Shown: positions 1-64,000, numbered from the stretch's first letter. The stretch is 64,000 nucleotides of DNA from Candidatus Tepidiaquacellales bacterium OLB4/UTCHB1 (GCA_002050165.1 MWSW01000010.1:62001-126000); one strand, 5' to 3'. Program-made: numbers and translations. The notes: generated by a model not told the origin, from the letters alone.

Positions 1-132
1 TTTGGATTTAATAACACTGAAGAAGTTTACATTGAATTGGCGAATGCTATTCCGGGATTAGAGGGAACGGATTACGAAGCGATAGGACAGAAGGGATTAC
101 TCATTACTTCAAATATTAAAGCTGAAGTTTAA
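1..132 (+). CDS. C-terminal end of a NuoG/molybdopterin-oxidoreductase-like protein (partial)
   Basis: Only the last 43 codons are present; the gene begins left of the window and ends in TAA at 130-132. The visible peptide contains EEVYIELANAIPGLEG and then YEAIGQKG. This resembles the C-terminal stretch of molybdopterin-type oxidoreductases, including the NuoG subunit of complex I, where an 'E-hydrophobic-A...P-x-Y/L-x-G...Y-x-x-hG-x-x-G' pattern occurs. No cofactor-binding region is visible, so this assignment is weak. A lone nuoJ lies at 18.4 kb on the other strand, which is suggestive but proves nothing. The stop codon sits inside an 18-bp palindrome. Confidence 0.4.
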   Translation, partial: FGFNNTEEVYIELANAIPGLEGTDYEAIGQKGLLITSNIKAEV

Positions 133-139
133 ACTTCAG
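122..139. repeat. 18-bp perfect palindrome spanning a stop codon
   Basis: CTGAAGTTTAAACTTCAG reads identically on both strands and contains the TAA stop of the upstream gene at its centre. It could fold as a 7-bp stem with a 4-nt loop in RNA. No T-tract follows, so it is not a canonical intrinsic terminator. Confidence 0.6.
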
Positions 140-504
140 TGAAGATAATCGGTAAATTAGTTTGATTCTCCTCAAATGAATTCCAAATTTTTTCGAAAAT
201 CACTTTCGCCAGAAATTAACGGGAATTTTCATTAAATCTGGTTACCACAATTCACATACTCCGCAAAAAAAACCGAATTATTATTTCCTTTCCTGTTTAT
301 CGTAAACTGTAAGAAAAATATTAAGACACTGCTAATGATTTCAGAGTTTCCTTGATTTGAGAAGATTCATAGGCGCTGTTAAAATTTTTTCGAAGGTAAA
401 GATTAATATTCAGAATTTTACATAGCAAACTACATTTCTTTTCTCACAATATATAAAAAATCAGATTTGTTATATTTGTATCCAAATCTTCCTCTACAAA
501 CCAT
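133..504. other. 372-bp AT-rich intergenic region
   Basis: I see no open reading frame of credible length and no RNA structure beyond the palindrome at its left edge. The only recognisable element is a TAnnTTTG-type promoter box close to the carB start (471-478). The size and the promoter box suggest that transcription of carB starts here independently of the upstream gene. Confidence 0.5.
471..478 (+). promoter_or_regulatory. Bacteroidota-type -7 box (TATATTTG) upstream of carB
   Basis: TATATTTG matches the TAnnTTTG -7 consensus known from Bacteroidota promoters and ends 26 bp before the carB ATG. No clear -33 TTG-type box is seen at the expected distance, so this is a partial match. Confidence 0.45.
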
Positions 505-2292
505 ATGAAAAACCTCACACCTGAGATTTTACTGAAAGCAAAGCGCTTGGGATTTTCTGATAAACAGATTGCTCACATACTAAATACAACTGAACAACGA
601 GTTCGTTCATTCAGGAGAAAGCATATAATTTACCCGGTATTTAAAACTGTTGATACCTGTGCTGCTGAGTTTGAGGCAAGTACGCCATACCATTATTCAA
701 CGTATGAAAAGTTTAATGAAATTGAATCTTCTGATAAACCAAAGGTGATAATTTTAGGTGGCGGTCCAAATCGTATTGGGCAGGGAATAGAATTTGATTA
801 TTGTTGTGTAAGGTGCGTAAAAGCCTTAAGGGAAGAAGGTTTTGAAACTATAATGGTCAACTGCAACCCGGAGACTGTTTCAACTGATTACGACACGACG
901 GACAAGCTATATTTTGAACCTTTGACAGCCGAGGATGTACTGAATATTTTAAAGTATGAAAAAAACGTTAAGGGGGTAATAGTCAGCTTTGGTGGACAAA
1001 CACCGTTGAAAATTTCAAAGGAGCTTGAAAAAAACGGATTGAAAATCCTGGGTACATCTTCTGCAAACATAGATGTTGCAGAGGATAGGAAAAAGTTCGG
1101 AAAATTACTTGACAACCTTGGGATTCCAAAACCTGAATACGGAACTGTTAAAAGTTTAAAAAGCGCATTAAAGATTGCCAGAAGAATAGGGTATCCTGTT
1201 TTAGTAAGACCATCATACGTTCTTGGTGGCCGAGCAATGCAAATAGTTTACAATGATGAAACGTTAAAGGAATTTTTTATTGAAGCTTCCCAGTATTCCG
1301 AGAAGCATCCTGTCTTAATAGATAAGTTTCTTGAGGAGGCGAGAGAAATTGATGTTGATGCAGTGTGTGACGGAAAAGATGTTTATATTGGCGGAATCAT
1401 GCAACACATAGAAGAAGCAGGGATTCACTCAGGCGACAGTACTTCAATACTACCACCAGTATCTCTTACGTCGGGAAACCTTAGAAGAATTAAATCATAT
1501 ACAAAAAAAATCGCATTGGGTTTAAAAGTAATAGGATTAATTAATATTCAGTTTGCAATCAAAGATAACGTAGTTTACGTAATTGAGGCTAATCCCAGAG
1601 CTTCAAGGACAGTACCATTTGTAAGCAAGACAACGGGAATTCCTTTGGCAACGATTGCTGCAAAAGTTATTGCCGGTAAAAAATTAAAAATTTTCAAACT
1701 GAAGGAATTTGATAAGCTGACTTACATCGGAATTAAGGAAAGTGTTTTTCCGTTTCAGAAATTCCCAAGGGCGAAAATGTTTCTTGGTCCTGAAATGCGA
1801 TCAACCGGAGAAGTGATGGGGGTTGCCAAGACCTTCGGTGCAGCAATGGCGAAAGCTCAGGAATCTACGGGTAATCCGTTACCTGTTACCGGAAATGTAT
1901 TCATTAGCCTGAACAATAACGATAAAAAACAAAAGGCTCTTGAAATCATTTCGAAATTTGAAAAACTTGGTTTTGGTATTGTTGCAACCCGTGGAACCTC
2001 AAAATGGTTGCTCGAAAATAATATATTCAACGAACCAGTTTATAAAGTTAACGAAGGTCGTCCGAACGTTGTAGATTTGATTAAAAATAAAGAAATAAAT
2101 TTTGTGATTAATACTCCGCTCGGTGAGGAGTCAAGGTTTGATGAATATGCAATTGGTTGGGCTGCGGTTCAGTACAAAATCCCATTTATTACGACGCTCT
2201 CCGCTGCAAGTTCGGCTGTCGAAGGCATTGCAAGAATAAAATCCGGTGATTTGTCCGTGAGATCACTTCAAGAATATTACAAAATGTATTGA
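505..2292 (+). CDS. carB: Carbamoyl-phosphate synthase large subunit, C-terminal half (split CarB)
   Basis: The 595-residue product corresponds to the second half of the roughly 1,070-residue CarB: a short helical part of the oligomerisation domain (about 1-70), a preATP-grasp Rossmann segment starting at KVIILGGGPNRIGQG (residues 80-95), the carbamate-phosphorylating ATP-grasp domain (to about 460), and an MGS-like allosteric domain at the C terminus. CarB makes carbamoyl phosphate for pyrimidine and arginine synthesis, with CarA supplying ammonia from glutamine. The N-terminal, carboxyphosphate-forming half is absent: the gene upstream ends with unrelated sequence. Split carB genes are known in Chlorobium, Aquifex and methanogens, so this half is probably functional with a partner encoded elsewhere. 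The stop directly abuts the convergent hydrolase gene with no spacer. Confidence 0.93.
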   Translation: MKNLTPEILLKAKRLGFSDKQIAHILNTTEQRVRSFRRKHIIYPVFKTVDTCAAEFEASTPYHYSTYEKFNEIESSDKPKVIILGGGPNRIGQGIEFDYCCVRCVKALREEGFETIMVNCNPETVSTDYDTTDKLYFEPLTAEDVLNILKYEKNVKGVIVSFGGQTPLKISKELEKNGLKILGTSSANIDVAEDRKKFGKLLDNLGIPKPEYGTVKSLKSALKIARRIGYPVLVRPSYVLGGRAMQIVYNDETLKEFFIEASQYSEKHPVLIDKFLEEAREIDVDAVCDGKDVYIGGIMQHIEEAGIHSGDSTSILPPVSLTSGNLRRIKSYTKKIALGLKVIGLINIQFAIKDNVVYVIEANPRASRTVPFVSKTTGIPLATIAAKVIAGKKLKIFKLKEFDKLTYIGIKESVFPFQKFPRAKMFLGPEMRSTGEVMGVAKTFGAAMAKAQESTGNPLPVTGNVFISLNNNDKKQKALEIISKFEKLGFGIVATRGTSKWLLENNIFNEPVYKVNEGRPNVVDLIKNKEINFVINTPLGEESRFDEYAIGWAAVQYKIPFITTLSAASSAVEGIARIKSGDLSVRSLQEYYKMY

Positions 2293-3924
2293 TCAGCGTT
2301 TCAATATCGGTAATATTACCGAGGTCGAAGTTTGTGATGTGTTCATAAAAATGTAATTCCGTGCTGATTCCAATACAGGTAATACAAACGGATTGGTTCG
2401 AAGAAATATATCTCCGTTGGTGTTATCAAGATTGGTTACGATAACTTTCAGCCGGTTCCCTTTCTTAAAGATATGCGAGTGTGCCTGACCTTTAAAAGTA
2501 ATATTTCTGTGTGAATAAGGGGTTGCGAAAATATCAGTGTAATTTGCACGTGTGATCAATTTGTTGTTGCCGTATTTGTCAACTTCATAGAATTGTAAAT
2601 TAAACTGACACATTGAACTTGCGGATGACGAATAATACAAATCCACAACAGGCGCTCCGAGCATCGTATAATCCTCAACAAAGGGATCAGAGAAAAAAAT
2701 AATCTCAGACCGGTGAAACTTCGAACTGAATTCGTTTCCGGTGAATTCAAGGTTAACCGCTTGTTTAAGAGTTAATGAAGTCGAAACCTCGTTAATAAAA
2801 CTTAAAGTATCTATTGATGACTCGTTAGGAGTAAATGCCAGCCTGCCTCCCGGGTGTAGATAGAATTTTAAATTTTCAATTTCTTCGAACGGATAAGCAT
2901 CTGAATAGTTCCGTTTCCATGTCCAGTTATTATCGTTTACCGGGAAGGAACTTGAAACATAAGTACACAGGTTGGTGTTAATTGTATTCCCGTCAATATC
3001 ATCAAGCCATACCCGTAACCATTCATCGGTTAATTTTCGACGGTATCTCAACTCATCCTGTGATACCTCTGAACCATGACCAATCATTGTCCCAAAATAT
3101 AGTTTATTAAATACGCCAAATTTGCCGAGGTTATCAATAACGCCTGTCGTATTAAAAAACTTGTCCTGCCAGGCGTTGGAGATCAGCATAGGAATTTTAA
3201 TGTTGCCTATTATCTCTGTAAAATCTCGATTCGTTCTGAACTCTTCAAACAATTGCTGGTAATTGTAAGCGTTTCCCGATAAAATCCATTCTTTAAATTT
3301 CAAAGCATTATCGGAATAACGAACTTTGGTATTATCATAACTAAGTGTCCAAAGCAGGGTTAGTTTAATTGAGTTATTCTCAATCCAGCTTGATGCAAAG
3401 TCAGGTGTTGCCAGGTCCGTAATCAGACATCTTACATCCATACCCATTGCAACTGCCATAAACGGTACAATCCCCCCTTGTGAACCGCCTGCGATACAAA
3501 CCCGATCGTCATTAATCCCCGGAAGACTTTTCACGTAATTTACAACATTAATTAAATCCTGCGCATCTCTACGGGTAATAATATCGGATACTCCGCCCGA
3601 TTTACCCTGTCCTCTCATGCTATATGAGAAAGTAGCATATCCGAACTCCGCTTGATCTTTCAAAGAGGCATCGTCAGAATCTTTTGATAAACCAAAACCA
3701 TGACAGTATATAATTGCCGGCAATCCATTTGGTTTTTTCAAGTCTTTCGGTATATAGCTTAAGGCATCAAGTACAATACCATCTTCCATCACAATCGTGA
3801 ACTCATCTTTAACCACCGTGTAGTCGCCTTTGATTAATTGTTTACTCCCTGAAGTACATTTAAAATGAATACACGCTAAAGTAAATGTAATAAAAAGCAC
3901 GGAGAGGTTTAAAAATTTCGTCAA
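2293..3924 (-). CDS. Secreted CocE/NonD (peptidase S15-like) alpha/beta hydrolase
   Basis: The 543-residue product starts with a hydrophobic signal segment that includes TLAC, so a lipoprotein is possible, although the lipobox is imperfect. An alpha/beta hydrolase core follows: oxyanion-type HGFG at 75-78, nucleophile elbow GGSQG with Ser148, and likely catalytic Asp254 (NAWQD) and His283 (GHG). The C-terminal 200 residues are beta-rich with FHRSEIIFFSDPF and fit the jelly-roll domain of X-Pro dipeptidyl-peptidase/CocE-type esterases. It probably cleaves ester or amide bonds of an unknown extracytoplasmic substrate. The gene is monocistronic and convergent with carB. A -7-like box lies upstream at 3970-3977. 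Confidence 0.82.
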   Translation of the reverse strand: MTKFLNLSVLFITFTLACIHFKCTSGSKQLIKGDYTVVKDEFTIVMEDGIVLDALSYIPKDLKKPNGLPAIIYCHGFGLSKDSDDASLKDQAEFGYATFSYSMRGQGKSGGVSDIITRRDAQDLINVVNYVKSLPGINDDRVCIAGGSQGGIVPFMAVAMGMDVRCLITDLATPDFASSWIENNSIKLTLLWTLSYDNTKVRYSDNALKFKEWILSGNAYNYQQLFEEFRTNRDFTEIIGNIKIPMLISNAWQDKFFNTTGVIDNLGKFGVFNKLYFGTMIGHGSEVSQDELRYRRKLTDEWLRVWLDDIDGNTINTNLCTYVSSSFPVNDNNWTWKRNYSDAYPFEEIENLKFYLHPGGRLAFTPNESSIDTLSFINEVSTSLTLKQAVNLEFTGNEFSSKFHRSEIIFFSDPFVEDYTMLGAPVVDLYYSSSASSMCQFNLQFYEVDKYGNNKLITRANYTDIFATPYSHRNITFKGQAHSHIFKKGNRLKVIVTNLDNTNGDIFLRTNPFVLPVLESARNYIFMNTSQTSTSVILPILKR

Positions 3925-3969
3925 GCTAATTTGATTTTGGATATGAATGTTAAGTCAGGTTTAATATTA

Positions 3970-3977
3970 CAAAAATA
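3970..3977 (-). promoter_or_regulatory. -7 box (TATTTTTG) for the secreted hydrolase
   Basis: On the minus strand the sequence reads TATTTTTG, a match to TAnnTTTG, about 45 bp upstream of the start at 3924. No -33 element was recognised. Confidence 0.4.
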
Positions 3978-4192
3978 AAATCGTACCCTCAATGAGAATT
4001 ATCGCAAAATTTTAAATTCTAATTTGAGCATGAAATCATGAACATTCAAAAGTCTGTATCAGTAGATCAAATCAGGGTAAAGCCTGTCAAGCAGGATTCG
4101 AGTTTGAAAGAACATGGGAATCGGATTTTAGATATATACGCATAGCCAATCTTCAGTTGAGTATAAATAAAATTTATCGCTGAATTTTAAGC

Positions 4193-4474
4193 TTACCGTG
4201 TCAACAGATAAATAATTGCGGTGAACCCGAAGTTTAGAATCAGTGCAATAATTAATATTGTAAGATCAAATTTGGGTTTATAGTAAGAAATGAAAAAATA
4301 CACGCTGGCGGTTATAAAGAACAATAACATCGGATAGAAAACTTCACCAACCGTGATTGATGATTTCGCGGGATGAACTACTAATCTCAACAACAAACCC
4401 TGGAAAATGAAGGAAGATACAATGATCAGCATGAACTTTAGGAAAATTTTACCAATATTTCTTCCTTCATCCAT
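4193..4474 (-). CDS. Small membrane protein of unknown function, three predicted TM segments
   Basis: The 93-residue product has hydrophobic stretches at about 10-33, 45-62 and 70-90, separated by short charged loops, and a charged N terminus (MDEGRN). I recognise no family motif. It lies 48 bp downstream of the Lrp/AsnC regulator on the same strand, so it may be cotranscribed with it, but nothing indicates a shared role. The open frame, plausible start and clear membrane pattern support a real gene. Confidence 0.6.
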   Translation of the reverse strand: MDEGRNIGKIFLKFMLIIVSSFIFQGLLLRLVVHPAKSSITVGEVFYPMLLFFITASVYFFISYYKPKFDLTILIIALILNFGFTAIIYLLTR

Positions 4475-4522
4475 TTTGTGACTGTTTCCTTTGGTGTTTT
4501 AAATAGTAAAAAATGTTTACGG

Positions 4523-5008
4523 CTATTTTTTCTTTTTTGTTGGTTTTAGCTCCGGTTGCCGACTCAAACTTTGCTCTAATGCAATAAACGTTTCTGTCCG
4601 CTCTATACCTTTTATTGATTGTATTTTTTCATTCAGGACTTCTCTAAGGTTGTGAGTATTTTTGCTTACTAGTTTAACGAACATGCTATACGCACCGGTA
4701 GTATAGTTTATCTCAACAATTTCCGGAATTTTAGCTAACTCTTTTGCAACATATTTATACATTGACCCCTTTTCAAGATAGATACCTACAAACGCACCGA
4801 TATCGTAACCGAGCTTGGAGTAATCTAAAACAAGTTGTGAACCTTTGATAATTCCCGCATCATACAATTTTTTCATTCTGACGTGAATGGTACCGCCGGA
4901 TACAATGAGTTGTTTTGCAACTTCAGTGTACGGCAATGCGGCATTTTTCATAAAGCAGGAAATTATCTCAAGATCCAGATTATCAATTTCGCAATTATCC
5001 TTCTTCAT
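4523..5008 (-). CDS. Lrp/AsnC family transcriptional regulator
   Basis: The 161-residue product has the standard family layout: an N-terminal winged helix-turn-helix at about 8-57 (LDLEIISCFMKNA, then SGGTIHVRMKKLYDAGII) and an effector-binding RAM domain at about 65-150 with a GAYSMFVKL core. A basic tail of repeated lysines ends the protein. Family members sense amino acids or related small molecules and act as dimers or octamers; the ligand here cannot be read from sequence. The gene is divergent from the tRNA-like gene at 5131 and followed by a small membrane protein. Confidence 0.92.
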   Translation of the reverse strand: MKKDNCEIDNLDLEIISCFMKNAALPYTEVAKQLIVSGGTIHVRMKKLYDAGIIKGSQLVLDYSKLGYDIGAFVGIYLEKGSMYKYVAKELAKIPEIVEINYTTGAYSMFVKLVSKNTHNLREVLNEKIQSIKGIERTETFIALEQSLSRQPELKPTKKKK

Positions 5009-5112
5009 TTCGGTTATTGATTACAATAATTAAAAAATATCTTTAGGAAATTTAACAAAATTGTAAAAATTAATGTAGTCCAATAAAAATATTGTAATAA
5101 TCCTCGAGATGT

Positions 5113-5118
5113 TATAAT
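5113..5118 (+). promoter_or_regulatory. -10 box (TATAAT) for the tRNA-like gene
   Basis: A perfect TATAAT lies 12 bp before the predicted 5' end of the tRNA-like RNA. A partial -35 match, TTGTAA at 5092-5097, has a short 15-bp spacer. A TAACTTTG match (5125-5132) overlaps the RNA itself and is therefore less likely to be its promoter. Confidence 0.45.
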
Positions 5119-5130
5119 TTAGCGTAACTT

Positions 5131-5242
5131 TGTAGGGTGGTGAAACAGGCAGACATACCCTCCGGTCTCGAGGGTGGAGAGTTCGGGATAAATCTGTTCA
5201 GGCTAACCGCTCCGTGAAGGTTCGAATCCTTCCCCTACAGCA
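5131..5242 (+). tRNA. tRNA-like gene, type II, with non-canonical anticodon loop and oversized variable arm
   Basis: A 7-bp acceptor stem (TGTAGGG with CCCTACA) and a perfect T arm (GAAGG-TTCGAAT-CCTTC) leave little doubt about tRNA ancestry. The D arm (GGTGAAACAGGCAGACA) resembles bacterial tRNA-Leu. A perfect 5-bp anticodon stem, CCCTC/GAGGG (5158-5162 with 5170-5174), closes the loop CGGTCTC: position 33 is G instead of U, and the literal anticodon would be GUC. The variable region is about 41 nt, roughly twice that of ordinary Leu or Ser tRNAs, and its base can pair as GGAG/CTCC. The discriminator is G, not the A expected of tRNA-Leu; CCA is not encoded (GCAA follows). It could be a functional noncanonical tRNA, a tRNA-derived RNA or a decayed tRNA. 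A promoter box and a terminator flank it. Confidence 0.5.
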
Positions 5243-5316
5243 ATCGGCTGAATTAGTATTCGGTAAATAGTTTAAAGTGAATGTTTATACTTCACCGGAG
5301 CAAAACTAAAAGGGGG

Positions 5317-5347
5317 ACCCGTTCAAATTAACTGAACGGGTTTTTTT
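5317..5347 (+). terminator. Strong intrinsic terminator after the tRNA-like gene
   Basis: A perfect 9-bp stem (ACCCGTTCA with TGAACGGGT, 7-nt loop) is followed by a run of seven Ts. It lies about 75 nt past the tRNA-like RNA and immediately beyond the stop codon of the convergent lipoprotein gene, so it may also limit transcription from the other side. Confidence 0.9.
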
Positions 5348-5349
5348 AT

Positions 5350-5964
5350 TTAATTGAACTGTGAATCAACAATTGTAATTTCGCCTGCCGGGACCATGAC
5401 TCCGAATATTTGCATTGATGGAGTTGCTTTTAGGGTTAAACGTGATGAGCTACCGTTTACACCACCAAGTGCCAGAGCAAGATTTATAATTCCCTCGTAT
5501 CCCATGTTATTGAAAAACGGCCAAAGATCGAATGCTACATTTATTGGAATTACGGCATGTTGTCCAGTCCCGGGGATGGTTACTTCGCTGTTAACTACAC
5601 CATCTAAAACTTCCTTGTTGTCTATCAATAACCTCCACCCGAGTCTAGTTAGTGCAGAAGTTGTGTTTTCATACCCACCGGGCGTGTTCGGATTTTTAGC
5701 AAGAACATCAAGAGTAAATGAAACCGGTAATTTCTCTGAAGCGAAAGCAGCCGTAAGTTTTCCTGCATCAAGTAGGTTTAAGTCACTAAGGTTTCTTGCG
5801 TTACTTAGTTTAACACCGGCGATATTGAAGTTGTGTACGTCACCAAGCTTAAACTGAAGCCTTTGCAAGTTCGAGATGGTAGTAATTGCCGAACAACTAA
5901 AATTGGTTACCGAAAGTATCGTTAATAATAAAATCGGAATCGAACTGTAAAGTAATTTTTTCAT
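5350..5964 (-). CDS. Putative lipoprotein, LEA14-like beta-sandwich
   Basis: The 204-residue product has a signal sequence ending in VTNFSC, with Cys24 as the likely lipidated residue. The remainder is beta-rich; segments such as LPVSFTLDVLAKNPN and LGWRLLIDNKEVLDG resemble LEA14/WHy-type domains, in which a repeated strand pattern follows an 'h-x-h-x-h-x-N-P' motif. Function is unknown; in bacteria such proteins are usually periplasmic and sometimes stress-linked. It is transcribed alone toward the terminator at 5317-5347. Confidence 0.65.
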   Translation of the reverse strand: MKKLLYSSIPILLLTILSVTNFSCSAITTISNLQRLQFKLGDVHNFNIAGVKLSNARNLSDLNLLDAGKLTAAFASEKLPVSFTLDVLAKNPNTPGGYENTTSALTRLGWRLLIDNKEVLDGVVNSEVTIPGTGQHAVIPINVAFDLWPFFNNMGYEGIINLALALGGVNGSSSRLTLKATPSMQIFGVMVPAGEITIVDSQFN

Positions 5965-6179
5965 TTTTAATCTGATTTAATTTTGAAAAATATGTTCACT
6001 TAAGGAAAAGTTATAGTGCATGTATGAAATAAAAGTTATTGCCAGATTGAATAACTTTTCAAAAGTACTAAGTAAATGTAAACCTACTGAAAATTATTCA
6101 AGTTCACAACGGTGTTATTTCCGTGCATTTATCTTTATTAAAATTTGTAAACCTTAAATTAAAAATTGATATATTTATG

Positions 6180-7976
6180 TTAAATCATCCATGACAACAT
6201 TGCTATTACGATTATTCCTGATATTATAGTCAGAGGAATACCGATTCTTAAGTAATCACTTTTAGTATAACTGCCGGCACCCATAACCAACAAATTAGAT
6301 TGATGTGCAACCGGTGTCATAAACGAAGTTGAAGAAGCAAAAGCTACAGCAAGCATAACAATTGCCGGGTCAAGTCCGGCTGAGAGGGCTTTCGAGAAAC
6401 CGATCGGAGCCATGATTAGTGCGGCAGTATTATTTGAAGTTGTTATACAAATTAATACTGTCAGCAGAAAGATTACCGAAAGCATAATTACAGGCTTATT
6501 TTCTGGAAATGGTTTCAATAGTAAATCCGAAATAAGTTCGGCTGCACCGGTTTGTTGTAAAGCAATTCCAAGTGGAATTACTCCTGCCATAAGGAATATT
6601 ATTTTCCATTGCAAATTTTTATACACCTGTTCGATTGAAATACATTTTGTCAGTATAAGTAAAAGTGCACCGCCAAGTGCAGCAACGGAGATTGGTATTA
6701 TTCCTATTATTGCCGGGAGTATGCTGATAAAAAAAAGCGCTATTGAAAGTAAAGATTTGCCGTTGGATTTATTTAACGGTGGTTCGCCGAGTAAAATTAA
6801 ATCCTCTGAATCTTTCAATAAATTTAATTTCTCCGGTAAACCTTGAATCAATAACGCATCACCAGTTTGAAGTTCCAGATTTCCAACCCCTGAGCTTATA
6901 GTAACTCCGCCTCGCCAGATTGCAATTACATTTAGCCCGAACCGGTCTCTGAACTTAGCATTACGAAGCGTTTTCCCTTCAAGGTCAGATCTTGGAGAAA
7001 TTACTGCCTCAATGTGAGTTACTTCCCCATAACCAAATTCTTTTAGAGAAAATTTTGAGTTTGATTTTATTCCGATGTTAAAGTCCTGCGCCGCCTGATG
7101 AAGGGATTCTATATCGCCTGTAATAATGAGTTTGTCGCCGATGCCTAAAATGTATTCCGGGTTTGGATTAATCTTTATACCATTAGATCCAATCACAGCA
7201 ATGATATTAATTCCGTACTGTCTGCCCAAAGTTGCCTGAGCGATTGTGCGGCCTGCGAGTTGACAATCTTTGGTGATGTTAGTTTCATAAAGTGAATTTT
7301 CAATTTTATAAAGTTCGACAAGTTCAGCACCTGTAGGATGTGAATTAGTTATTGACCTTGTCGGGTGATTCGGTAGCAAACGCTTACCAACAGTCAGAAA
7401 GAAAATCAAACCGGATAATGTGATTAATATCCCGATCGGGAAAAATGAAAACATATTAAATCCGTTTAATCCTGCCTGCATCAACTGTGAGCTTACGACC
7501 AAATTTGGCGGTGTTCCTATGAGAGTCAACATTCCTCCGAAGCTGCTTCCGAAGGCAAGTGGAATCAATAATTTTGATGGCGGAATTTTTGAAACTGCTG
7601 AAGCTTTGATTACCGATGGCAGTAAAATCGCAACAACGACCACATTATTCATCATCGTTGATAGAGTTGCTGATGATAAAATTATTGTTACCAGAAGAAA
7701 GGTCAGGGATTTTTTTTGATTTCCGCCGAATATTTTTGAAATAATTTCACCTGCTCCGGTTCGCTCGAATGCAATCCCGAATATTAATATTCCCATTACC
7801 GCCAGAACAGCCTCGCTGCTGAACCCTGAAAATGCTTCAGATGGAGTTAATATACCAAAGAGCCCAAGCGATACAATTATCAATATTGCCGTCACATCAA
7901 TTCTGATTAATTCCGTTACAAAAAGGATAACAGACGTTATCAGTATAATCAGGACTATGGTTGATTCCGGTATCAT
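6180..7976 (-). CDS. SLC13-type (CitM/DASS-like) permease with two central TrkA-C modules
   Basis: The 598-residue product has two hydrophobic halves of the ion transporter superfamily separated by a soluble region at about 205-390. Signature loops are GTPPN in the first half and TPVAHQSN in the second, as in sodium/anion symporters. The soluble part contains two RCK_C (TrkA-C) modules (cores LAGRTIAQATLG and LEGKTLRNAKFR), which in related proteins bind regulatory ligands. The substrate (sulfate, dicarboxylate or another anion) is not determinable. The start codon overlaps the stop of the upstream hydrolase by 1 nt (TAATG), implying translational coupling. A homologous permease lies at 11527. 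Confidence 0.88.
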   Translation of the reverse strand: MIPESTIVLIILITSVILFVTELIRIDVTAILIIVSLGLFGILTPSEAFSGFSSEAVLAVMGILIFGIAFERTGAGEIISKIFGGNQKKSLTFLLVTIILSSATLSTMMNNVVVVAILLPSVIKASAVSKIPPSKLLIPLAFGSSFGGMLTLIGTPPNLVVSSQLMQAGLNGFNMFSFFPIGILITLSGLIFFLTVGKRLLPNHPTRSITNSHPTGAELVELYKIENSLYETNITKDCQLAGRTIAQATLGRQYGINIIAVIGSNGIKINPNPEYILGIGDKLIITGDIESLHQAAQDFNIGIKSNSKFSLKEFGYGEVTHIEAVISPRSDLEGKTLRNAKFRDRFGLNVIAIWRGGVTISSGVGNLELQTGDALLIQGLPEKLNLLKDSEDLILLGEPPLNKSNGKSLLSIALFFISILPAIIGIIPISVAALGGALLLILTKCISIEQVYKNLQWKIIFLMAGVIPLGIALQQTGAAELISDLLLKPFPENKPVIMLSVIFLLTVLICITTSNNTAALIMAPIGFSKALSAGLDPAIVMLAVAFASSTSFMTPVAHQSNLLVMGAGSYTKSDYLRIGIPLTIISGIIVIAMLSWMI

Positions 7977-8827
7977 TAAAGTTCAGTTCCCGTAATGAAA
8001 TTTATCATTAACTGAATTACTTCGTCAAATGTATTATTTGAACCGTTGAACGGATGTACAACTCCGAAGGTATGACCTGTATTTTTAAAAATTTCAAGAC
8101 GAGTTGAATTGCGATTGTTTAGGGATTTTAAATTCTCTGCGTCCGAAACATCTACTGCAAGATCTTCTGAACCGTGAATTATTAACCACGGAATATTTAT
8201 ATTTTCCGCTGCCTTTTCAATATCAAGTCTGTCGCGGTTATTTTCAATGTCTTCGAGCAATGATACATTAATTCTCATTAATTGATTTGTCCGGGTATTC
8301 AATACCTCAAAGTATCCTTTTTCTTTCCAGAGTGATTTATGATTTTCACTGTATCTGTCAAAGTTACTTACTGATGCAAGTGTTATGAGTTTCTTTATTC
8401 GTTTGTCTGTTGCAGCTTGTAGTATTACGGTGCCTCCTCCCCGCGAATGTCCGATAAGCGTTATATTACCCGTATCCGCTTCTATTTCATCGCTGATTTG
8501 TATCAGTGAACCAATAAAAGAGTTTAAGTCGCTGAGCTCAATTGAAAAAGTGTTCTTTGCGAACATATCGAGGCGTGTGAAGTCTGACATTGTATCATTT
8601 GTGTCTCCTGTCCCGTTATGGGAGAAATTAAATGCTGCTGAAACAAGCTCGGCTCTGGCAAGTGTTTCAAGCATATATGGGAATCCACCCCAATCTTTGA
8701 AGCCTTTAAAACCATGAGCAAAAATCACAAGTGGTTTTTTTTTGTTATTTTTGATGAACCTGATATTGGAGAAAAGTTTTTCTCCCGTTATATTTACAAA
8801 TTCGTATTCTTTGTTAAACAGTTCCAT
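7976..8827 (-). CDS. Cytoplasmic alpha/beta hydrolase (dienelactone-hydrolase/YqiA-like)
   Basis: The 283-residue product lacks a signal peptide and has the full alpha/beta-hydrolase signature: HGFKG after the first core strand (39-43), nucleophile elbow GHSRG with Ser128, and acid/base partners Asp222 (HGSED) and His252 (TGHTFG). It is probably an esterase or acyl hydrolase of unknown substrate. It is the first gene of a two-gene unit with the downstream SLC13-type permease, sharing one base (TAATG), so its product may process something the permease moves. That link is inference from operon structure only. Confidence 0.85.
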   Translation of the reverse strand: MELFNKEYEFVNITGEKLFSNIRFIKNNKKKPLVIFAHGFKGFKDWGGFPYMLETLARAELVSAAFNFSHNGTGDTNDTMSDFTRLDMFAKNTFSIELSDLNSFIGSLIQISDEIEADTGNITLIGHSRGGGTVILQAATDKRIKKLITLASVSNFDRYSENHKSLWKEKGYFEVLNTRTNQLMRINVSLLEDIENNRDRLDIEKAAENINIPWLIIHGSEDLAVDVSDAENLKSLNNRNSTRLEIFKNTGHTFGVVHPFNGSNNTFDEVIQLMINFITGTEL

Positions 8828-8851
8828 TTAAATTTTATATAAATATAACGA

Positions 8852-10303
8852 TTGTTGTTATTAGAATATATATTGCTGATAATCGCTGTGCTGATAATTC
8901 TCAGTATAGTGATTTCAAGATATACTTATAACTTAGGTACACCAACTTTGTTAATATTTCTCGCCGTTGGTATGATAGCCGGATCAGAAGGTTTGGGGAA
9001 TATTTACTTTGATGATTACAGGTTGTCGCAAAACGTTGGTGTTATTGCTCTTGTTATAATTCTCTTTTCAGGTGGATTAAATACGAAATGGCAATCGGTA
9101 AAAAATCAGATTACCAATGCGATAGTTTTATCAACTGCAGGAGTGTTTCTTACTGCAATTTTTGCAGCGGCTTTTATGTATTTTGTTTTGGAGTTCGATC
9201 TGTTGACTTGTCTTTTGATCGGATCGATAATTTCATCTACCGACGCAGCGGCAGTTTTCTCAATTCTTGAAAGTCAACGAATCAAAATTAAAGGTGGTTT
9301 AAGTCCGTTGCTTCAGGTAGAATCAGGAAGTAATGATCCAATGGCAATTTTTCTGACCATTGGAACGATTCAGATAATAACCTCGCCGGATTCCGGTATT
9401 GGGTCAATCCTGTTACTTTTCGTAAAGCAAATGTCAATAGGCTTTGGTTTGGGTTTTGCTTCGGGCTTGATTTTGGTTCAGTTTATAAACCGACATAAAT
9501 TTATTTACGATGGGTTTTATCCGGTCTTTTTATTGGCGAGTACATTTCTTGTGTTCAGCCTGGCTTCCACATTAGGTGGTAGTGGTTACCTGGCGGTTTA
9601 CATTTCGGGATTAATACTTGGAAAGTATGAATTCATTCACAAACGTTCATCACTGAGGTTTTTTGACGGCCTTGCATGGTTATCTCAGATTTGTATGTTT
9701 GTAGTTTTAGGATTGCTCGCATTTCCGTCTCAATTAATACCGGTGATTGGAACAGGTTTGATCGTATCGGCATTCCTTATTTTAATTGCACGTCCTGCAA
9801 GTGTTTTTCTTACTATGGTATTTTCCAAATTTAACTTTAAGGAGAAAGTCTTTATCTCCTGGGTCGGGCTAAGAGGATCAATCCCGATTATTCTAGGAAC
9901 GTTTCCTTTGGTAGCGGGAATCGAGAACGCGAATATGATTTTCAACATGGTCTTTTTTATTGTTATCACTTCTGTTGTGATACAGGGTTGGTCAATCCCG
10001 AAAGTCGCAACATATCTCGGATTAGCGGAGAAAGAAGTGCAACAGATAAAATCTCCGATTGAATTCGAGCCATTAAGAAAAACTGACCGTGTCCTTGAGG
10101 AGTTTATAATTCCATTCAATAGTTCAATAGACGGTAAGAAGCTCGTTGATCTCCGGCTACCTGAAAATGCGCTGATAGTATTGGTTTGCCGTGATGAAGA
10201 ATTTTTATTGCCCAAAGGTGAAACAATTTTACACTCCGGTGATGTCCTTCAAGTATTAACCGATAAAAGTTTAATAAAAGAAATTTACGAGAAGTTAATT
10301 TAA
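8852..10303 (+). CDS. K+/H+ (CPA1, NhaP2/CvrA-type) antiporter with TrkA-C domain
   Basis: The 483-residue product has about 12-13 hydrophobic segments in the cation/proton antiporter pattern, including SSTDAAAVFSIL (the Asp-containing exchange motif) and VGLRGSIPIILGTFP, followed by a cytoplasmic TrkA-C domain from about 405 to the end. Family members expel K+ or Na+ in exchange for protons. The start is TTG at 8852: an in-frame TAA stop lies just upstream (8846-8848), so no earlier start is possible, and no ATG precedes the first membrane segment. It is divergent from the hydrolase at 8827 with only 24 bp between start codons. Confidence 0.9.
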   Translation: MLLLEYILLIIAVLIILSIVISRYTYNLGTPTLLIFLAVGMIAGSEGLGNIYFDDYRLSQNVGVIALVIILFSGGLNTKWQSVKNQITNAIVLSTAGVFLTAIFAAAFMYFVLEFDLLTCLLIGSIISSTDAAAVFSILESQRIKIKGGLSPLLQVESGSNDPMAIFLTIGTIQIITSPDSGIGSILLLFVKQMSIGFGLGFASGLILVQFINRHKFIYDGFYPVFLLASTFLVFSLASTLGGSGYLAVYISGLILGKYEFIHKRSSLRFFDGLAWLSQICMFVVLGLLAFPSQLIPVIGTGLIVSAFLILIARPASVFLTMVFSKFNFKEKVFISWVGLRGSIPIILGTFPLVAGIENANMIFNMVFFIVITSVVIQGWSIPKVATYLGLAEKEVQQIKSPIEFEPLRKTDRVLEEFIIPFNSSIDGKKLVDLRLPENALIVLVCRDEEFLLPKGETILHSGDVLQVLTDKSLIKEIYEKLI

Positions 10304-10304
10304 T

Positions 10305-11495
10305 TTACTTCGCATATAACCCTCCGGTCAGTCCGATGTTACTTCTCGAGTTGTCCATATTTTTAATGTTGGGATCTCCCGAATATTTCATTTTTGAATT
10401 TAACTGAAGGCCGAAATCGTAATCGCTATTGAAAAGTGGGTCAACGGAAATATTCCCGCTCTCTCCCGTCAGGTTATCGGTATTTCGGTATTCACCGTGA
10501 TAATTCCCCCAAACGTTATTGTATTTGAACGTTATATCGGAACCGGGTGCGTTCATCCAATAGCCGACTTGAGGGCAAACCCACTCATCCCTCCACCCGT
10601 TTAATGTTATAATGTTATTTACTATTACCGCCTTAACATGAGCGCTGTCGCTTGTCCAGGGAGCAACTCCGCAGTTGCCGTTACGCGTTATTACATTGTT
10701 AATAAGTTGCATTTCCGAGTTACCGCTAATTACAATTCCCCAGCCGAGGTTATCAAAAACTGCGTTATTATAAACTTCAGCTTTGGAATTCCCGAACGTT
10801 CCGATTCCTTTCCAGAATCCTGATACTTTATTTCGGACAATAAGAGCATTTGCATTCCATGTAACACCGATACCCGCACCTCTGCCGGTTTGAATAATGT
10901 TGTCTTCAATTACTGCATTTGCCCCGCGATACAATGCGATTCCATCCCAAGTGTTGCGAACTATAATATTGTTCCTGATCAATGCGAAACTTCCTTCGCG
11001 GATGACTATACCGCATATTCCAACAACGGGATCGTTAGCAAATCTTACAGTATCATTCGATATTACACAATTCTCAATTAACACATGTGAATATTTCAAA
11101 ACAATGCCGCCGTTGGTTGCGTCTCCTGAAGTATCCCTCACACCTCCCGTAATAGTTACATTGCTGATAGTTGAATTTTTACTGTTCAGAAATAAAAGTC
11201 CGTATCCCGCATTTGTGATAATGACTACTTTTTCCGGTGATGTTCCGATAATGTGTAAAGACTTGTTCTCTACAAGGAAACCCTTTGTACCGTAAACTAT
11301 AGTCTCATGTTTCCTGCAGTTGCCACATTCATTTTCAATGTAATCTGAAGGGATTACCGAATAAACTCCATCATCTAAAAAAATAGTATCACCATCTTTT
11401 GCATTATTAATTAGAATCTGTAGATCGGTAGTTTGCGCATTTGAATTAATAGTAGAGAGAAATATTGTTAGTAATGATATAAACGTCAATTTCAT
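10305..11495 (-). CDS. Secreted right-handed beta-helix (NosD/pectate-lyase-like) repeat protein
   Basis: The 396-residue product begins with a signal peptide ending near SNAQ. The rest consists of repeated coils with patterns such as 'NSTISNVTITGG', 'IRNNIIVRN' and 'VIEDNIIQTGRG', in which Asn ladders and short beta strands recur every 22-24 residues, typical of parallel beta-helix (PbH1) proteins. Such folds occur in polysaccharide lyases and in NosD-like periplasmic proteins. No catalytic residues can be assigned, so the role is open. A cysteine pair (ECGNC) lies near residue 37-41. Its start is 31 bp from the divergent permease gene. Confidence 0.8.
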   Translation of the reverse strand: MKLTFISLLTIFLSTINSNAQTTDLQILINNAKDGDTIFLDDGVYSVIPSDYIENECGNCRKHETIVYGTKGFLVENKSLHIIGTSPEKVVIITNAGYGLLFLNSKNSTISNVTITGGVRDTSGDATNGGIVLKYSHVLIENCVISNDTVRFANDPVVGICGIVIREGSFALIRNNIIVRNTWDGIALYRGANAVIEDNIIQTGRGAGIGVTWNANALIVRNKVSGFWKGIGTFGNSKAEVYNNAVFDNLGWGIVISGNSEMQLINNVITRNGNCGVAPWTSDSAHVKAVIVNNIITLNGWRDEWVCPQVGYWMNAPGSDITFKYNNVWGNYHGEYRNTDNLTGESGNISVDPLFNSDYDFGLQLNSKMKYSGDPNIKNMDNSRSNIGLTGGLYAK

Positions 11496-11503
11496 TATAT
11501 TTG
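11496..11503 (+). promoter_or_regulatory. -7 box (TATATTTG) upstream of the second SLC13-type permease
   Basis: TATATTTG ends 23 bp upstream of the ATG at 11527 and matches TAnnTTTG. It lies in the 31-bp divergent gap next to the beta-helix gene start, so the two transcription units probably overlap at their 5' ends. Confidence 0.45.
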
Positions 11504-11526
11504 AGAAAGTTTGTGAAATTTAAATT

Positions 11527-13305
11527 ATGACGTTTGAAATTGCTATCGTAATAACAGTGGTTATCGTAGCAGTAATTCTGTTTGCGACCGAAAAGATTTC
11601 TGTTGATATAGTTGCAATTCTTGTAATGTGTTTTCTTGTAATATCCGGAATTCTTGAACCGTTGGAAGGGCTGGCGGGGTTCAGCAATGAAGCTACGATT
11701 ACCGTTGCATCGCTTTTTGTAGTAAGTGCGGCAATGTTTAAAACCGGTATTGTAAACATTATCGGCAACAAGGTAACAGGTTTCTTCCGTGTAAATTTTA
11801 CAACAGGAATTTTAATGACAATACTTACGGTAGGAATTCTCTCAGCTTTTATAAACAATACACCGATTGTAGCGATTTTTATTCCGATTATGCTTGGTGT
11901 TTCTAAAAAGCTCAATATAAGCGCGAGTAAATTGTTAATTCCGATTTCATTCGCATCTCTGTTCGGTGGCGTTTGCACACTTATCGGTACCTCTACAAAT
12001 ATATTAATAAACTCAATTGCTATATCACATGGATTGACAGGATTCAGGATGTTTGAGTTCAGTTTTTTAGGTGTAATATTGTTTATCATCGGTTCAGTTT
12101 ATCTTTTAACGATTGGTATTAAAATGATTCCCAACAGGCGGCAGAAGCAAGACTTAAGCTCAACGTTCATGATAAGGGATTTTATAACTGAAATAAGGAT
12201 AAAAGAAGGTTCAAAGTCAGTTGATCATAAAATTTCCGAATCTTCACTAATTAAAGATTTAGAAGTCACAATTCTCGAAGTTAACCGAGGTAGCCAAAAG
12301 TTTATGATACCGAAAGCTGATTTTGTATTACGTGCTAACGATATTCTGAAAGTCAAAGGTAATATTGAAAAAATAAAAAGCCTTAAAGATCGCGAGGGAA
12401 TTGCATTACGTTCGCTTGAAAAGATAAGTGACGATGATTTTGCCGATAAAGATACTCTTTTGGTTGAAGCGGTTATTTCACAGGATTCCGATTTAATCGG
12501 GAAAACGCTGAAGAGTTCTGATTTTAGGAACAATTATGGCGGAATTGCAATTGCAATTGCACACGGTGGCAGAATCTATTACAATAACCTTGGAGATATT
12601 AGATTGCGGGCAGGAGATTCATTGTTAATTGAAATGGGGTTGAACGATATTGAGAACCTTTCAAATACAAACGACTTTGTAGTTCTCAAGGAAATTGAAA
12701 ATCAACCTTTCCGAAAAGAAAAAATCATCCCGGCTGTGGTAATTTCAATCGGATTAGTTTTATGTATTACAACCGGTATTATACCGATTGTTATGGCAGC
12801 TGTAACCGGAGCATTACTGCTTGTATTAACCGGAGTGATAACGTCTGATGAAGCATACAAATCGATTGATTGGAAAGTAATTTTTTTACTTGCAGGAGCT
12901 TTGTCAATGGGTGAGGCGCTTGAAAAGAGTGGAGCAGCGGTTTTCATTTCAGAAAACCTGATAAATTTGCTCGGCGGGGTTAGCCCGTTTGTTCTCATTT
13001 CCACGTTTTATCTTCTTACTGCTGTGTTAACCGAAGCAATGTCAAACAGCGCAACTGCAATATTGGTAGCGCCAATTGCCATTGTATCGGCCAATTCAAT
13101 CGGGGTTGATCCGCGACCACTTTTACTGGCGGTTATTTTCGGTGCTTCTTCAAGTTTCATGACCCCGATTGGTTATCAGACCAACTTGATGATTTATGGA
13201 GCCGGGCAGTATAAATTCATAGACTTTATAAAAGTCGGAGCGCCCCTTAAATTATTTTTTTGGATATTAGCCTCGTTATTAATCCCGGTAATATTTCCGT
13301 TCTGA
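11527..13305 (+). CDS. SLC13-type permease with central TrkA-C modules (paralogue)
   Basis: The 592-residue product has the same architecture as the permease at 6180: hydrophobic half, two soluble RCK_C modules at about 210-385, second hydrophobic half. The paired signature loops are GTSTN (first half) and TPIGYQTN (second half). The sequence is clearly diverged from its neighbour, so this is a paralogue rather than a recent duplication. Probable substrate class is an inorganic or organic anion with sodium; the specific ion is not readable. It is transcribed alone and ends four bases before the convergent porD-like gene. Confidence 0.88.
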   Translation: MTFEIAIVITVVIVAVILFATEKISVDIVAILVMCFLVISGILEPLEGLAGFSNEATITVASLFVVSAAMFKTGIVNIIGNKVTGFFRVNFTTGILMTILTVGILSAFINNTPIVAIFIPIMLGVSKKLNISASKLLIPISFASLFGGVCTLIGTSTNILINSIAISHGLTGFRMFEFSFLGVILFIIGSVYLLTIGIKMIPNRRQKQDLSSTFMIRDFITEIRIKEGSKSVDHKISESSLIKDLEVTILEVNRGSQKFMIPKADFVLRANDILKVKGNIEKIKSLKDREGIALRSLEKISDDDFADKDTLLVEAVISQDSDLIGKTLKSSDFRNNYGGIAIAIAHGGRIYYNNLGDIRLRAGDSLLIEMGLNDIENLSNTNDFVVLKEIENQPFRKEKIIPAVVISIGLVLCITTGIIPIVMAAVTGALLLVLTGVITSDEAYKSIDWKVIFLLAGALSMGEALEKSGAAVFISENLINLLGGVSPFVLISTFYLLTAVLTEAMSNSATAILVAPIAIVSANSIGVDPRPLLLAVIFGASSSFMTPIGYQTNLMIYGAGQYKFIDFIKVGAPLKLFFWILASLLIPVIFPF

Positions 13306-13309
13306 AAAG

Positions 13310-14218
13310 CTATCGGGAATCCCGGATTTGTTCGTAAATTCTTTGATGTGCAGGGTCGAGTTCGATTAGTTTATTGAAAATGGAATTATCACCGTAATCG
13401 AGAAACGTCGTCGCTATCTCTTCTGCTTTTGCATCGAAGAAAATATCGGGATTAAAAGATTTTACCTCGCGCTTTTTGACGTTACTAATCCTTGTCAATG
13501 CCCGAAGTATATTGTTGTATGCATTAGTTCTGTTGATCCCGAGTGAATCAAGTCCCATCCAGTGGTATTCAAAAAATCCCCGCCTGTAATCGTCAAATCT
13601 AGGATTGAGTAGCTCCTGCGCAAGTTGTAATCTTGAAGGCCTGGTACCACCTCCGGTTTCCGTCCATCCCCTGTTGTCCGACTTTGGTTTATTACAAATC
13701 TGAAGCGCCTTTTGAAAATATACATTTCCGCCCCTCGGGAAATATGAGTCTTCGTCGTAACCCATGATCATATATGCATAGTAATCAAGCAAGCTCAGGA
13801 ACGAATCGAATATTACATCATTTTTAATAAATTGAATATTCTGGTTATAGTTGAAAGAAACCCTGTCATCAAGAAATTTAAAAGTTGTGGTATAAACAAT
13901 CGGATCTCGCTTATCAGTTCTGTAAATCTCACGTTGAGCAATTACAAAAAGTTGTGCGTCATATCTGTCTAATCCCGAAGCGGATCTGAAATTGAAATTG
14001 AAAGTTGCTTTTACCGGGGGGATAGATTTCTCATGCCACTTGTTTCCGTTTAGATAGTCTTCAACATTCTGCTTGAAGTTCGTTAACCGTTGTTTGAATT
14101 CGGTAGTCAGGTTCTCATCGTTTACGATAACTTCGACCTGCAGATCCTGAGCCTTAATTGTTGAGACAAAAAACAGCCAAACGAGTATAATTAAAGTTGC
14201 CTTGATTTTATTTTGCAT
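13310..14218 (-). CDS. porD: DUF4835 / PorD-like type IX secretion protein
   Basis: The 302-residue product has a signal peptide (cleavage near IKAQ) and the traits of DUF4835: an early L-x-V-x-V-x-V-N strand, RSASGLDRYDAQLFVIAQRE-type core (residues 78-97), the LLDYYAYMIMGYDEDSYF segment, and a terminal ELDPAHQRIYEQIRD motif. In Porphyromonas the homologue PorD is associated with the type IX secretion system (T9SS). It sits divergently beside a PorV/PorQ-like barrel gene, which strengthens the T9SS reading. It overlaps nothing; its promoter must lie in the 84-bp divergent gap. Confidence 0.82.
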   Translation of the reverse strand: MQNKIKATLIILVWLFFVSTIKAQDLQVEVIVNDENLTTEFKQRLTNFKQNVEDYLNGNKWHEKSIPPVKATFNFNFRSASGLDRYDAQLFVIAQREIYRTDKRDPIVYTTTFKFLDDRVSFNYNQNIQFIKNDVIFDSFLSLLDYYAYMIMGYDEDSYFPRGGNVYFQKALQICNKPKSDNRGWTETGGGTRPSRLQLAQELLNPRFDDYRRGFFEYHWMGLDSLGINRTNAYNNILRALTRISNVKKREVKSFNPDIFFDAKAEEIATTFLDYGDNSIFNKLIELDPAHQRIYEQIRDSR

Positions 14219-14302
14219 TTAGAAACTTTATTGTTTAGTTTTGGTCTAATTTGAAATTCTTAAAATACACTTTCAATACATATAACATTAACTCACCGAA
14301 AA

Positions 14303-15166
14303 TTGTACAAGTTCATCTTTTTAATATTAGCAATTTTTACCACTCCGTTATTAGCTCAGTTTGAGAATACGGATATAGGTGCGAGGTCAGTTGGATTGAA
14401 CGGCGCATTCACTTCTGTAGGAAATGATGCATTCAGTATATTTTACAATCCATCCGGTCTTGGTCAGTTAAAATACAGGGAACTTGGAGTATTTTACAGC
14501 CCTGCGCCGTTCGGATTGTCAGAACTCGCAACCGGTGCGCTCGTTTATGCTGAACCCACTTCATTCGGTACATTTGGGCTCGGATTGAAAACATATGGAT
14601 TTGAGTTGTACCGGGAAAATAATATTATTGTATCCTATGGCAGAGATTTTAAAAACAGAATTTTTTATGGTGTAAATCTCAACGTTTATAATCTCAATAT
14701 TAAAAATTATAATTCAGCGACAACCTTCGGTGTTGATCTCGGTGCTATGGCATATTTGACAGAATTTCTCAGGTGGGGATTTTTTGGAAGAAATATTACC
14801 GGATCACGCATCGCAGATTCTGAAGAGAAAATTGCTCAGGTTTTCAGAACCGGCTTTAATATTATTCCGCGCGAAGATTTAAGTTTATCTCTCGAAGCAG
14901 AAAAGGATGTTAGATATCCTCTTTCAATCAGAGCCGGGCTGGAATATTCGCTTTATGATTATATTGATCTCAGAGCAGGTGTTGGTTCTCAACCTGCTTC
15001 TTTCACCGGTGGTATCGGTATAAAATATGATCTAATCCAACTTGATTACGCAATATATAATCATCAAGACCTTGGCATTACTCATCAGGGTACTATCTCC
15101 GTAAACTTCGGCGGTAATGATGCCAGAAAGTTTTCACGTGAACAACTCAAAAATGCATTTAAGTAA
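14303..15166 (+). CDS. PorV/PorQ-like (UPF0164) outer-membrane beta-barrel protein
   Basis: The 287-residue product starts with a signal peptide (to about LLAQ) and then has the family opening 'GARSVGLNGAFTSVGNDAFS' followed by IFYNPSGLG, typical of FadL-like PorV/PorQ proteins. Alternating amphipathic strands run through to the C terminus (GTISVNFGG). PorV and PorQ act in T9SS cargo release and attachment. The start is a TTG at 14303; no ATG lies between it and the signal peptide core. Alternative: a general UPF0164 barrel with no secretion role. Confidence 0.75.
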   Translation: MYKFIFLILAIFTTPLLAQFENTDIGARSVGLNGAFTSVGNDAFSIFYNPSGLGQLKYRELGVFYSPAPFGLSELATGALVYAEPTSFGTFGLGLKTYGFELYRENNIIVSYGRDFKNRIFYGVNLNVYNLNIKNYNSATTFGVDLGAMAYLTEFLRWGFFGRNITGSRIADSEEKIAQVFRTGFNIIPREDLSLSLEAEKDVRYPLSIRAGLEYSLYDYIDLRAGVGSQPASFTGGIGIKYDLIQLDYAIYNHQDLGITHQGTISVNFGGNDARKFSREQLKNAFK

Positions 15167-15208
15167 TTTCTTTTTTTTAAATTCAACCTATTTTAAGATT
15201 CACTTTAA

Positions 15209-16144
15209 ATGAGGTACTTAGTAATCGGTGAACCTTGTGTTGATGTTATTCACAAAATAAACGGTGAAATAATCCATAGCTATGGTGGAATTCTGTACTC
15301 CGTTATTGCGCTGTCTGTGATATCAAGTACAAACGATGTAGTCGTTCCGGTAATGAACCTTGGCGAAGATGAATACGAGAATATTACCCGGATTCTTTCC
15401 AAGTATCCGAATATTGACAGACAATTTATCAGTAAAGTAGTACATTCAACAAGAAAAGTTTATCTTGATTATAGTTTATACAACACTGACAAAAAAGCAC
15501 GTTTTGAAACTTCAACTGAACCGACTTACGCGATAGACTACAAACTCATCGAATCAGCGCTACCAGAAACTGATGCAGTTCTTGTTAATATGGTTTCAGG
15601 TGTTGATATTAACTTTGATACAATGGAAAAGTTACGGGAAAGTTTCAGCGGATTTATTTACATTGATATTCACAACCTTGTTATGAAAACCTGCCCGGAC
15701 GGAACCAGAGTGCATACAAATCTTGAAAACTGGAAGAAATGGTGTACGAGTGCAGACGTCATCCAAATGAATGAATTTGAAGTAAAAACACTCGACAGGG
15801 AAATTGATAATGAATATGAGATAGTTGACGAAGTCTTAATAAAATCCGGCAAAGATGTAAAAGCATTCGTAATAACCCGGGGGATCAACGGTGTATCATG
15901 TTACACAAAAAGGGATAAAACTTTTGGAGGGCAAAGTTTTGTTGACCTCGATAAAATAGATTTGAGCGCAATTGAGAATCCGCATTTCGTGGACTCAACA
16001 GGTTGCGGTGATATTTTCGCAGCATCATTTACTTACGACTACTCGAAAAATAACGATATAAAAAAGAGCCTTCATTTTGCAAACCGGACAGCTTCATTCG
16101 CAACATCGCTCGAAGGTATTGATGATTTATACAAACTGAGGTGA
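15209..16144 (+). CDS. PfkB-family (ribokinase-like) sugar or nucleoside kinase
   Basis: The 311-residue product contains the C-terminal PfkB signature DSTGCGDIFAASF, in which the catalytic Asp sits in the GCGD variant of GAGD. An ITRGINGVSCY strand-turn precedes it, and a substrate-proximal GGILYSVIALS segment lies near the N terminus, as in ribokinase-fold proteins. The family phosphorylates sugars, nucleosides or related alcohols using ATP; the substrate is not evident. It ends three bases before the RmlD-like gene, so the two are likely cotranscribed. Confidence 0.85.
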   Translation: MRYLVIGEPCVDVIHKINGEIIHSYGGILYSVIALSVISSTNDVVVPVMNLGEDEYENITRILSKYPNIDRQFISKVVHSTRKVYLDYSLYNTDKKARFETSTEPTYAIDYKLIESALPETDAVLVNMVSGVDINFDTMEKLRESFSGFIYIDIHNLVMKTCPDGTRVHTNLENWKKWCTSADVIQMNEFEVKTLDREIDNEYEIVDEVLIKSGKDVKAFVITRGINGVSCYTKRDKTFGGQSFVDLDKIDLSAIENPHFVDSTGCGDIFAASFTYDYSKNNDIKKSLHFANRTASFATSLEGIDDLYKLR

Positions 16145-16147
16145 ATA

Positions 16148-17044
16148 ATGAACACTGTTCTTTTAACCGGTGCAAATGGATTTCTCGGACAAAATATAGT
16201 TTCAATTTTTAACCGTGAATCTGATTATTCACTTATTCAGACTTCGGTTGAAAATTCCCCTGCTTTAAATTATGGTCAACAGTATTATCAACTTGATATT
16301 ACCAATAAAGAGCAGGTAAAAAACTTTATAGCAGAAGTTAAGCCGTCAGTTGTAATAAACGCCGCCGCAATGACCAACGTTGACCAGTGCGAAACAGATC
16401 GTGAAATTTGCTGGCGGCTGAATGTTGATGCAGTTAAAAACTTAATCATTGCCGCAAGACAGGTAAATGCAAAGATTGTTCATTATTCAACCGACTATGT
16501 TTTTGACGGAAAATCCGGTCCATATACGGAGATTGACACCCCGAATCCGATTAACTTTTACGGAAGATCAAAACTTGCAAGTGAGAACGCTCTAATAGCG
16601 AGCGGAATTGATTACATCATAATCAGGACAATGGTGTTATATGGACTTGGTCTGAATAACAAACAGAATTTTGCCATTTGGCTGATTTATAAACTTGAGA
16701 GCGGTCAGCCTGTAAACATTGTAACGGACCAAATTGGTAATGCGACAATTGTGGACGACCTTGCATTCGGAACATTGAAGTTAATTGAAAACGACAAAAA
16801 TGGTATTTACAATATGGCTGGTGAAGATATTCTAAGTCGTTTTGATTTTACGCTTAAGTTGTGCGAAGTTTTCGGATTTGATGAAAGCCTTGTCTTTCCA
16901 ATCAAAACAAATGAATTAAATCAACCTGCAGCAAGACCTTTGAATTCCGGATTAATAACGCTAAAAGCAAAATCTGAACTTGGATTAAATTTCATGGATT
17001 CGCTGGAGGGTCTCAGGTTTCTGAAAAGTCAAATGGGGTATTAA
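16148..17044 (+). CDS. RmlD-like extended short-chain dehydrogenase (dTDP-4-dehydrorhamnose reductase family)
   Basis: The 298-residue product has an N-terminal nucleotide-binding motif TGANGFLG (7-14), the STDYVFDG segment at 114-121 carrying the active-site Ser/Thr, and a catalytic YGRSK with Tyr138 and Lys142. The C-terminal half (PAARPLNSGL) is typical of RmlD, which reduces dTDP-4-keto-rhamnose. No rmlA/B/C genes are nearby, so another sugar nucleotide or a MAT2B-like role is possible. The start ATG lies three bases after the kinase stop. Confidence 0.8.
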   Translation: MNTVLLTGANGFLGQNIVSIFNRESDYSLIQTSVENSPALNYGQQYYQLDITNKEQVKNFIAEVKPSVVINAAAMTNVDQCETDREICWRLNVDAVKNLIIAARQVNAKIVHYSTDYVFDGKSGPYTEIDTPNPINFYGRSKLASENALIASGIDYIIIRTMVLYGLGLNNKQNFAIWLIYKLESGQPVNIVTDQIGNATIVDDLAFGTLKLIENDKNGIYNMAGEDILSRFDFTLKLCEVFGFDESLVFPIKTNELNQPAARPLNSGLITLKAKSELGLNFMDSLEGLRFLKSQMGY

Positions 17045-17137
17045 ATTTGTTTTTTTACGAATCAAAAAAGAGTAGAAATTATTAAAATACTTTTTGTGTA
17101 ATCACTATCAGGATTTATTGTAATTTAATTTCACAGT

Positions 17138-18418
17138 ATGCTCGACATTAAACTCATCAGAGAGAACCCTGAATTTGTAAAAGAGAAATTACAACTTCGA
17201 GGTGAAGATGGTACAGCAATTCAAAGAATTGAAAGTGCAGATTCAGAGCGACTTGCGCTTTTAAAACAATCAGAAAAGTTAAAAGAAACAAAAAATAAAG
17301 TTTCAGATGAAATTGCATTGATGAAACGCAATAAACTTGATGCCTCAGATGCAATTGCAAAGATGAAATCAGTCAGTGAAGAGATTAAGTCAATCGATGA
17401 AAGGATAAAACATTTTGATGATGTAATTGAAACTGAACTACAGACAATTCCAAACCTGCCTCACGAAACGGTACCGGCCGGTAAAACAGCCGATGACAAT
17501 ATAGTAATCCGGGAGTGGGGTGAAGCGCGAAGTTTTGATTTTGAGCCGGTTGATCACCTTGAGCTCGGTAAACAAAACAATATATTTGATTTTGAACGGG
17601 GAGCAAAAATTACCGGTAGCGGTTTCCCGCTTTACAAAGGTAAAGGAGCTATACTTGAGCGGGCACTTATTAATTTTATGCTTGATACTCATACACAGAA
17701 AAACGGTTATACGGAAGTCTATACACCCATACTTGCCAACCGTACTTCAATGGAAGCCGCTGAAAAAGTTCCGAAGTTTGAAGAAGATATGTACTACATT
17801 GGACAGGATGATCTTTTTGCAATTCCAACCGCTGAAGTAACGATATTGAACATTCACCGTGATGAAATCATTAATCATGAAGCGTTGCCTGTTAAGTATT
17901 GCGGATTCACTTCATGTTTCAGGCGGGAAGCCGGAAGTTATGGAAAAGATACAAGGGGGTTTCTGAGAGTACATCAATTCAATAAAGTAGAACTTGTCAG
18001 TTTTTGCAAACCGGAAGAATCTTATCTTGAACTTGAAAATATGCTTAACCATGCTTGTGGAATTCTCGAAGCATTGAAAATAAGGTACAGAGTATTAGAA
18101 TTATGCACGGGAGACCTTGGATTTGCTGCCGCCAAATGTTACGACATAGAAGTCTGGGCTGAAGGTGAGGAGAATTGGCTCGAAGCCTCTTCTGTAAGTA
18201 ATTGTACTGACTTTCAGACACGACGGGCAAAAATCAGATACCGGAAAGATCAAACTGAAGGAAAATCGAGGACGGGTTTGCTTCATGCATTAAATGGTTC
18301 TGGTCTTGCTACATCACGGTTAATGGTAGCGCTTGTTGAAGCCAATCAAAACCCGGACCATAGCATCAACGTTCCCGAAGTTTTAAGAAAATATACAGGG
18401 TTTGAGATTATTAATTAA
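17138..18418 (+). CDS. serS: Seryl-tRNA synthetase
   Basis: The 426-residue product has the usual length and domain order: an N-terminal antiparallel coiled coil (about 1-105, K/E/L-rich) that binds the long variable arm of tRNA-Ser and tRNA-Sec, and a class II catalytic core. Motif 2 is visible as SCFRREAGSYGKDTRG followed by FLRVHQFNKVE, and motif 3 near NGSGLATSRLMVALVE. TAEV before motif 2 is the serine-binding TxE-type loop. It charges tRNA-Ser in the cytoplasm. The last four bases overlap the convergent nuoJ gene. Confidence 0.97.
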   Translation: MLDIKLIRENPEFVKEKLQLRGEDGTAIQRIESADSERLALLKQSEKLKETKNKVSDEIALMKRNKLDASDAIAKMKSVSEEIKSIDERIKHFDDVIETELQTIPNLPHETVPAGKTADDNIVIREWGEARSFDFEPVDHLELGKQNNIFDFERGAKITGSGFPLYKGKGAILERALINFMLDTHTQKNGYTEVYTPILANRTSMEAAEKVPKFEEDMYYIGQDDLFAIPTAEVTILNIHRDEIINHEALPVKYCGFTSCFRREAGSYGKDTRGFLRVHQFNKVELVSFCKPEESYLELENMLNHACGILEALKIRYRVLELCTGDLGFAAAKCYDIEVWAEGEENWLEASSVSNCTDFQTRRAKIRYRKDQTEGKSRTGLLHALNGSGLATSRLMVALVEANQNPDHSINVPEVLRKYTGFEIIN

Positions 18419-18933
18419 TCGAAAGACTTTTTTGCGAGCACTACAGCACCGACAACAGCAGCAAGCAATAATAATCCAGCGATCTCAAAAGGAACAGAAT
18501 AAGCAAGTACGAGCTCCTTCCCAAGGGATTCAGCCGTACCGAGTTTTTCTGCTTCTCCGCTAATCGAAGTAAATTTCCCGCTGAACCCGAAAAAAACACT
18601 GAATCCAAGCAGGCAAAATAAAAGTACTGACAACAACAAAGAAGTTAGTTTCTTGTAACTGAACTGTTCGGAAAGTTTGCTCTCGTCCTGCAGGTTCAAT
18701 AACATAATGACAAAAATTACCAGAACCATAATTGCTCCCATATACACCAACACTTGAATCACTGCGATAAACTGTGCCTGAAGCAATAAATATATACCTG
18801 CAGAGGCAAAAAAATTAATAATGAGGAAAATTGCACTGTTTATCGGACTCCTGCGTGTAACCATCATTATTGCGGAGAATACTGCCATTACCGACAGCAG
18901 TACAAAGAGAATCAACTCTAATTTCCATTCCAT
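18415..18933 (-). CDS. nuoJ: NADH-quinone oxidoreductase subunit J (orphan)
   Basis: The 172-residue product has five hydrophobic segments, with the third carrying the NuoJ hallmark VIQVLVYMGAIMVLVIFVI, including the pi-bulge 'YxGA' region. The segment 'RRSPINSAIFLI' between the first two helices is also typical. NuoJ is a proton-pumping-module membrane subunit of complex I. No other complex I genes lie within several kilobases on either side except a possible NuoG-like fragment at the left edge. The stop overlaps the stop of serS in convergent orientation by four bases. Confidence 0.88.
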   Translation of the reverse strand: MEWKLELILFVLLSVMAVFSAIMMVTRRSPINSAIFLIINFFASAGIYLLLQAQFIAVIQVLVYMGAIMVLVIFVIMLLNLQDESKLSEQFSYKKLTSLLLSVLLFCLLGFSVFFGFSGKFTSISGEAEKLGTAESLGKELVLAYSVPFEIAGLLLLAAVVGAVVLAKKSFD

Positions 18934-19065
18934 GGATATTGCGAAATTTTATTGGATATAATTCGTTTTAAACTACGAGTGTAAATTTAATGAAAATTAA
19001 TATAACATTTCAGTAACTAAATCTGCGTTGTATATTGGAAACATGAATTTTATTTTATAAACTTT

Positions 19066-20739
19066 ATGAAGATTTTTCTCGTAATAGTTTTTTCTCTCCA
19101 GTTTCTATCAACTCCGCTTTTTTCTCAAAATCAGGAAGAATTATCAGATAGCGAAAAAGCTGTTTACTTCTTCATTGAAGGGAAAATCAAAGAGTTGCAG
19201 TTAAATTACTATCAGGCACTGGAAAATTATAAAACCGCGTTGCGATACGATGATTCACCTGGAATACTTTTCGCCATTTCAAAATTATATTACGAAATTG
19301 ATAAATTCGATGAGTCTTTCAATTATATCAATGACGCGTTGAAAAAAAAGCCGGATAATCTTGAGTATCTGGAACATAAAGGTAATGTGTATATCGCCCT
19401 TGGTAACTATCAGAAGGCATCGGAAATTTATGAATCAATCATTGCACAGAAAAATGATTACACCTACGGATTGTACGCATTGGCGCGGATTTATCAACAA
19501 TTGGATTTACCTGCAAAAGCAATTATTATTTATGAGAAAATTATTGATAACATCGGATATGATTACGATATCCTGAGGAGAATGTATTCTATTTACTATA
19601 ACGCAAAGGAATACGACAAGAGTATAGAAGTATTAAAAGCAGTTTTAAAAATTGATCCTTATGATCGTGAAGTAAGGGAGCAACTTGCGGCTTTATATAC
19701 GATGCTGAAAATGCCGGAAGAAGCAAAGAAAATTTACGAGGAACTTGCTGTTCTGAATCCACAGGATAAAGAACTGCAGACGGAGTTAGTTAAATCGCTT
19801 TTTTATAGTGGTCAGATTGAAAGTGGATTTGACGGATACGCAAAATTGCTCGGCTATGATTCGTTAAGTTATCAGCAAAAGCTGGAAGTAGGGCAATTGT
19901 ATTACAATTTAATCCGGCAGGATACCTCATCAATCCAAATCGCTGAAAACATTTTCAAATATCTTGTTAATACCTTTCCTGAGAAATGGATTTCTTATTA
20001 TTATCTCGGTGCTATTGATATTGTAAGAAAGGATTTTGAAAGTTTTCCAGCAAAGTTTGAAAAAGCGCTATCAGTTGCCGATACCTTGACGGAAGCTTAT
20101 CTGCAAATCGGTTACGTTTATTATGAACAAAACAAATTTAATGATGCTAACAGGGTATTGAGAAGAGCGGTTGAACTCTCGCCCGATAATGAACAGGCTC
20201 TGATGTTACTCGGTATTTCATTACAAAGCTCGGGTGACGTGAGAACATCCATAGAATATCTTGAGAAAGCATTCAAATTGAAATCTGACGATATTGCTAT
20301 TATTTCTTCTCTTGCCATTGCTTATAACAGGACGGGTAATTACGAGAAGTCAAATGAACTTTACGAAGCAGGTTTAAAAATAGAGCCGGATAATCCTACA
20401 TTACTCAATAACTATGCTTACAATTTATCGGAACGAAACGAACGGCTCGAGTATGCACTTCAAATGTCAAAAAAGTCCATTGAATTCGAGCCACGGAATT
20501 CGTCTTTTCTGGATACTTTAGGATGGATATATTATAAACTTGCACAGTTTGATCTCGCATTAAAATACATTAGCCAATCCCTTGAAGTAAGCCCGGATAA
20601 CTCGGTGGTAAACGATCACCTCGGAGATGTGTATCAGGCAAAAAACGAGATAGATAAAGCGATACAATATTGGAAGCGGGCATTAGAGCTTGCTCCGGAT
20701 AACAACAATATTAAATTAAAAATAGAACAATATTCATAA
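19066..20739 (+). CDS. Secreted/periplasmic tetratricopeptide-repeat protein
   Basis: The 557-residue product begins with a signal peptide ending near PLFSQ and consists almost wholly of 34-residue TPR motifs (about 12-14), recognisable from recurrent A-x-x-x-Y/F-x-x-A-h-x-h-x-P-x-N/D patterns such as 'YYQALENYKTALRYDDS' and 'LEYALQMSKKSIEFEP'. TPR superhelices mediate protein-protein contacts. No enzymatic domain is fused. Its stop codon touches the trxB start, so the two genes are probably cotranscribed. Confidence 0.88.
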   Translation: MKIFLVIVFSLQFLSTPLFSQNQEELSDSEKAVYFFIEGKIKELQLNYYQALENYKTALRYDDSPGILFAISKLYYEIDKFDESFNYINDALKKKPDNLEYLEHKGNVYIALGNYQKASEIYESIIAQKNDYTYGLYALARIYQQLDLPAKAIIIYEKIIDNIGYDYDILRRMYSIYYNAKEYDKSIEVLKAVLKIDPYDREVREQLAALYTMLKMPEEAKKIYEELAVLNPQDKELQTELVKSLFYSGQIESGFDGYAKLLGYDSLSYQQKLEVGQLYYNLIRQDTSSIQIAENIFKYLVNTFPEKWISYYYLGAIDIVRKDFESFPAKFEKALSVADTLTEAYLQIGYVYYEQNKFNDANRVLRRAVELSPDNEQALMLLGISLQSSGDVRTSIEYLEKAFKLKSDDIAIISSLAIAYNRTGNYEKSNELYEAGLKIEPDNPTLLNNYAYNLSERNERLEYALQMSKKSIEFEPRNSSFLDTLGWIYYKLAQFDLALKYISQSLEVSPDNSVVNDHLGDVYQAKNEIDKAIQYWKRALELAPDNNNIKLKIEQYS

Positions 20740-21702
20740 ATGAATAACACAGTAAATCACCACAGAGTAATTATAATCGGCTCGGGACCTGCGGGTTTCA
20801 CTGCAGCGCTTTACACGGCACGGGCAAATTTAGCACCTGTTCTTTTTGAAGGTAATCAACCCGGGGGACAATTGATGATAACAACGGAAGTTGAAAATTA
20901 TCCCGGTTTTGAACATGGAATTATGGGACCGGAGTTGATGGAGATTATGCGGAAACAAGTACACAGATTTGGCGCAAAATCTGTGTATCGGTACATTAAC
21001 AAAGTCGAACTTGATAAACACCCATTCACTTTGCACTCTGACGATGGACAGATATACACCTGCGATGCATTGATTATTTCGACAGGTGCATCGGCGAAAT
21101 TATTGGGCTTACCGTCTGAATCGAAGTTTATGGGATACGGAGTTTCAGCTTGCGCAACCTGCGATGGGTTTTTCTTTAAAAATCAACGGGTACTTGTCAT
21201 CGGTGGCGGCGATACTGCAATGGAAGAAGCTGACTACTTAACCAAACATGCTAGCGAGGTAACCGTTATCCACAGACGGGAAGAATTTCGGGCTTCAAAG
21301 ATAATGCTTGAGAGAGTTCAGAAGAATCCGAAAATTAAAATTGTAACAAATACGGTTCTGGAAGAAGTTATCGGAAAAGAGGAGAATGGAAATAAATCTG
21401 TTTCAGGTGCAAGGTTAAAAAACGTTAAAACCGGCGACATTACTGAAATGGATGTGGAAGGAATTTTCATTGCGATAGGACATGAACCTAATACGGCAAT
21501 ATTCAAAGGGCAAATCGAAATGGACGATGTCGGGTACATTAAAACAAGGAAAGAGAATACATATACAAATATTGAAGGCGTTTTCGCATGTGGCGATGCT
21601 CAGGATTCGGTTTATCGTCAGGCAATTACCGCTGCCGGTACCGGATGCATGGCAGCAATAGACGCTGAAAGATGGCTTACGGAAAAAGGTTTTACAGATT
21701 GA
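20740..21702 (+). CDS. trxB: Thioredoxin-disulfide reductase
   Basis: The 320-residue product shows the low-molecular-weight thioredoxin reductase layout: FAD-binding GSGPAGFTAALYTAR (14-28), redox-active CATC (Cys138/Cys141, sequence ACATCDGFF), NADPH-binding GGGDTAMEE (155-163), and a terminal FACGDAQDSVYRQAITAAG FAD motif. It passes electrons from NADPH to thioredoxin; a trxA gene is present at 55077. The ATG begins immediately after the TPR gene stop. Confidence 0.97.
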   Translation: MNNTVNHHRVIIIGSGPAGFTAALYTARANLAPVLFEGNQPGGQLMITTEVENYPGFEHGIMGPELMEIMRKQVHRFGAKSVYRYINKVELDKHPFTLHSDDGQIYTCDALIISTGASAKLLGLPSESKFMGYGVSACATCDGFFFKNQRVLVIGGGDTAMEEADYLTKHASEVTVIHRREEFRASKIMLERVQKNPKIKIVTNTVLEEVIGKEENGNKSVSGARLKNVKTGDITEMDVEGIFIAIGHEPNTAIFKGQIEMDDVGYIKTRKENTYTNIEGVFACGDAQDSVYRQAITAAGTGCMAAIDAERWLTEKGFTD

Positions 21703-21720
21703 AAAATTTAATTTCTAAAA

Positions 21721-22878
21721 ATGACTTACTATCATAAACTGGGATCAATCCCACAGAAAAGACATACCCAATTTAAAAAATCTGATGGTTCACTTTACAA
21801 GGAAGAACTGATATCAACAATTGGTTTCGATAGCATTCTTACAAATAGCTATCACATTAATTCACCTGCGAAAATCGAGGGAATTGACAATGAAGTTGTA
21901 ACATTTAAAATTCATGAATGGGATTCCGCCACGCTTCGACCCTATCATTTCAAAACGAAAGGATTAGAGCGGGACGGCGATTTTGTTACCGGACGAAAAG
22001 TAATAATGTACAATAACGAAGTCTTGATGAGTGTTTGCCGGCCTGCAAATGAAATGGATTACTTCTATAAAAATGCATCTTGTGATGAAGTTGTTTTTGT
22101 CCACGAAGGCGAAGGTGAATTGCAATCTCAACTTGGAGTTCTGAAATATCGGGAAGGTGATTACATTGTAATTCCTAGGGGTACAATATCAAAATTCACT
22201 TCAGTAAAACCAGCACGATTACTTATATTCGAAGCTTTTGGTCCGATAACTGTTCCGAAAAGGTACAGGAATGAATTCGGTCAGTTCCTGGAACATTCAC
22301 CCTATTGTGAACGCGATATCAAGGTACCGGACAAACTCCTGACTATTGACGAGAAAGGAGATTTTATAGTTAAAGTCAAGAAAGGTATGCAAATGATTTC
22401 CGTACATTATTCATTTCACCCGTTTGATGTTATCGGTTGGGATGGTTATTGGTATCCGTGGATTTTCAATATTGAGGATTTTATGCCAATCACCGGAAAG
22501 GTACATATGCCTCCTACTGTTCATCAGACGTTTGACGGTCCGGGATTTGTAATATGTTCTTTTTGTCCGAGATTGCTTGATTATCACCCTCTTGCAGTCC
22601 CGATACCGTACAATCACAGCAATATAGACGCAGATGAGATGTTGTACTACGTTGATGGAAATTTCAGTTCGCGAAAAGGTGTTGAGTATGCCTCAATAAG
22701 TTTACATCCTGATGGCATTCCTCACGGACCGCATCCGGGTACAGTTGAAGCAGCACTTGGGAAAAAAGAAACTCTTGAAACAGCAGTAATGATGGATACA
22801 TTCAACCCGTTGAAATTGACAAATTGGGCAAAGGCGTTCAACGATGAGAATTATTATCTGAGTTGGAGGGAAAGTTAA
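21721..22878 (+). CDS. hmgA: Homogentisate 1,2-dioxygenase
   Basis: The 385-residue product matches HmgA in length and landmarks: a cupin core with a D-E-V-V-F-V-H-E-G-E-G-E-L strand run (about 123-135) and a second half containing PFDVIGWDGYWYPW, VHMPPTVHQTFDGPGFV, and HPDGIPHGPHPG (around 340-355), which supplies metal-ligand histidines and glutamate for the active-site Fe(II). It opens homogentisate to maleylacetoacetate in tyrosine/phenylalanine breakdown. No other genes of that pathway are adjacent. Its 3' end overlaps the convergent receiver-like gene by four bases. Confidence 0.93.
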   Translation: MTYYHKLGSIPQKRHTQFKKSDGSLYKEELISTIGFDSILTNSYHINSPAKIEGIDNEVVTFKIHEWDSATLRPYHFKTKGLERDGDFVTGRKVIMYNNEVLMSVCRPANEMDYFYKNASCDEVVFVHEGEGELQSQLGVLKYREGDYIVIPRGTISKFTSVKPARLLIFEAFGPITVPKRYRNEFGQFLEHSPYCERDIKVPDKLLTIDEKGDFIVKVKKGMQMISVHYSFHPFDVIGWDGYWYPWIFNIEDFMPITGKVHMPPTVHQTFDGPGFVICSFCPRLLDYHPLAVPIPYNHSNIDADEMLYYVDGNFSSRKGVEYASISLHPDGIPHGPHPGTVEAALGKKETLETAVMMDTFNPLKLTNWAKAFNDENYYLSWRES

Positions 22879-23246
22879 TATTTGAAAATATTATCGATTG
22901 CTGTGTGAAACTCGAGTAGAGTCATTATACTGTCGCAACCGGATTTGAATATTTTTGATTTTTGTTCTTTTGAAAATTCGACAGGAGATATTCCGATTAT
23001 TTTCATTGTCGTCGATGAACTGTTACTTCTGATAGCAACGATTGCATCAAGCGCATGAATGAAAGCAAGGTCAATTATTACCATTGCAGAATTCTCTTCT
23101 GACGACTTTTGAACTAAATCGTCAACTTCGGAAATGAATTCAACCGTTATCTGGTGATTTAGTTTGGTAAGCGTTAACGCTTTAATTTTGATGAATGAAA
23201 TCAGCTCATCATTACTTGAGATAGCGAGGATTCTTCTTGTTGTCAT
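22875..23246 (-). CDS. Degenerate CheY-like receiver-domain protein
   Basis: The 123-residue product follows a response-regulator receiver fold: a first strand RRILAISS, an acidic residue pair (NDE, around 12-14), a candidate phospho-acceptor in VIIDLA (third strand), and GISP at the fourth strand where the conserved Thr/Ser lies. The conserved Lys of the fifth strand is not seen (GCDSIMTLLEF instead of a KP pair). It may be a pseudo-receiver acting without phosphorylation. It has no output domain. It is divergent from the amidotransferase cluster with 62 bp between. Confidence 0.65.
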   Translation of the reverse strand: MTTRRILAISSNDELISFIKIKALTLTKLNHQITVEFISEVDDLVQKSSEENSAMVIIDLAFIHALDAIVAIRSNSSSTTMKIIGISPVEFSKEQKSKIFKSGCDSIMTLLEFHTAIDNIFKY

Positions 23247-23308
23247 CTTAAACTTAATCTATCAATAAATGAAATATTGTTCAATTTATAAATCAAATAA
23301 AGGAAAAA

Positions 23309-24157
23309 TTGGAACAAACTAATATACGTATTGCGATCCTTGATTTATACAATAATGAAGAAAATCAGGGTATGCGCTGTATTCAGGATATACTCAAAGA
23401 AACAGATGGAAAATATGACAGGGTAAAGATATGTTACGATATATATGAAGTGAGATACAAAAATGATGCACCGGATCAGAGTTACGATATTTACATTTCC
23501 TCTGGTGGTCCCGGCAGCCCATTTGAAGGCGTAGGGATGCCATGGGAGGCATCTTATTTTAAACTGCTCGATAAGTTGGTAGCAAACAATGAGAATCCCG
23601 CCAACAGAAAGAAATATATATTTTTTATATGTCATTCATTTCAGATGATGGTGAGATATTTTAAGCTTGCTGAGATAGTAAAAAGAGAACGTCGTGCATT
23701 CGGAATTTTTCCGATTTACAAAACTGAGTCTGGTTTAAGCGATCCGTTATTATGTAATCTTGCAAATCCGTTTTACGCTGCTGATTTCAGGGAGTGGCAG
23801 GTGCTGAACCCCGATTCGGAAGTGTTAGATAAAACCGGTGCGGAAATTCTTGCAATCGAACGGGAGCGCCCGGATTTTCCGGAAAATCGCGCGCTTATGG
23901 CAATAAGAATATCCGATGAAATAGTTGGTACACAATTCCATCCTGAGGCGGATCCATCAAGTATGATTTACCACTTCAGACAACCTGAACGAAAACAACA
24001 GGTCATTAATGAATTCAATGAAAATGCATATTATGAAATGTTGCAACACCTTGAAGAACCTGATAACATCATTAGAACGAAAAATTGTATTCTCCCTGGA
24101 TTTCTGGTTTCTGCTATTGATTCAATGACAGTGGGAAAGTTAGAATCGGTTTTGTGA
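23309..24157 (+). CDS. Class I glutamine amidotransferase-like protein
   Basis: The 282-residue product has a Triad-type glutaminase domain: oxyanion strand GGPGSP (66-71), nucleophile Cys108 in FICHSFQ, and catalytic His211/Glu213 in GTQFHPEADP. The usual GxCxGxQ elbow carries Ser110 in place of the second Gly. Such domains release ammonia from glutamine for a partner ligase. The start is TTG at 23309 with an AGGA-like site just upstream. It leads a four-gene same-strand run with an ATP-grasp ligase, a YbdK/GCS2 ligase and a second ATP-grasp-like protein. Alternative: a homoserine-acyltransferase-like or esterase-like relative. Confidence 0.82.
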   Translation: MEQTNIRIAILDLYNNEENQGMRCIQDILKETDGKYDRVKICYDIYEVRYKNDAPDQSYDIYISSGGPGSPFEGVGMPWEASYFKLLDKLVANNENPANRKKYIFFICHSFQMMVRYFKLAEIVKRERRAFGIFPIYKTESGLSDPLLCNLANPFYAADFREWQVLNPDSEVLDKTGAEILAIERERPDFPENRALMAIRISDEIVGTQFHPEADPSSMIYHFRQPERKQQVINEFNENAYYEMLQHLEEPDNIIRTKNCILPGFLVSAIDSMTVGKLESVL

Positions 24158-24221
24158 AATGAAAATTAATTAATCAAAGATTCAGATATACATTAACATA
24201 TTAAATCCACTTCGATTTTCT

Positions 24222-24229
24222 TAAATTTG
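24222..24229 (+). promoter_or_regulatory. -7 box (TAAATTTG) before the ATP-grasp gene
   Basis: TAAATTTG ends 37 bp upstream of the ATG at 24267 and matches TAnnTTTG. It suggests an internal promoter in the amidoligase run, so the upstream amidotransferase could be expressed separately from the rest. Confidence 0.4.
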
Positions 24230-24266
24230 TATCTTTAAATAAACTACATTAAAAACCCAGTTATTC

Positions 24267-25232
24267 ATGAAAAAGATAGGAATACTTTTCGGGATGGAAA
24301 ACACCTTTCCGCCAGCATTTGTTGAACGCGTAAATCAAAAGCTCGCTGATGAAGGTATTAGAGATATTGTAGCGGAGTTCGTAAAAATTGATAAGGTATT
24401 ACAGGGACAGTCAGACGAATATGCTGTTATAATTGACAGAATATCACAGGACGTTCCATTTTATCGCGGTTATCTAAAAAATGCTGCGATTTCAGGGACT
24501 GCCGTTTTAAATAATCCTTTCTGGTGGAGTGCGGACGACAAGTTTTTTAATAATGCACTTGCAACAAAGATAGGAGTCGCAGTTCCGAAAACTGTATTGC
24601 TTCCTTCAAACGAGCATCCGAAAGACACCACAACAGAATCGTTCAGGAACCTTGCATTCCCGCTTGCATGGGAAGATATTTTTGAATATATCGGGTGGCC
24701 TGCATATTTTAAACCATTTTCCGGTGGTGGTTGGAAAAACGTATATCAACTTAACGATTCAGAATCCTTCTTCAAAGCATATTCTGAAACAGGCGATCTC
24801 GTTATGATGCTTCAGGAAGAGATTAAATTTGATGCGTATTTCAGATGTTACTGTATTGACAGGAAGGATGTGAAGATAATGCCATACGAGCCAAGAAATC
24901 CGCACCATTTGAGATACGTTGCAGAGTTTAACCATATACCGAGGGAGTTGCTTGAAAGGATTCACTCTGATGTACTCAAATTAAATAATGCGTTAGGATA
25001 TGACTTCAACACAGTTGAATTTGCAGTTCGTGATGGTATTCCTTACGCTATAGATTTTTGTAATCCCGCTCCCGATGCAGAGAAGACATCAGTAGGCGAG
25101 GAAAACTTCAACTGGGTAGTTGAAGCCGCAGCAAATATGGCTGTCAGGCGAGCGAAAGCACACAGAGACGGTCAAAACAATCTTACGTGGGGGAGTTTTG
25201 TGAAGGAATTTTCTTCAAATAATAATTCTTAA
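24267..25232 (+). CDS. ATP-grasp ligase of unknown specificity
   Basis: The 321-residue product shows an ATP-grasp pattern: Lys149 in GWPAYFKPFSGGGWKNV (nucleotide-binding lysine plus glycine loop), QEEI at 183-186 (adenine-contact region), and metal-binding Glu251, Asp263 and Asn266 in NTVEFAVRDGIPYAIDFCN. ATP-grasp enzymes activate a carboxylate as acyl phosphate and join it to an amine or thiol. It is the second gene in the amidotransferase/GCS2 run, so it probably ligates a small molecule or amino acid in that pathway. No substrate motif is recognisable. Confidence 0.85.
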   Translation: MKKIGILFGMENTFPPAFVERVNQKLADEGIRDIVAEFVKIDKVLQGQSDEYAVIIDRISQDVPFYRGYLKNAAISGTAVLNNPFWWSADDKFFNNALATKIGVAVPKTVLLPSNEHPKDTTTESFRNLAFPLAWEDIFEYIGWPAYFKPFSGGGWKNVYQLNDSESFFKAYSETGDLVMMLQEEIKFDAYFRCYCIDRKDVKIMPYEPRNPHHLRYVAEFNHIPRELLERIHSDVLKLNNALGYDFNTVEFAVRDGIPYAIDFCNPAPDAEKTSVGEENFNWVVEAAANMAVRRAKAHRDGQNNLTWGSFVKEFSSNNNS

Positions 25233-25329
25233 GTTCAGTGATTTTTATTAATCAACAAATTTTATCCCGATATAATCCTTTCGTGAGCCCGCAAGGAATT
25301 TTGGGGTTAAGACAAAATAAATATTTTTT

Positions 25330-26445
25330 ATGAGCCCCAAAAAACTTTATACTTTAGGGATAGAAGAAGAATTTCAGTTGGTTCACCCTGAAACGAGGGA
25401 ATTACATACGCACGTAAACTCAATTTTTGACGTCGCATCAAAAAAGCCCGGTCAAGAGCTCAAACCTGAAATGCATAAATCTGTGGTTGAAGTTGGAACT
25501 CAGATTTGTACTGATATAAAAGATGCGCGAAAGCAGGTTACCCAAATGAGAAGAGATCTTGCAAACCTTGCAATTGAGAATGATATGAGAATTGCAGCTT
25601 CCGGAACGCATCCGTTTTCACATTGGCGCGATCAGGAAATAACAGACCATCCGAGGTATCACGAGATTGTTAATGAGATGCAGGAAGCGGCCCGGGCGAA
25701 TTTAATTTTTGGTCTTCACGTTCACGTCGGGATTGATAACCGTGATGTCGGAATTCATATCATGAATGCAGCGCGATATTTTATCCCTCATATTTTTGCA
25801 CTTTCTACAAATTCACCGTTTTGGCTGGGAAGAAATACCGGATTTAAATCGTACAGGGTTAAAGTATTTGATAAATTTCCGCGTACCGGAATTCCTGACT
25901 ATTTCAGCAGTGTTGCTGAATACGATAACTTTGTCAACACTCTGATAAAAACAAACTGCATAGATAACGCAAAAAAAATCTGGTGGGATATCAGGCTACA
26001 CCCGTTTTTTGAAACGCTCGAATTCCGTGTATGTGATGTTACAATGAGGATTGATGAAACCATTGCGCTTGCGGCGCTCATACAAGCGGTTGTTGTCAAA
26101 CTTCATAAACTTATAAAACAAAATCTGGGATTTAGAATTTACCGCAGGGCATTGATTGCGGAAAATAAGTTCAGGGCATCAAGATACGGCATTGAAGGGA
26201 AATTGATTGACTTCGGTAAAACAGAAGAAGTTCCGTTTATCAGTCTTGCACACGAATTGCTCGAGTTTATTGATGATGTTGTTGATGAACTTGATAGCCG
26301 CGAAGAGATAAGTTATATTTTTAAAATTCTTGAAGATGGTACCGGAGCCGAGAGACAACTGAAAGTTTTTGAAGAAACCGGCGACTTGAAAAAAGTTACA
26401 GACTTCATCGTACAGGAAACCCATTACGGGCTAAACATACTTTAA
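25330..26445 (+). CDS. YbdK-type carboxylate-amine ligase (GCS2 family)
   Basis: The 371-residue product has the classic landmarks of the bacterial GCS2 family: TLGIEEEFQLV at the N terminus (ATP/metal-binding glutamates), VEVGTQICTD, ASGTHPFSHW, FGLHVHVGI and FETLEFRVCDV. Family members form gamma-glutamyl-type bonds, and YbdK has weak glutamate-cysteine ligase activity. With two ATP-grasp-like partners and an amidotransferase alongside, this enzyme is likely part of a multi-step amide synthesis rather than glutathione synthesis. It ends five bases before the next gene. Confidence 0.92.
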   Translation: MSPKKLYTLGIEEEFQLVHPETRELHTHVNSIFDVASKKPGQELKPEMHKSVVEVGTQICTDIKDARKQVTQMRRDLANLAIENDMRIAASGTHPFSHWRDQEITDHPRYHEIVNEMQEAARANLIFGLHVHVGIDNRDVGIHIMNAARYFIPHIFALSTNSPFWLGRNTGFKSYRVKVFDKFPRTGIPDYFSSVAEYDNFVNTLIKTNCIDNAKKIWWDIRLHPFFETLEFRVCDVTMRIDETIALAALIQAVVVKLHKLIKQNLGFRIYRRALIAENKFRASRYGIEGKLIDFGKTEEVPFISLAHELLEFIDDVVDELDSREEISYIFKILEDGTGAERQLKVFEETGDLKKVTDFIVQETHYGLNIL

Positions 26446-26450
26446 TAATT

Positions 26451-27635
26451 ATGATAAAATCCATTCGGAACAGTTACAATTCGGAATTTACAGTTGAAAA
26501 ATACGAAAAGTTTGTGAAGTCGCTTAATGATGAGTTCGGGATTAATATTGAATTCAGGGTAAGTGAAACTCCCTTTTTTATTGATAAAGACCTGAAAGCG
26601 AAAGTTAATTTAGCAATCAGTAATATAACTTCACAAATTAAATCGGAAACTTTCCTGTCGAAAATTGATAAAGCGGTTCCGGAAAATTTAAAAGTCCCGA
26701 ATGAAGTACCATATGCAGATGTGCTCTCGTTGGATTTTGCAATTTGCAAAGATGAAAGCGGAGAGTTTATACCTAAGCTGATTGAGCTTCAAGGATTCGC
26801 GTCACTGTATTTTTATCAGGTACTGCTGGATCAAAAGTTCAGGGAATTTTTCAATATACCTGAAAATTGCAGGAGTTTGTTCGATGGAATAGATTACGAC
26901 GAATATTTTAAAATTTTAAATGATGTAATTATTGGTGGCGCAGATCCGGAAAATGTTATATTGCTTGAGATAGAACCGGAAAAGCAGAAAACATTTATTG
27001 ATTTCCTGTGTACCGAAAAATATATCGGGATTCAATCAGTCTGCATTTCGGATATTGTCAAACAGGGCAATAAATTGTATTACCAGAAAAGCGGAAAGCT
27101 TACACCAATTGAGCGAATTTACAATCGGGTAATTTTTGATGAACTGTTGAAACGACCGGATATCAAATACGACTTTAAGTTTCAGGACGATCTCGATGTA
27201 CGATTTGTTGCACATCCAAATTGGTTTTTCAAAATAAGTAAGTATGCGTTACCGTTCCTTTCCGGAGTTTATGTTCCGGAAACAAAATTTTTACATCAGG
27301 TTACAGAAATTCCCAATGATTTGGAAAACTACATACTCAAGCCGTTATTTTCATTTGCAGGATCAGGAGTGAAATATGATATAATTCTCGATGAACTTAA
27401 AGCAATAACGGATAAAGAAAACTATATTCTCCAGAAAAAAGTAAACTACGAACCGTTGATACAAACACCGGATATCCCCGCCAAAGCAGAACTCCGGATA
27501 CTGATGGTTTACTTTAACGGGGATTACATTCCGTTGAATAATCTCGTAAGATTAAGCAAAGGAAAAATGATGGGTGTGGATTTCAATAAAGATAAATCCT
27601 GGGTCGGGTCAAGTATCGCTTACTTTGAAACCTGA
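26451..27635 (+). CDS. ATP-grasp-like protein (glutathionylspermidine-synthase-like C half), unknown substrate
   Basis: The 394-residue product has no simple family match that I can name. A C-terminal stretch is ATP-grasp-like: 'NYILKPLFSFAGSGVKYD' (Lys plus glycine loop), then 'AELRILMVYFNGDYIPLN' and 'KDKSWVGSSIAYF'. The N-terminal 180 residues include 'YADVLSLDFAI' and 'PKLIELQGFASLYFYQ', resembling segments of glutathionylspermidine-synthase-like ligases. It is spaced five bases after the YbdK gene, so cotranscription is likely, and its end overlaps the convergent small gene by 16 bp. Confidence 0.7.
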   Translation: MIKSIRNSYNSEFTVEKYEKFVKSLNDEFGINIEFRVSETPFFIDKDLKAKVNLAISNITSQIKSETFLSKIDKAVPENLKVPNEVPYADVLSLDFAICKDESGEFIPKLIELQGFASLYFYQVLLDQKFREFFNIPENCRSLFDGIDYDEYFKILNDVIIGGADPENVILLEIEPEKQKTFIDFLCTEKYIGIQSVCISDIVKQGNKLYYQKSGKLTPIERIYNRVIFDELLKRPDIKYDFKFQDDLDVRFVAHPNWFFKISKYALPFLSGVYVPETKFLHQVTEIPNDLENYILKPLFSFAGSGVKYDIILDELKAITDKENYILQKKVNYEPLIQTPDIPAKAELRILMVYFNGDYIPLNNLVRLSKGKMMGVDFNKDKSWVGSSIAYFET

Positions 27636-27826
27636 TTTAACCACCTTATCTGTAAATTTAACTCCTGCGAAGTAATTATCTCGGGTTTTCCTTTTCTTAA
27701 ATCTTGCCGCCGGATTTCCGATTTTATGACCTCACTTAACATATTGAATACCGATGTGTCTAATTCAATTTCGATTTCACCATTGTCTGTGATTACGGTG
27801 ATTTTTTGATTTGTAGTCTCTCCCAT
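27620..27826 (-). CDS. Small acidic/basic protein of unknown function (68 aa)
   Basis: A longer open frame upstream is hydrophobic noise; the supported start is the ATG at 27826 (MGETTNQKITVITDNG), preceded at 17 bp by a TATATTTG box. The 68-residue product has a short beta-rich N terminus (ITVITDNGEIEIELD) and a helical middle (MLSEVIKSEIRRQDLRKGKPE). I recognise no family. It ends inside the 3' end of the ATP-grasp-like gene (16-bp convergent overlap). Confidence 0.55.
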   Translation of the reverse strand: MGETTNQKITVITDNGEIEIELDTSVFNMLSEVIKSEIRRQDLRKGKPEIITSQELNLQIRWLNQVSK

Positions 27827-27842
27827 AAAAAAATTTTTTTGA

Positions 27843-27850
27843 CAAATATA
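27843..27850 (-). promoter_or_regulatory. -7 box (TATATTTG) for the 68-residue gene
   Basis: On the minus strand TATATTTG lies 17 bp before the ATG at 27826 and matches TAnnTTTG, which supports the shorter start for that gene. Confidence 0.45.
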
Positions 27851-27977
27851 GAAGAGAAAGAGAAGATTCTTATGGAGAAATATCTTAAAAGGTACGAACA
27901 GAAATAAGCAAACTAAGAAAAAACGTAAATAAATAATTAAAAATCCAATTAAACGAAAATAATAAACCCGGAAACGT

Positions 27978-28011
27978 AAAAAACCCGAAAGGTTAAAACT
28001 CACTTTCGGGT
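27978..28011 (-). terminator. Intrinsic terminator downstream of dps
   Basis: On the minus strand a 9-bp perfect stem (ACCCGAAAG with CTTTCGGGT, 11-nt loop) is followed by six Ts. It lies 33 bp past the dps stop and separates this unit from the 68-residue gene. Confidence 0.9.
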
Positions 28012-28044
28012 GTAAATTAGAAATTTAACGTAAGTGCTTAAAAC

Positions 28045-28512
28045 TCAAGCCTGGCTTGACCTGAGCATCCATGAAGTTTTTTCGTGAATCTGCGCCCGTT
28101 GAGTAAGCAAATCAACTGTCGGGTCATCACCGGCCTCGGAAGCAATAGTGATTCCGCTTTTAGCAACTTTTGCTACACCTTCGTTGTCAATTGCAAGTAC
28201 CTTTATCATTTCATCAGCTGATAATGATTCTTTTGATTCTTTTATGTTGGACAATTCTGAGAATTCCATGAATGAACCCGGCGCTTTGGCGCCAAGAGTC
28301 GTGATTCTTTCCGCGATCTCGTCTATTGCGGTTGCCAGAGCGGTATATTGTTCTTCAAACATTTTGTGGAGCTCATAAAACCGTGGCCCTTTAACATTCC
28401 AGTGAAAGTTCTGGGTTTTTAAATATAGCATATATGAATCCGCCAGAAGAACCGATAGGTTATTGCAAATCTGTTCCCTCTGTTCGCGGGAAATGTCAAT
28501 GTCAACTTCCAT
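28045..28512 (-). CDS. dps: Dps-family DNA-binding ferritin-like protein
   Basis: The 155-residue product has the Dps four-helix ferritin pattern: 'LYLKTQNFHWNVKGPRFYELHKMFEEQY', in which His and the downstream Asp/Glu of 'YTALATAIDEIAERI' make up the inter-subunit ferroxidase site, and a C-terminal 'AQIHEKTSWMLRSS'. Dps forms dodecamers that store iron and protect DNA from peroxide. It is the last gene after the AAA+ ATPase (21 bp between) and has a strong terminator. Confidence 0.95.
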   Translation of the reverse strand: MEVDIDISREQREQICNNLSVLLADSYMLYLKTQNFHWNVKGPRFYELHKMFEEQYTALATAIDEIAERITTLGAKAPGSFMEFSELSNIKESKESLSADEMIKVLAIDNEGVAKVAKSGITIASEAGDDPTVDLLTQRAQIHEKTSWMLRSSQA

Positions 28513-28533
28513 TTTTAACTCCTTAATTTAAAT

Positions 28534-30045
28534 TTATTTGAAAAACTCTTCTTCGATATCATCAAATCCTGAACCTGATCTGAACATACTTCCGACCATA
28601 TCTTTGTATGAAGTAACCGATTCGAGCTCATCTTTGGCTATTTTTGAATTTTGGTGAAGCCCGTCAAGAACAAATTCCATCAGCGATGCAAGTTCAAGAT
28701 CCGATTCGTAATAGTTTTGATAACTACTTACAAACTTTTTCAAACCGTTTACTTTACAAAGTTCTCGATAGTAATCTTCGAACTTCATAGAATCGGATAA
28801 TGTAATCGTTCCACCATCCTGAAACCATTCTACAATGTCGCTGTATTCATCACGAAGTCTTGATTCATTTTGTTTTCGTTTTTTCAGCGGGTCCGGGAAA
28901 TACTTTTTATAAACCTCCCGAACGGATTTTGATATTATTGCTTTAGCGACTTTAACCGCGCCTTCCTGTTCTCCTTCGAATACGAGTTCGATTTTACCGG
29001 TGATGCCAGGGATAATTGAATTGAGATCCGAAATTCTCGGCATTACAATGTTGCTCCGGTTTATCAAAGCCCTCCTCTCGGCGTTACTGATGAGGTTTTC
29101 AATTGAGGAAATTGTCAATCGGGCGCTAACCCCCGATTTCTGATCCACATATTCACTTTGTCTCGCCTGAAATGCTGACATCTCGATGATCTCCTTGAAA
29201 TAGTGGGGAATGATTACTTTTGATTTATCGTTTCTGTTTACCCAAGACTCTGACTCCGTTATCGATATCCCGTCTTCAAGTTTGCGCGGATAATGAGTAA
29301 TTATCTGTGAATCTATTCTGTCTTTTAGCGGTGTGATTATATTCCCGCGATTTGTATAATCTTCCGGATTTGCAGTGAACACGATTAAAACATCAAGCGG
29401 GATTCTGATATTAAAGCCGCGAATCTGAATATCTTTTTCCTGAAGTATGTTTAACAACCCTACCTGTATTCTCGGTTGAAGATCTGGCAATTCGTTTATC
29501 ACGAATATGCCGCGGTTAGTTCTCGGAATAATCCCAAAGTGTATAGCTCCCTCATGTGAGTAGTGTAGGCGTTGGTTTGCAGCTTTGATAGGATCAATAT
29601 CACCGATTAAATCTGCGATATTAACATCGGGAGTTGCAAGCTTTTCACCGTAACGTTGCGAACGATGTATCCATTCAATTTCGGTCTCATCGCCCATTTC
29701 ATTCACCATATCAACCGCATACTTCGAAATCGGGTTGAAGGGGTTATCGTTAATCTCAGATCCTTTTATAATTGGGATGAATTCATCGAGAAGTTCGGGG
29801 AGTAACCGAGCAATGCGGGTTTTCGCCTGTCCGCGTAAACCAAGTAATATGAAATCATGCCGGGCAAGGAGAGCGTTTTGAATTGCAGGAATTACTGTCT
29901 CATTATATCCGATAATATCTCTGAATATTTCCTCTTTATCGTTGATTTTTGAAATCAGGTTTGACCTTATTTCGTCTTTTACGGACAAGACATTGTACCC
30001 GGATTCCTTTAATCCTGCTATCGTTTTGATTGACACTAAATCCAT
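28534..30045 (-). CDS. MoxR/Mg-chelatase-type AAA+ ATPase
   Basis: The 503-residue product contains Walker A GLRGQAKT (69-76), a Walker B-like segment GIFVINELPD (180-189) in which the usual Asp before Glu is Asn, a sensor-1 'TANPEDY' at 225-231, and an arginine-rich 'LKDRIDSQI' region, as in the MoxR/magnesium-chelatase I clade. Such ATPases remodel partner proteins or insert cofactors. No chelatase H or D subunit or VWA-domain gene is adjacent. It lies between a CBS gene and dps. The Asn in Walker B may be a subfamily trait rather than a mutation. Confidence 0.85.
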   Translation of the reverse strand: MDLVSIKTIAGLKESGYNVLSVKDEIRSNLISKINDKEEIFRDIIGYNETVIPAIQNALLARHDFILLGLRGQAKTRIARLLPELLDEFIPIIKGSEINDNPFNPISKYAVDMVNEMGDETEIEWIHRSQRYGEKLATPDVNIADLIGDIDPIKAANQRLHYSHEGAIHFGIIPRTNRGIFVINELPDLQPRIQVGLLNILQEKDIQIRGFNIRIPLDVLIVFTANPEDYTNRGNIITPLKDRIDSQIITHYPRKLEDGISITESESWVNRNDKSKVIIPHYFKEIIEMSAFQARQSEYVDQKSGVSARLTISSIENLISNAERRALINRSNIVMPRISDLNSIIPGITGKIELVFEGEQEGAVKVAKAIISKSVREVYKKYFPDPLKKRKQNESRLRDEYSDIVEWFQDGGTITLSDSMKFEDYYRELCKVNGLKKFVSSYQNYYESDLELASLMEFVLDGLHQNSKIAKDELESVTSYKDMVGSMFRSGSGFDDIEEEFFK

Positions 30046-30106
30046 CGAAATGTAATTGGGGTATTTTTAGAATGTAACAATAAAGTCAGGCAATAAATTC
30101 AATTTT

Positions 30107-30538
30107 TTAACCCGAGTACTGAATGTAAAAATTCAGCATTTCAATTTTCTCTTCTTTTTCATTCAATATATCAACGAGTAAATCCCTCATTGAAACCATT
30201 CCGAGAAGCTCAGTACCTTCCCTGACCGGCAGGTGACGGATGTTCTCCTGTTTCATTATTTTCAATCCGTAATCGGGAGTATCATGAGATTCAACTACAA
30301 TGACGGTTTTTGTCATTATATCTCCAACCTTTGTTTGAGACATATCGAGGCTTTTTACAACGCACCGCCTGATAATGTCTCGTTCGGATATTATGCCTGA
30401 CAAATTGTTTTTTTCGCTGATGACCGGAAGCGCGCCAATGTTGTGGATATCCATATAGGTTGCAGCCTGAAGTACTGTCATGTCCGGCTTTACAAAATAT
30501 AACCTCTGATCAGCGATTAAGTCCTTTAAGGTACGCAT
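30107..30538 (-). CDS. Tandem CBS-domain protein
   Basis: The 143-residue product is two CBS modules: the first from about 10 to 65 (ATYMDIHNIGALPVI, GIISERDIIRRCV) and the second from about 75 to 130 (IMTKTVIVVE, ENIRHLPV, GMVSMRDLL). CBS pairs bind adenosine nucleotides and often gate enzymes or channels. The start is supported by an AGGGGGATC-like site just upstream and a TAATTTTG box at 30566-30573. It lies 61 bp before the AAA+ ATPase gene and probably shares its transcript. Confidence 0.92.
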   Translation of the reverse strand: MRTLKDLIADQRLYFVKPDMTVLQAATYMDIHNIGALPVISEKNNLSGIISERDIIRRCVVKSLDMSQTKVGDIMTKTVIVVESHDTPDYGLKIMKQENIRHLPVREGTELLGMVSMRDLLVDILNEKEEKIEMLNFYIQYSG

Positions 30539-30565
30539 GATGATCCCCCTTTTTATTGCAAACTA

Positions 30566-30573
30566 CAAAATTA
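30566..30573 (-). promoter_or_regulatory. -7 box (TAATTTTG) for the CBS gene
   Basis: On the minus strand TAATTTTG matches TAnnTTTG and lies 27 bp upstream of the start at 30538, just before a purine-rich ribosome-binding site. Confidence 0.45.
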
Positions 30574-30602
30574 TTTGATATAACTCAAGGTGTGTGTGAA
30601 AA

Positions 30603-30857
30603 TTAAGATGTAATAATTTTTCGTTCGGTAAATACTTCATTTATTTCCAAATCCTCTATGCTGTCCGGTTTATAGTATTCGATAATTTCAATGAGATTTT
30701 CTTTAGCGCGTGTAAAAATGTTGCGGATGTCAATATTTGAGTAATTAACCAGAAAGATTATTACAAAGAAATGAATTACGACAGAATACCAAATGGCGAC
30801 GTAGTTCCGTTGAACCTGATGGTGCCTGAGTTTCGGTATCAGTTCAGGGTTGTTCAC
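30603..30857 (-). CDS. Small single-TM protein of unknown function
   Basis: The 84-residue product has one clear hydrophobic helix (about 22-40, WYSVVIHFFVIIFLV) between a basic N terminus (KLRHHQVQRN) and an acidic C terminus (EIIEYYKPDSIEDLEINE). I recognise no family. It lies between the Yip1-like gene and the CBS gene on the same strand. The composition pattern and start favour a real gene, but confidence is modest. Confidence 0.5.
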   Translation of the reverse strand: MNNPELIPKLRHHQVQRNYVAIWYSVVIHFFVIIFLVNYSNIDIRNIFTRAKENLIEIIEYYKPDSIEDLEINEVFTERKIITS

Positions 30858-30990
30858 TTCTTACGCTTGTAAAATTATTGTTTTCAAAAAATGACTATAC
30901 GATAACATCGTCTCCTGGAAAGTTCAGTACTGAGATTAAATTCAGTATTGCTGTTTCCGTTTGCACAATTTTTTAACGTGTTGATACAAA

Positions 30991-31794
30991 TCAGAACATA
31001 CTGCCAAATACTACAGTGAATAGAGCTACAAAAATCAACCATACAATCCATAAACCGAAAACCAATCCATAAGATTTCCCGGTGGAAATATTCCCGATTT
31101 TAACCAAACCAATCGAAATTACAACATAAGCCCAAATGGTAAAAGCATCTATGCTTGAAAGAATACTGTAACCAATATCACCTGCAGAGCTTTTATTTAT
31201 CAATAAAGCCGGACTAATAGTTTTAATTTCACCGAGCATTAATGAAATTGCAATTGAAACAATTCCACCGATTGCGGTAATAATCGAAGCACTTCCAACG
31301 ACATTCAGTATATTTTGGAAAGACATATCAGATTTAAAGATTTTCATGCCGATGAACAGAGCTAATGACAGAACGAAGAAAACTGCAATTACAAAAATGG
31401 TTGAACTTGCATAACTCGTAATTTTAAAAAAAATGCTTTCGGGGTTAGTGAATTTTTTCTGCATTTCGAGCGCCTGATCAGCCTGCTCTCTTGTGATTTC
31501 GCCTGACTTGATTTGTTCTTCGAGTTTTGTTCTAGTCTTTTCAAGCGATTCATCCATTTTTTTTTGAATTAATTCAGGATTTTGAAAAGATAAGAAAATG
31601 CTTATTCCATTTAGAATTAATACTATCAGAATAGGAATTAACCAATAGTTAGCCGGTCTTGAAATTGCCATCTCACTATAAGTCTCACCGGGTGAAGATA
31701 AAACTCCTGAAATAATATCTCCGGCTGACATCTTCGGTAAAAGCGCATCTGGTGTGTGTTCCGATTGACGGATGTTTTGATTATTTTCTTCCAT
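30991..31794 (-). CDS. Yip1-family multi-pass membrane protein
   Basis: The 267-residue product has the YIP1 pattern: a soluble N terminus with 'SAGDIISGVLSSPGETYSEMA', then five or six hydrophobic segments including 'YWLIPILIVLILNGISIF' and a terminal 'YGLVFGLWIVWLIFVALF'. Bacterial Yip1-like proteins have no firm role. A charged coiled-coil-like stretch (about 73-112, rich in E, K and Q) separates the first helix from the rest. It begins two bases after the nadD stop, as the last gene of the long minus-strand string. Confidence 0.78.
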   Translation of the reverse strand: MEENNQNIRQSEHTPDALLPKMSAGDIISGVLSSPGETYSEMAISRPANYWLIPILIVLILNGISIFLSFQNPELIQKKMDESLEKTRTKLEEQIKSGEITREQADQALEMQKKFTNPESIFFKITSYASSTIFVIAVFFVLSLALFIGMKIFKSDMSFQNILNVVGSASIITAIGGIVSIAISLMLGEIKTISPALLINKSSAGDIGYSILSSIDAFTIWAYVVISIGLVKIGNISTGKSYGLVFGLWIVWLIFVALFTVVFGSMF

Positions 31795-31796
31795 TA

Positions 31797-32378
31797 TTAT
31801 CTCCTATACAAATTATTTTTATTAATGTAATTTTCTACCTGCGGGCTGACAAGATATCTTACACTTTTACGCTCTTTAATCCTTTGTCTAATCTGAGTTG
31901 AAGAAAGTTCAATATTTGTTACTTTTACGAAATCAGCGGGGATGATTTCAGATGATTTTCGGGGATGCATTTTAACCCCGCCCCGGTTCATCACAACAAG
32001 TTTTGCGAGCTCTAAAATTTGTTTGTACTCGTGCCACTTTCTGAATTGGTTATATTGGTCGGCACCGATTATGAGCTTTAGTTTGTTGCCGGCATGGGAG
32101 TTTGCCAATTCCCTTATTGTATTTATAGTATATGTAACCTTTCCTGCATGCTTAGATTCGATGTTGGATACAGAAAAAATCACATCGGTAAAAGTTTTCT
32201 TACACATTTCAAACCTGTGAATCGGATCCGGTAAACTTTCATTGTCTTTTAATGGTGAGATTGAGGAAGGTATTACGATTATCTTGTCAACGTTGGTTTG
32301 TTCAAAGACATCCCGCGCCGCAATGTAATGTGCTACATGTGGCGGATTAAATGAACCACCGAAAATACCATAGATCAT
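31797..32378 (-). CDS. nadD: Nicotinate-nucleotide adenylyltransferase
   Basis: The 193-residue product has the NadD signatures: GGSFNPPHVAH (7-17) with the catalytic HxxH, the 'IIGADQYNQFRKWH' substrate segment, and a C-terminal ISSTxIR-type motif read as 'LSSTQIRQRI'. It makes deamido-NAD+ from nicotinate mononucleotide and ATP. It sits 11 bp after a glycosyltransferase gene and 2 bp before the Yip1-like gene, inside a surface-glycan string; its link to the glycan genes is only positional. Confidence 0.95.
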   Translation of the reverse strand: MIYGIFGGSFNPPHVAHYIAARDVFEQTNVDKIIVIPSSISPLKDNESLPDPIHRFEMCKKTFTDVIFSVSNIESKHAGKVTYTINTIRELANSHAGNKLKLIIGADQYNQFRKWHEYKQILELAKLVVMNRGGVKMHPRKSSEIIPADFVKVTNIELSSTQIRQRIKERKSVRYLVSPQVENYINKNNLYRR

Positions 32379-32389
32379 GTTATTAAATG

Positions 32390-33442
32390 TTATAAAATTT
32401 CGAATAATTTATCAACATCCAAATCTTTAATACATCGGTGATGTTTTTCATGGCATAAAAATTTATTTCCTTGCCAGTATTTTCTATTAGTCCGGCTCAC
32501 TGCAATAGTGTGATTGAAGCATGGTGAACAGTTTATTTTATGAACCAACGGGAAAAAATTACCAGTATTAAGCGGACCGAACACATCCGGATCAGTTGGC
32601 CCGAAAATACCGATAGTTTTAATTCCAAGCGCATTTGCAATATGCAAAGAACCTGTGTCGTTTCCTATGAATTTATCACACGCATTGATTTCATTTATAC
32701 CGATGTTAATTTTAAAAAAACCTGGTTGAAAAAACTTGTCCTGATATTTTTCATCTTCATATTTACCTTCAAAGAAGATTACGGAATAGTCGGGAAATTT
32801 TTTTACAATTGTATAGCCGACAGTTTTAAATTTCTCCAATTCCCATCGTTTCAATCTCATATCCATTCCGGGGTTTATTCCGCCAAACGGGAAAATGCCA
32901 ATAACAGAATTTCCCAACGGAATCCCAATCCGGTTTCTCATTACTGCTTTCGAGACAGTGGCTTTAATTCCTACCTCAAAATTATCCGTATTTAAACCGC
33001 ACGAAGCAAGTATTGAAAGATATCGTTGCGCCTCGTGAGTTTTGTCGTCGAAACCGGAAGCTATGTTCACGTGCTTTGTCTCACTGAACCCAAGGCGGTA
33101 CTTTATTCCGGCAAGATAAGTAAGACAACCGAAAGCATTGTTCCGGTGACCTATGAGTGCAAAATCGAATTTCCTTTTGATTAGCTTATTTATAAGCCAG
33201 ATTGCTGTCGAAGCTTTCTGGAAAAGGTTTCGGGAAAAGGTATTGTTAACTACGATGAAATCATCGAAATCGGTGAGGTGTACTTTTAATGGCTCTACCC
33301 ATTTATCAGCGAGCAATGTAATTTTTGCATCCGGAAAATTCTGTTTTAAAATATTAACTGCAGGCAGGATTTGAACTACATCACCGAGGCAGCACATTTT
33401 TATTACAAGGATATTTTTTATATCAGAATTTATCAGGTTCAT
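32390..33442 (-). CDS. GT9-family glycosyltransferase (heptosyltransferase-like)
   Basis: The 350-residue product (start chosen at 33442, which overlaps the upstream stop as ATGA, rather than an ATG 33 bp earlier) contains the GT9 landmarks 'ILVIKMCCLGDVVQILPAV' near the N terminus, 'AKITLLADKW', and the C-terminal donor-site run 'FIGNDTGSLHIANALG' with 'IFGPTD'. GT9 enzymes add heptose or other sugars to lipopolysaccharide cores. It belongs to the minus-strand glycan string. Confidence 0.9.
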   Translation of the reverse strand: MNLINSDIKNILVIKMCCLGDVVQILPAVNILKQNFPDAKITLLADKWVEPLKVHLTDFDDFIVVNNTFSRNLFQKASTAIWLINKLIKRKFDFALIGHRNNAFGCLTYLAGIKYRLGFSETKHVNIASGFDDKTHEAQRYLSILASCGLNTDNFEVGIKATVSKAVMRNRIGIPLGNSVIGIFPFGGINPGMDMRLKRWELEKFKTVGYTIVKKFPDYSVIFFEGKYEDEKYQDKFFQPGFFKINIGINEINACDKFIGNDTGSLHIANALGIKTIGIFGPTDPDVFGPLNTGNFFPLVHKINCSPCFNHTIAVSRTNRKYWQGNKFLCHEKHHRCIKDLDVDKLFEIL

Positions 33443-34545
33443 TCTGTAATTAATTTCATTGTTAAATCGTCCCAACTAAGCAAATTACTCGTATCAATGC
33501 TTTCTCGATTAAAGTGTAACGCTGAATCAATCGCCTGTATTATACTTTTCTCATTCCTGTATTCATAATAAATAAAATTATCCCGGTCACTCCTTATAAA
33601 TCCGGGAGATATTATTGGTAACCTGCAATAAGTATATTGCATTACCTTCAAACTATCAGAAAAAGATTCTGCACCTTTTGAATATTCAAGGGTATGTAAT
33701 CCGGCGTCTGCAAACTTTACAAATGGTATTGTATCGTTAAAGTTCCTTTCACTGTAGTAGATAATGTTATCCGATAAAACCTCTCGATTGATACCGCCAA
33801 TTATATGAAACTTAATCTCAGGATATACACCGGAGGCTGTACGCAAAAAATTAAAATCGAAATAGGAATTTCCAGTGAACACGAAATTATTATTTTGTGA
33901 ATAAGGATTCATATTGGTTTCATCAAACTTGTTCTTGTCAATTCCGTGAAAGTGGAGGCGGGTATTTTTATTCGCTCTAAATTTATTAAAGATAAATTTT
34001 GATGGCACTGATACGAGATCAAATTTTCCGGCAATTTCCTTTTCGTGTTGAATGATAAACGGGGGTTGATTTTGAAACTCAATGTCGTCGGATACCCTGT
34101 AAATAAATTTCGCATCCGGGTTAATTGACATGAGCGAATCAAACCAGAGTAATCCGGGGAAACTCTCAAAGATAATTAGTTCGCTTTTGCCAATTGCATT
34201 AATTAAATCAGTGAAAGGAAGCAACAAGTCCCGATAATTTCTAAAAATCAACGATGAATAATTATTTAGGATCGAATTTCTCATATTTACCGGGTGCAGA
34301 GTATTGAACGCGACGAATGTTGAGAGTTTATCATTAACTTTTACCAGTTTATTTTTTGGTGCAGTTTTAATCAATGGTGTCCTGTAGTCTCCCTTTATGT
34401 AAGATAGGAAACTTGCCGAACCGGTGACGAACGTAACATGGTAACCGAGACCCATTAGCGATTCCGCAATCTTGTGAAAACCCGCTTTCCGCTTAGATTT
34501 CCAGAGATGAAATGAAATGAGTACCGCAGATTTATTAAACGCCAT
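33439..34545 (-). CDS. Glycosyltransferase, GT-B fold (GumK-like)
   Basis: The product, about 368 residues from the internal ATG at 34545 (an earlier ATG at 34566 is possible), begins with 'SAVLISFHLWKSKRKAGFHKIAESLMGLGYHV', a GT-B N-terminal pattern. A later 'GINREVLSDNIIYY' and 'GAESFSDSLKVMQYTYCRLPIIS' match the nucleotide-sugar-binding half of GumK/GT70-type glucuronosyltransferases. The donor and acceptor are not readable. It overlaps asnB upstream by 11 bp and GT9 downstream by 4 bp. Confidence 0.75.
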   Translation of the reverse strand: MAFNKSAVLISFHLWKSKRKAGFHKIAESLMGLGYHVTFVTGSASFLSYIKGDYRTPLIKTAPKNKLVKVNDKLSTFVAFNTLHPVNMRNSILNNYSSLIFRNYRDLLLPFTDLINAIGKSELIIFESFPGLLWFDSLMSINPDAKFIYRVSDDIEFQNQPPFIIQHEKEIAGKFDLVSVPSKFIFNKFRANKNTRLHFHGIDKNKFDETNMNPYSQNNNFVFTGNSYFDFNFLRTASGVYPEIKFHIIGGINREVLSDNIIYYSERNFNDTIPFVKFADAGLHTLEYSKGAESFSDSLKVMQYTYCRLPIISPGFIRSDRDNFIYYEYRNEKSIIQAIDSALHFNRESIDTSNLLSWDDLTMKLITE

Positions 34546-36487
34546 AGACTTTCTTCCAAATTGCAAAGTTTATGAATCGCCAAAAATTTGTTATTCCGCA
34601 TCGCTCCTGAGAATTGAAGATTGAGTCCCAGTCTGTTTTAATTGCATCTATTTTAAAATAATCATTCAAATCGTTCGTAAAATAATCACGGAAATTATCT
34701 TTAAGCGTATTGAGCCAGTAATATTCCGGCGTAGCAAAACCAAGTTTATCGGTCCGCAACCTTATCTTATCCGGAATGATTCCTTTCATTGATTCTCTTA
34801 AGAGGTATTTTGTCCATCCATCTCTTATCTTGTAAGAGGCGGGGATGTTAAAAACGTATTGGATCAGGTCAATATCATCGGCGAACGGTGTACGCGCTTC
34901 AATCGAAAAGTGCATTGAATTCCTGTCTTCATATTTTAAAAGTTCCCCGAGACTTGAAAATGTGAACTGGTCGTGGAGCGAACTATTAAGAGTTGAAAAT
35001 TCTTTTAATTTTGAAATTCCGAGTCGCATCACATGCCGGTTGTAAAGTAAATTGTTCAAATAATTTATTTCCTGATCCTTTTTCCTCAATAAAAAGCGCT
35101 TTAATTTAGTTGGTAGAAAAATTTTTGCAAAACTTATCGTTAATGTTCTCAATAATATTTGACTGCTGACAGGGGAGTTCCCAATGTTTCGATATTCATT
35201 TAATATAGACCTGAAATCCAGATTACGAATCATCTCGTTGTAATACGGTCGTAAAAAATATGAGTAACCCGTAAAAAGTTCATCACCCCCCTGCCCGTCT
35301 AAAAGAACTTTTACTCCGTTTTCCGATGCCAGCTTCATTACACGGTATTGAGTATAAATGGTAGTAGAACCAAAGGGGACATCCTGAATGTAAACAAGTT
35401 TTTCAATATCCTCCATTAGTTCGTATGCAGTTGGCATCGTTTTGAGCCATTCAACGTTTGCGGATTCGGCTACGATGCCCGCCCATGTTGTTTCATCAAT
35501 ATCAGTATTCGGAAACGAAGCAGTGAATACTTTTTGATGCTCGCCAATTTGAGAAATACTTTTTTTGCTTAGCAATGAATTTATCGTACACACGATCGCA
35601 GAACTGTCAACCCCTCCACTCAGGCAAGAACCAACTTTTACATCCGATCGCAAACGGATATTTACAGCATTAAAAATTTTATTCCGGATAATTTCTGAAT
35701 ATTCTTTTGCCTTCTGCGAACTAAATTTTTCCCATTTATCAATGTATGAAAGAGTGAAATACTTTTCTTTAATGAACTTGAAATTTGAAAGTTCAAGCGT
35801 AAAAGAACCAGATGGTTCGAGTTCGGAAATATTATTGAACATTGTTATGCAATTATCCTGAACTCTACCGGTTGAAATGTAATCAAACGCTGCGATTGGG
35901 TTTATCCCTTTACGAAAATACGGTAGTTTCAGCAATGCTTTAATTTCTGAAGCGAAGCAAAAATATGAACCGTCGAAAAAATAATAAAACGGTTTCACGC
36001 CGAATCTATCCCTTGAACCGAATATGAGATTACGTTCAGAATCCAGAATAACAAATGCCCACATTCCGTTCAACATATCGAGACAATTCTTCCCGTACTC
36101 CATATATAAATAGAGCAAAACTTCGGTATCAGATTCAGACCTGAATACATATTTGTCAGAAGGTAGCATTTGCCGAAGTTCGATGTAGTTGTAAATTTCT
36201 CCGTTAAAGATTAAGTGGTATCTGCCGGAATCATCGTGAAATGGTTGGTGCGCAGAATCACTCAGATCGAGTATAGAAAGCCGACGGTGTCCAAAATACA
36301 GATTGCATCGGTGTTCAGACATTACATCTTCCTTCCGTTTGTAATTTGAAATTTCTTTAGTTTCGGAATTGTAGGATAAATAACCCTCATCATCAGGTCC
36401 GCGGTGGGCAATTATTTCGTTCATTAATATAATTAACGAACTATCAACCGAATTATTTTTTGAAACTATGCCGGAGATTCCGCACAT
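34535..36487 (-). CDS. asnB: Asparagine synthase (glutamine-hydrolysing)-like protein
   Basis: The 650-residue product starts MCGISGI, exposing the catalytic N-terminal Cys of the class II amidotransferase domain, with 'NGEIYNY' (95-101) and 'SRDRFGVKP' (158-166). The C-terminal synthetase domain has the PP-loop SGGVDSS (290-296). Classic AsnB makes asparagine; in polysaccharide loci, AsnB-like enzymes can amidate sugar carboxylates or peptide parts of glycans. Its location among glycosyltransferases suggests that second role, but canonical asparagine synthesis is not excluded. Confidence 0.92.
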   Translation of the reverse strand: MCGISGIVSKNNSVDSSLIILMNEIIAHRGPDDEGYLSYNSETKEISNYKRKEDVMSEHRCNLYFGHRRLSILDLSDSAHQPFHDDSGRYHLIFNGEIYNYIELRQMLPSDKYVFRSESDTEVLLYLYMEYGKNCLDMLNGMWAFVILDSERNLIFGSRDRFGVKPFYYFFDGSYFCFASEIKALLKLPYFRKGINPIAAFDYISTGRVQDNCITMFNNISELEPSGSFTLELSNFKFIKEKYFTLSYIDKWEKFSSQKAKEYSEIIRNKIFNAVNIRLRSDVKVGSCLSGGVDSSAIVCTINSLLSKKSISQIGEHQKVFTASFPNTDIDETTWAGIVAESANVEWLKTMPTAYELMEDIEKLVYIQDVPFGSTTIYTQYRVMKLASENGVKVLLDGQGGDELFTGYSYFLRPYYNEMIRNLDFRSILNEYRNIGNSPVSSQILLRTLTISFAKIFLPTKLKRFLLRKKDQEINYLNNLLYNRHVMRLGISKLKEFSTLNSSLHDQFTFSSLGELLKYEDRNSMHFSIEARTPFADDIDLIQYVFNIPASYKIRDGWTKYLLRESMKGIIPDKIRLRTDKLGFATPEYYWLNTLKDNFRDYFTNDLNDYFKIDAIKTDWDSIFNSQERCGITNFWRFINFAIWKKVYGV

Positions 36488-36490
36488 CGC

Positions 36491-37609
36491 CTAAATTTCT
36501 TTAAAGAGATTTAACAAAATAGTTTTGTTTGCTTCCGATGCCAGAACTCTTGCCGAGTTATGAGAATTAGCTTTCCATTGAATGATTTGTTCATTTGTAA
36601 TTGAATTAATTTCTTTGGCAATCTCGGAAGGTTTAAAAGATTTCGTAACATAACCAAGCTTATAGCGGTTAATAAAATCAGCCATCTCCGGCGATGGACC
36701 TGTAATTATAGCTAATCGCGATTGGATAAACTCGAAAAACTTATTCGGTAGTGCAAACTTATAATTAAAGTTTGTAAACGGTAAAATGAAAATTCCAGCA
36801 TCGTATTTATTCGAAAACGGGATAATTTGATTGAAGCTGACGGGTTCGATCATATTAATCTTTCCACTATTCTCTGTTTGTAATTTTAATTCATCAAAAT
36901 ATTTTTCGTCGTTCGGAATGAGCATTAAATCAAGACTAAACCTATCATCCAGCATCTTAGCTACCTCAATCATCAGTTCAATTCTGCGCGATCTTATTGC
37001 AACGCCATGATGAATTAGCCGTATTTTACTGCCTGCAGGTTCCATAGGTTGAAGGTTTGAATATGTCGCTGCGTTAGTGATTACAACCGGTTTCCTGTTG
37101 AAATGTTTCTGATATTCTGTTGCAATACCCTCGCAAACTGTAGTGATATTCTTCAGTAAAGGAAAATATCTTTTACACTGGTGAATAGCGAATCCACGGT
37201 GGAGTAATCTCCAACTGAATTTATCTTCAAACTCAGCCGGCGCATATTCATGGAAATCACAATAAATATTTTTACTTTTGAAAAGCTTGAAAGCGATAGG
37301 CAGAGAATCCAGATCATTTGCAAGAATGAAATCAAATTTGACTGAAGGACAATCTATTTTCAACTTATATCTTGTAATATAATTTTCAAGCATCCTGTAT
37401 GCCCTGAATAACCTGAGTATCAGAACGGGTATTCGGGAGAGAACGGATTTATTTATTGTAATTGGCAAAAACCTGTCCTTCGGAACTCTTGAATTTTCCA
37501 AGCCGCAACACCACAACTCATATTCATCTTTCAGGAAATTAATTTGCCTAATTACACGCGGATCACGATCCTGATTAGTTGTCGAGATTATCAACAGTGA
37601 TTTCTTCAC
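36491..37609 (-). CDS. GT4-like glycosyltransferase
   Basis: The 372-residue product has a GT-B arrangement. The N-terminal domain contains 'RDPRVIRQINFLKDEY' and 'DFILANDLDSLPIAFKL'; the C-terminal domain contains 'IRLIHHGVAIRSRRIELMIEVAKML' and 'NKFFEFIQSRLAIITG', the expected donor-binding Glu segment. Substrates are not readable. It overlaps the flippase gene by 4 bp and is separated from asnB by 3 bp. Confidence 0.85.
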   Translation of the reverse strand: MKKSLLIISTTNQDRDPRVIRQINFLKDEYELWCCGLENSRVPKDRFLPITINKSVLSRIPVLILRLFRAYRMLENYITRYKLKIDCPSVKFDFILANDLDSLPIAFKLFKSKNIYCDFHEYAPAEFEDKFSWRLLHRGFAIHQCKRYFPLLKNITTVCEGIATEYQKHFNRKPVVITNAATYSNLQPMEPAGSKIRLIHHGVAIRSRRIELMIEVAKMLDDRFSLDLMLIPNDEKYFDELKLQTENSGKINMIEPVSFNQIIPFSNKYDAGIFILPFTNFNYKFALPNKFFEFIQSRLAIITGPSPEMADFINRYKLGYVTKSFKPSEIAKEINSITNEQIIQWKANSHNSARVLASEANKTILLNLFKEI

Positions 37610-38883
37610 GGATGTTTATAGTTTAGGACTTTTCGCCATAACAAAGAATATAGTAATACTAAATTCACTGATTCACAAATCACAAGTAAAATAATTCCAA
37701 GCATGAAATCGTTGTACAAATAGCCGAGATAAACAGTCAGCGGTCTGTAAATAAAACTATTGAACGTAAATATCAGAGCAAGTTTCTGTTGATTGAAAAT
37801 GAGGTAAATGCTGCTGACAGGCGCAGTAAGAAACATAAAGAAATACATAACGGATAAAACAGAGGCGATATTACCTGAGTAACGCCAGTTCTCACCGAAA
37901 ACAAACGCGAATAAATCCGGCGCAAAAATTATAATTATGATCAACGGGACGATTGAACCTGCCAGCAGCGTTCGCCAGGTTTGTAGTATAAACGATTTAT
38001 ATTCACCGCGTTGATTTACGAGATCACTCAGCCGTTGATAGAATACCTGTCCGATTGCGCCACCGATTAAAACAGAAGGAATTGTAAGTAGTCTCAGAGC
38101 AAAAGAATAGTATCCGGTAATTTCATCGGAAAAAAAATTGCTGATTAAAATTACAATAACCTGCAGAGAGAAAATATCAATTATAGCTAGCGGAAGGTTA
38201 ATAGCCGGAAATTCTTTATAGTGCTTTATTAATGATACCATTTGTTTAAAATCATTTCGTCTAAAATGAAAAATCTTTTTCAGCCCAACGGAAATCAGAA
38301 CCGATGCGGCAATAAACTGACCTGCTATTGAACTTATTAATAGTCCAATGCTTGAATATCCCGATACACCTATTCCAACGCTCAAAGCTGACTGTCCTAT
38401 TGACTGAACTACCTTTGCTTTCGTGATTGACTTGTACCTTTGATTGCGTGTAAGAAAATAATTAAAGGTATTATAAACCGCCGTTATAAAAATTGTCAAT
38501 ACCAGAAAAGGTAGCCAGAAACTCATTCGCTCATTACCAAGCATTGATGCAATTTCGGTTGAAAACGAAAAACTGAGTATTAGCAGAATCAATGCGAAAC
38601 CCGAGCTTATCATCAGACAAAGCTTAACGAGATTAATAGCATCGGATTCATCTTTCGGTAAAACTATCGCAAGTTCATATCTGAAGCAAAGAACAACTGC
38701 AAACATATTCAGAACGGAGAGGAAAACTGCAAGTAACCCGTAATCTTCCGGTGAATAAATCCGGGATAGCACAGGGGAGATCAACACTGAAATCACCTGC
38801 GCTACGATTGAGCCAGATGCCAATACCGAAACATTTTGTGCAAACGGACTCGTCCGATATTTCCTGAATAACTGCTTCATCAA
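37606..38883 (-). CDS. Wzx-like oligosaccharide flippase (MATE/MOP superfamily)
   Basis: The 425-residue product has about 12 hydrophobic segments and the opening pattern 'NVSVLASGSIVAQVISVLISPVLSRIYSPEDYGLLAVF' (residues 19-56) of the PST/Wzx clade. Such proteins move lipid-linked oligosaccharides across the inner membrane for O-antigen or capsule assembly. It overlaps both neighbours by 4 bp in the glycan string. A second, unrelated-looking flippase is present at 46256 on the other strand. Confidence 0.9.
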   Translation of the reverse strand: MMKQLFRKYRTSPFAQNVSVLASGSIVAQVISVLISPVLSRIYSPEDYGLLAVFLSVLNMFAVVLCFRYELAIVLPKDESDAINLVKLCLMISSGFALILLILSFSFSTEIASMLGNERMSFWLPFLVLTIFITAVYNTFNYFLTRNQRYKSITKAKVVQSIGQSALSVGIGVSGYSSIGLLISSIAGQFIAASVLISVGLKKIFHFRRNDFKQMVSLIKHYKEFPAINLPLAIIDIFSLQVIVILISNFFSDEITGYYSFALRLLTIPSVLIGGAIGQVFYQRLSDLVNQRGEYKSFILQTWRTLLAGSIVPLIIIIIFAPDLFAFVFGENWRYSGNIASVLSVMYFFMFLTAPVSSIYLIFNQQKLALIFTFNSFIYRPLTVYLGYLYNDFMLGIILLVICESVNLVLLYSLLWRKVLNYKHP

Positions 38884-40406
38884 TATCTGCTCTTGTAAAC
38901 GTAAATATTACTATTCTGTCCTAGTGTGTCAACAGCGATAGTAAAATTCTGCAAATCACTTTTTAAATCGCTCGTATCGGATGACCTGATTATTACTAAA
39001 TCAAAATCTCTGTTACTGATTTTACTTTCATTTTCAATAACGGATAGTTTATCAATCATAGTTGAAAGAGGAGCTAAAGACAGAGAAACGAGCGCATTTG
39101 AATCATTCTTTAAATATTTTGTTGAAACTTCCTCCATATCACTGTAACTAACGAAACCGGAAGGATCAGCTTCAAAAATTATCTTTAACGGTTTCCATGT
39201 TCCGTATATAAATGCAATGCTGAGAATTATAATTGATATCAATGGAACAGCGGATGAGGTCATTTGTCTGATTTTTTCCGGAACACAATAAATACAAGAA
39301 ATCAGGATTACAAAACTCGGAACAACGGCGTAGTAATCAGTTGCCTTATACATATAATCGGAATAGAACATAATCACTATTATCGGTAATGCCGGAATCA
39401 TCAATAAAAAACATTTCCGATCATAAAACGGGAGAAATAGAAATGGTAGAAAAAGTAGAAATAAATTATAAAGTTTATCAGATACCATTTCAATATTAAA
39501 GAATGATGATAAACCACTTGATTTATGGAAATGTTCATACGGTTGACCAAAGATTAATTCGTGCCCGAATGTATAAAGAACAAAAAGCATTAAACCTGAG
39601 CCTGCGAGAACGTAAGAGTAATATAAATTTTTAGACTTAATGCCTAATAATCCTTTTTTGTATAGAATGAAAGCCATCAAAGCCCAGGAGATTCCTAATA
39701 GGAAAAAACTCTCTTTAACAAAGAACGTTGCCGCGATATTTACACAACTCAAAAGAAATTTTTGTTTGAACAAAAAAAGAAAAGCGAGCGCAATTGCGGG
39801 GAGTGCGAAGAATTCATCCTCAATACCGTAAGTGAGAGGATGCCTTATTGAATAAATTGAAAGGAAAAAAACTATTGGTAGATATAAAGCTCCATTTTTG
39901 TAATTAAGATGTTTAAGAATTCTGTACAAAATGAAGCAGGTTGATATAATGATTAAGACGAGGGAAAATATTTGTGAGCTAAAAGCAGGAATACCAATAA
40001 ATCCCATTAAACCCGGAATAAATAAAACAGGGTTGAAATGATGAGTTAACCAATTTATAATCGAATAGTCTTCGCGTAGAATTGATGAATACAAACCACC
40101 CTTTTGAGTAACATTTGCAATAACCTGTGTCCGGTATGCGAAGTTAATTCCCTGTGAACCGGCTAGAACTCTTACAAAGTGTTGAGCACAAATTATAAGT
40201 GGATAAACAATAATGAAAGCAATCATCAAACGGGACTGCAACTTTGAAAAATTAACCGGATTTATTAGATATTTTCGAAAAGCCGGAATAAGGGCAAATA
40301 TCATTGCAATCACGAGAATTACGCGTGCCGGATCGTTTACGTGCAACCCCAGTATCCATCCTACAGGGATAAGGAGAGCAAGCCATAAAATTATTTTAAC
40401 CCTCAA
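38880..40406 (-). CDS. DUF2079-like multi-pass membrane protein (possible glycan transferase or polymerase)
   Basis: The 508-residue product has roughly 10-12 hydrophobic helices and a soluble C-terminal tail of about 90 residues. The 'NWLTHHFNPVLFIPGLM' segment and the 'IRHPLTYGIEDEFFALPAIALAFLF' region resemble the luminal and membrane parts of DUF2079 proteins, which share the GT-C-like fold; a polymerase or transferase role in glycan export is plausible from context but not proven. It overlaps the flippase by 4 bp and PrsW by 4 bp. Confidence 0.7.
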   Translation of the reverse strand: MRVKIILWLALLIPVGWILGLHVNDPARVILVIAMIFALIPAFRKYLINPVNFSKLQSRLMIAFIIVYPLIICAQHFVRVLAGSQGINFAYRTQVIANVTQKGGLYSSILREDYSIINWLTHHFNPVLFIPGLMGFIGIPAFSSQIFSLVLIIISTCFILYRILKHLNYKNGALYLPIVFFLSIYSIRHPLTYGIEDEFFALPAIALAFLFLFKQKFLLSCVNIAATFFVKESFFLLGISWALMAFILYKKGLLGIKSKNLYYSYVLAGSGLMLFVLYTFGHELIFGQPYEHFHKSSGLSSFFNIEMVSDKLYNLFLLFLPFLFLPFYDRKCFLLMIPALPIIVIMFYSDYMYKATDYYAVVPSFVILISCIYCVPEKIRQMTSSAVPLISIIILSIAFIYGTWKPLKIIFEADPSGFVSYSDMEEVSTKYLKNDSNALVSLSLAPLSTMIDKLSVIENESKISNRDFDLVIIRSSDTSDLKSDLQNFTIAVDTLGQNSNIYVYKSRY

Positions 40407-41407
40407 TTCGGATCCTGTGATTTATATAGTCCGGCATTATAAAGCATCATTTGCAAACGATATCTCAGGTTGTCAATTTCCCGTTGATAGGTTAACTGTT
40501 TAGACATGCTGATATTCCTTATTTGATGCTTACGCAATGCGAGAGTGATAGAAGTTGAAACGTAATCTTTTTGATTAATAGCGGGATGCAACCAGCCCCG
40601 TTTATTACGTTTCGTTACGAACGGAAGAAAGTTTAAATGGTCATGCGGTATAACACCGGTTTGCGCTTCATCAACCAGTTCCCGATGTATACTTTTACCC
40701 TCAAAATAAATTGCCAGTTGAAACACAGCGAATATGGCGAAAAAATAAAATATCAGGAATACGAATCCTAACAGTGAAGTAGATTCAAAACTTACGCTAA
40801 TATTCCATGCGAAATGAAGAAAGACAGCAATGAAATATCCAGCAGGCACAAGAATTAATTTAAAAATCGTGGGTTTAAATTTTGCATAGCCGATAAATGC
40901 TCCAAGGGTTGCAGTTGCAAGACAGTGCATTACAGCCGAGAACAATGTCCTGATTATTACTACGTATAACCATGATGCTGGTGAAGTTCCGTAAGATAAA
41001 AAGTACATGAAGTTTTCAGTCATTCCGAAACCTAATCCGACAGCGCCGCCATATACAACGCCATCAACTGCTCCGTCAAATCTCTTTGAAATAGCAATCA
41101 AAAGGAGAAAAATTCCCTTTGTAGCTTCTTCAACCAGTGGTGCGGTGACCACTGCTCCGGATAATCCAACGAGTTCACCTGCATTATCATCTGCTACAGA
41201 AAGTATCAGAATGCTAAGCGGGATCTGAAATATCAAGCTCCCTATAATTGCGAGAAATATTGCCCCGGTAGCGCCCCAAAAAAATGTAAGTGAAACCAGC
41301 CAGAACGGCTCACGCTCGTTTCTGTCAAGCCACCAGATGATAATCAGATAAATTATCATTGGTATTGTTGCCGCAAACAATGATGCAATTGCGAGTATAA
41401 ATGCCAT
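40403..41407 (-). CDS. PrsW-like intramembrane protease (CPBP/PrsW clan)
   Basis: The 334-residue product has about eight hydrophobic helices with the PrsW motifs: EE-x-x-K (Glu93, Glu94 and Lys97 in PLVEEATKGIF), 'GLGFGMTENFMYF' with Glu131, and a conserved His161 (MHCLATATLG). PrsW clears anti-sigma factors at the membrane in Bacillus, so a regulatory role in this string is possible; it could also act in prenyl-dependent processing. It begins 9 bp after the biotin-carrier gene and overlaps the DUF2079-like gene. Confidence 0.87.
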   Translation of the reverse strand: MAFILAIASLFAATIPMIIYLIIIWWLDRNEREPFWLVSLTFFWGATGAIFLAIIGSLIFQIPLSILILSVADDNAGELVGLSGAVVTAPLVEEATKGIFLLLIAISKRFDGAVDGVVYGGAVGLGFGMTENFMYFLSYGTSPASWLYVVIIRTLFSAVMHCLATATLGAFIGYAKFKPTIFKLILVPAGYFIAVFLHFAWNISVSFESTSLLGFVFLIFYFFAIFAVFQLAIYFEGKSIHRELVDEAQTGVIPHDHLNFLPFVTKRNKRGWLHPAINQKDYVSTSITLALRKHQIRNISMSKQLTYQREIDNLRYRLQMMLYNAGLYKSQDPN

Positions 41408-41416
41408 GAGTTAATC

Positions 41417-41926
41417 TTATAGTTCTATGAGCAATTGACCTTTTTCAACTGCTGCTTTTTCCTTTACATGGATTTTTTTTACCGTACAATCTGACTGGGC
41501 TTTAAGTTCATTTTCCATCTTCATCGCTTCAAGTATCATTACAGTCTGTCCTTTTAAAACCCTGTCGCCCTCGCAAACACTAATCTTGACGACTGCACCA
41601 GGCATCGGCGACCGTATCTCAGACTGTTTATCGTCAGAGTTTGATCCAATGCCTAAAGTTTCTTTCAGTTTGTCTGTATCAGTTTTACAATTTAACTCTA
41701 TCAATTCGTCATTCACATACATTCTGAAAATATTGTTTTGGATTTGTTCCAGTTTTACAGTGAAGTTCTTTGAATTTATCCGGAAGAAAATAATATCATC
41801 CGCAATAATTTTAAATTCGTATTTCAATATTTCACCGTTCACCGAGATATCGTTCATGCTATTGACAATAGCAGTAAAATTTTCAATAGCGGTTTTATCT
41901 TTCGATATGTAAAATTTGGATTCCAT
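41417..41926 (-). CDS. Biotin carboxyl carrier protein (acyl-CoA carboxylase)
   Basis: The 169-residue product has a C-terminal biotinyl domain with the biotin-attachment motif ILEAMKMENE, Lys136 being the modified residue, preceded by an 80-90 residue N-terminal domain of unclear role. It carries activated CO2 between biotin carboxylase and carboxyltransferase. It is translationally coupled to the biotin carboxylase (1-bp overlap). No carboxyltransferase subunit gene lies in the window. Confidence 0.9.
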   Translation of the reverse strand: MESKFYISKDKTAIENFTAIVNSMNDISVNGEILKYEFKIIADDIIFFRINSKNFTVKLEQIQNNIFRMYVNDELIELNCKTDTDKLKETLGIGSNSDDKQSEIRSPMPGAVVKISVCEGDRVLKGQTVMILEAMKMENELKAQSDCTVKKIHVKEKAAVEKGQLLIEL

Positions 41927-43425
41927 TATGAACCAAAAAATCTTTTAGATTTCCATCCGCCGGTATGATTTCGTTTGCCGGTAATGTGTAATTTCTTTTC
42001 TCCTTTCAATCGCTGTTTGAAGTTAACGGAAGCGACAATTCCAGCTGAGAGATTATCTTCATCGGAAGATATACTCTTCTTGTTGTTCATAAACTCATTC
42101 TCAATGAACTGTGTATTGTAGCAACCATTTTTAAAGGCATCGGTATTTAACAGTTCCAACAGAAATTTTATATTGGTTTTAACACCTGAGATTTGGTAAT
42201 TGGATAAAGTCCTTTTCATTTTATTGATTGCATCTGGCCTCGTATTCCCGAAGCAGATTAACTTTGCTATCATTGAGTCATAATAAATTGATATTTCATC
42301 TCCGTGTTCAATTCCGGTATCTTCTCTTACACCATTTCCTAATATTTTGCTGAGATAGTTTATCTTTCCGGTTGAAGGAATAAAATTATTTTCGGGATCT
42401 TCGGCACAAATTCTGCATTCAATCGCTGCGCCGTTAAAGGTTACACTTTCCTGTGAATATGAAAGTTTTTCACCTGACGCAACTAAAATTTGTTCTTTAA
42501 CAAGATCAATTCCGGTTCGCACTTCTGTAACGGGATGCTCCACCTGTAATCTGGTGTTCATTTCAAGAAAGTAGAAATTCTTATCGCTGTCAACAATAAA
42601 TTCCACTGTTCCTGCATTCGTGTATCCTGCTGCCTTTGCGAGGTTTCGCGCTGCTTCACCCATTTTATCTCTGAGATCTTTATCAATTATAACGGATGGA
42701 GTCTCTTCAATAACTTTTTGATGTCGCCGTTGCATGGAACATTCCCTTTCACCGAGATGTATGGCATTGCCGTACTCGTCCGCAAGGATTTGAAATTCAA
42801 TATGTCTCGGTGCAATGATGTATTTCTCGATGAAAACGCTATCATCCCCGAAAGAACTTCGTGCTTCGTTCTGCGCTAACCTCAATGCGCTGTCAAGATC
42901 TGCTGGATTATTTACGATCCTCATACCTTTACCACCCCCACCGGCTGAAGCTTTAATTAAAACAGGATATCCGATTTGACCTGCGATTAGTTTAGCTTCA
43001 TCAAGCCCGGAAATTGCATGATCAGTACCCGGTACTGTCGGAACTCCCGATTTGATTGCAATTGATTTTGCATTTGTCTTACTACCGAGATATTCGATTG
43101 CTTCAGGTGAAGGGCCAATAAATTTGATATTGTTGTCATTGCAAAGGCGTGCAAAATAACTTCGTTCAGATAGAAATCCGTATCCGGGATGAATGGCATC
43201 AGCACCGCATTTCAAAGCAGTTTCAATTATTCGGTCCGCTAAAAGGTAACTTTTCGATGCGGGCGATTCACCGATGTGATATGATTCGTCAGCATATTTT
43301 GCAAACATTGAAAACCTGTCGAAGTCGGAATAAACCGCTACAGTTTTTATTCCCATTTCCCGTGCAGTTGAAATTACCCTGACTGCAATCTCACCACGAT
43401 TGGATATTAAAATTTTCTTAATCAA
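41926..43425 (-). CDS. accC: Biotin carboxylase subunit of acyl-CoA carboxylase
   Basis: The 499-residue product has the biotin-carboxylase ATP-grasp fold: N-terminal 'ILISNRGEIAVRVI', glycine-rich ATP loop 'ASAGGGGKGMRIV', the 'ERECSMQRRHQKVIEE' segment, and a 'MNTRLQVEHPVTE' active site near 290. The C-terminal 45 residues extend past the usual AccC length. It charges biotin on the carrier encoded next to it. The enzyme could belong to acetyl-CoA or propionyl-CoA carboxylase. It is the first gene of the long minus-strand string and has a TAATTTTG box 91 bp upstream. Confidence 0.92.
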   Translation of the reverse strand: MIKKILISNRGEIAVRVISTAREMGIKTVAVYSDFDRFSMFAKYADESYHIGESPASKSYLLADRIIETALKCGADAIHPGYGFLSERSYFARLCNDNNIKFIGPSPEAIEYLGSKTNAKSIAIKSGVPTVPGTDHAISGLDEAKLIAGQIGYPVLIKASAGGGGKGMRIVNNPADLDSALRLAQNEARSSFGDDSVFIEKYIIAPRHIEFQILADEYGNAIHLGERECSMQRRHQKVIEETPSVIIDKDLRDKMGEAARNLAKAAGYTNAGTVEFIVDSDKNFYFLEMNTRLQVEHPVTEVRTGIDLVKEQILVASGEKLSYSQESVTFNGAAIECRICAEDPENNFIPSTGKINYLSKILGNGVREDTGIEHGDEISIYYDSMIAKLICFGNTRPDAINKMKRTLSNYQISGVKTNIKFLLELLNTDAFKNGCYNTQFIENEFMNNKKSISSDEDNLSAGIVASVNFKQRLKGEKKLHITGKRNHTGGWKSKRFFGS

Positions 43426-43515
43426 AAAATACTGCGATTAATCTGTAATTAAACGAAAAGGTTTTATTGAAACTCATACCATTTTACGGCTCGTCATTCC
43501 ATTTAATTTAAAAAG

Positions 43516-43523
43516 CAAAATTA
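43516..43523 (-). promoter_or_regulatory. -7 box (TAATTTTG) upstream of accC
   Basis: On the minus strand TAATTTTG matches TAnnTTTG and lies 91 bp before the accC start. It is the only such box seen upstream of the long glycan/carboxylase string. Confidence 0.35.
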
Positions 43524-43547
43524 CATGTCAAAGTTATAGGCATTCGT

Positions 43548-46130
43548 TCAGCCATCTTGTTTGCTATCATCTGCCGGTTGAGGTTGAAGATTTTTTTTTC
43601 GCTGCAGGTAAATACCGAGCGCTCCTGAGATTAAAAATCCAATTACAATTATATTTGCAACTATACTGACGTTCTTTCCGGTGTAATAGCTTTGAGGATG
43701 AAACTCCATTCTGATTTCGTGATGTCCGGGCGGTACAATTGCTCCTCTGAACAGGTAATCCACTTTCAGGATTTCAGATTCCTTTCCGTCAATGTACAAT
43801 TTCCACCCTGCAGGATAAAAAATCTCACTGAATACAAGTAAATTTGTCCCCGTTGCATTTACGTTGTATTTGATATTGTGAATATCAAAGTGAGTAATAT
43901 TTACCGAAGCGTTTTCAGTGGCGGGTTGAATTTGTATTCCCGGATCAGATTCAAGGAGAGCAGTTTTCGAAGGATCGAAAGAATTTTGTTTTATCTGTTG
44001 GAGAATCTGAAAACCGTCCATTACTTGATAAGAATTTACAAAAAAGGCTCGTTGTAAACTTCCATTATTTCTGTAAACCAATTTTGTTCCTTTGAAAACC
44101 TGTTCAAACAATGGATTCTCAGGCAAAGGTTGATCGGAGATCAGGTATTTAACATTCGCAAGTGAAAGTAACAATGGATTAAGATCCCCTGCAACATCAA
44201 TTGCATCCTGATAATTTCTAATCTTTGCGCCATGATATCCGTTGAACAAGTGTAAACCGTAGTACGCAAGGTGATTGCTCGTTGCAAGTCGCCCACCTGA
44301 AATTTCCGCAACTCTGTATTTAAAAGTATCGGGATCATTTTGTAAAATGAAGTTTACGTAATCGCGCTCGCCAAAAGCGTTTTCCTTTGTCGTACCTGAT
44401 TCCCAATGGAGAGTATCGGAACTAATATTCCACAAGTCAAGTGTTGCGACTAAAATGAGAATAATGAGAAATATGTTCTGTTTAAATGAATTTTTTACGA
44501 ACGCAAACATGGAACCAATAATTAAAAGGATAAGAAATGAATGAAGCCTCATATCCTTTATAAGATTTTTATACGCAACCTGTGAAATCTGAGAAAAATA
44601 TTGATTGATTTGTTGTGGATTATTACCCTGCGCGATAAGTTCTTTTACCTTTGGTCCGTTAAGTACACTGTCTTTGTAACTGTTCTCAAAGCCAATGAAT
44701 GAAATCAGAAGCATCAACAATGCAAGTCCGCCGAAAATGTAAGCGAGTGTCTTAAGTCTTTCCTGTCCTGCCTTTTCTGATTTTAAATCAAGTATGGATT
44801 TTATCCCGAATCCAGCAAGAATAACAAATGCAAAGTCCATGTAATAATGTATCATTACCGGCGCCCTGAAACTGCTGAAGTATGGCAGATTGTAAAAAAA
44901 AGCATCGTAAATAATGGGAAATGTTCGACCAAAAGATAAAAACAGAAAGAAAACCGTTATGAATGTCAATGCCTGAACGGACTGTGATTTCCGGATATTG
45001 AGAATAATACCGAATAAAGCGAGGAGCAATACTATAACCCCAAAATAAACCGGTGAATCAGTAAACGGCATTTGCCCCCAGTAAAGGTTTGCCCTCTGTC
45101 CGTCAACTTCCACATCTCCGAAACCGTAATAGTACGGGATAATGAATGTTAATACTTCACCGGGGCTAAATGACCAGTTTGTCGCATAATTGTAACTTAA
45201 AGGGGTATCCTGATTTGATGCCGGATCATTTTTCAATGTTATTTCCTGTTGTCCTCGGATTGAAAACTGATTATACTCTTTGATGGAAAGCAAAATATTC
45301 GCATCCATTGCAATAGTGAGAATCAATGCAATTACCCCGATTGAAAGGGCTTTGATGATCCCTGACACCTTTTCTTTTCTAATGAATTTGAATATTAAAC
45401 TATAAACGAAATAAATGCCCAGGAACATGTAACTATAAAAGAGCATCTGAATGTGGTGAAAGTGAAACTGAATATACAGAATGACGGAAAGTATTCCGAC
45501 ATAGAGTATGAGTTTGAAAATTCCCTTCGGATCTTCATCAGTGATGCGGTCAATGATATAGAGAATAAACGGGAACAGGGCGATCGTAAACATTTTGGTA
45601 TGGTGGCCGACAATGATGAGTTGAATAATTGGTGTCGCTAAAACTGCGGTCAAGCCACAAAAAAGAGCGATGTAATTATTTTTGAATTTGTATTTTGCAT
45701 AAATGAAAACACCGATTGCAAATATAATATAATAAGGAGCAGTCAGTTTGAACAGGTTCCACCCTGCGTAAGCATTAAAGATGGAATCCCAGATGTACGA
45801 GAAAATATTATGAGCCGCAGGTAAACCGGTGGTGAGTGAAGCTAACGATGGCATTCCGCCAAATATATACGGTAGCCATAAGGGGAAAATACCAAGAGAT
45901 TTCGCATCATCCAGAAAATTCCTGAAGCTCAATGGGGAAAGATTATCGGCAGAGGCAAATAGTTTTCCGCCGAAAAATCCCTCCCTGAAGAAAAGCAGGA
46001 TGACGAGGCACAAAATGCCGACGAAGATATAATTCTGATATTTTATCAGAGAATCATCCGAAGTTTTCAGCTCGGTTGATTTGCTTACATTAATTTTATT
46101 TAAGGAAGATTTCTGTTTCTTTTTAGCCAT
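43548..46130 (-). CDS. YfhO-family multi-pass membrane protein
   Basis: The 860-residue product has about 12 hydrophobic helices and a large extracytoplasmic C-terminal domain, with conserved YfhO features 'FREGFFGGKLFASADNLSPL', 'FGGMPSLASLTTGLPAAHNIF' and 'GTTKENAFGERDY'. In Gram-positives YfhO relatives glycosylate teichoic acids; in this group they are usually annotated as putative glycosyltransferases. It is separate from the accC unit and divergent from the flippase gene at 46256. Confidence 0.85.
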   Translation of the reverse strand: MAKKKQKSSLNKINVSKSTELKTSDDSLIKYQNYIFVGILCLVILLFFREGFFGGKLFASADNLSPLSFRNFLDDAKSLGIFPLWLPYIFGGMPSLASLTTGLPAAHNIFSYIWDSIFNAYAGWNLFKLTAPYYIIFAIGVFIYAKYKFKNNYIALFCGLTAVLATPIIQLIIVGHHTKMFTIALFPFILYIIDRITDEDPKGIFKLILYVGILSVILYIQFHFHHIQMLFYSYMFLGIYFVYSLIFKFIRKEKVSGIIKALSIGVIALILTIAMDANILLSIKEYNQFSIRGQQEITLKNDPASNQDTPLSYNYATNWSFSPGEVLTFIIPYYYGFGDVEVDGQRANLYWGQMPFTDSPVYFGVIVLLLALFGIILNIRKSQSVQALTFITVFFLFLSFGRTFPIIYDAFFYNLPYFSSFRAPVMIHYYMDFAFVILAGFGIKSILDLKSEKAGQERLKTLAYIFGGLALLMLLISFIGFENSYKDSVLNGPKVKELIAQGNNPQQINQYFSQISQVAYKNLIKDMRLHSFLILLIIGSMFAFVKNSFKQNIFLIILILVATLDLWNISSDTLHWESGTTKENAFGERDYVNFILQNDPDTFKYRVAEISGGRLATSNHLAYYGLHLFNGYHGAKIRNYQDAIDVAGDLNPLLLSLANVKYLISDQPLPENPLFEQVFKGTKLVYRNNGSLQRAFFVNSYQVMDGFQILQQIKQNSFDPSKTALLESDPGIQIQPATENASVNITHFDIHNIKYNVNATGTNLLVFSEIFYPAGWKLYIDGKESEILKVDYLFRGAIVPPGHHEIRMEFHPQSYYTGKNVSIVANIIVIGFLISGALGIYLQRKKNLQPQPADDSKQDG

Positions 46131-46255
46131 TAAGAAATGTGAGGATTTTATTATGAACCTCTCAAAATACCATTTTTACTTACTCTATAAAATACAAAAT
46201 CCAGATTTATAAATTGAAAGTGGCGCATTCATAAAATATCTTCGTAAAAAAATGA

Positions 46256-47743
46256 TTGGGATTAATACAACAGCAGTCCGTTAAGAATACAATTTTTGGT
46301 TACCTCGGGTTAGGGGTTGGATATATAAATTTTGTTATTCTGTTTCCAAACTTTTTCAAAGCAGAAGAATTTGGGCTTATTCAGCTGATAATGTCACTCT
46401 CAATCGTTTATTCTCAGATATCATTTTTTGGTCTTTACAACTCAATTGCTAAATTTTTTCCGTTATTCAGAAATGAAAGCAAAGACCATAACGGCTTTCT
46501 TTTGGTTGTTGCGGCAATTACACTTGTTGCGTTTCTTTTAATCACCCTCATTTATCTGATTTTCAAACCTGTAATTCTTGATTTCTTTAAAGACAACTCA
46601 TCTTTGTACATTGAATATTACTTTGTTCTGATTCCACTGTCTTTGTTTCTGCTATTGTACAATATTTTTGAGAGCCTTGCGAGGTCAATATTTAAAACGG
46701 TTTATGCGGTCTTTTTAAAGGAGTTTTTGTTTCGTGTTTTAACATCCGTGTTAATTCTCTTTTACATTACAAGTATTTTAAGCTTTGAAAATTTTGTGTT
46801 CGCATATATTATCCTGAACGGATTCATCTCGTTGTTATTAATGATAAGCGTAATCCACAGCGGAGAGTTTTCTATACTTGGTTTAAAAAGAAAAGTTAAT
46901 GCACGAAGATGGCGAGAAGTAATTAAGTTCAGTTCGTATTCGTTTGTTGGTAGCTCAACGTATATGCTCGCAGAGAATATTGACAAAATTTTAATCGGCT
47001 CCTACGTTGGATTAACAATGGTCGGCGTTTATTCTGTTTTTTTTTATATTGCGGGAGTTTTAAAATTTCCTGCAAGGGCAATTTACAGAATTGCATTACC
47101 TGTGATCGCCGTTTCATGGAAGGGGGATGATATAAAAAATATACAGGAAATTTATTATCGCTCCTCGAGATTGCTCCATATTATCGGAAGCATAATTTTT
47201 ATCTGTTTGATGATAAACCTGAATAGCCTCCTTTTGTTTTTTAATAAGACTGAATATGGAGAAAATTATATGCTTCTGATTTTACTTGGATTCTCAGCAT
47301 TGATTGATGTAACCGGCGGAATTAATTCCGATATAATTGCTACTTCATCTAAATTCAGATATGACGGAATTTTCAATGCGGTATATCTTATAGTTTGTAT
47401 AATTTTGAATTTTATTTTTATTCAATTGTATGGTGCAACCGGTGCTGCTATTGCGACACTGGTTTCAATGTTTTTATTTAAGTTTGGTAAATGGAATTTC
47501 ATCAGAGTGAAGTTTAAAATGCAACCGTTTGACTTGAAGTATTTTTATCTGATATCAATCTCAGCGGTGTCGTTTTTGGTCGGAGCAACCATTCCTGCGA
47601 TAAGCAATATTATCGTGGATGTCATTGTAAGATCTGCTATTACTACGATTGTATTTTTTTCACCGATTATTTTTTTCAAACTCGATCCCGATGTAGTAAG
47701 GATATTCAGAAATTTAAAAGATAAATTGAATCTATCTTCATGA
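46256..47743 (+). CDS. Second Wzx-like oligosaccharide flippase
   Basis: The 495-residue product is a MATE/MOP-superfamily transporter with about 14 hydrophobic helices, beginning 'NTIFGYLGLGVGYINFVILFPNFFKAEEFGLIQLI' (residues 11-45). The start is TTG at 46256; an ATG a few bases upstream is out of frame and yields only ten residues. It probably exports a lipid-linked glycan made by the downstream glycosyltransferases. It clearly differs in sequence from the flippase at 37606. Confidence 0.88.
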   Translation: MGLIQQQSVKNTIFGYLGLGVGYINFVILFPNFFKAEEFGLIQLIMSLSIVYSQISFFGLYNSIAKFFPLFRNESKDHNGFLLVVAAITLVAFLLITLIYLIFKPVILDFFKDNSSLYIEYYFVLIPLSLFLLLYNIFESLARSIFKTVYAVFLKEFLFRVLTSVLILFYITSILSFENFVFAYIILNGFISLLLMISVIHSGEFSILGLKRKVNARRWREVIKFSSYSFVGSSTYMLAENIDKILIGSYVGLTMVGVYSVFFYIAGVLKFPARAIYRIALPVIAVSWKGDDIKNIQEIYYRSSRLLHIIGSIIFICLMINLNSLLLFFNKTEYGENYMLLILLGFSALIDVTGGINSDIIATSSKFRYDGIFNAVYLIVCIILNFIFIQLYGATGAAIATLVSMFLFKFGKWNFIRVKFKMQPFDLKYFYLISISAVSFLVGATIPAISNIIVDVIVRSAITTIVFFSPIIFFKLDPDVVRIFRNLKDKLNLSS

Positions 47744-47744
47744 A

Positions 47745-48464
47745 ATGATCACGCGATTAAAAAAAATTTATGTTAAAAAGCAATTCAATCCAGGCTTGAT
47801 AGGTATTTTTATTAACCCTTTTTATTTTGGTCGGAAGGGGATTTATAAAAAAATTAAATCCTACGCAAAAGAGCTGAACGGCAAGCTACTCGATTTCGGA
47901 TGTGGTTCAAAACCCTATCGTGAACTATTCTCTGTATCAGAATATATCGGCGTAGATATTGAGGTAAGCGGACATCCACACGATAATGAAAATATTGATT
48001 TTTACTATGACGGGAAAACACTTCCTTTTAAAGACAATGAATTTGATTCAGTTTTTTCTTCCGAAGTTTTCGAACATATATTCAACCTTGACGAGATAAT
48101 AAATGAGTTGTACAGGGTCCTGAAACCGGGAGGGAAAATATTGATAACGGTTCCATTAGTTTGGGACGAGCACGAAGCGCCATACGATTTCGGACGATAT
48201 ACCTCGTATGGTTTATCTCATCTGCTTGAAACAAGCGGATTCAAAGTTGAGAAAATTGAACGTACAACAAAATATGTTGAAAGTATATTTCAACTTTTGA
48301 ATTTATACATTTACAGAGTCTTTGAAAAATGCGGAACTGTTCCCGGTTTTTTTGCTACGATCTTATTTACAATTCCGTTAAACATATTTGGTCTGCTATT
48401 GTCGGCAATTCTTCCCGACAGACCACAGCTCTATCTTAACAATGTAATATTGGCGCGCAAATGA
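47745..48464 (+). CDS. Class I SAM-dependent methyltransferase
   Basis: The 239-residue product contains the SAM-binding motif I 'LLDFGCGSKPYRELF' and downstream motif 'FDSVFSSEVFEHIFNLDEIINELYRVLKPGGKILITVP' (residues 99-136), typical of UbiE/glycan-associated methyltransferases. The substrate is unknown; the context suggests a sugar or lipid. It starts two bases after the flippase stop, and its stop is embedded in an ATGA with the start of the disrupted FkbM gene. Confidence 0.88.
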   Translation: MITRLKKIYVKKQFNPGLIGIFINPFYFGRKGIYKKIKSYAKELNGKLLDFGCGSKPYRELFSVSEYIGVDIEVSGHPHDNENIDFYYDGKTLPFKDNEFDSVFSSEVFEHIFNLDEIINELYRVLKPGGKILITVPLVWDEHEAPYDFGRYTSYGLSHLLETSGFKVEKIERTTKYVESIFQLLNLYIYRVFEKCGTVPGFFATILFTIPLNIFGLLLSAILPDRPQLYLNNVILARK

Positions 48465-49272
48465 TTCTACTCCTGAAAATAATATTTAAGGATTTGTACA
48501 GAATTTTAAAATCAGCTCACGGTTTTAAATTTCAATGCTAATCCTGAAATTCGGAGGCTCGGGTCGGTTTCAAAAAAGAGAAATTAAATTTAACGGTCTG
48601 AAATTTACTGTCGTTGACACACTTTCGTTTTTATGGCAATATAAAGAGATTTATGTTGACGGTAGTTATTAATTCAAAACTGAAAATTCGAATCCATTAA
48701 TAATTGATTGTGGGGCGAATGTTGGGACAAGCGTTGCGTTTTTCAAACAATGTTACCCGAACTCCAGAATAGTTGCTATCGAGGGTAATCCTGAAATAGC
48801 GGAGATTTTAAGTCTGAACATTGAGAAAAATTCTTTGACCGGAGTAGAAGTAAAGTCCGCAGCAGTTTGGCTGCATGAAGGTAAAATCCCAATGTTGCTC
48901 GAAGCAGCAGATAGTTCTACAATTTCGGATTCAATGGAGGCGACCGAAGTAAATTGTATCAGACTTAAAGATTTGCTTTTATCGTTCAAAGATAGAATTG
49001 ATTTACTTAAAATTGATATTGAAGGTGCAGAAACAAAGGTTCTTATTGATTGCAGTGATGAACTCGATTTAGTTAGAAACCTTTTCGTGGAATATCATTC
49101 GTTCACTAAAGAAGAACAGGAATTGGATAAACTCTTGGGGGTATTAAAGGGGAGCGGGTTCAGGGTGTTCATCAGCACGGTAAACTCTCGTCGGGAACCA
49201 TTTATTAACCGGAACGATGAATATAATAAACCGATGGATATGCAACTAAATATTTACGCATACAGAGATTGA
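48461..49272 (+). pseudogene. FkbM-family methyltransferase, disrupted by frameshift and in-frame stop
   Basis: An ATG at 48461 (ATGA overlap with the upstream stop) opens 'MILLLKIIFKDLYRILKSAH', but that frame stops at about 48539. From about 48533 the following frame continues the FkbM pattern (LKFGGSGRFQKREIKFNG, then TVVDTLSFLWQYKEIYVDGSY), then meets an in-frame TAA at 48670-48672. Beyond it the same frame runs on as 'LIIDCGANVGTSVAFFKQCYP' (SAM-binding core) and 'LLKIDIEGAETKVL' to the stop at 49270-49272. So a single-base loss near 48532 and a nonsense codon separate the parts. It may be an inactive pseudogene, or two sequencing errors; an ATG at 48535 could restart the second part. 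Confidence 0.7.
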
Positions 49273-50549
49273 AAATACTTTTTATAAATAAATACGATAT
49301 CCACGGCGGAGCAGGAATTGCTGCTTTTAAACTTGCACAAAATCTCAGCAGGTATTACAAGACACAAAATTCGTTTATCGTTGGAATTAAAAAATCTAAT
49401 GATGGTAATATTTTCCAATCACGCGATAATAAATTCCAGATAGAAGTTGAACGCGGTTTGAATTTTCTCCTGAGTACATTTGGTTTGCAATATTTCTTTT
49501 TCCCGTTTTCAACGAAACGAATACTCGGAATTCTTGACAGAATAAAGCCTGATATCATAAACCTTCACAACCTACATGGTGGTTATTTTAAAACCTCGTT
49601 GCTAAAAACCATTTGCGAAAAATATAAAGTTGTCTGGTCATTGCACGATATGTGGGCTTTGACAGGGAGTGCAGCGTACACGTTCGGGGATGAGTCATGG
49701 AAGGAAATGAGAACATTTAAAGCTGAATCCGGAATTTATCCATACCTTGGAATTAATACGAACAAATTTTTAATGAAGCACAAAAAGATGATTTACGATT
49801 CATCAGAGTTCACAATAGTAACTGCTTCGGAGTGGATGTATCAAAATGTCAAAAACAGCCCGTTGTTGAATTCGAAACCAACGATAAACATTCCTTACGG
49901 GATTGATTTAAACCTTTATAGTAATGAAGGACGGGCGAAGTGTCGAGAAAAATTTGGAATACCGGTTAACGGGAAAGTATTAATCTTCGGAGCAGAAAAA
50001 CTTGACGATCACAGAAAAGGGATTTCTGAGTTAATTAAAATTTTGGAAATTATGTCAGAGGATTTGAAATCAAGTGTTCACTTAATTGTACTTGGAAACG
50101 GTGATGACTTAAACCTGAATTTGCCCTCAAACTTCATTGTAAGAAAAGTCGGTTATGTAAGCGATGAAATTTTGTATTCGGAATATTTAAAATCTGCCGA
50201 TATTTTCCTTTTTCCCTCAAAGGATGACAATCTTCCGGTTATGCCGATTAACTCGATTGCTTGCGGAACCCCGGTTATTGCATTTGATGTTGGCGGTTGC
50301 TCTGATATTATTGAAGACAACTTCAATGGTTATTTGATTGCTCCATTTAACCTCCTTTCTTTTGCGAAAAAAACCATTTCACTGATAAACGATGACGGGA
50401 AACTAAAATCTTTCTCTATAAATGCGAGTAGCCTGGCGAAAGAAAAATTTTCAGAAAAAAGAATGGCAGAACAATACTATAATTTGTTTAAGAATGTGTT
50501 AAACGAAAATGTGTCTGAAAATAAAATTAAATCGGGTACACGGCAGTGA
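49269..50549 (+). CDS. GT4-family glycosyltransferase
   Basis: The 426-residue product has the GT-B/GT4 pattern: 'KYDIHGGAGIAAFKLAQNL' at the N terminus, 'VWSLHDMWALTGSAAY', and in the C-terminal half 'YGIDLNLYSNEGRAKCREKFGIP', 'FPSKDDNLPVMPINSIACGTPVIAFDVGG' (residues 315-343), the donor-binding E/N-x7-E-like region. WcaC/WcaL-type capsule enzymes are the nearest shape. The start is TTG at 49269, four bases inside the upstream stop region (TTGA). Confidence 0.87.
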   Translation: MKILFINKYDIHGGAGIAAFKLAQNLSRYYKTQNSFIVGIKKSNDGNIFQSRDNKFQIEVERGLNFLLSTFGLQYFFFPFSTKRILGILDRIKPDIINLHNLHGGYFKTSLLKTICEKYKVVWSLHDMWALTGSAAYTFGDESWKEMRTFKAESGIYPYLGINTNKFLMKHKKMIYDSSEFTIVTASEWMYQNVKNSPLLNSKPTINIPYGIDLNLYSNEGRAKCREKFGIPVNGKVLIFGAEKLDDHRKGISELIKILEIMSEDLKSSVHLIVLGNGDDLNLNLPSNFIVRKVGYVSDEILYSEYLKSADIFLFPSKDDNLPVMPINSIACGTPVIAFDVGGCSDIIEDNFNGYLIAPFNLLSFAKKTISLINDDGKLKSFSINASSLAKEKFSEKRMAEQYYNLFKNVLNENVSENKIKSGTRQ

Positions 50550-51301
50550 ACAAACCAACGGTGGATATTATAACTGTTGTATTGAACAGAAAAACCGAAT
50601 TTGAGAAGACAATTAACAGCATTTTCAGGCAAAGGTACGTTAATCTGAACCTGATAGTAATAGACGGAGGCTCGGTTGACGGAACGATAGATCTTCTAAA
50701 GTTGAATTCCGATAAGATTAAATTTTGGATGAGCGAACCTGATTCCGGCATTTACGATGCGATGAATAAAGGATTAAAACACTCTGAAGCAGATTACGTT
50801 TGGTTCATTAACTCGGGTGATGAAATCTATTCGGAAGATTTACTGTCTAAAGTTTTTGAAATACCGGTTGAATACGATGCTTATTACGGTGATATGGTTT
50901 ACATTGACGAGCAGGGGAACAACCTTGGTAGGCGGACCCTGAAATCGCCACCGGATGAGCTTTCGTGGAAGTCTTTCATAAACGGAATGGTTGTCAGCCA
51001 TCAATCCCTAATAATCAAGCGAACAAAAGCGGTTGATTACAACTTAAGCTATAAACATGTTGCAGATCTGGATTGGTGTATCCGGTCATTGAAGAATTGT
51101 TCGTCAATATTAAATACGAAATTAACTCTATCGAAATTTCTGGTCGGGGGTTATTCGAAAAAGAATATAGTCAAAAGTAATATTGAACGGTTTAAGATTT
51201 TACTTAAACACTTTAATCCGCTTCAGGTAATCCGGACACAACTCATTTTAGCCGTTAAATTTGTAATTTATTTTTTTTCCACCCGGAAGAAATACTATTA
51301 A
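50546..51301 (+). CDS. GT2-family glycosyltransferase
   Basis: The 251-residue product has a GT-A/GT2 core: 'VDIITVVLNRKTEFEKTINSI', 'LIVIDGGSVDGTIDLLK' and 'DSGIYDAMNKGLKHSEADYVWFINSGDE', including the D-x-S/G-type metal site. It resembles colanic-acid WcaE-type transferases. The start is GTG at 50546, overlapping the upstream TGA by 4 bases, so it is translationally coupled as the last gene of the plus-strand glycan arm. Confidence 0.88.
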   Translation: MNKPTVDIITVVLNRKTEFEKTINSIFRQRYVNLNLIVIDGGSVDGTIDLLKLNSDKIKFWMSEPDSGIYDAMNKGLKHSEADYVWFINSGDEIYSEDLLSKVFEIPVEYDAYYGDMVYIDEQGNNLGRRTLKSPPDELSWKSFINGMVVSHQSLIIKRTKAVDYNLSYKHVADLDWCIRSLKNCSSILNTKLTLSKFLVGGYSKKNIVKSNIERFKILLKHFNPLQVIRTQLILAVKFVIYFFSTRKKYY

Positions 51302-51305
51302 CGTC

Positions 51306-51331
51306 AGCAATATTTGGTTGAAAATATTGCT
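51306..51331. repeat. 9-bp inverted repeat after the glycan arm
   Basis: AGCAATATT and AATATTGCT are separated by an 8-nt loop, directly after the GT2 gene. No T-tract follows on either strand, so a terminator function is uncertain. Confidence 0.5.
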
Positions 51332-51493
51332 CAAAAGCTGCCGGTAATTATAAACCTGAAGTTTATTATCCCGATCTGATATTTTTTCCGAAAATATTTA
51401 TTTCCTGTCAAGAAAATTAAATTCGGGTTTATTGTTCTCCCAATATTAATTATTTTAGTGCACTACATTTTTAAAACCTACTCCACAGATTTC

Positions 51494-54400
51494 ATGCAGG
51501 AATTTGTACACTTACATAACCACTCGCATTATTCTCTTTTAGATGCGATATCACGGATTGAAGATCTGGTAGATGCTGCGGTAAACGAAAAAATGAGGGC
51601 TGTTGCGTTAACAGATCACGGCGTTCTTTACGGTGCGCTTGAGTTTTACAAAGCATGCAAATCACGTGAAATAAAACCCGTTATTGGTTGTGAAGTTTAC
51701 GTTGCGCAATCGGGATCACGATTTGACAGGGGTAAACGCAATGAATATTCCCCTGAAAACGGCGATAGCGCTGACGGTCTTACGTCGAGCATTAACTATG
51801 CTCACCTGATATTGCTCGCAAAGGATCTCGTAGGTTACAAAAATCTCATTAAACTTGTTTCGATAGGACATACCGAAGGATTTTACTATAAACCGAGAAT
51901 AGATATTGAAATGCTATCCAAATACAGTAAAGGTTTGGTAGCGACCTCAGCTTGTGCGGGCGGAGTAATATCTTGTTATATTGTCCGCGACGATCTTGAT
52001 ACTGCAAAGAAAATGACGGGCGTTTATAAAGATATATTCGGTGACGACTTCTATCTTGAAATTCAGGATCACAAAACCATAGACGCTGAAAAGAAAGTCC
52101 TCGCGCAAATGCCAAAACTGGCAAAGAAGTTTGGGTTAAAACTAATCGCAACTAATGACGTCCATTACATAAAGAAAGAGCACTCAGTTGCGCATAATAT
52201 TTACCTTCACCTCAGCGCGAAGCAAAGTAAGCTAACGAACAATTTCAATGTAACAACCGACCTTCGATACGGTACAGACGAAATTTATTTTAAGTCTGCC
52301 GCGCAGATGTGCGAGTTGTTTAAAGATTATCCCGAAGCTATAAAATCAACGATTGAAGTAACAGAGAAGTGCAATCTTGAGCTTGACATGAAGACGAATT
52401 ACATGCCAAACTTCAAATTGCCCGCAGATGTAGAAACTTCTATATCATTTGATGATTACCTCGCCATAGTTTCAAAGGAAGGTATGCGCAAACGTATTGC
52501 CGTTGTAAACGACGAGACGGAAAAGCGCCTCGAGTATGAACTTGACGTTATAAAGAGAATGAATTTCGCAGGATATTTTCTCATAGTTAGGGATTTTATT
52601 ATCGAAGCGAAGCGCCGTGGTATTATTGTCGGACCAGGGCGGGGAAGCGCTACCGGTAGCCTTGTGTGTTATTGTATCGGTATAACAGATGTCAATCCTC
52701 TCGAATATGATCTGCTCTTCGAGCGGTTCCTCAATCCGGAGAGGATTTCAATGCCAGACATTGATATTGATTTTCAGGATGACAGGCGGGATGAGATGTT
52801 TCAGTACGCGAAACAACAATACGGCGAAACCGCTGTTGCACAAATCATCACCTTCAATCGTCTTGCGGCTCGAGGTGTACTCAAAGACGTAGGCAGGGTA
52901 TTAAATATCAATTTTAGCGAAATAAACGAACTGACAAAAATTATTCCGGTACAGTTTGGAAAAGTTACACCGCTTGAGAGATGTTTCGATGAAATAGATG
53001 ATTTCAAAAAGTATTTTAAAGATGCCCCGCAATCACAGAAAGCCCAAAGGGAACAATTGTTCGATAACTGCCTGGTACTTGAAAATCTGAACAAGAATTC
53101 CTCAATTCATGCGTCCGGTATTGTTATTGCACCGTCTGACATAACCGATTATGTACCATTGTCGAAAGTTGCTGGTGAAGATAACGTATTTTGTACACAG
53201 TTTGACATGAACCAGCTTGAGGATGCAGGATTGATTAAAATGGATTTTCTCGGACTGAAGGAATTGAAGGTTATCAAAAAAACCTTTGATCTTGTAAACA
53301 GCAGGCACAACCTTGATCTTAGCATTGAGAAAATTCCGCTTGATGATTCAAGGACTTTCGATTTATTCTCTGCCGGTTCAACGGTTGGAGTTTTTCAGTT
53401 CTCGAACAGCAAAATGCGGGAATACCTTGCTAAGATGAAACCACGAAACATAAATGACCTTGCTATAATGAACGCACTATACCGACCGGGACCAATGAAA
53501 TTTATTCCTGAATTCCTCGAAAAGCGAACGCGTGGTGAAAAAGTAAATTACCTTCACCCATTAATGGAAAATGCTCTCAAAGAGACTTACGGTATCATAA
53601 TTTTTCAGGAACAGGCGATGCAGATTGCGCGGGATGTTGCCGGTTTCTCTATGGCGCAGGCGGATAATATGAGAAAAGCAATGGGTAAGAAGATTAAACA
53701 AATTATGCTTTCTATCCATAATGAATTTATTAATGGCGCGTTAAATAAAGGTGTAAAAAAAGATATTGCAGAGAAGATTTTCAACCAGATTTTGGATTTT
53801 GCCGACTATGGATTTAATAAATCTCACGCGGTTGCATATTCAATTCTTGCTTTCTATACTGCCTACTTAAAGACTCACTACCCGCTCGAGTTTTTAGCCG
53901 TATCAATGGAATGTAGAAAAGATTCGGAAACGGAATTACAACAGCTCGCAAATGAATGCGGAAAGATGGGGGTCAGACTAATGAAGCCCGACGTGAATTC
54001 GGGTAACGTTGATTTCAAGGTAAGATATTTTGACGAGCGTTCAACAGATAAAGGAGAAATTATTTATGGTCTTTCTGCAATTAAAAACGTTGGTGAAAAG
54101 GCGGTTGCCGCTATTGTCAGTGAGCGGGAAAACAATGGCGAATTTATTTCGTTCATTGATTTTTGCAAACGGGTTGACCTTAAACAGGTAAATAAAAAAA
54201 CACTGGAAGGATTAATTTTTTCCGGTGCATTTGATAATCTTGAACCGAATCGTCGCAAACTTTACTGTAATATTGAGCGTGTGATTGCATTTGCTCAAAA
54301 ATATAAATTAAAACCCGAAAGCAGGGGACAGGAGGGACTCTTTGAAATTAGTGATCTAAATGAGCGTGAGGATGAGTATATCTTGGACGAATGCGAAGAG

Positions 54401-55036
54401 TTTCCCGAAAACGAAAAGTTCTCCCGCGAAAAATCCGCACTCGGGTTTTACCTCTCCGGCCATCCGCTTGAAAAATTCAGATCACGTATCGAAAGGTTCA
54501 CAACTCTTACGTTCGGAACTGACGTAAATGAAGTTGATTTTACAAAAACGGGTAAAGTCAGAATGTGCGGAGTAATCAGTGACCTTGAAGAAAGGATTTC
54601 AAAACGCGGGAAAAAATTCGCTGTCTTTAACCTGATTGATTTCGAGGGAAGTGGTGAGTGCATTGCATTTGGGCAAGCGTACGAACTAAACAGTGCGCTC
54701 TTTGTAAATGACAACCCGATATTCCTTTCCGGAAAGGCTGAAGAGAATGGCGATAAAATCAAACTTACCGTAGATCAGGCAATACATATTGACAGTTTTG
54801 AAACACAGCTTGCTGAAAATGTAACAATTAAACTTGACAATACAGAGAGCAGCGAAAAATTGCTTGATGAAATTTATAATACTGCAACCAATTATATGGG
54901 GAGTTGCGGATTATATTTCCAGGTCAGAGAGAACGGGAGTTCGAAAATTTATTTATCCCAATCGTTGAGAATTCACCCCGATGGTATCTTAGAGTTGAAA
55001 AATATCGTAGGTGAAAATAACTTATACATAAATTAA
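51494..55036 (+). CDS. dnaE: DNA polymerase III alpha subunit
   Basis: The product is about 1,180 residues from the ATG at 51494, chosen over an upstream GTG at 51458 because the conserved N terminus 'MQEFVHLHNHSHYSLLDA' starts there. Domains in order: PHP domain with HNH/H-x-H metal sites, polymerase palm with catalytic aspartates in 'MPDIDIDFQDDRRDEMFQYA', the Y-P-G fingers region ('NDLAIMNALYRPGPMKF'), helix-hairpin-helix region, OB fold (about 1000-1090, 'KRGKKFAVFNLIDFEGSGEC'), and a short tail. It is the main replicative polymerase. A putative Shine-Dalgarno before the following trxA indicates separate or coupled translation. Confidence 0.97.
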   Translation: MQEFVHLHNHSHYSLLDAISRIEDLVDAAVNEKMRAVALTDHGVLYGALEFYKACKSREIKPVIGCEVYVAQSGSRFDRGKRNEYSPENGDSADGLTSSINYAHLILLAKDLVGYKNLIKLVSIGHTEGFYYKPRIDIEMLSKYSKGLVATSACAGGVISCYIVRDDLDTAKKMTGVYKDIFGDDFYLEIQDHKTIDAEKKVLAQMPKLAKKFGLKLIATNDVHYIKKEHSVAHNIYLHLSAKQSKLTNNFNVTTDLRYGTDEIYFKSAAQMCELFKDYPEAIKSTIEVTEKCNLELDMKTNYMPNFKLPADVETSISFDDYLAIVSKEGMRKRIAVVNDETEKRLEYELDVIKRMNFAGYFLIVRDFIIEAKRRGIIVGPGRGSATGSLVCYCIGITDVNPLEYDLLFERFLNPERISMPDIDIDFQDDRRDEMFQYAKQQYGETAVAQIITFNRLAARGVLKDVGRVLNINFSEINELTKIIPVQFGKVTPLERCFDEIDDFKKYFKDAPQSQKAQREQLFDNCLVLENLNKNSSIHASGIVIAPSDITDYVPLSKVAGEDNVFCTQFDMNQLEDAGLIKMDFLGLKELKVIKKTFDLVNSRHNLDLSIEKIPLDDSRTFDLFSAGSTVGVFQFSNSKMREYLAKMKPRNINDLAIMNALYRPGPMKFIPEFLEKRTRGEKVNYLHPLMENALKETYGIIIFQEQAMQIARDVAGFSMAQADNMRKAMGKKIKQIMLSIHNEFINGALNKGVKKDIAEKIFNQILDFADYGFNKSHAVAYSILAFYTAYLKTHYPLEFLAVSMECRKDSETELQQLANECGKMGVRLMKPDVNSGNVDFKVRYFDERSTDKGEIIYGLSAIKNVGEKAVAAIVSERENNGEFISFIDFCKRVDLKQVNKKTLEGLIFSGAFDNLEPNRRKLYCNIERVIAFAQKYKLKPESRGQEGLFEISDLNEREDEYILDECEEFPENEKFSREKSALGFYLSGHPLEKFRSRIERFTTLTFGTDVNEVDFTKTGKVRMCGVISDLEERISKRGKKFAVFNLIDFEGSGECIAFGQAYELNSALFVNDNPIFLSGKAEENGDKIKLTVDQAIHIDSFETQLAENVTIKLDNTESSEKLLDEIYNTATNYMGSCGLYFQVRENGSSKIYLSQSLRIHPDGILELKNIVGENNLYIN

Positions 55037-55076
55037 ATTGCATAAGAAGTAATTTCAAAAAGAAAGGAAACAAATA

Positions 55077-55400
55077 ATGAAACCAGTAGAAATAACAGAT
55101 GATAATTTTTCAGCAGAAGTTGAAAATTCGGATATACCGGTATTGATTGATTTCTGGGCTGTTTGGTGTGGACCGTGCATAATGATTGCTCCGACTATAG
55201 ATGAGTTGGCAAGCGAATACAGTGGTAAAATCAAAGTCGGGAAAATAGACATAGACAAAAATCCATCCGTGCCGGTTAAATTCGGAATCAGGAGTATACC
55301 AACATTTCTGATTTTTAAAGACGGGAAAGTTGTTGACCAGATTGTTGGTGCAGTACCGAAACCGATGCTTGTCGAAAAACTGAACGCTCAATTGAATTAA
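55077..55400 (+). CDS. trxA: Thioredoxin
   Basis: The 107-residue product has the canonical WCGPC motif (Cys31/Cys34) in 'LIDFWAVWCGPCIMIAPT', and the cis-Pro strand 'GIRSIPTFLIFKDGK'. It reduces protein disulfides and is itself reduced by the TrxB encoded at 20740. A clear AAAGGAAA-type ribosome-binding site precedes the ATG. It sits 40 bp after dnaE and ends at a strong terminator. Confidence 0.98.
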   Translation: MKPVEITDDNFSAEVENSDIPVLIDFWAVWCGPCIMIAPTIDELASEYSGKIKVGKIDIDKNPSVPVKFGIRSIPTFLIFKDGKVVDQIVGAVPKPMLVEKLNAQLN

Positions 55401-55456
55401 ATATATTATATCCGGAATAATTTTCCCGAAGGTCAAAACATATCGGTTAAAAATAT

Positions 55457-55488
55457 AAAGGAGTCAGCAAAAACTGACTCCTTTTTTT
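55457..55488 (+). terminator. Strong bidirectional intrinsic terminator after trxA
   Basis: An 8-bp perfect stem (GGAGTCAG with CTGACTCC, 6-nt A-rich loop) is followed by seven Ts on the plus strand; three flanking A/T pairs extend the stem. On the minus strand the same hairpin is followed by T-rich sequence, so it likely also serves the convergent outer-membrane gene. Confidence 0.92.
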
Positions 55489-55507
55489 GGAGGGTAAGGC
55501 AGTAATA

Positions 55508-56686
55508 CTAAAACCTGAAATACGCTTCAATGGCATATCTGCTAATTGCGGTAGAATTTGTTTGAAAACCTGATTCGCCTTCACCCCAGAATCCTTCCGG
55601 ACCAAAACGGAATTCTGCAAAGTTGTATGGATTGAGAAGTAAACCCAGTCCGAGAGTACCGCCTAAAAATTTAATTTTTGCGTAAGGTTGTAAATATAAG
55701 GGTAGGATGTTTACTATTCCCATTAACTCTCCGTCGAATCTTCCACCCTGCATATATGAAGCAGTGGTTCCAAGGTTGAAAAATGTAACCGTCATCCCCA
55801 GAACAATTCCACGTTCTTTAAAAATGTTTGCTTTGTATTCTGCGTTTGCGCTTAAAGAAAATAAGTCGGCAATGAAAGTGTGGTGAGTTGTTGTGTATTC
55901 GAATTTTTCACCACTCTCAGAATAATTCATCCTGTCTGTTGATCCTGCATAACCGAAACTGAACGATCCCATCAGGTTGATTCCGATATTGGAAATTCCC
56001 TTGATTGAAATATCTTCAATTTTATGGAGGTTATACCTTGAACCGATTTGAAATCCATTTTGGGAAAAATTGTTCTGGAGATTAAATCTTTCGGGATATT
56101 TCAAGGTAGTTTTTAACGTTCCTATCATAAAGCTCGCTTCGGGGTCGGTGTATCTGTGTATCGGATTTTCTTCCACATCGTATTCATAATAATTAACCTC
56201 AGATTTATAGTCATTGTTATTGATGATGACAATGGGATTATCATTTGTATTCGTTGTCCCTTCGTCAGTCATATCCCCGGGATATGGAGTTGGGTTTGAT
56301 AACGTGATTTCTGGGGCAGTGTTGTTTCGATTCCCGTAACGACTGTCATCGCTGCTCACATTTACAGATATAGGTGCAACTTCATTCGTTGATCCGGAAT
56401 TAATGTTACCTTCGTTTGGATTTAAGTTTGTTTCTACCGATTGTGTTGTGGTTTCGTTCTTTGAATCCGGTTTAATTGTTTCACTTCCCGTAGTCTGCAA
56501 GGGGGTACTATCAGTTTTTACATGAGTTATTTCTTTCCGAGGATTTTCCCCATCATTCTTCTGGCTGGTTGTTGTCTCTGTAGTTCCCTTCCCTTCTCCC
56601 AACCGGATTTTATCTTTCGATTGAGAGAAAGACAGGTTTGAGACAACCAAAACCGCAAAGATGGAATTCAAAAATAAATTTTTCAT
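55508..56686 (-). CDS. Outer-membrane beta-barrel protein with low-complexity N-terminal linker
   Basis: The 392-residue product has a signal peptide ending near LSFSQ, then a Thr/Asn/Ser/Glu-rich low-complexity stretch (about 30-165, for example 'GTTETTTSQKNDGEN' and 'TTNTNDNPIVIINNND'), followed by an amphipathic beta-strand C-terminal half ending in aromatic 'YAIEAYFRF', typical of outer-membrane barrels. I recognise no family. It is downstream of the ECF sigma gene on the same strand, 96 bp away. Confidence 0.7.
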   Translation of the reverse strand: MKNLFLNSIFAVLVVSNLSFSQSKDKIRLGEGKGTTETTTSQKNDGENPRKEITHVKTDSTPLQTTGSETIKPDSKNETTTQSVETNLNPNEGNINSGSTNEVAPISVNVSSDDSRYGNRNNTAPEITLSNPTPYPGDMTDEGTTNTNDNPIVIINNNDYKSEVNYYEYDVEENPIHRYTDPEASFMIGTLKTTLKYPERFNLQNNFSQNGFQIGSRYNLHKIEDISIKGISNIGINLMGSFSFGYAGSTDRMNYSESGEKFEYTTTHHTFIADLFSLSANAEYKANIFKERGIVLGMTVTFFNLGTTASYMQGGRFDGELMGIVNILPLYLQPYAKIKFLGGTLGLGLLLNPYNFAEFRFGPEGFWGEGESGFQTNSTAISRYAIEAYFRF

Positions 56687-56782
56687 CTTGTGATTTGATT
56701 AGTAAATAATGATGGTACTTATGAAATGATGTTTAAGTTTCAAACGGGAGATACTGGTAACAATTTAAAATTTCGAGGGTCA

Positions 56783-57319
56783 CTAAACCCGGCAGGTACG
56801 GCAATCCTGTTCACCGTATAATTTTCCGTCTTTTCCAATTTTGTAATTGCAACAGGCAACGAACTCTCTTTTAAGAATTTCCCTTGCCCTGCGTACACGT
56901 GACTTTGATGCTGTTTCGGATATATTTAGGATTGATGAAATTTCGCGATGTGTCTTACCCCTTAATTCGGATAACACGAAAGTATTTCTGTACAGTGGAG
57001 GTAGGTTTTTTATAAATGGTCGTAAACAACAGAACTGATACTGACGGTCAATTAACCATGAATCATCAGGTAAATCCGGAATCTCCGTTGTAAAATTGGA
57101 ATGCTTTCTCGAACGGAAGTAATCGTTAATGGAATTTCTGGTAACCTTGAAAATCCATGAATTGAGATTATTCACACCGGACAATTTTTCAATGTTGAGG
57201 TGAATTTTGATAAACACCTCCTGACGGATATCCAGTGCTGTATCCTCGTCTTTGACAACTTTGTTGATGTATTTCAAAATATTATCCGAGAATTTATCCC
57301 AGATCTGGTCTGTTCGCAT
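56783..57319 (-). CDS. ECF sigma factor, SigZ-like, with cysteine-rich C-terminal tail
   Basis: The 178-residue product has sigma-70 region 2 (about 1-70: 'IRQEVFIKIHLNIEKL', 'LNSWIFKVTRNSINDYFRSRK') and region 4 (about 100-150: 'ELRGKTHREISSILNISETASKSRVRRAREILK', residues 118-150). A tail follows with CC at 156-157, Cys173 and Cys176. Cys-rich tails in SigZ-type ECF factors are thought to bind metal or sense redox. No separate anti-sigma gene is adjacent. The metallothionein-like gene is immediately upstream and a hairpin lies between them. Confidence 0.9.
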   Translation of the reverse strand: MRTDQIWDKFSDNILKYINKVVKDEDTALDIRQEVFIKIHLNIEKLSGVNNLNSWIFKVTRNSINDYFRSRKHSNFTTEIPDLPDDSWLIDRQYQFCCLRPFIKNLPPLYRNTFVLSELRGKTHREISSILNISETASKSRVRRAREILKREFVACCNYKIGKDGKLYGEQDCRTCRV

Positions 57320-57334
57320 CGTGAAAAAATTAAT

Positions 57335-57352
57335 GGGGGAAGTTTTTCCCCC
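57335..57352 (-). terminator. GC-rich hairpin with U-rich tail between the metallothionein-like gene and sigma gene
   Basis: On the minus strand a 7-bp perfect stem (GGGGGAA with TTCCCCC, 4-nt loop) lies 11 bp past the metallothionein-like stop and is followed within a few bases by a run of six Ts directly before the sigma start. It looks like a partial terminator or attenuator that would lower sigma expression relative to the peptide. Confidence 0.6.
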
Positions 57353-57363
57353 TTAAAATAAAG

Positions 57364-57489
57364 TTAATTGCAGCATTCGGTGCAATTTGTGCACTCACAT
57401 TTTTCGCAAGTGCAACCTGATGTATTGCAATCGCTACAATTGCATTGTGTGCATTCGCACTGAGTGCATACACATTTTTCGTTACTCAT
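57364..57489 (-). CDS. Metallothionein-like cysteine-rich peptide (41 aa, 14 Cys)
   Basis: Reading the minus strand from the ATG at 57489 gives MSNEKCVCTQCECTQCNCSD, then NTSGCTCEKC and ECTNCTECCN, ending TAA at 57364. Fourteen of 41 residues are cysteine, mostly in regular CxCxx units (Cys 6, 8, 11, 13, 16, 18, 21, 26, 28, 31, 33, 36, 39, 40). An AGGA-type site lies a few bases before the ATG. The composition strongly suggests a metal-binding thiol peptide. It lies 44 bp upstream of a sigma gene whose product itself has a Cys-rich tail. It does not match a named bacterial metallothionein family that I can recognise; a chance open frame is unlikely given the regularity. Confidence 0.72.
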   Translation of the reverse strand: MSNEKCVCTQCECTQCNCSDCNTSGCTCEKCECTNCTECCN

Positions 57490-57557
57490 TGGTTTTTCCT
57501 TTCGGTTATTATTTACATATATAAGACGTAGAAATTATAAAAAAGACGCAAAAAAAT

Positions 57558-57974
57558 TTATTCACCGATAATTTTAACAAGTACCCTTTTCTTTCGTTTA
57601 CCGTCAAACTCCCCGTAGAAGATTTGTTCCCATGGTCCGAAGTCAAGTTTACCACCGGTTATCGCAATAACGGTTTCCCTCCCCATGACTGTACGTTTAA
57701 GGTGGGCATCCGCATTATCTTCAAAACCATTGTGTTGATACTGCGAATAAGGTTTTTCTGGGGCAAGCTTTTCAAGCCAGACTTCATAATCGTTGTGCAA
57801 CCCCGGTTCGTCATCATTTATAAATACACTTGCTGTTATGTGCATCGCGTTTACTAACATGATACCTTCCTTTATCCCGCTTTCCGAGAGGCATGATTCA
57901 ACCTCGGGTGTGATGTTGATTAACTCGCGTCTTCCGGAAGTCTCAAACCATAATTCTTTTCTGTAAGATTTCAA
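57558..57974 (-). CDS. YjbQ/UPF0047 family protein
   Basis: The 138-residue product matches the UPF0047 family: '[39 protein letters not shown]' (residues 20-58, containing the conserved HxT/S), '[12 protein letters not shown]' and '[13 protein letters not shown]'. Members show weak thiamine-phosphate synthase activity; the physiological role is unsettled. The gene stands alone, 44 bp from the propeller-like gene. Confidence 0.93.
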
Positions 57975-58018
57975 ATTATAAAAGATATCATCTAAGATTA
58001 AATTGTTCTTCCAATATA

Positions 58019-59065
58019 TCAGAAAGGTGATTTATATTTAAACAGAATCGGCATGAAGCTTGTGAGTTTATCTAGCGTTCCGCCGTCAACAGATTTCTTG
58101 TTCGATTCGATTACCTTATACATTTCGCGCCAAGGGTCAATGGTAATGTAAAAATTTCCGGTGTTATCCATTGTAACAGATTCCGGTGCTATCCCGACAA
58201 TTTGATTCAGGAAAGGGTAGCCCGGGACGTACATATTCAATTCCTTTAACCGAACGTTTTTTACTGTCATGTCGGGATTAAAATCTATCATAAAGATTCG
58301 CCTCATATTTCTGTCAATACCGAGAAGTTGTCTGTCGCTGACAGCGTATAATCCGCAAATGGTTATTATTTCATATTTGGATGTATAAATCCTGTTTACA
58401 ATTGCTTTGGTTGATTTATCACAAATGTAAATTACCGTTGAATCCGTAAAGAACTTATCATTGAACCTGACATTTTCAAGGCCAAGAAAAAAGTAATTAT
58501 CCGAAATTGCCAATCCTTCGAATCCGATATTTGATCGGGTATGTTCGAATACGTCTCCCGGGAAGTCAACTTTTGTAATATTTGTAATCTCAGTAGTATT
58601 GAAAATATCATTATTGTATTCCATCCTGAAAATTCCTTCCGACTTTTTAAATCCCATCGGATCAGGCTTTCTTGAACCTGAGCCTTCAATTGTAATATAA
58701 AGCTCATTATTAACCGGGTCGGTTTGTATATCTTCAAAATCCCACTTGTCAAACGGTTTAAGATATTCTTTTACCCGCTCGGAAAGGGTTATTTCAGAAA
58801 TTTTCAGATCAGGTGAACTTTCGCTTTCATCAACCAATATTCGGTGAATTTTTCCGATATCATCGCAGGAGACAAAATTTTTCTTACCATCTTTAATTCC
58901 GATAAATGTAAGTCCGGAAGTTTGGTCAGTATGATTTTCATTGTCGTCAATCAACCAGAGTGGATAACCTTCTGCGGGTTCCAGTCGCCCGAAGAAAAAT
59001 GCCGTGTAGATTACGTATAAAATTATCAGTATCAGAGGTGTAAATATTTTTACAAATTCCCTCAT
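58019..59065 (-). CDS. Membrane-anchored beta-propeller-like protein (SdiA-regulated/phytase-esterase-like)
   Basis: The 348-residue product has an N-terminal TM helix (about 8-28) followed by a periplasmic-facing domain with repeated beta-strand blades such as '[19 protein letters not shown]', '[21 protein letters not shown]' and '[21 protein letters not shown]'. This resembles SdiA-regulated or phytase/esterase-like propeller proteins; the catalytic function is not evident. It overlaps the lpd stop by 4 bp at its start, so it is probably cotranscribed with lpd. Confidence 0.65.
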
Positions 59066-60474
59066 TTCTTCTTCGGTCTGTAAATGTGTGTACTTTGCCC
59101 AAAAAATATTTCAGCTGCCTCCATAAATGTTTCGGATAAAGTCGGATGCGGGTGTATTGACATTTTAATATCAGTTGCGGTAGCGCCCATTTCAATTGCG
59201 AGCACAGCTTCTGATATGAGTTCACCCGCGCCATAACCTGCAATCCCGACTCCGAGTAGCCGCTCTGTTTTCGGGTCAATAATAATTTTAGTTAATCCGT
59301 CAGTCCGGTCAATTGACATTGCCCTGCCGGAAGCAGCCCATGGGAACTTCACAACTTCGATTTCAATTCCGTTTTGCTTCGCCTGATCCTGTGTGAGACC
59401 TGCCCAGGCAATTTCAGGATCGGTAAATACAACCGCCGGAATGCAGGCAGGTTCGAATGCCGCTTTATTTCCTGCGATTACTTCAACTGCGACCCTTGCC
59501 TCGTGAGACGCTTTGTGGGCAAGCATCGGCTCACCACAAATATCACCGATTGCGTAAATCCCTTTGACGGAAGTTGCCTGCTGTTCGTTGACTTTAATAA
59601 AACCCTTATTGTCAGTTTCAATCCCGGTATTTTCAATACCTATAAATTGTGAATTCGGTTTTCTACCAACTGAAACCAGAATTTTTTCATATTGTTTGAT
59701 AGTCCTCTTCCCGTCTTTCGATTCAAACGTTACCTTCAATACTGACTTTTCTTTATTTACACCAGCAACTCTCGTGTTTGTCATGATTTCATCGAATTTT
59801 CCGGAAATATTTTTTGTCAGGATAGCAACGAGGTCTCTGTCGGCTCCGTTAAGTATATAGGGAAGCATTTCCACTACACTGACTTTTGTTCCGATAGACG
59901 CATAAACCGAACCGAGTTCAAGCCCGATGTATCCACCGCCGATCACGAGCATGGACTTTGGAATCCGGTCTATATCGAGAGCAGTGGTCGAGTCTAATAT
60001 ATCCTTACTTTCATTGAAGCCGGGGATTGTAGCCGGATGTGATCCTGCAGCAATTATGATATTTTCAAACGTCAGTTTTCTCATGGCTCCACCTGAAACG
60101 ACCTCAATTTCGTTATTGCCGGTAAACTTTGCTTCACCTTTTATGTAATTTATCTTTCGTTGCCTTGATAGTTGTCCCAATCCCCCGGTAAGATTTTTTA
60201 CAACTTTATTCTTGTACGCTGTCAATTTTTTCGGATCAATCTTAGGTTTTGAAAAAGTTACTCCGAAATTTTTCGCCTGCTCTGCTTCCGCAATTAGTTT
60301 AGCAACGTGAAGGTACGCTTTTGATGGGATACAGCCTTTATAGAGACAAACACCACCGGGATTCTCTTCCTTACCTATTAATGTTACATTCATTCCGAGA
60401 TCTGCTGCGAGAAATGCAGCCGCATATCCCCCGGGACCGGCGCCTAATACAATTAAATTTTTAGCGTTGCTCAC
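59062..60474 (-). CDS. lpd: Dihydrolipoyl dehydrogenase (E3)
   Basis: The 470-residue product has the FAD-binding 'GAGPGGYAAAF' (11-21), the redox disulfide in 'GGVCLYKGCIPSK' (Cys43/Cys48), an NAD-binding 'VIGGGYIGLELGSVYASIG', and the C-terminal 'SIHPHPTLSETFMEAAE' with the catalytic His-Glu pair. It re-oxidises lipoamide of the pyruvate dehydrogenase complex whose E2 and E1 genes lie upstream on the same strand. Its stop overlaps the propeller-like gene start by 4 bp. Confidence 0.97.
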   Translation of the reverse strand: MSNAKNLIVLGAGPGGYAAAFLAADLGMNVTLIGKEENPGGVCLYKGCIPSKAYLHVAKLIAEAEQAKNFGVTFSKPKIDPKKLTAYKNKVVKNLTGGLGQLSRQRKINYIKGEAKFTGNNEIEVVSGGAMRKLTFENIIIAAGSHPATIPGFNESKDILDSTTALDIDRIPKSMLVIGGGYIGLELGSVYASIGTKVSVVEMLPYILNGADRDLVAILTKNISGKFDEIMTNTRVAGVNKEKSVLKVTFESKDGKRTIKQYEKILVSVGRKPNSQFIGIENTGIETDNKGFIKVNEQQATSVKGIYAIGDICGEPMLAHKASHEARVAVEVIAGNKAAFEPACIPAVVFTDPEIAWAGLTQDQAKQNGIEIEVVKFPWAASGRAMSIDRTDGLTKIIIDPKTERLLGVGIAGYGAGELISEAVLAIEMGATATDIKMSIHPHPTLSETFMEAAEIFFGQSTHIYRPKKK

Positions 60475-60566
60475 GATTTTTCAACATTTATTTTATAATA
60501 TGCATTTTGAATTCGCGACTTATTCGTTTTACTGATGATTTTCGCCATATAACCAACGTGATTTAT

Positions 60567-61922
60567 TTACAACATCATTGTCATTGGTTGTTCAAGAGAC
60601 TCGCAAATCCATCTTAAATATCTTGCCGCATCCGCACCGTCAATTATCCTGTGGTCATAAGTTAAAGTCAGAGGTAAAATCAACCTTGGTTTAAATTCGC
60701 CGTCAATATATTTTGCTTCGGTAGTTGCACGCGAAACTCCAAGTATCGCCACCTGTGGTGCATAAACTATCGGTGTGAAAGCAGTTCCGCCAATTCCTCC
60801 CAGATTTGAGATTGTAAAGTTTCCACCTTCCATTTCCGCAGGTGTGATTTTTCTTTCTCTGGTTTGTTTCGCAAGTTCAGTAAGCTCTACTGATAGCTCT
60901 GTGAGATTTTTTCTGTCAACATTTTTTACTACCGGGACAAGTAAACCGTTTTCTGTATCTACCGCAACACCGATATTATAATACTTTTTGAGAATAATCT
61001 CGGATTTCGAAAAGTCAATGCTCGAATTGAATTGCGGGAATTTTTTCAACGCAACTGAGCATACTTTCAGTAAAATTGAAGTAACAGTAAGTTGTCCACC
61101 GAGTTTTTCAATTCCGGGTGATAGCTTCTTTCTGAATATCTCGAGTTCAGTAATATCGGCTTTATCGAACTGTGTAACCATCGGAACGGAGTTCCATGCG
61201 TAGCTCATATTAGCGGCGGTAACTTTCCGGATTTTAGACATACTCACGGTTTCAATCTCACCCCACTTTGAAAAATCAGGAAGCGGCTGTTGTGGAATTG
61301 ACCCTGCAGGTGAGGAAATTGTAATACCGGTACCCGACATTAAATTCTTCACATATTCCTTCACGTCATTTTCAGAAATTCTTCCCGCCGGGCCGGTTCC
61401 GGTTACATTAATGAGATTCACACCGAGTTCTCTGGCTAAGCGCCTTATCCGTGGAGATGCGGGTATAGGTTTCGTGTAAATGTTTCTGTCGTCAGATGAC
61501 TTCGGGGAACCGGATACGATCTCTTCAGCCGGTTTCACAATATCATGTTTGTCATTTTCTTTAGTTTCTGGTTTAGATTCTGGTAGCACCTGTGTAACGG
61601 GTTCAGATATCTCTTCTTTAGCTTCCGGTAGAGGTTTGGCGATTACTTCTTCAGGTTTTTGTTCCGATATATCCGATTCAGTTTCGCCGGAATCTACCAC
61701 AATTATCGTAGAACCAACTTTTATATTATCGCCGGGTTTGACGAGTATTTCCTTTACTTTACCGGCGGCAGTTGAGGGTACCTCAAACATTGCCTTATCG
61801 GTTTCAAGTTCAACAACCGGTTGTTCGAGTTTGATTACCTCGCCAACCTTAACGAGAACACTTACTACATCACCGGAATCAACGTTTTCCGATACTTCAG
61901 GAAGTTTTACTTCAATATTCAT
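60567..61922 (-). CDS. aceF: Dihydrolipoyllysine-residue acetyltransferase (PDH E2)
   Basis: The 451-residue product has one N-terminal lipoyl domain (lipoylated Lys43 in 'ELETDKAMFEVPS'), a Pro/Glu/Ser/Lys-rich linker, an E1/E3-binding domain around 150-190 ('ASPRIRRLARELGVNL', 'GPAGRISENDV'), and a C-terminal acyltransferase domain with the catalytic His424/Asp428 in 'TYDHRIIDGADAARYL'. It transfers the acetyl group to CoA. It lies 92 bp upstream of lpd and 202 bp after aceE. Confidence 0.96.
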   Translation of the reverse strand: MNIEVKLPEVSENVDSGDVVSVLVKVGEVIKLEQPVVELETDKAMFEVPSTAAGKVKEILVKPGDNIKVGSTIIVVDSGETESDISEQKPEEVIAKPLPEAKEEISEPVTQVLPESKPETKENDKHDIVKPAEEIVSGSPKSSDDRNIYTKPIPASPRIRRLARELGVNLINVTGTGPAGRISENDVKEYVKNLMSGTGITISSPAGSIPQQPLPDFSKWGEIETVSMSKIRKVTAANMSYAWNSVPMVTQFDKADITELEIFRKKLSPGIEKLGGQLTVTSILLKVCSVALKKFPQFNSSIDFSKSEIILKKYYNIGVAVDTENGLLVPVVKNVDRKNLTELSVELTELAKQTRERKITPAEMEGGNFTISNLGGIGGTAFTPIVYAPQVAILGVSRATTEAKYIDGEFKPRLILPLTLTYDHRIIDGADAARYLRWICESLEQPMTMML

Positions 61923-62016
61923 ATTAAATTTGATAATGTATTATTTCAAAATTAAAGGTTTTGGAAACTGAATAATAGGCAAAGGGGCTTATCAGATTCC
62001 ACAATGAATTAAGAAA

Positions 62017-62052
62017 CCACGAACCGGCAGAAGAATTCTTACCGGAGCGTGG
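62017..62052. repeat. 36-bp imperfect palindrome in the aceE-aceF gap
   Basis: Matching arms CCACG/CGTGG and CCGG/CCGG surround a 10-bp perfect centre AAGAATTCTT. On the minus strand the arms are followed by a T-containing but imperfect run. It could be a transcription attenuator or a binding site between the E1 and E2 genes. Confidence 0.55.
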
Positions 62053-62124
62053 TAATCAAAATTGCAATCGTGATTAACAGACTACTAAAATTCCATCCGC
62101 ATATTCGCAACAAACGGGAACAAA

Positions 62125-64000
62125 TTAGATCCGTATCTGGAACGGTTTATCCGGCGAGAGTTTGAGTTTTTTTCTCGCTGTTTTGTATTCTTCAGCCTTA
62201 ATTTTTTTCTCATCAAGGAGCGCCTTGAGCGCAGAAATCACAATATAGCGGTGATCAACCTCAAAAAAGTCCCTTAGCGCAGCTCTGCCGTCGCTTCTTC
62301 CAAAGCCGTCTGTACCTAGAGAATATAGTTTCTTCGGAAACCACTTATCAACTGATTCCGGTAATGCTTTTACGTAATCGGAAGCTGCAATATAAACGCC
62401 GTCAGTGTTTTCAAGATTTTCTTCAATGAATGTTTTTCGTGCTTTTTTATCGGCATTTAACGTGTTCCACCTGTCGGTTTCAATACCGTTCATATACAAT
62501 TCTTTGTAACTGGTAATGCTCCATATATCCGCTGAGACCCCGTAATCTTTTTCAAGGAGCTCACCTGCTTTAATGACTTCGTTTAAGATTGTTCCGCTCC
62601 CGAAAAGGTTTGCTTTCAGTTTGGATTTTTTCGTAGATGCTTTATATCTGTACATTCCTTTTAAAATACCTTCCTCAACTCCTTTCGGCATTGGCGGCAT
62701 TTTATAAAATTCGTTCATAATGGTTATATAGTAAAACACGTCTTCCTGCTTGACATACATTCTGTCAATACCATCTTTGATAATAACCGCAAGTTCGTAA
62801 GCAAAAGCCGGATCGTAGGTTTTACAATTCGGAATAGGATAAGCAAGCAAATGCGAGTGCCCGTCCTGATGTTGCAACCCTTCTCCGGCAAGGGTAGTCC
62901 TGCCGGATGTACCTCCAAGCAGAAATCCTTTTACCCTTATATCGCCCGCAGCCCACATCAGGTCGCCGATACGTTGAAATCCGAACATGGAGTAATAAAT
63001 AAAAAACGGAATCATATTCACTCCATGAGAAGCGTATGCTGTTCCTGCAGCAATAAAAGAAGACATTGATCCGGCTTCGGTAATACCTTCTTCAAGGATT
63101 TGACCGTCCCGGGCTTCTTTGTAATAAAGTAAACTTCCCTTATCAACCGGTTCGTAAGTTTGTCCGATGTGTGAATAAATACCGATTTTTCTAAACAATG
63201 ATTCCATACCGAACGTGCGCGCTTCATCAGGTACAATCGGAACGATGAATTTACCGAGGTCTTTATCTGCCAGAAGTTTTGACAGGAGGTGTACGAATAC
63301 CATTGTAGTTGCAACCTCTCTATCGCCGGTTCCCTGATAAAATTCATCAAAAATTTCTTCGGGTGGATTTTTTATTGGTTTAACTTTTACCGATCGTGTC
63401 GGGACAAATCCATTTAACTCCTCCCTTCGCTTGAATAAATATTTCATTTCTTCGCTGTCTTCAGAAGGCCTGTAGAAAGGCGCATTTGCTACATCCTCAT
63501 CCGAAATCGGAATACCAAACCTGCTCCTGAACTCCCTTAGTTCGTCTTCATTGAGCTTCTTTTGTTGATGAGTAATATTTTTACCTTCTCCGGATTCCCC
63601 GAGCCCGTAACCCTTAATAGTTTGTGCGAGTATTACCGTTGGTGAACCTTTGTGTTCAATTGCGGATTTATATGCGGTATAAACTTTCTCCGGGTCGTGA
63701 CCACCGCGATTGAGTTTGCGGATTTGTTCATCCGAAAGATTTTTTACCATCTCTAAAAGTTCGGGGTACTTCCCAAAGAAATCATTCCTGATATATTCGC
63801 CGGTTTCAACGGTGTATTTTTGAAATTGTCCGTCCGGAACTTCAAACATCCGTTGTTTTAAAATATCTGAATCATCTTTATCAAGCAACGGGTCCCAATC
63901 ACCACCCCAGATCACCTTAATCACATTCCAGCCCGCACCCCTGAATATTGCTTCGAGCTCCTGAATAATTTTTCCATTTCCCCGTACAGGACCGTCGAGT
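62125..64000 (-). CDS. aceE: Pyruvate dehydrogenase E1, homodimeric AceE type (partial, 5' end outside window)
   Basis: The frame stays open to the right edge, and the residues before the apparent GTG start (LDGPVRGNGKIIQELEAIF, then RGAGWN) are clear AceE sequence, so that GTG is internal and the gene continues beyond 64000. About 625 C-terminal residues are present: the tail of the ThDP-binding half and the whole transketolase-like pyrimidine and C-terminal domains ('GSMSSFIAAGTAYASHG', 'AGEGLQHQDGHSHLL', 'SLGTDGFGRSDGRAALRDFFEVD'). It decarboxylates pyruvate and acetylates the lipoyl groups of the E2 encoded downstream. Confidence 0.96.
   Translation of the reverse strand, partial: LDGPVRGNGKIIQELEAIFRGAGWNVIKVIWGGDWDPLLDKDDSDILKQRMFEVPDGQFQKYTVETGEYIRNDFFGKYPELLEMVKNLSDEQIRKLNRGGHDPEKVYTAYKSAIEHKGSPTVILAQTIKGYGLGESGEGKNITHQQKKLNEDELREFRSRFGIPISDEDVANAPFYRPSEDSEEMKYLFKRREELNGFVPTRSVKVKPIKNPPEEIFDEFYQGTGDREVATTMVFVHLLSKLLADKDLGKFIVPIVPDEARTFGMESLFRKIGIYSHIGQTYEPVDKGSLLYYKEARDGQILEEGITEAGSMSSFIAAGTAYASHGVNMIPFFIYYSMFGFQRIGDLMWAAGDIRVKGFLLGGTSGRTTLAGEGLQHQDGHSHLLAYPIPNCKTYDPAFAYELAVIIKDGIDRMYVKQEDVFYYITIMNEFYKMPPMPKGVEEGILKGMYRYKASTKKSKLKANLFGSGTILNEVIKAGELLEKDYGVSADIWSITSYKELYMNGIETDRWNTLNADKKARKTFIEENLENTDGVYIAASDYVKALPESVDKWFPKKLYSLGTDGFGRSDGRAALRDFFEVDHRYIVISALKALLDEKKIKAEEYKTARKKLKLSPDKPFQIRI

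Follow-up and report, generated by a model that had tools for sequence, protein, structure and literature searches.

The described systems closest to the locus analysed here, whose four genes we call A, B, C and D, each share some of its components. In the Puu pathway, PuuD uses the class-I GATase fold, the fold class of A, as a gamma-Glu-GABA hydrolase and not as an ammonia donor, but the ligase of that pathway is glutamine-synthetase-like. Glutathione and homoglutathione biosynthesis resembles the locus in that C belongs to the GCS2 family and D has a glutathione synthetase (GSS) fold that matches the structure of yeast GSS in complex with gamma-Glu-Cys; however, B and the hydrolase (A or the M29-family protein described below) have no counterpart there. 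The peptide-polyamine ligases YgiC/YjfC and GspS have the fold of D (3n6x, 7uk8, 7uk6 and 2io7) and a KPxFSxxGxxV loop region that is also present in D, but their sequence relation to D is marginal (E 0.028, hhalign probability 46), and D has no Pfam match and is grouped with C and B. YgiC and YjfC attach polyamines, and the GSS-fold enzyme Cp1B makes pseudodipeptides in E-64 synthesis (PMC12568646). Cp1B, which belongs to an NRPS-independent pathway, is similar to D as a GSS-fold ligase for small pseudopeptides (9cjn is among the Foldseek matches of D) and differs in being fungal and in having other partners, no GCS2 enzyme and no exchange of hydrolases. RimK–RimB and RloC–RloA combine an ATP-grasp ligase with a peptidase, RimK being a glutamate ligase and RimB a peptidase that removes glutamates (PMC12239564); unlike in our locus, their peptidases are of the retropepsin type, and there is no GCS2 or GSS-fold partner. 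Mixed amidoligase neighbourhoods are a kind of gene arrangement that is already known (PMC4431377). No description of the present gene combination, its breadth or the exchange of its hydrolase was found in the searchable literature, whose reach did not include the 2009 amidoligase-neighbourhood survey of Iyer et al.

The window, that is, the whole stretch of 64,000 nucleotides that was analysed, contains the four genes as intact ORFs on one strand between positions 23309 and 27635, where the original prediction had placed them. Gene A (23309–24157, + strand) encodes a class-I GATase-like amidohydrolase of 282 aa; its start codon is TTG, with AAGGA ahead of it at 23300–23304. It is followed on the same strand by B (24267–25232), a predicted ATP-grasp amide ligase of the D-Ala-D-Ala ligase/LysX/RimK type, C (25330–26445), a YbdK/GCS2 carboxylate-amine ligase, and D (26451–27635), a predicted ATP-grasp ligase of the glutathione-synthetase/GspS/YgiC fold. 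The intergenic gaps are 109 bp (A–B), 97 bp (B–C) and 5 bp (C–D), the last in agreement with the tight spacing reported earlier, and the run is flanked by opposite-strand ORFs at 22875–23246 and 27620–28003. A weak -7-like box of the Bacteroidota type, TAAATTTG, is located in the A–B gap (24222–24229, + strand), as had been noted. Since 50 such boxes are found on the same strand of the window and no TTG occurs at the -33 spacing from this one, its role as a promoter is only suggestive. Upstream of the run, the window encodes a homogentisate-dioxygenase-like cupin protein (21721–22875, + strand), which scores 58.8 against an hmgA equivalog cut-off of 510.75 and probably belongs to a family other than hmgA.

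Searches of Pfam and NCBIfam identified the products of A and C and left B and D without an identity. Gene A scored 30.3 bits against the GATase family (PF00117; cut-off 22.8), and alignment of 16 sequences showed that Cys108, Gln112, His211 and Glu213 are unvarying, so the catalytic triad proposed for it (Cys108/His211/Glu213) is upheld. For C, the scores lie far above the cut-offs of both GCS2 (PF04107; 204 bits, cut-off 21) and PRK13515 (528.6, cut-off 371), and its best solved relatives are YbdK (1r8g, E 2.9e-66) and 1tt4. It is the sole GCS2 gene in the 2.42 Mb window genome. In contrast to the enzyme of glutathione biosynthesis, C scores under the glutamate-cysteine ligase cut-offs and fits the NCBIfam model of a YbdK-type carboxylate-amine ligase; family chemistry suggests that it forms a gamma-glutamyl-type bond.

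B remained under every family cut-off (R2K_2, 17.3 versus 26.2; rimK_fam, TIGR00768, 19.8 versus 143.4), D had no match in Pfam or NCBIfam at E 1, and profile searches of solved structures returned marginal matches only for both proteins, so structure prediction was needed. The AlphaFold2 model of B (pLDDT 87.7, from an alignment of 21 sequences) was matched by Foldseek to 3r5x (1.7e-14), LysX (5k2m) and RimK (5zct), with E values of about 1e-14 to 1e-12. The model of D (pLDDT 92.5, from 27 sequences) was matched to 3n6x (1.1e-14), yeast GSS 1m0w (7.9e-14) and YgiC 7uk8 (3.2e-12), with TM scores of about 0.55. According to these models, B is an ATP-grasp protein of the D-Ala-D-Ala ligase/LysX/RimK type and D an ATP-grasp protein of the glutathione synthetase/GspS/YgiC type, in line with the original description of both as ATP-grasp ligases and of D as resembling glutathionylspermidine-synthase-type enzymes. 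The family of D keeps the motifs IELQGFPSLY and KPLFSFAGxGV, and it defines a ligase family that present domain libraries miss. B is the most conserved component of the module, with 55–74% identity to aligned homologues across phyla. Several Bacteroidota copies of B (L042, L061, L062 and L082) carry long Lys/Ala/Pro-rich, histone-H1-like C-terminal tails, and in L046 the tail has a terminal segment that is like a helix-hairpin-helix. Unlike these copies, the B protein of the window has no tail.

B is distributed over Ignavibacteria, Bacteroidota and Verrucomicrobiota, and the conservation of gene order, which the original prediction proposed to examine in related genomes, was found to extend across these three phyla. 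Among 56 contigs with at least 6 kb of sequence downstream of B, C follows B in 52, D in 46 and both together in 45, and C and D are accompanied by A or an M29-family protein in 39. The order B-C-A-D was observed in 29 of the 56 contigs and B-C-M29-D in nine; none contained both hydrolases. In the phylum sample of 247 genomes, 86 of which contain B, 58 of 59 genomes with A, 70 of 73 with D and 70 of 79 with C also have B; three of the exceptions (G268, G124 and G325) may reflect assembly gaps. Fisher p values for the association of A, C and D with B range from about 1e-33 to 1e-42, uncorrected for shared ancestry. Because the linkage recurs across phyla and because of these p values, the gene set is far beyond what chance would give. 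C is missing from 16 of the 86 genomes with B, and six loci that belong to other families in the phylum (L132–L135, L149 and L150) have a single circularly permuted ATP-grasp protein, encoded between B and A, in place of D and the linked C. Gamma-glutamylation by C is therefore not universal, and the stable core consists of B, a second ATP-grasp protein (D or the permuted one) and, in most genomes, a hydrolase. The module thus represents a multi-enzyme pathway that is conserved in at least three bacterial phyla and has no known product. It also occurs in the cultured genera Dyadobacter, Algoriphagus, Flavobacterium and Mucilaginibacter.

Many genomes have, in place of A, an unrelated protein of the M29/AmpS family encoded between C and D. 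This counterpart scored 73.8 bits against PF02073 (cut-off 27), and its residues E196, E268, H294, Y301, H314 and D316, which we take to be the AmpS/AmpT metal-ligand positions, are unvarying in the alignment. NicX-type dioxygenases also have the M29 fold. The two hydrolases exclude each other: in the window's class, of which 119 genomes were surveyed, A is present in nine and M29 orthologues in 24, all of them with B and none with both, and in the phylum sample A is found in 59 genomes and M29 in three, again with no overlap. This exclusion is partly clustered by lineage. Within the family of the window genome, M29 is located between C and D or beside C in all 13 members examined (ten loci that were fetched and three assessed by coordinates, with G014, whose B is divergent, left out); in each of the ten fetched relatives the order is B-C-M29, followed by D wherever the contig continues. 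In the window genome, which is 99% complete, no M29 was detected at E 0.001; A stands ahead of B instead, and C is separated from D by 5 bp. The phylogenetic trees place the window B inside an M29-bearing clade (support 96) and the window A inside the f10/Ignavibacteriaceae clade (support 96). At least five changes between the A and M29 states are needed on the B tree, at least four of which are forced by well supported branches. The simplest history is that the lineage of the window lost M29 and acquired A, although this direction of the swap is itself inferred. Seven genomes of family f10 encode A apart from B-C-D, so a contig on which only B-C-D is seen may still come from a genome with A; in three of these genomes (L127, L128 and L130), an M24 peptidase-family gene lies near the unlinked A. 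Neither A nor M29 was found in 25 of the 86 phylum-sample genomes with B, and the hydrolase is therefore either dispensable or has a third substitute.

The pattern of exchange argues, without proving it, that A and M29 are functionally equivalent. Enzymes of the M29 family are peptide hydrolases, and to our knowledge no route from glutamine to ammonia has been described for them, so the likely job of A is amide cutting; we consider it more likely, though not proven, that A cuts an amide of the pathway than that it feeds ammonia to a ligase. The exchange turns a vague guess at an amide metabolite into a testable claim about the type of step that A performs. PuuD-like function was considered for A and set aside, as the alignment of A with PuuD is useful only at the nucleophile elbow, and PuuD is therefore no more than an analogy.

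With moderate confidence, we propose that the locus encodes one form of a widespread, uncharacterised pathway for small peptide-like amides that is independent of the ribosome and of NRPS and includes an amide-cutting step by A or M29. From family chemistry, B, C and D would each use ATP to activate a carboxylate as an acyl phosphate and couple it to an amine, and it is from fold and family that we infer substrates and order of steps. C would make a gamma-glutamyl-type amide, D, to judge by its fold, would extend a gamma-glutamyl or peptide carboxylate (compare the glutathione and homoglutathione synthetases and YgiC), and B would make one further bond. A single amide would then be cut by A or, elsewhere, by the M29/AmpS-type enzyme; the simplest such reaction is the removal of Glu or gamma-Glu from the N-terminus, which would serve for deprotection, trimming or turnover. 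In the lineage of the window, the ancestral M29 between C and D would have been lost and its role taken by A, ahead of B.

The original prediction of an amidated or gamma-glutamyl metabolite stands as far as a conserved, uncharacterised amidoligase pathway is concerned: linkage and co-occurrence agree with it, and none of the outcomes named as speaking against it was obtained (no ATP-grasp fold in B or D, no conserved linkage, or clear orthology of each gene to a separate housekeeping pathway). The ammonia-feeding role implied for A fared worse. If A were a true glutaminase that supplies B or D with ammonia, the product would be a primary amide, and A does keep the Cys-His-Glu triad, the SGGPGSP loop and a Gln at Cys+4 that is seen in glutamine-using GATases; it also adjoins B in the window, and most Bacteroidota have it between C and D. 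However, its exchange with an M29/AmpS-type metallo-hydrolase, its separation from B-C-D in the f10 genomes and its absence from many genomes that have B, C and D, including those in which M29 is missing too, make this reading unlikely. We judge it similarly improbable that the ligases tag a protein or polymer with glutamate or a peptide and that A or M29 strips the tag. Such pairs have a characterised precedent in RimK/RimB and RloC/RloA (PMC12239564), B has the RimK/LysX fold and is unusually conserved between phyla, and the tails of the Bacteroidota B proteins would fit, but D resembles ligases for small peptides and amines, the neighbourhoods contain no conserved gene for an acceptor protein, and the tail is missing from the window copy.

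It is very improbable that the locus is a RiPP cluster of the graspetide type, with B or D cyclising a precursor peptide. The ligases PsnB and MdnC are among the structural matches of B, but the ATP-grasp fold alone cannot tell graspetide ligases from others, and in many copies the genes lie about -4 to 100 bp apart, too close for a conserved precursor gene to fit between them. No co-conserved small ORF was found within the operon, so the search for a precursor peptide gene suggested originally gave a negative answer and a RiPP is unlikely. That the four are unrelated housekeeping genes brought together by chance is hardly credible: the gaps of 109 and 97 bp and the possible internal promoter in the window would allow it, but the order is conserved across three phyla, and the genes co-occur strongly even when they are unlinked.

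Genes for an alpha/beta-hydrolase (esterase-like, c4) lie within 2.5 kb upstream of B in 40 of the 56 contigs (for example, L032:4766-5485), and it is a close c4 subfamily that is linked to B. The window genome contains only a distant paralogue (G000:C16:14633-15352), which adjoins a glycogen synthase gene and lies 71 kb upstream of B. An esterase was therefore rejected as an obligatory part and is not counted as a component of the module. Speculatively, the module might make a novel glutathione-like gamma-glutamyl peptide cofactor for much of Bacteroidota, Ignavibacteriota and Verrucomicrobiota. The linked esterase would then act on thioesters of this cofactor in the manner of S-formylglutathione hydrolase, and A or M29 would serve in its turnover; we regard this idea as improbable. 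In one genome, the order glgA-glgC-esterase-B is seen (L135:7253-10943; names by sequence inspection).

Other neighbours vary between lineages. In family f14, hutH (histidine ammonia-lyase) adjoins B (L112, L116, L117 and L125) and a gene for an Amidohydro_3 protein adjoins D (L113, L118, L120 and L126); both were considered as parts of the module and rejected, as they look like lineage-specific arrangements. Chitinophagaceae-like genomes have a related Amidohydro_3 gene in the vicinity of A (L142, L144 and L093). In five Ignavibacteria contigs, D is followed by a gene for a large protein that is amylase-like by sequence inspection (for example, L032:9786-13550).
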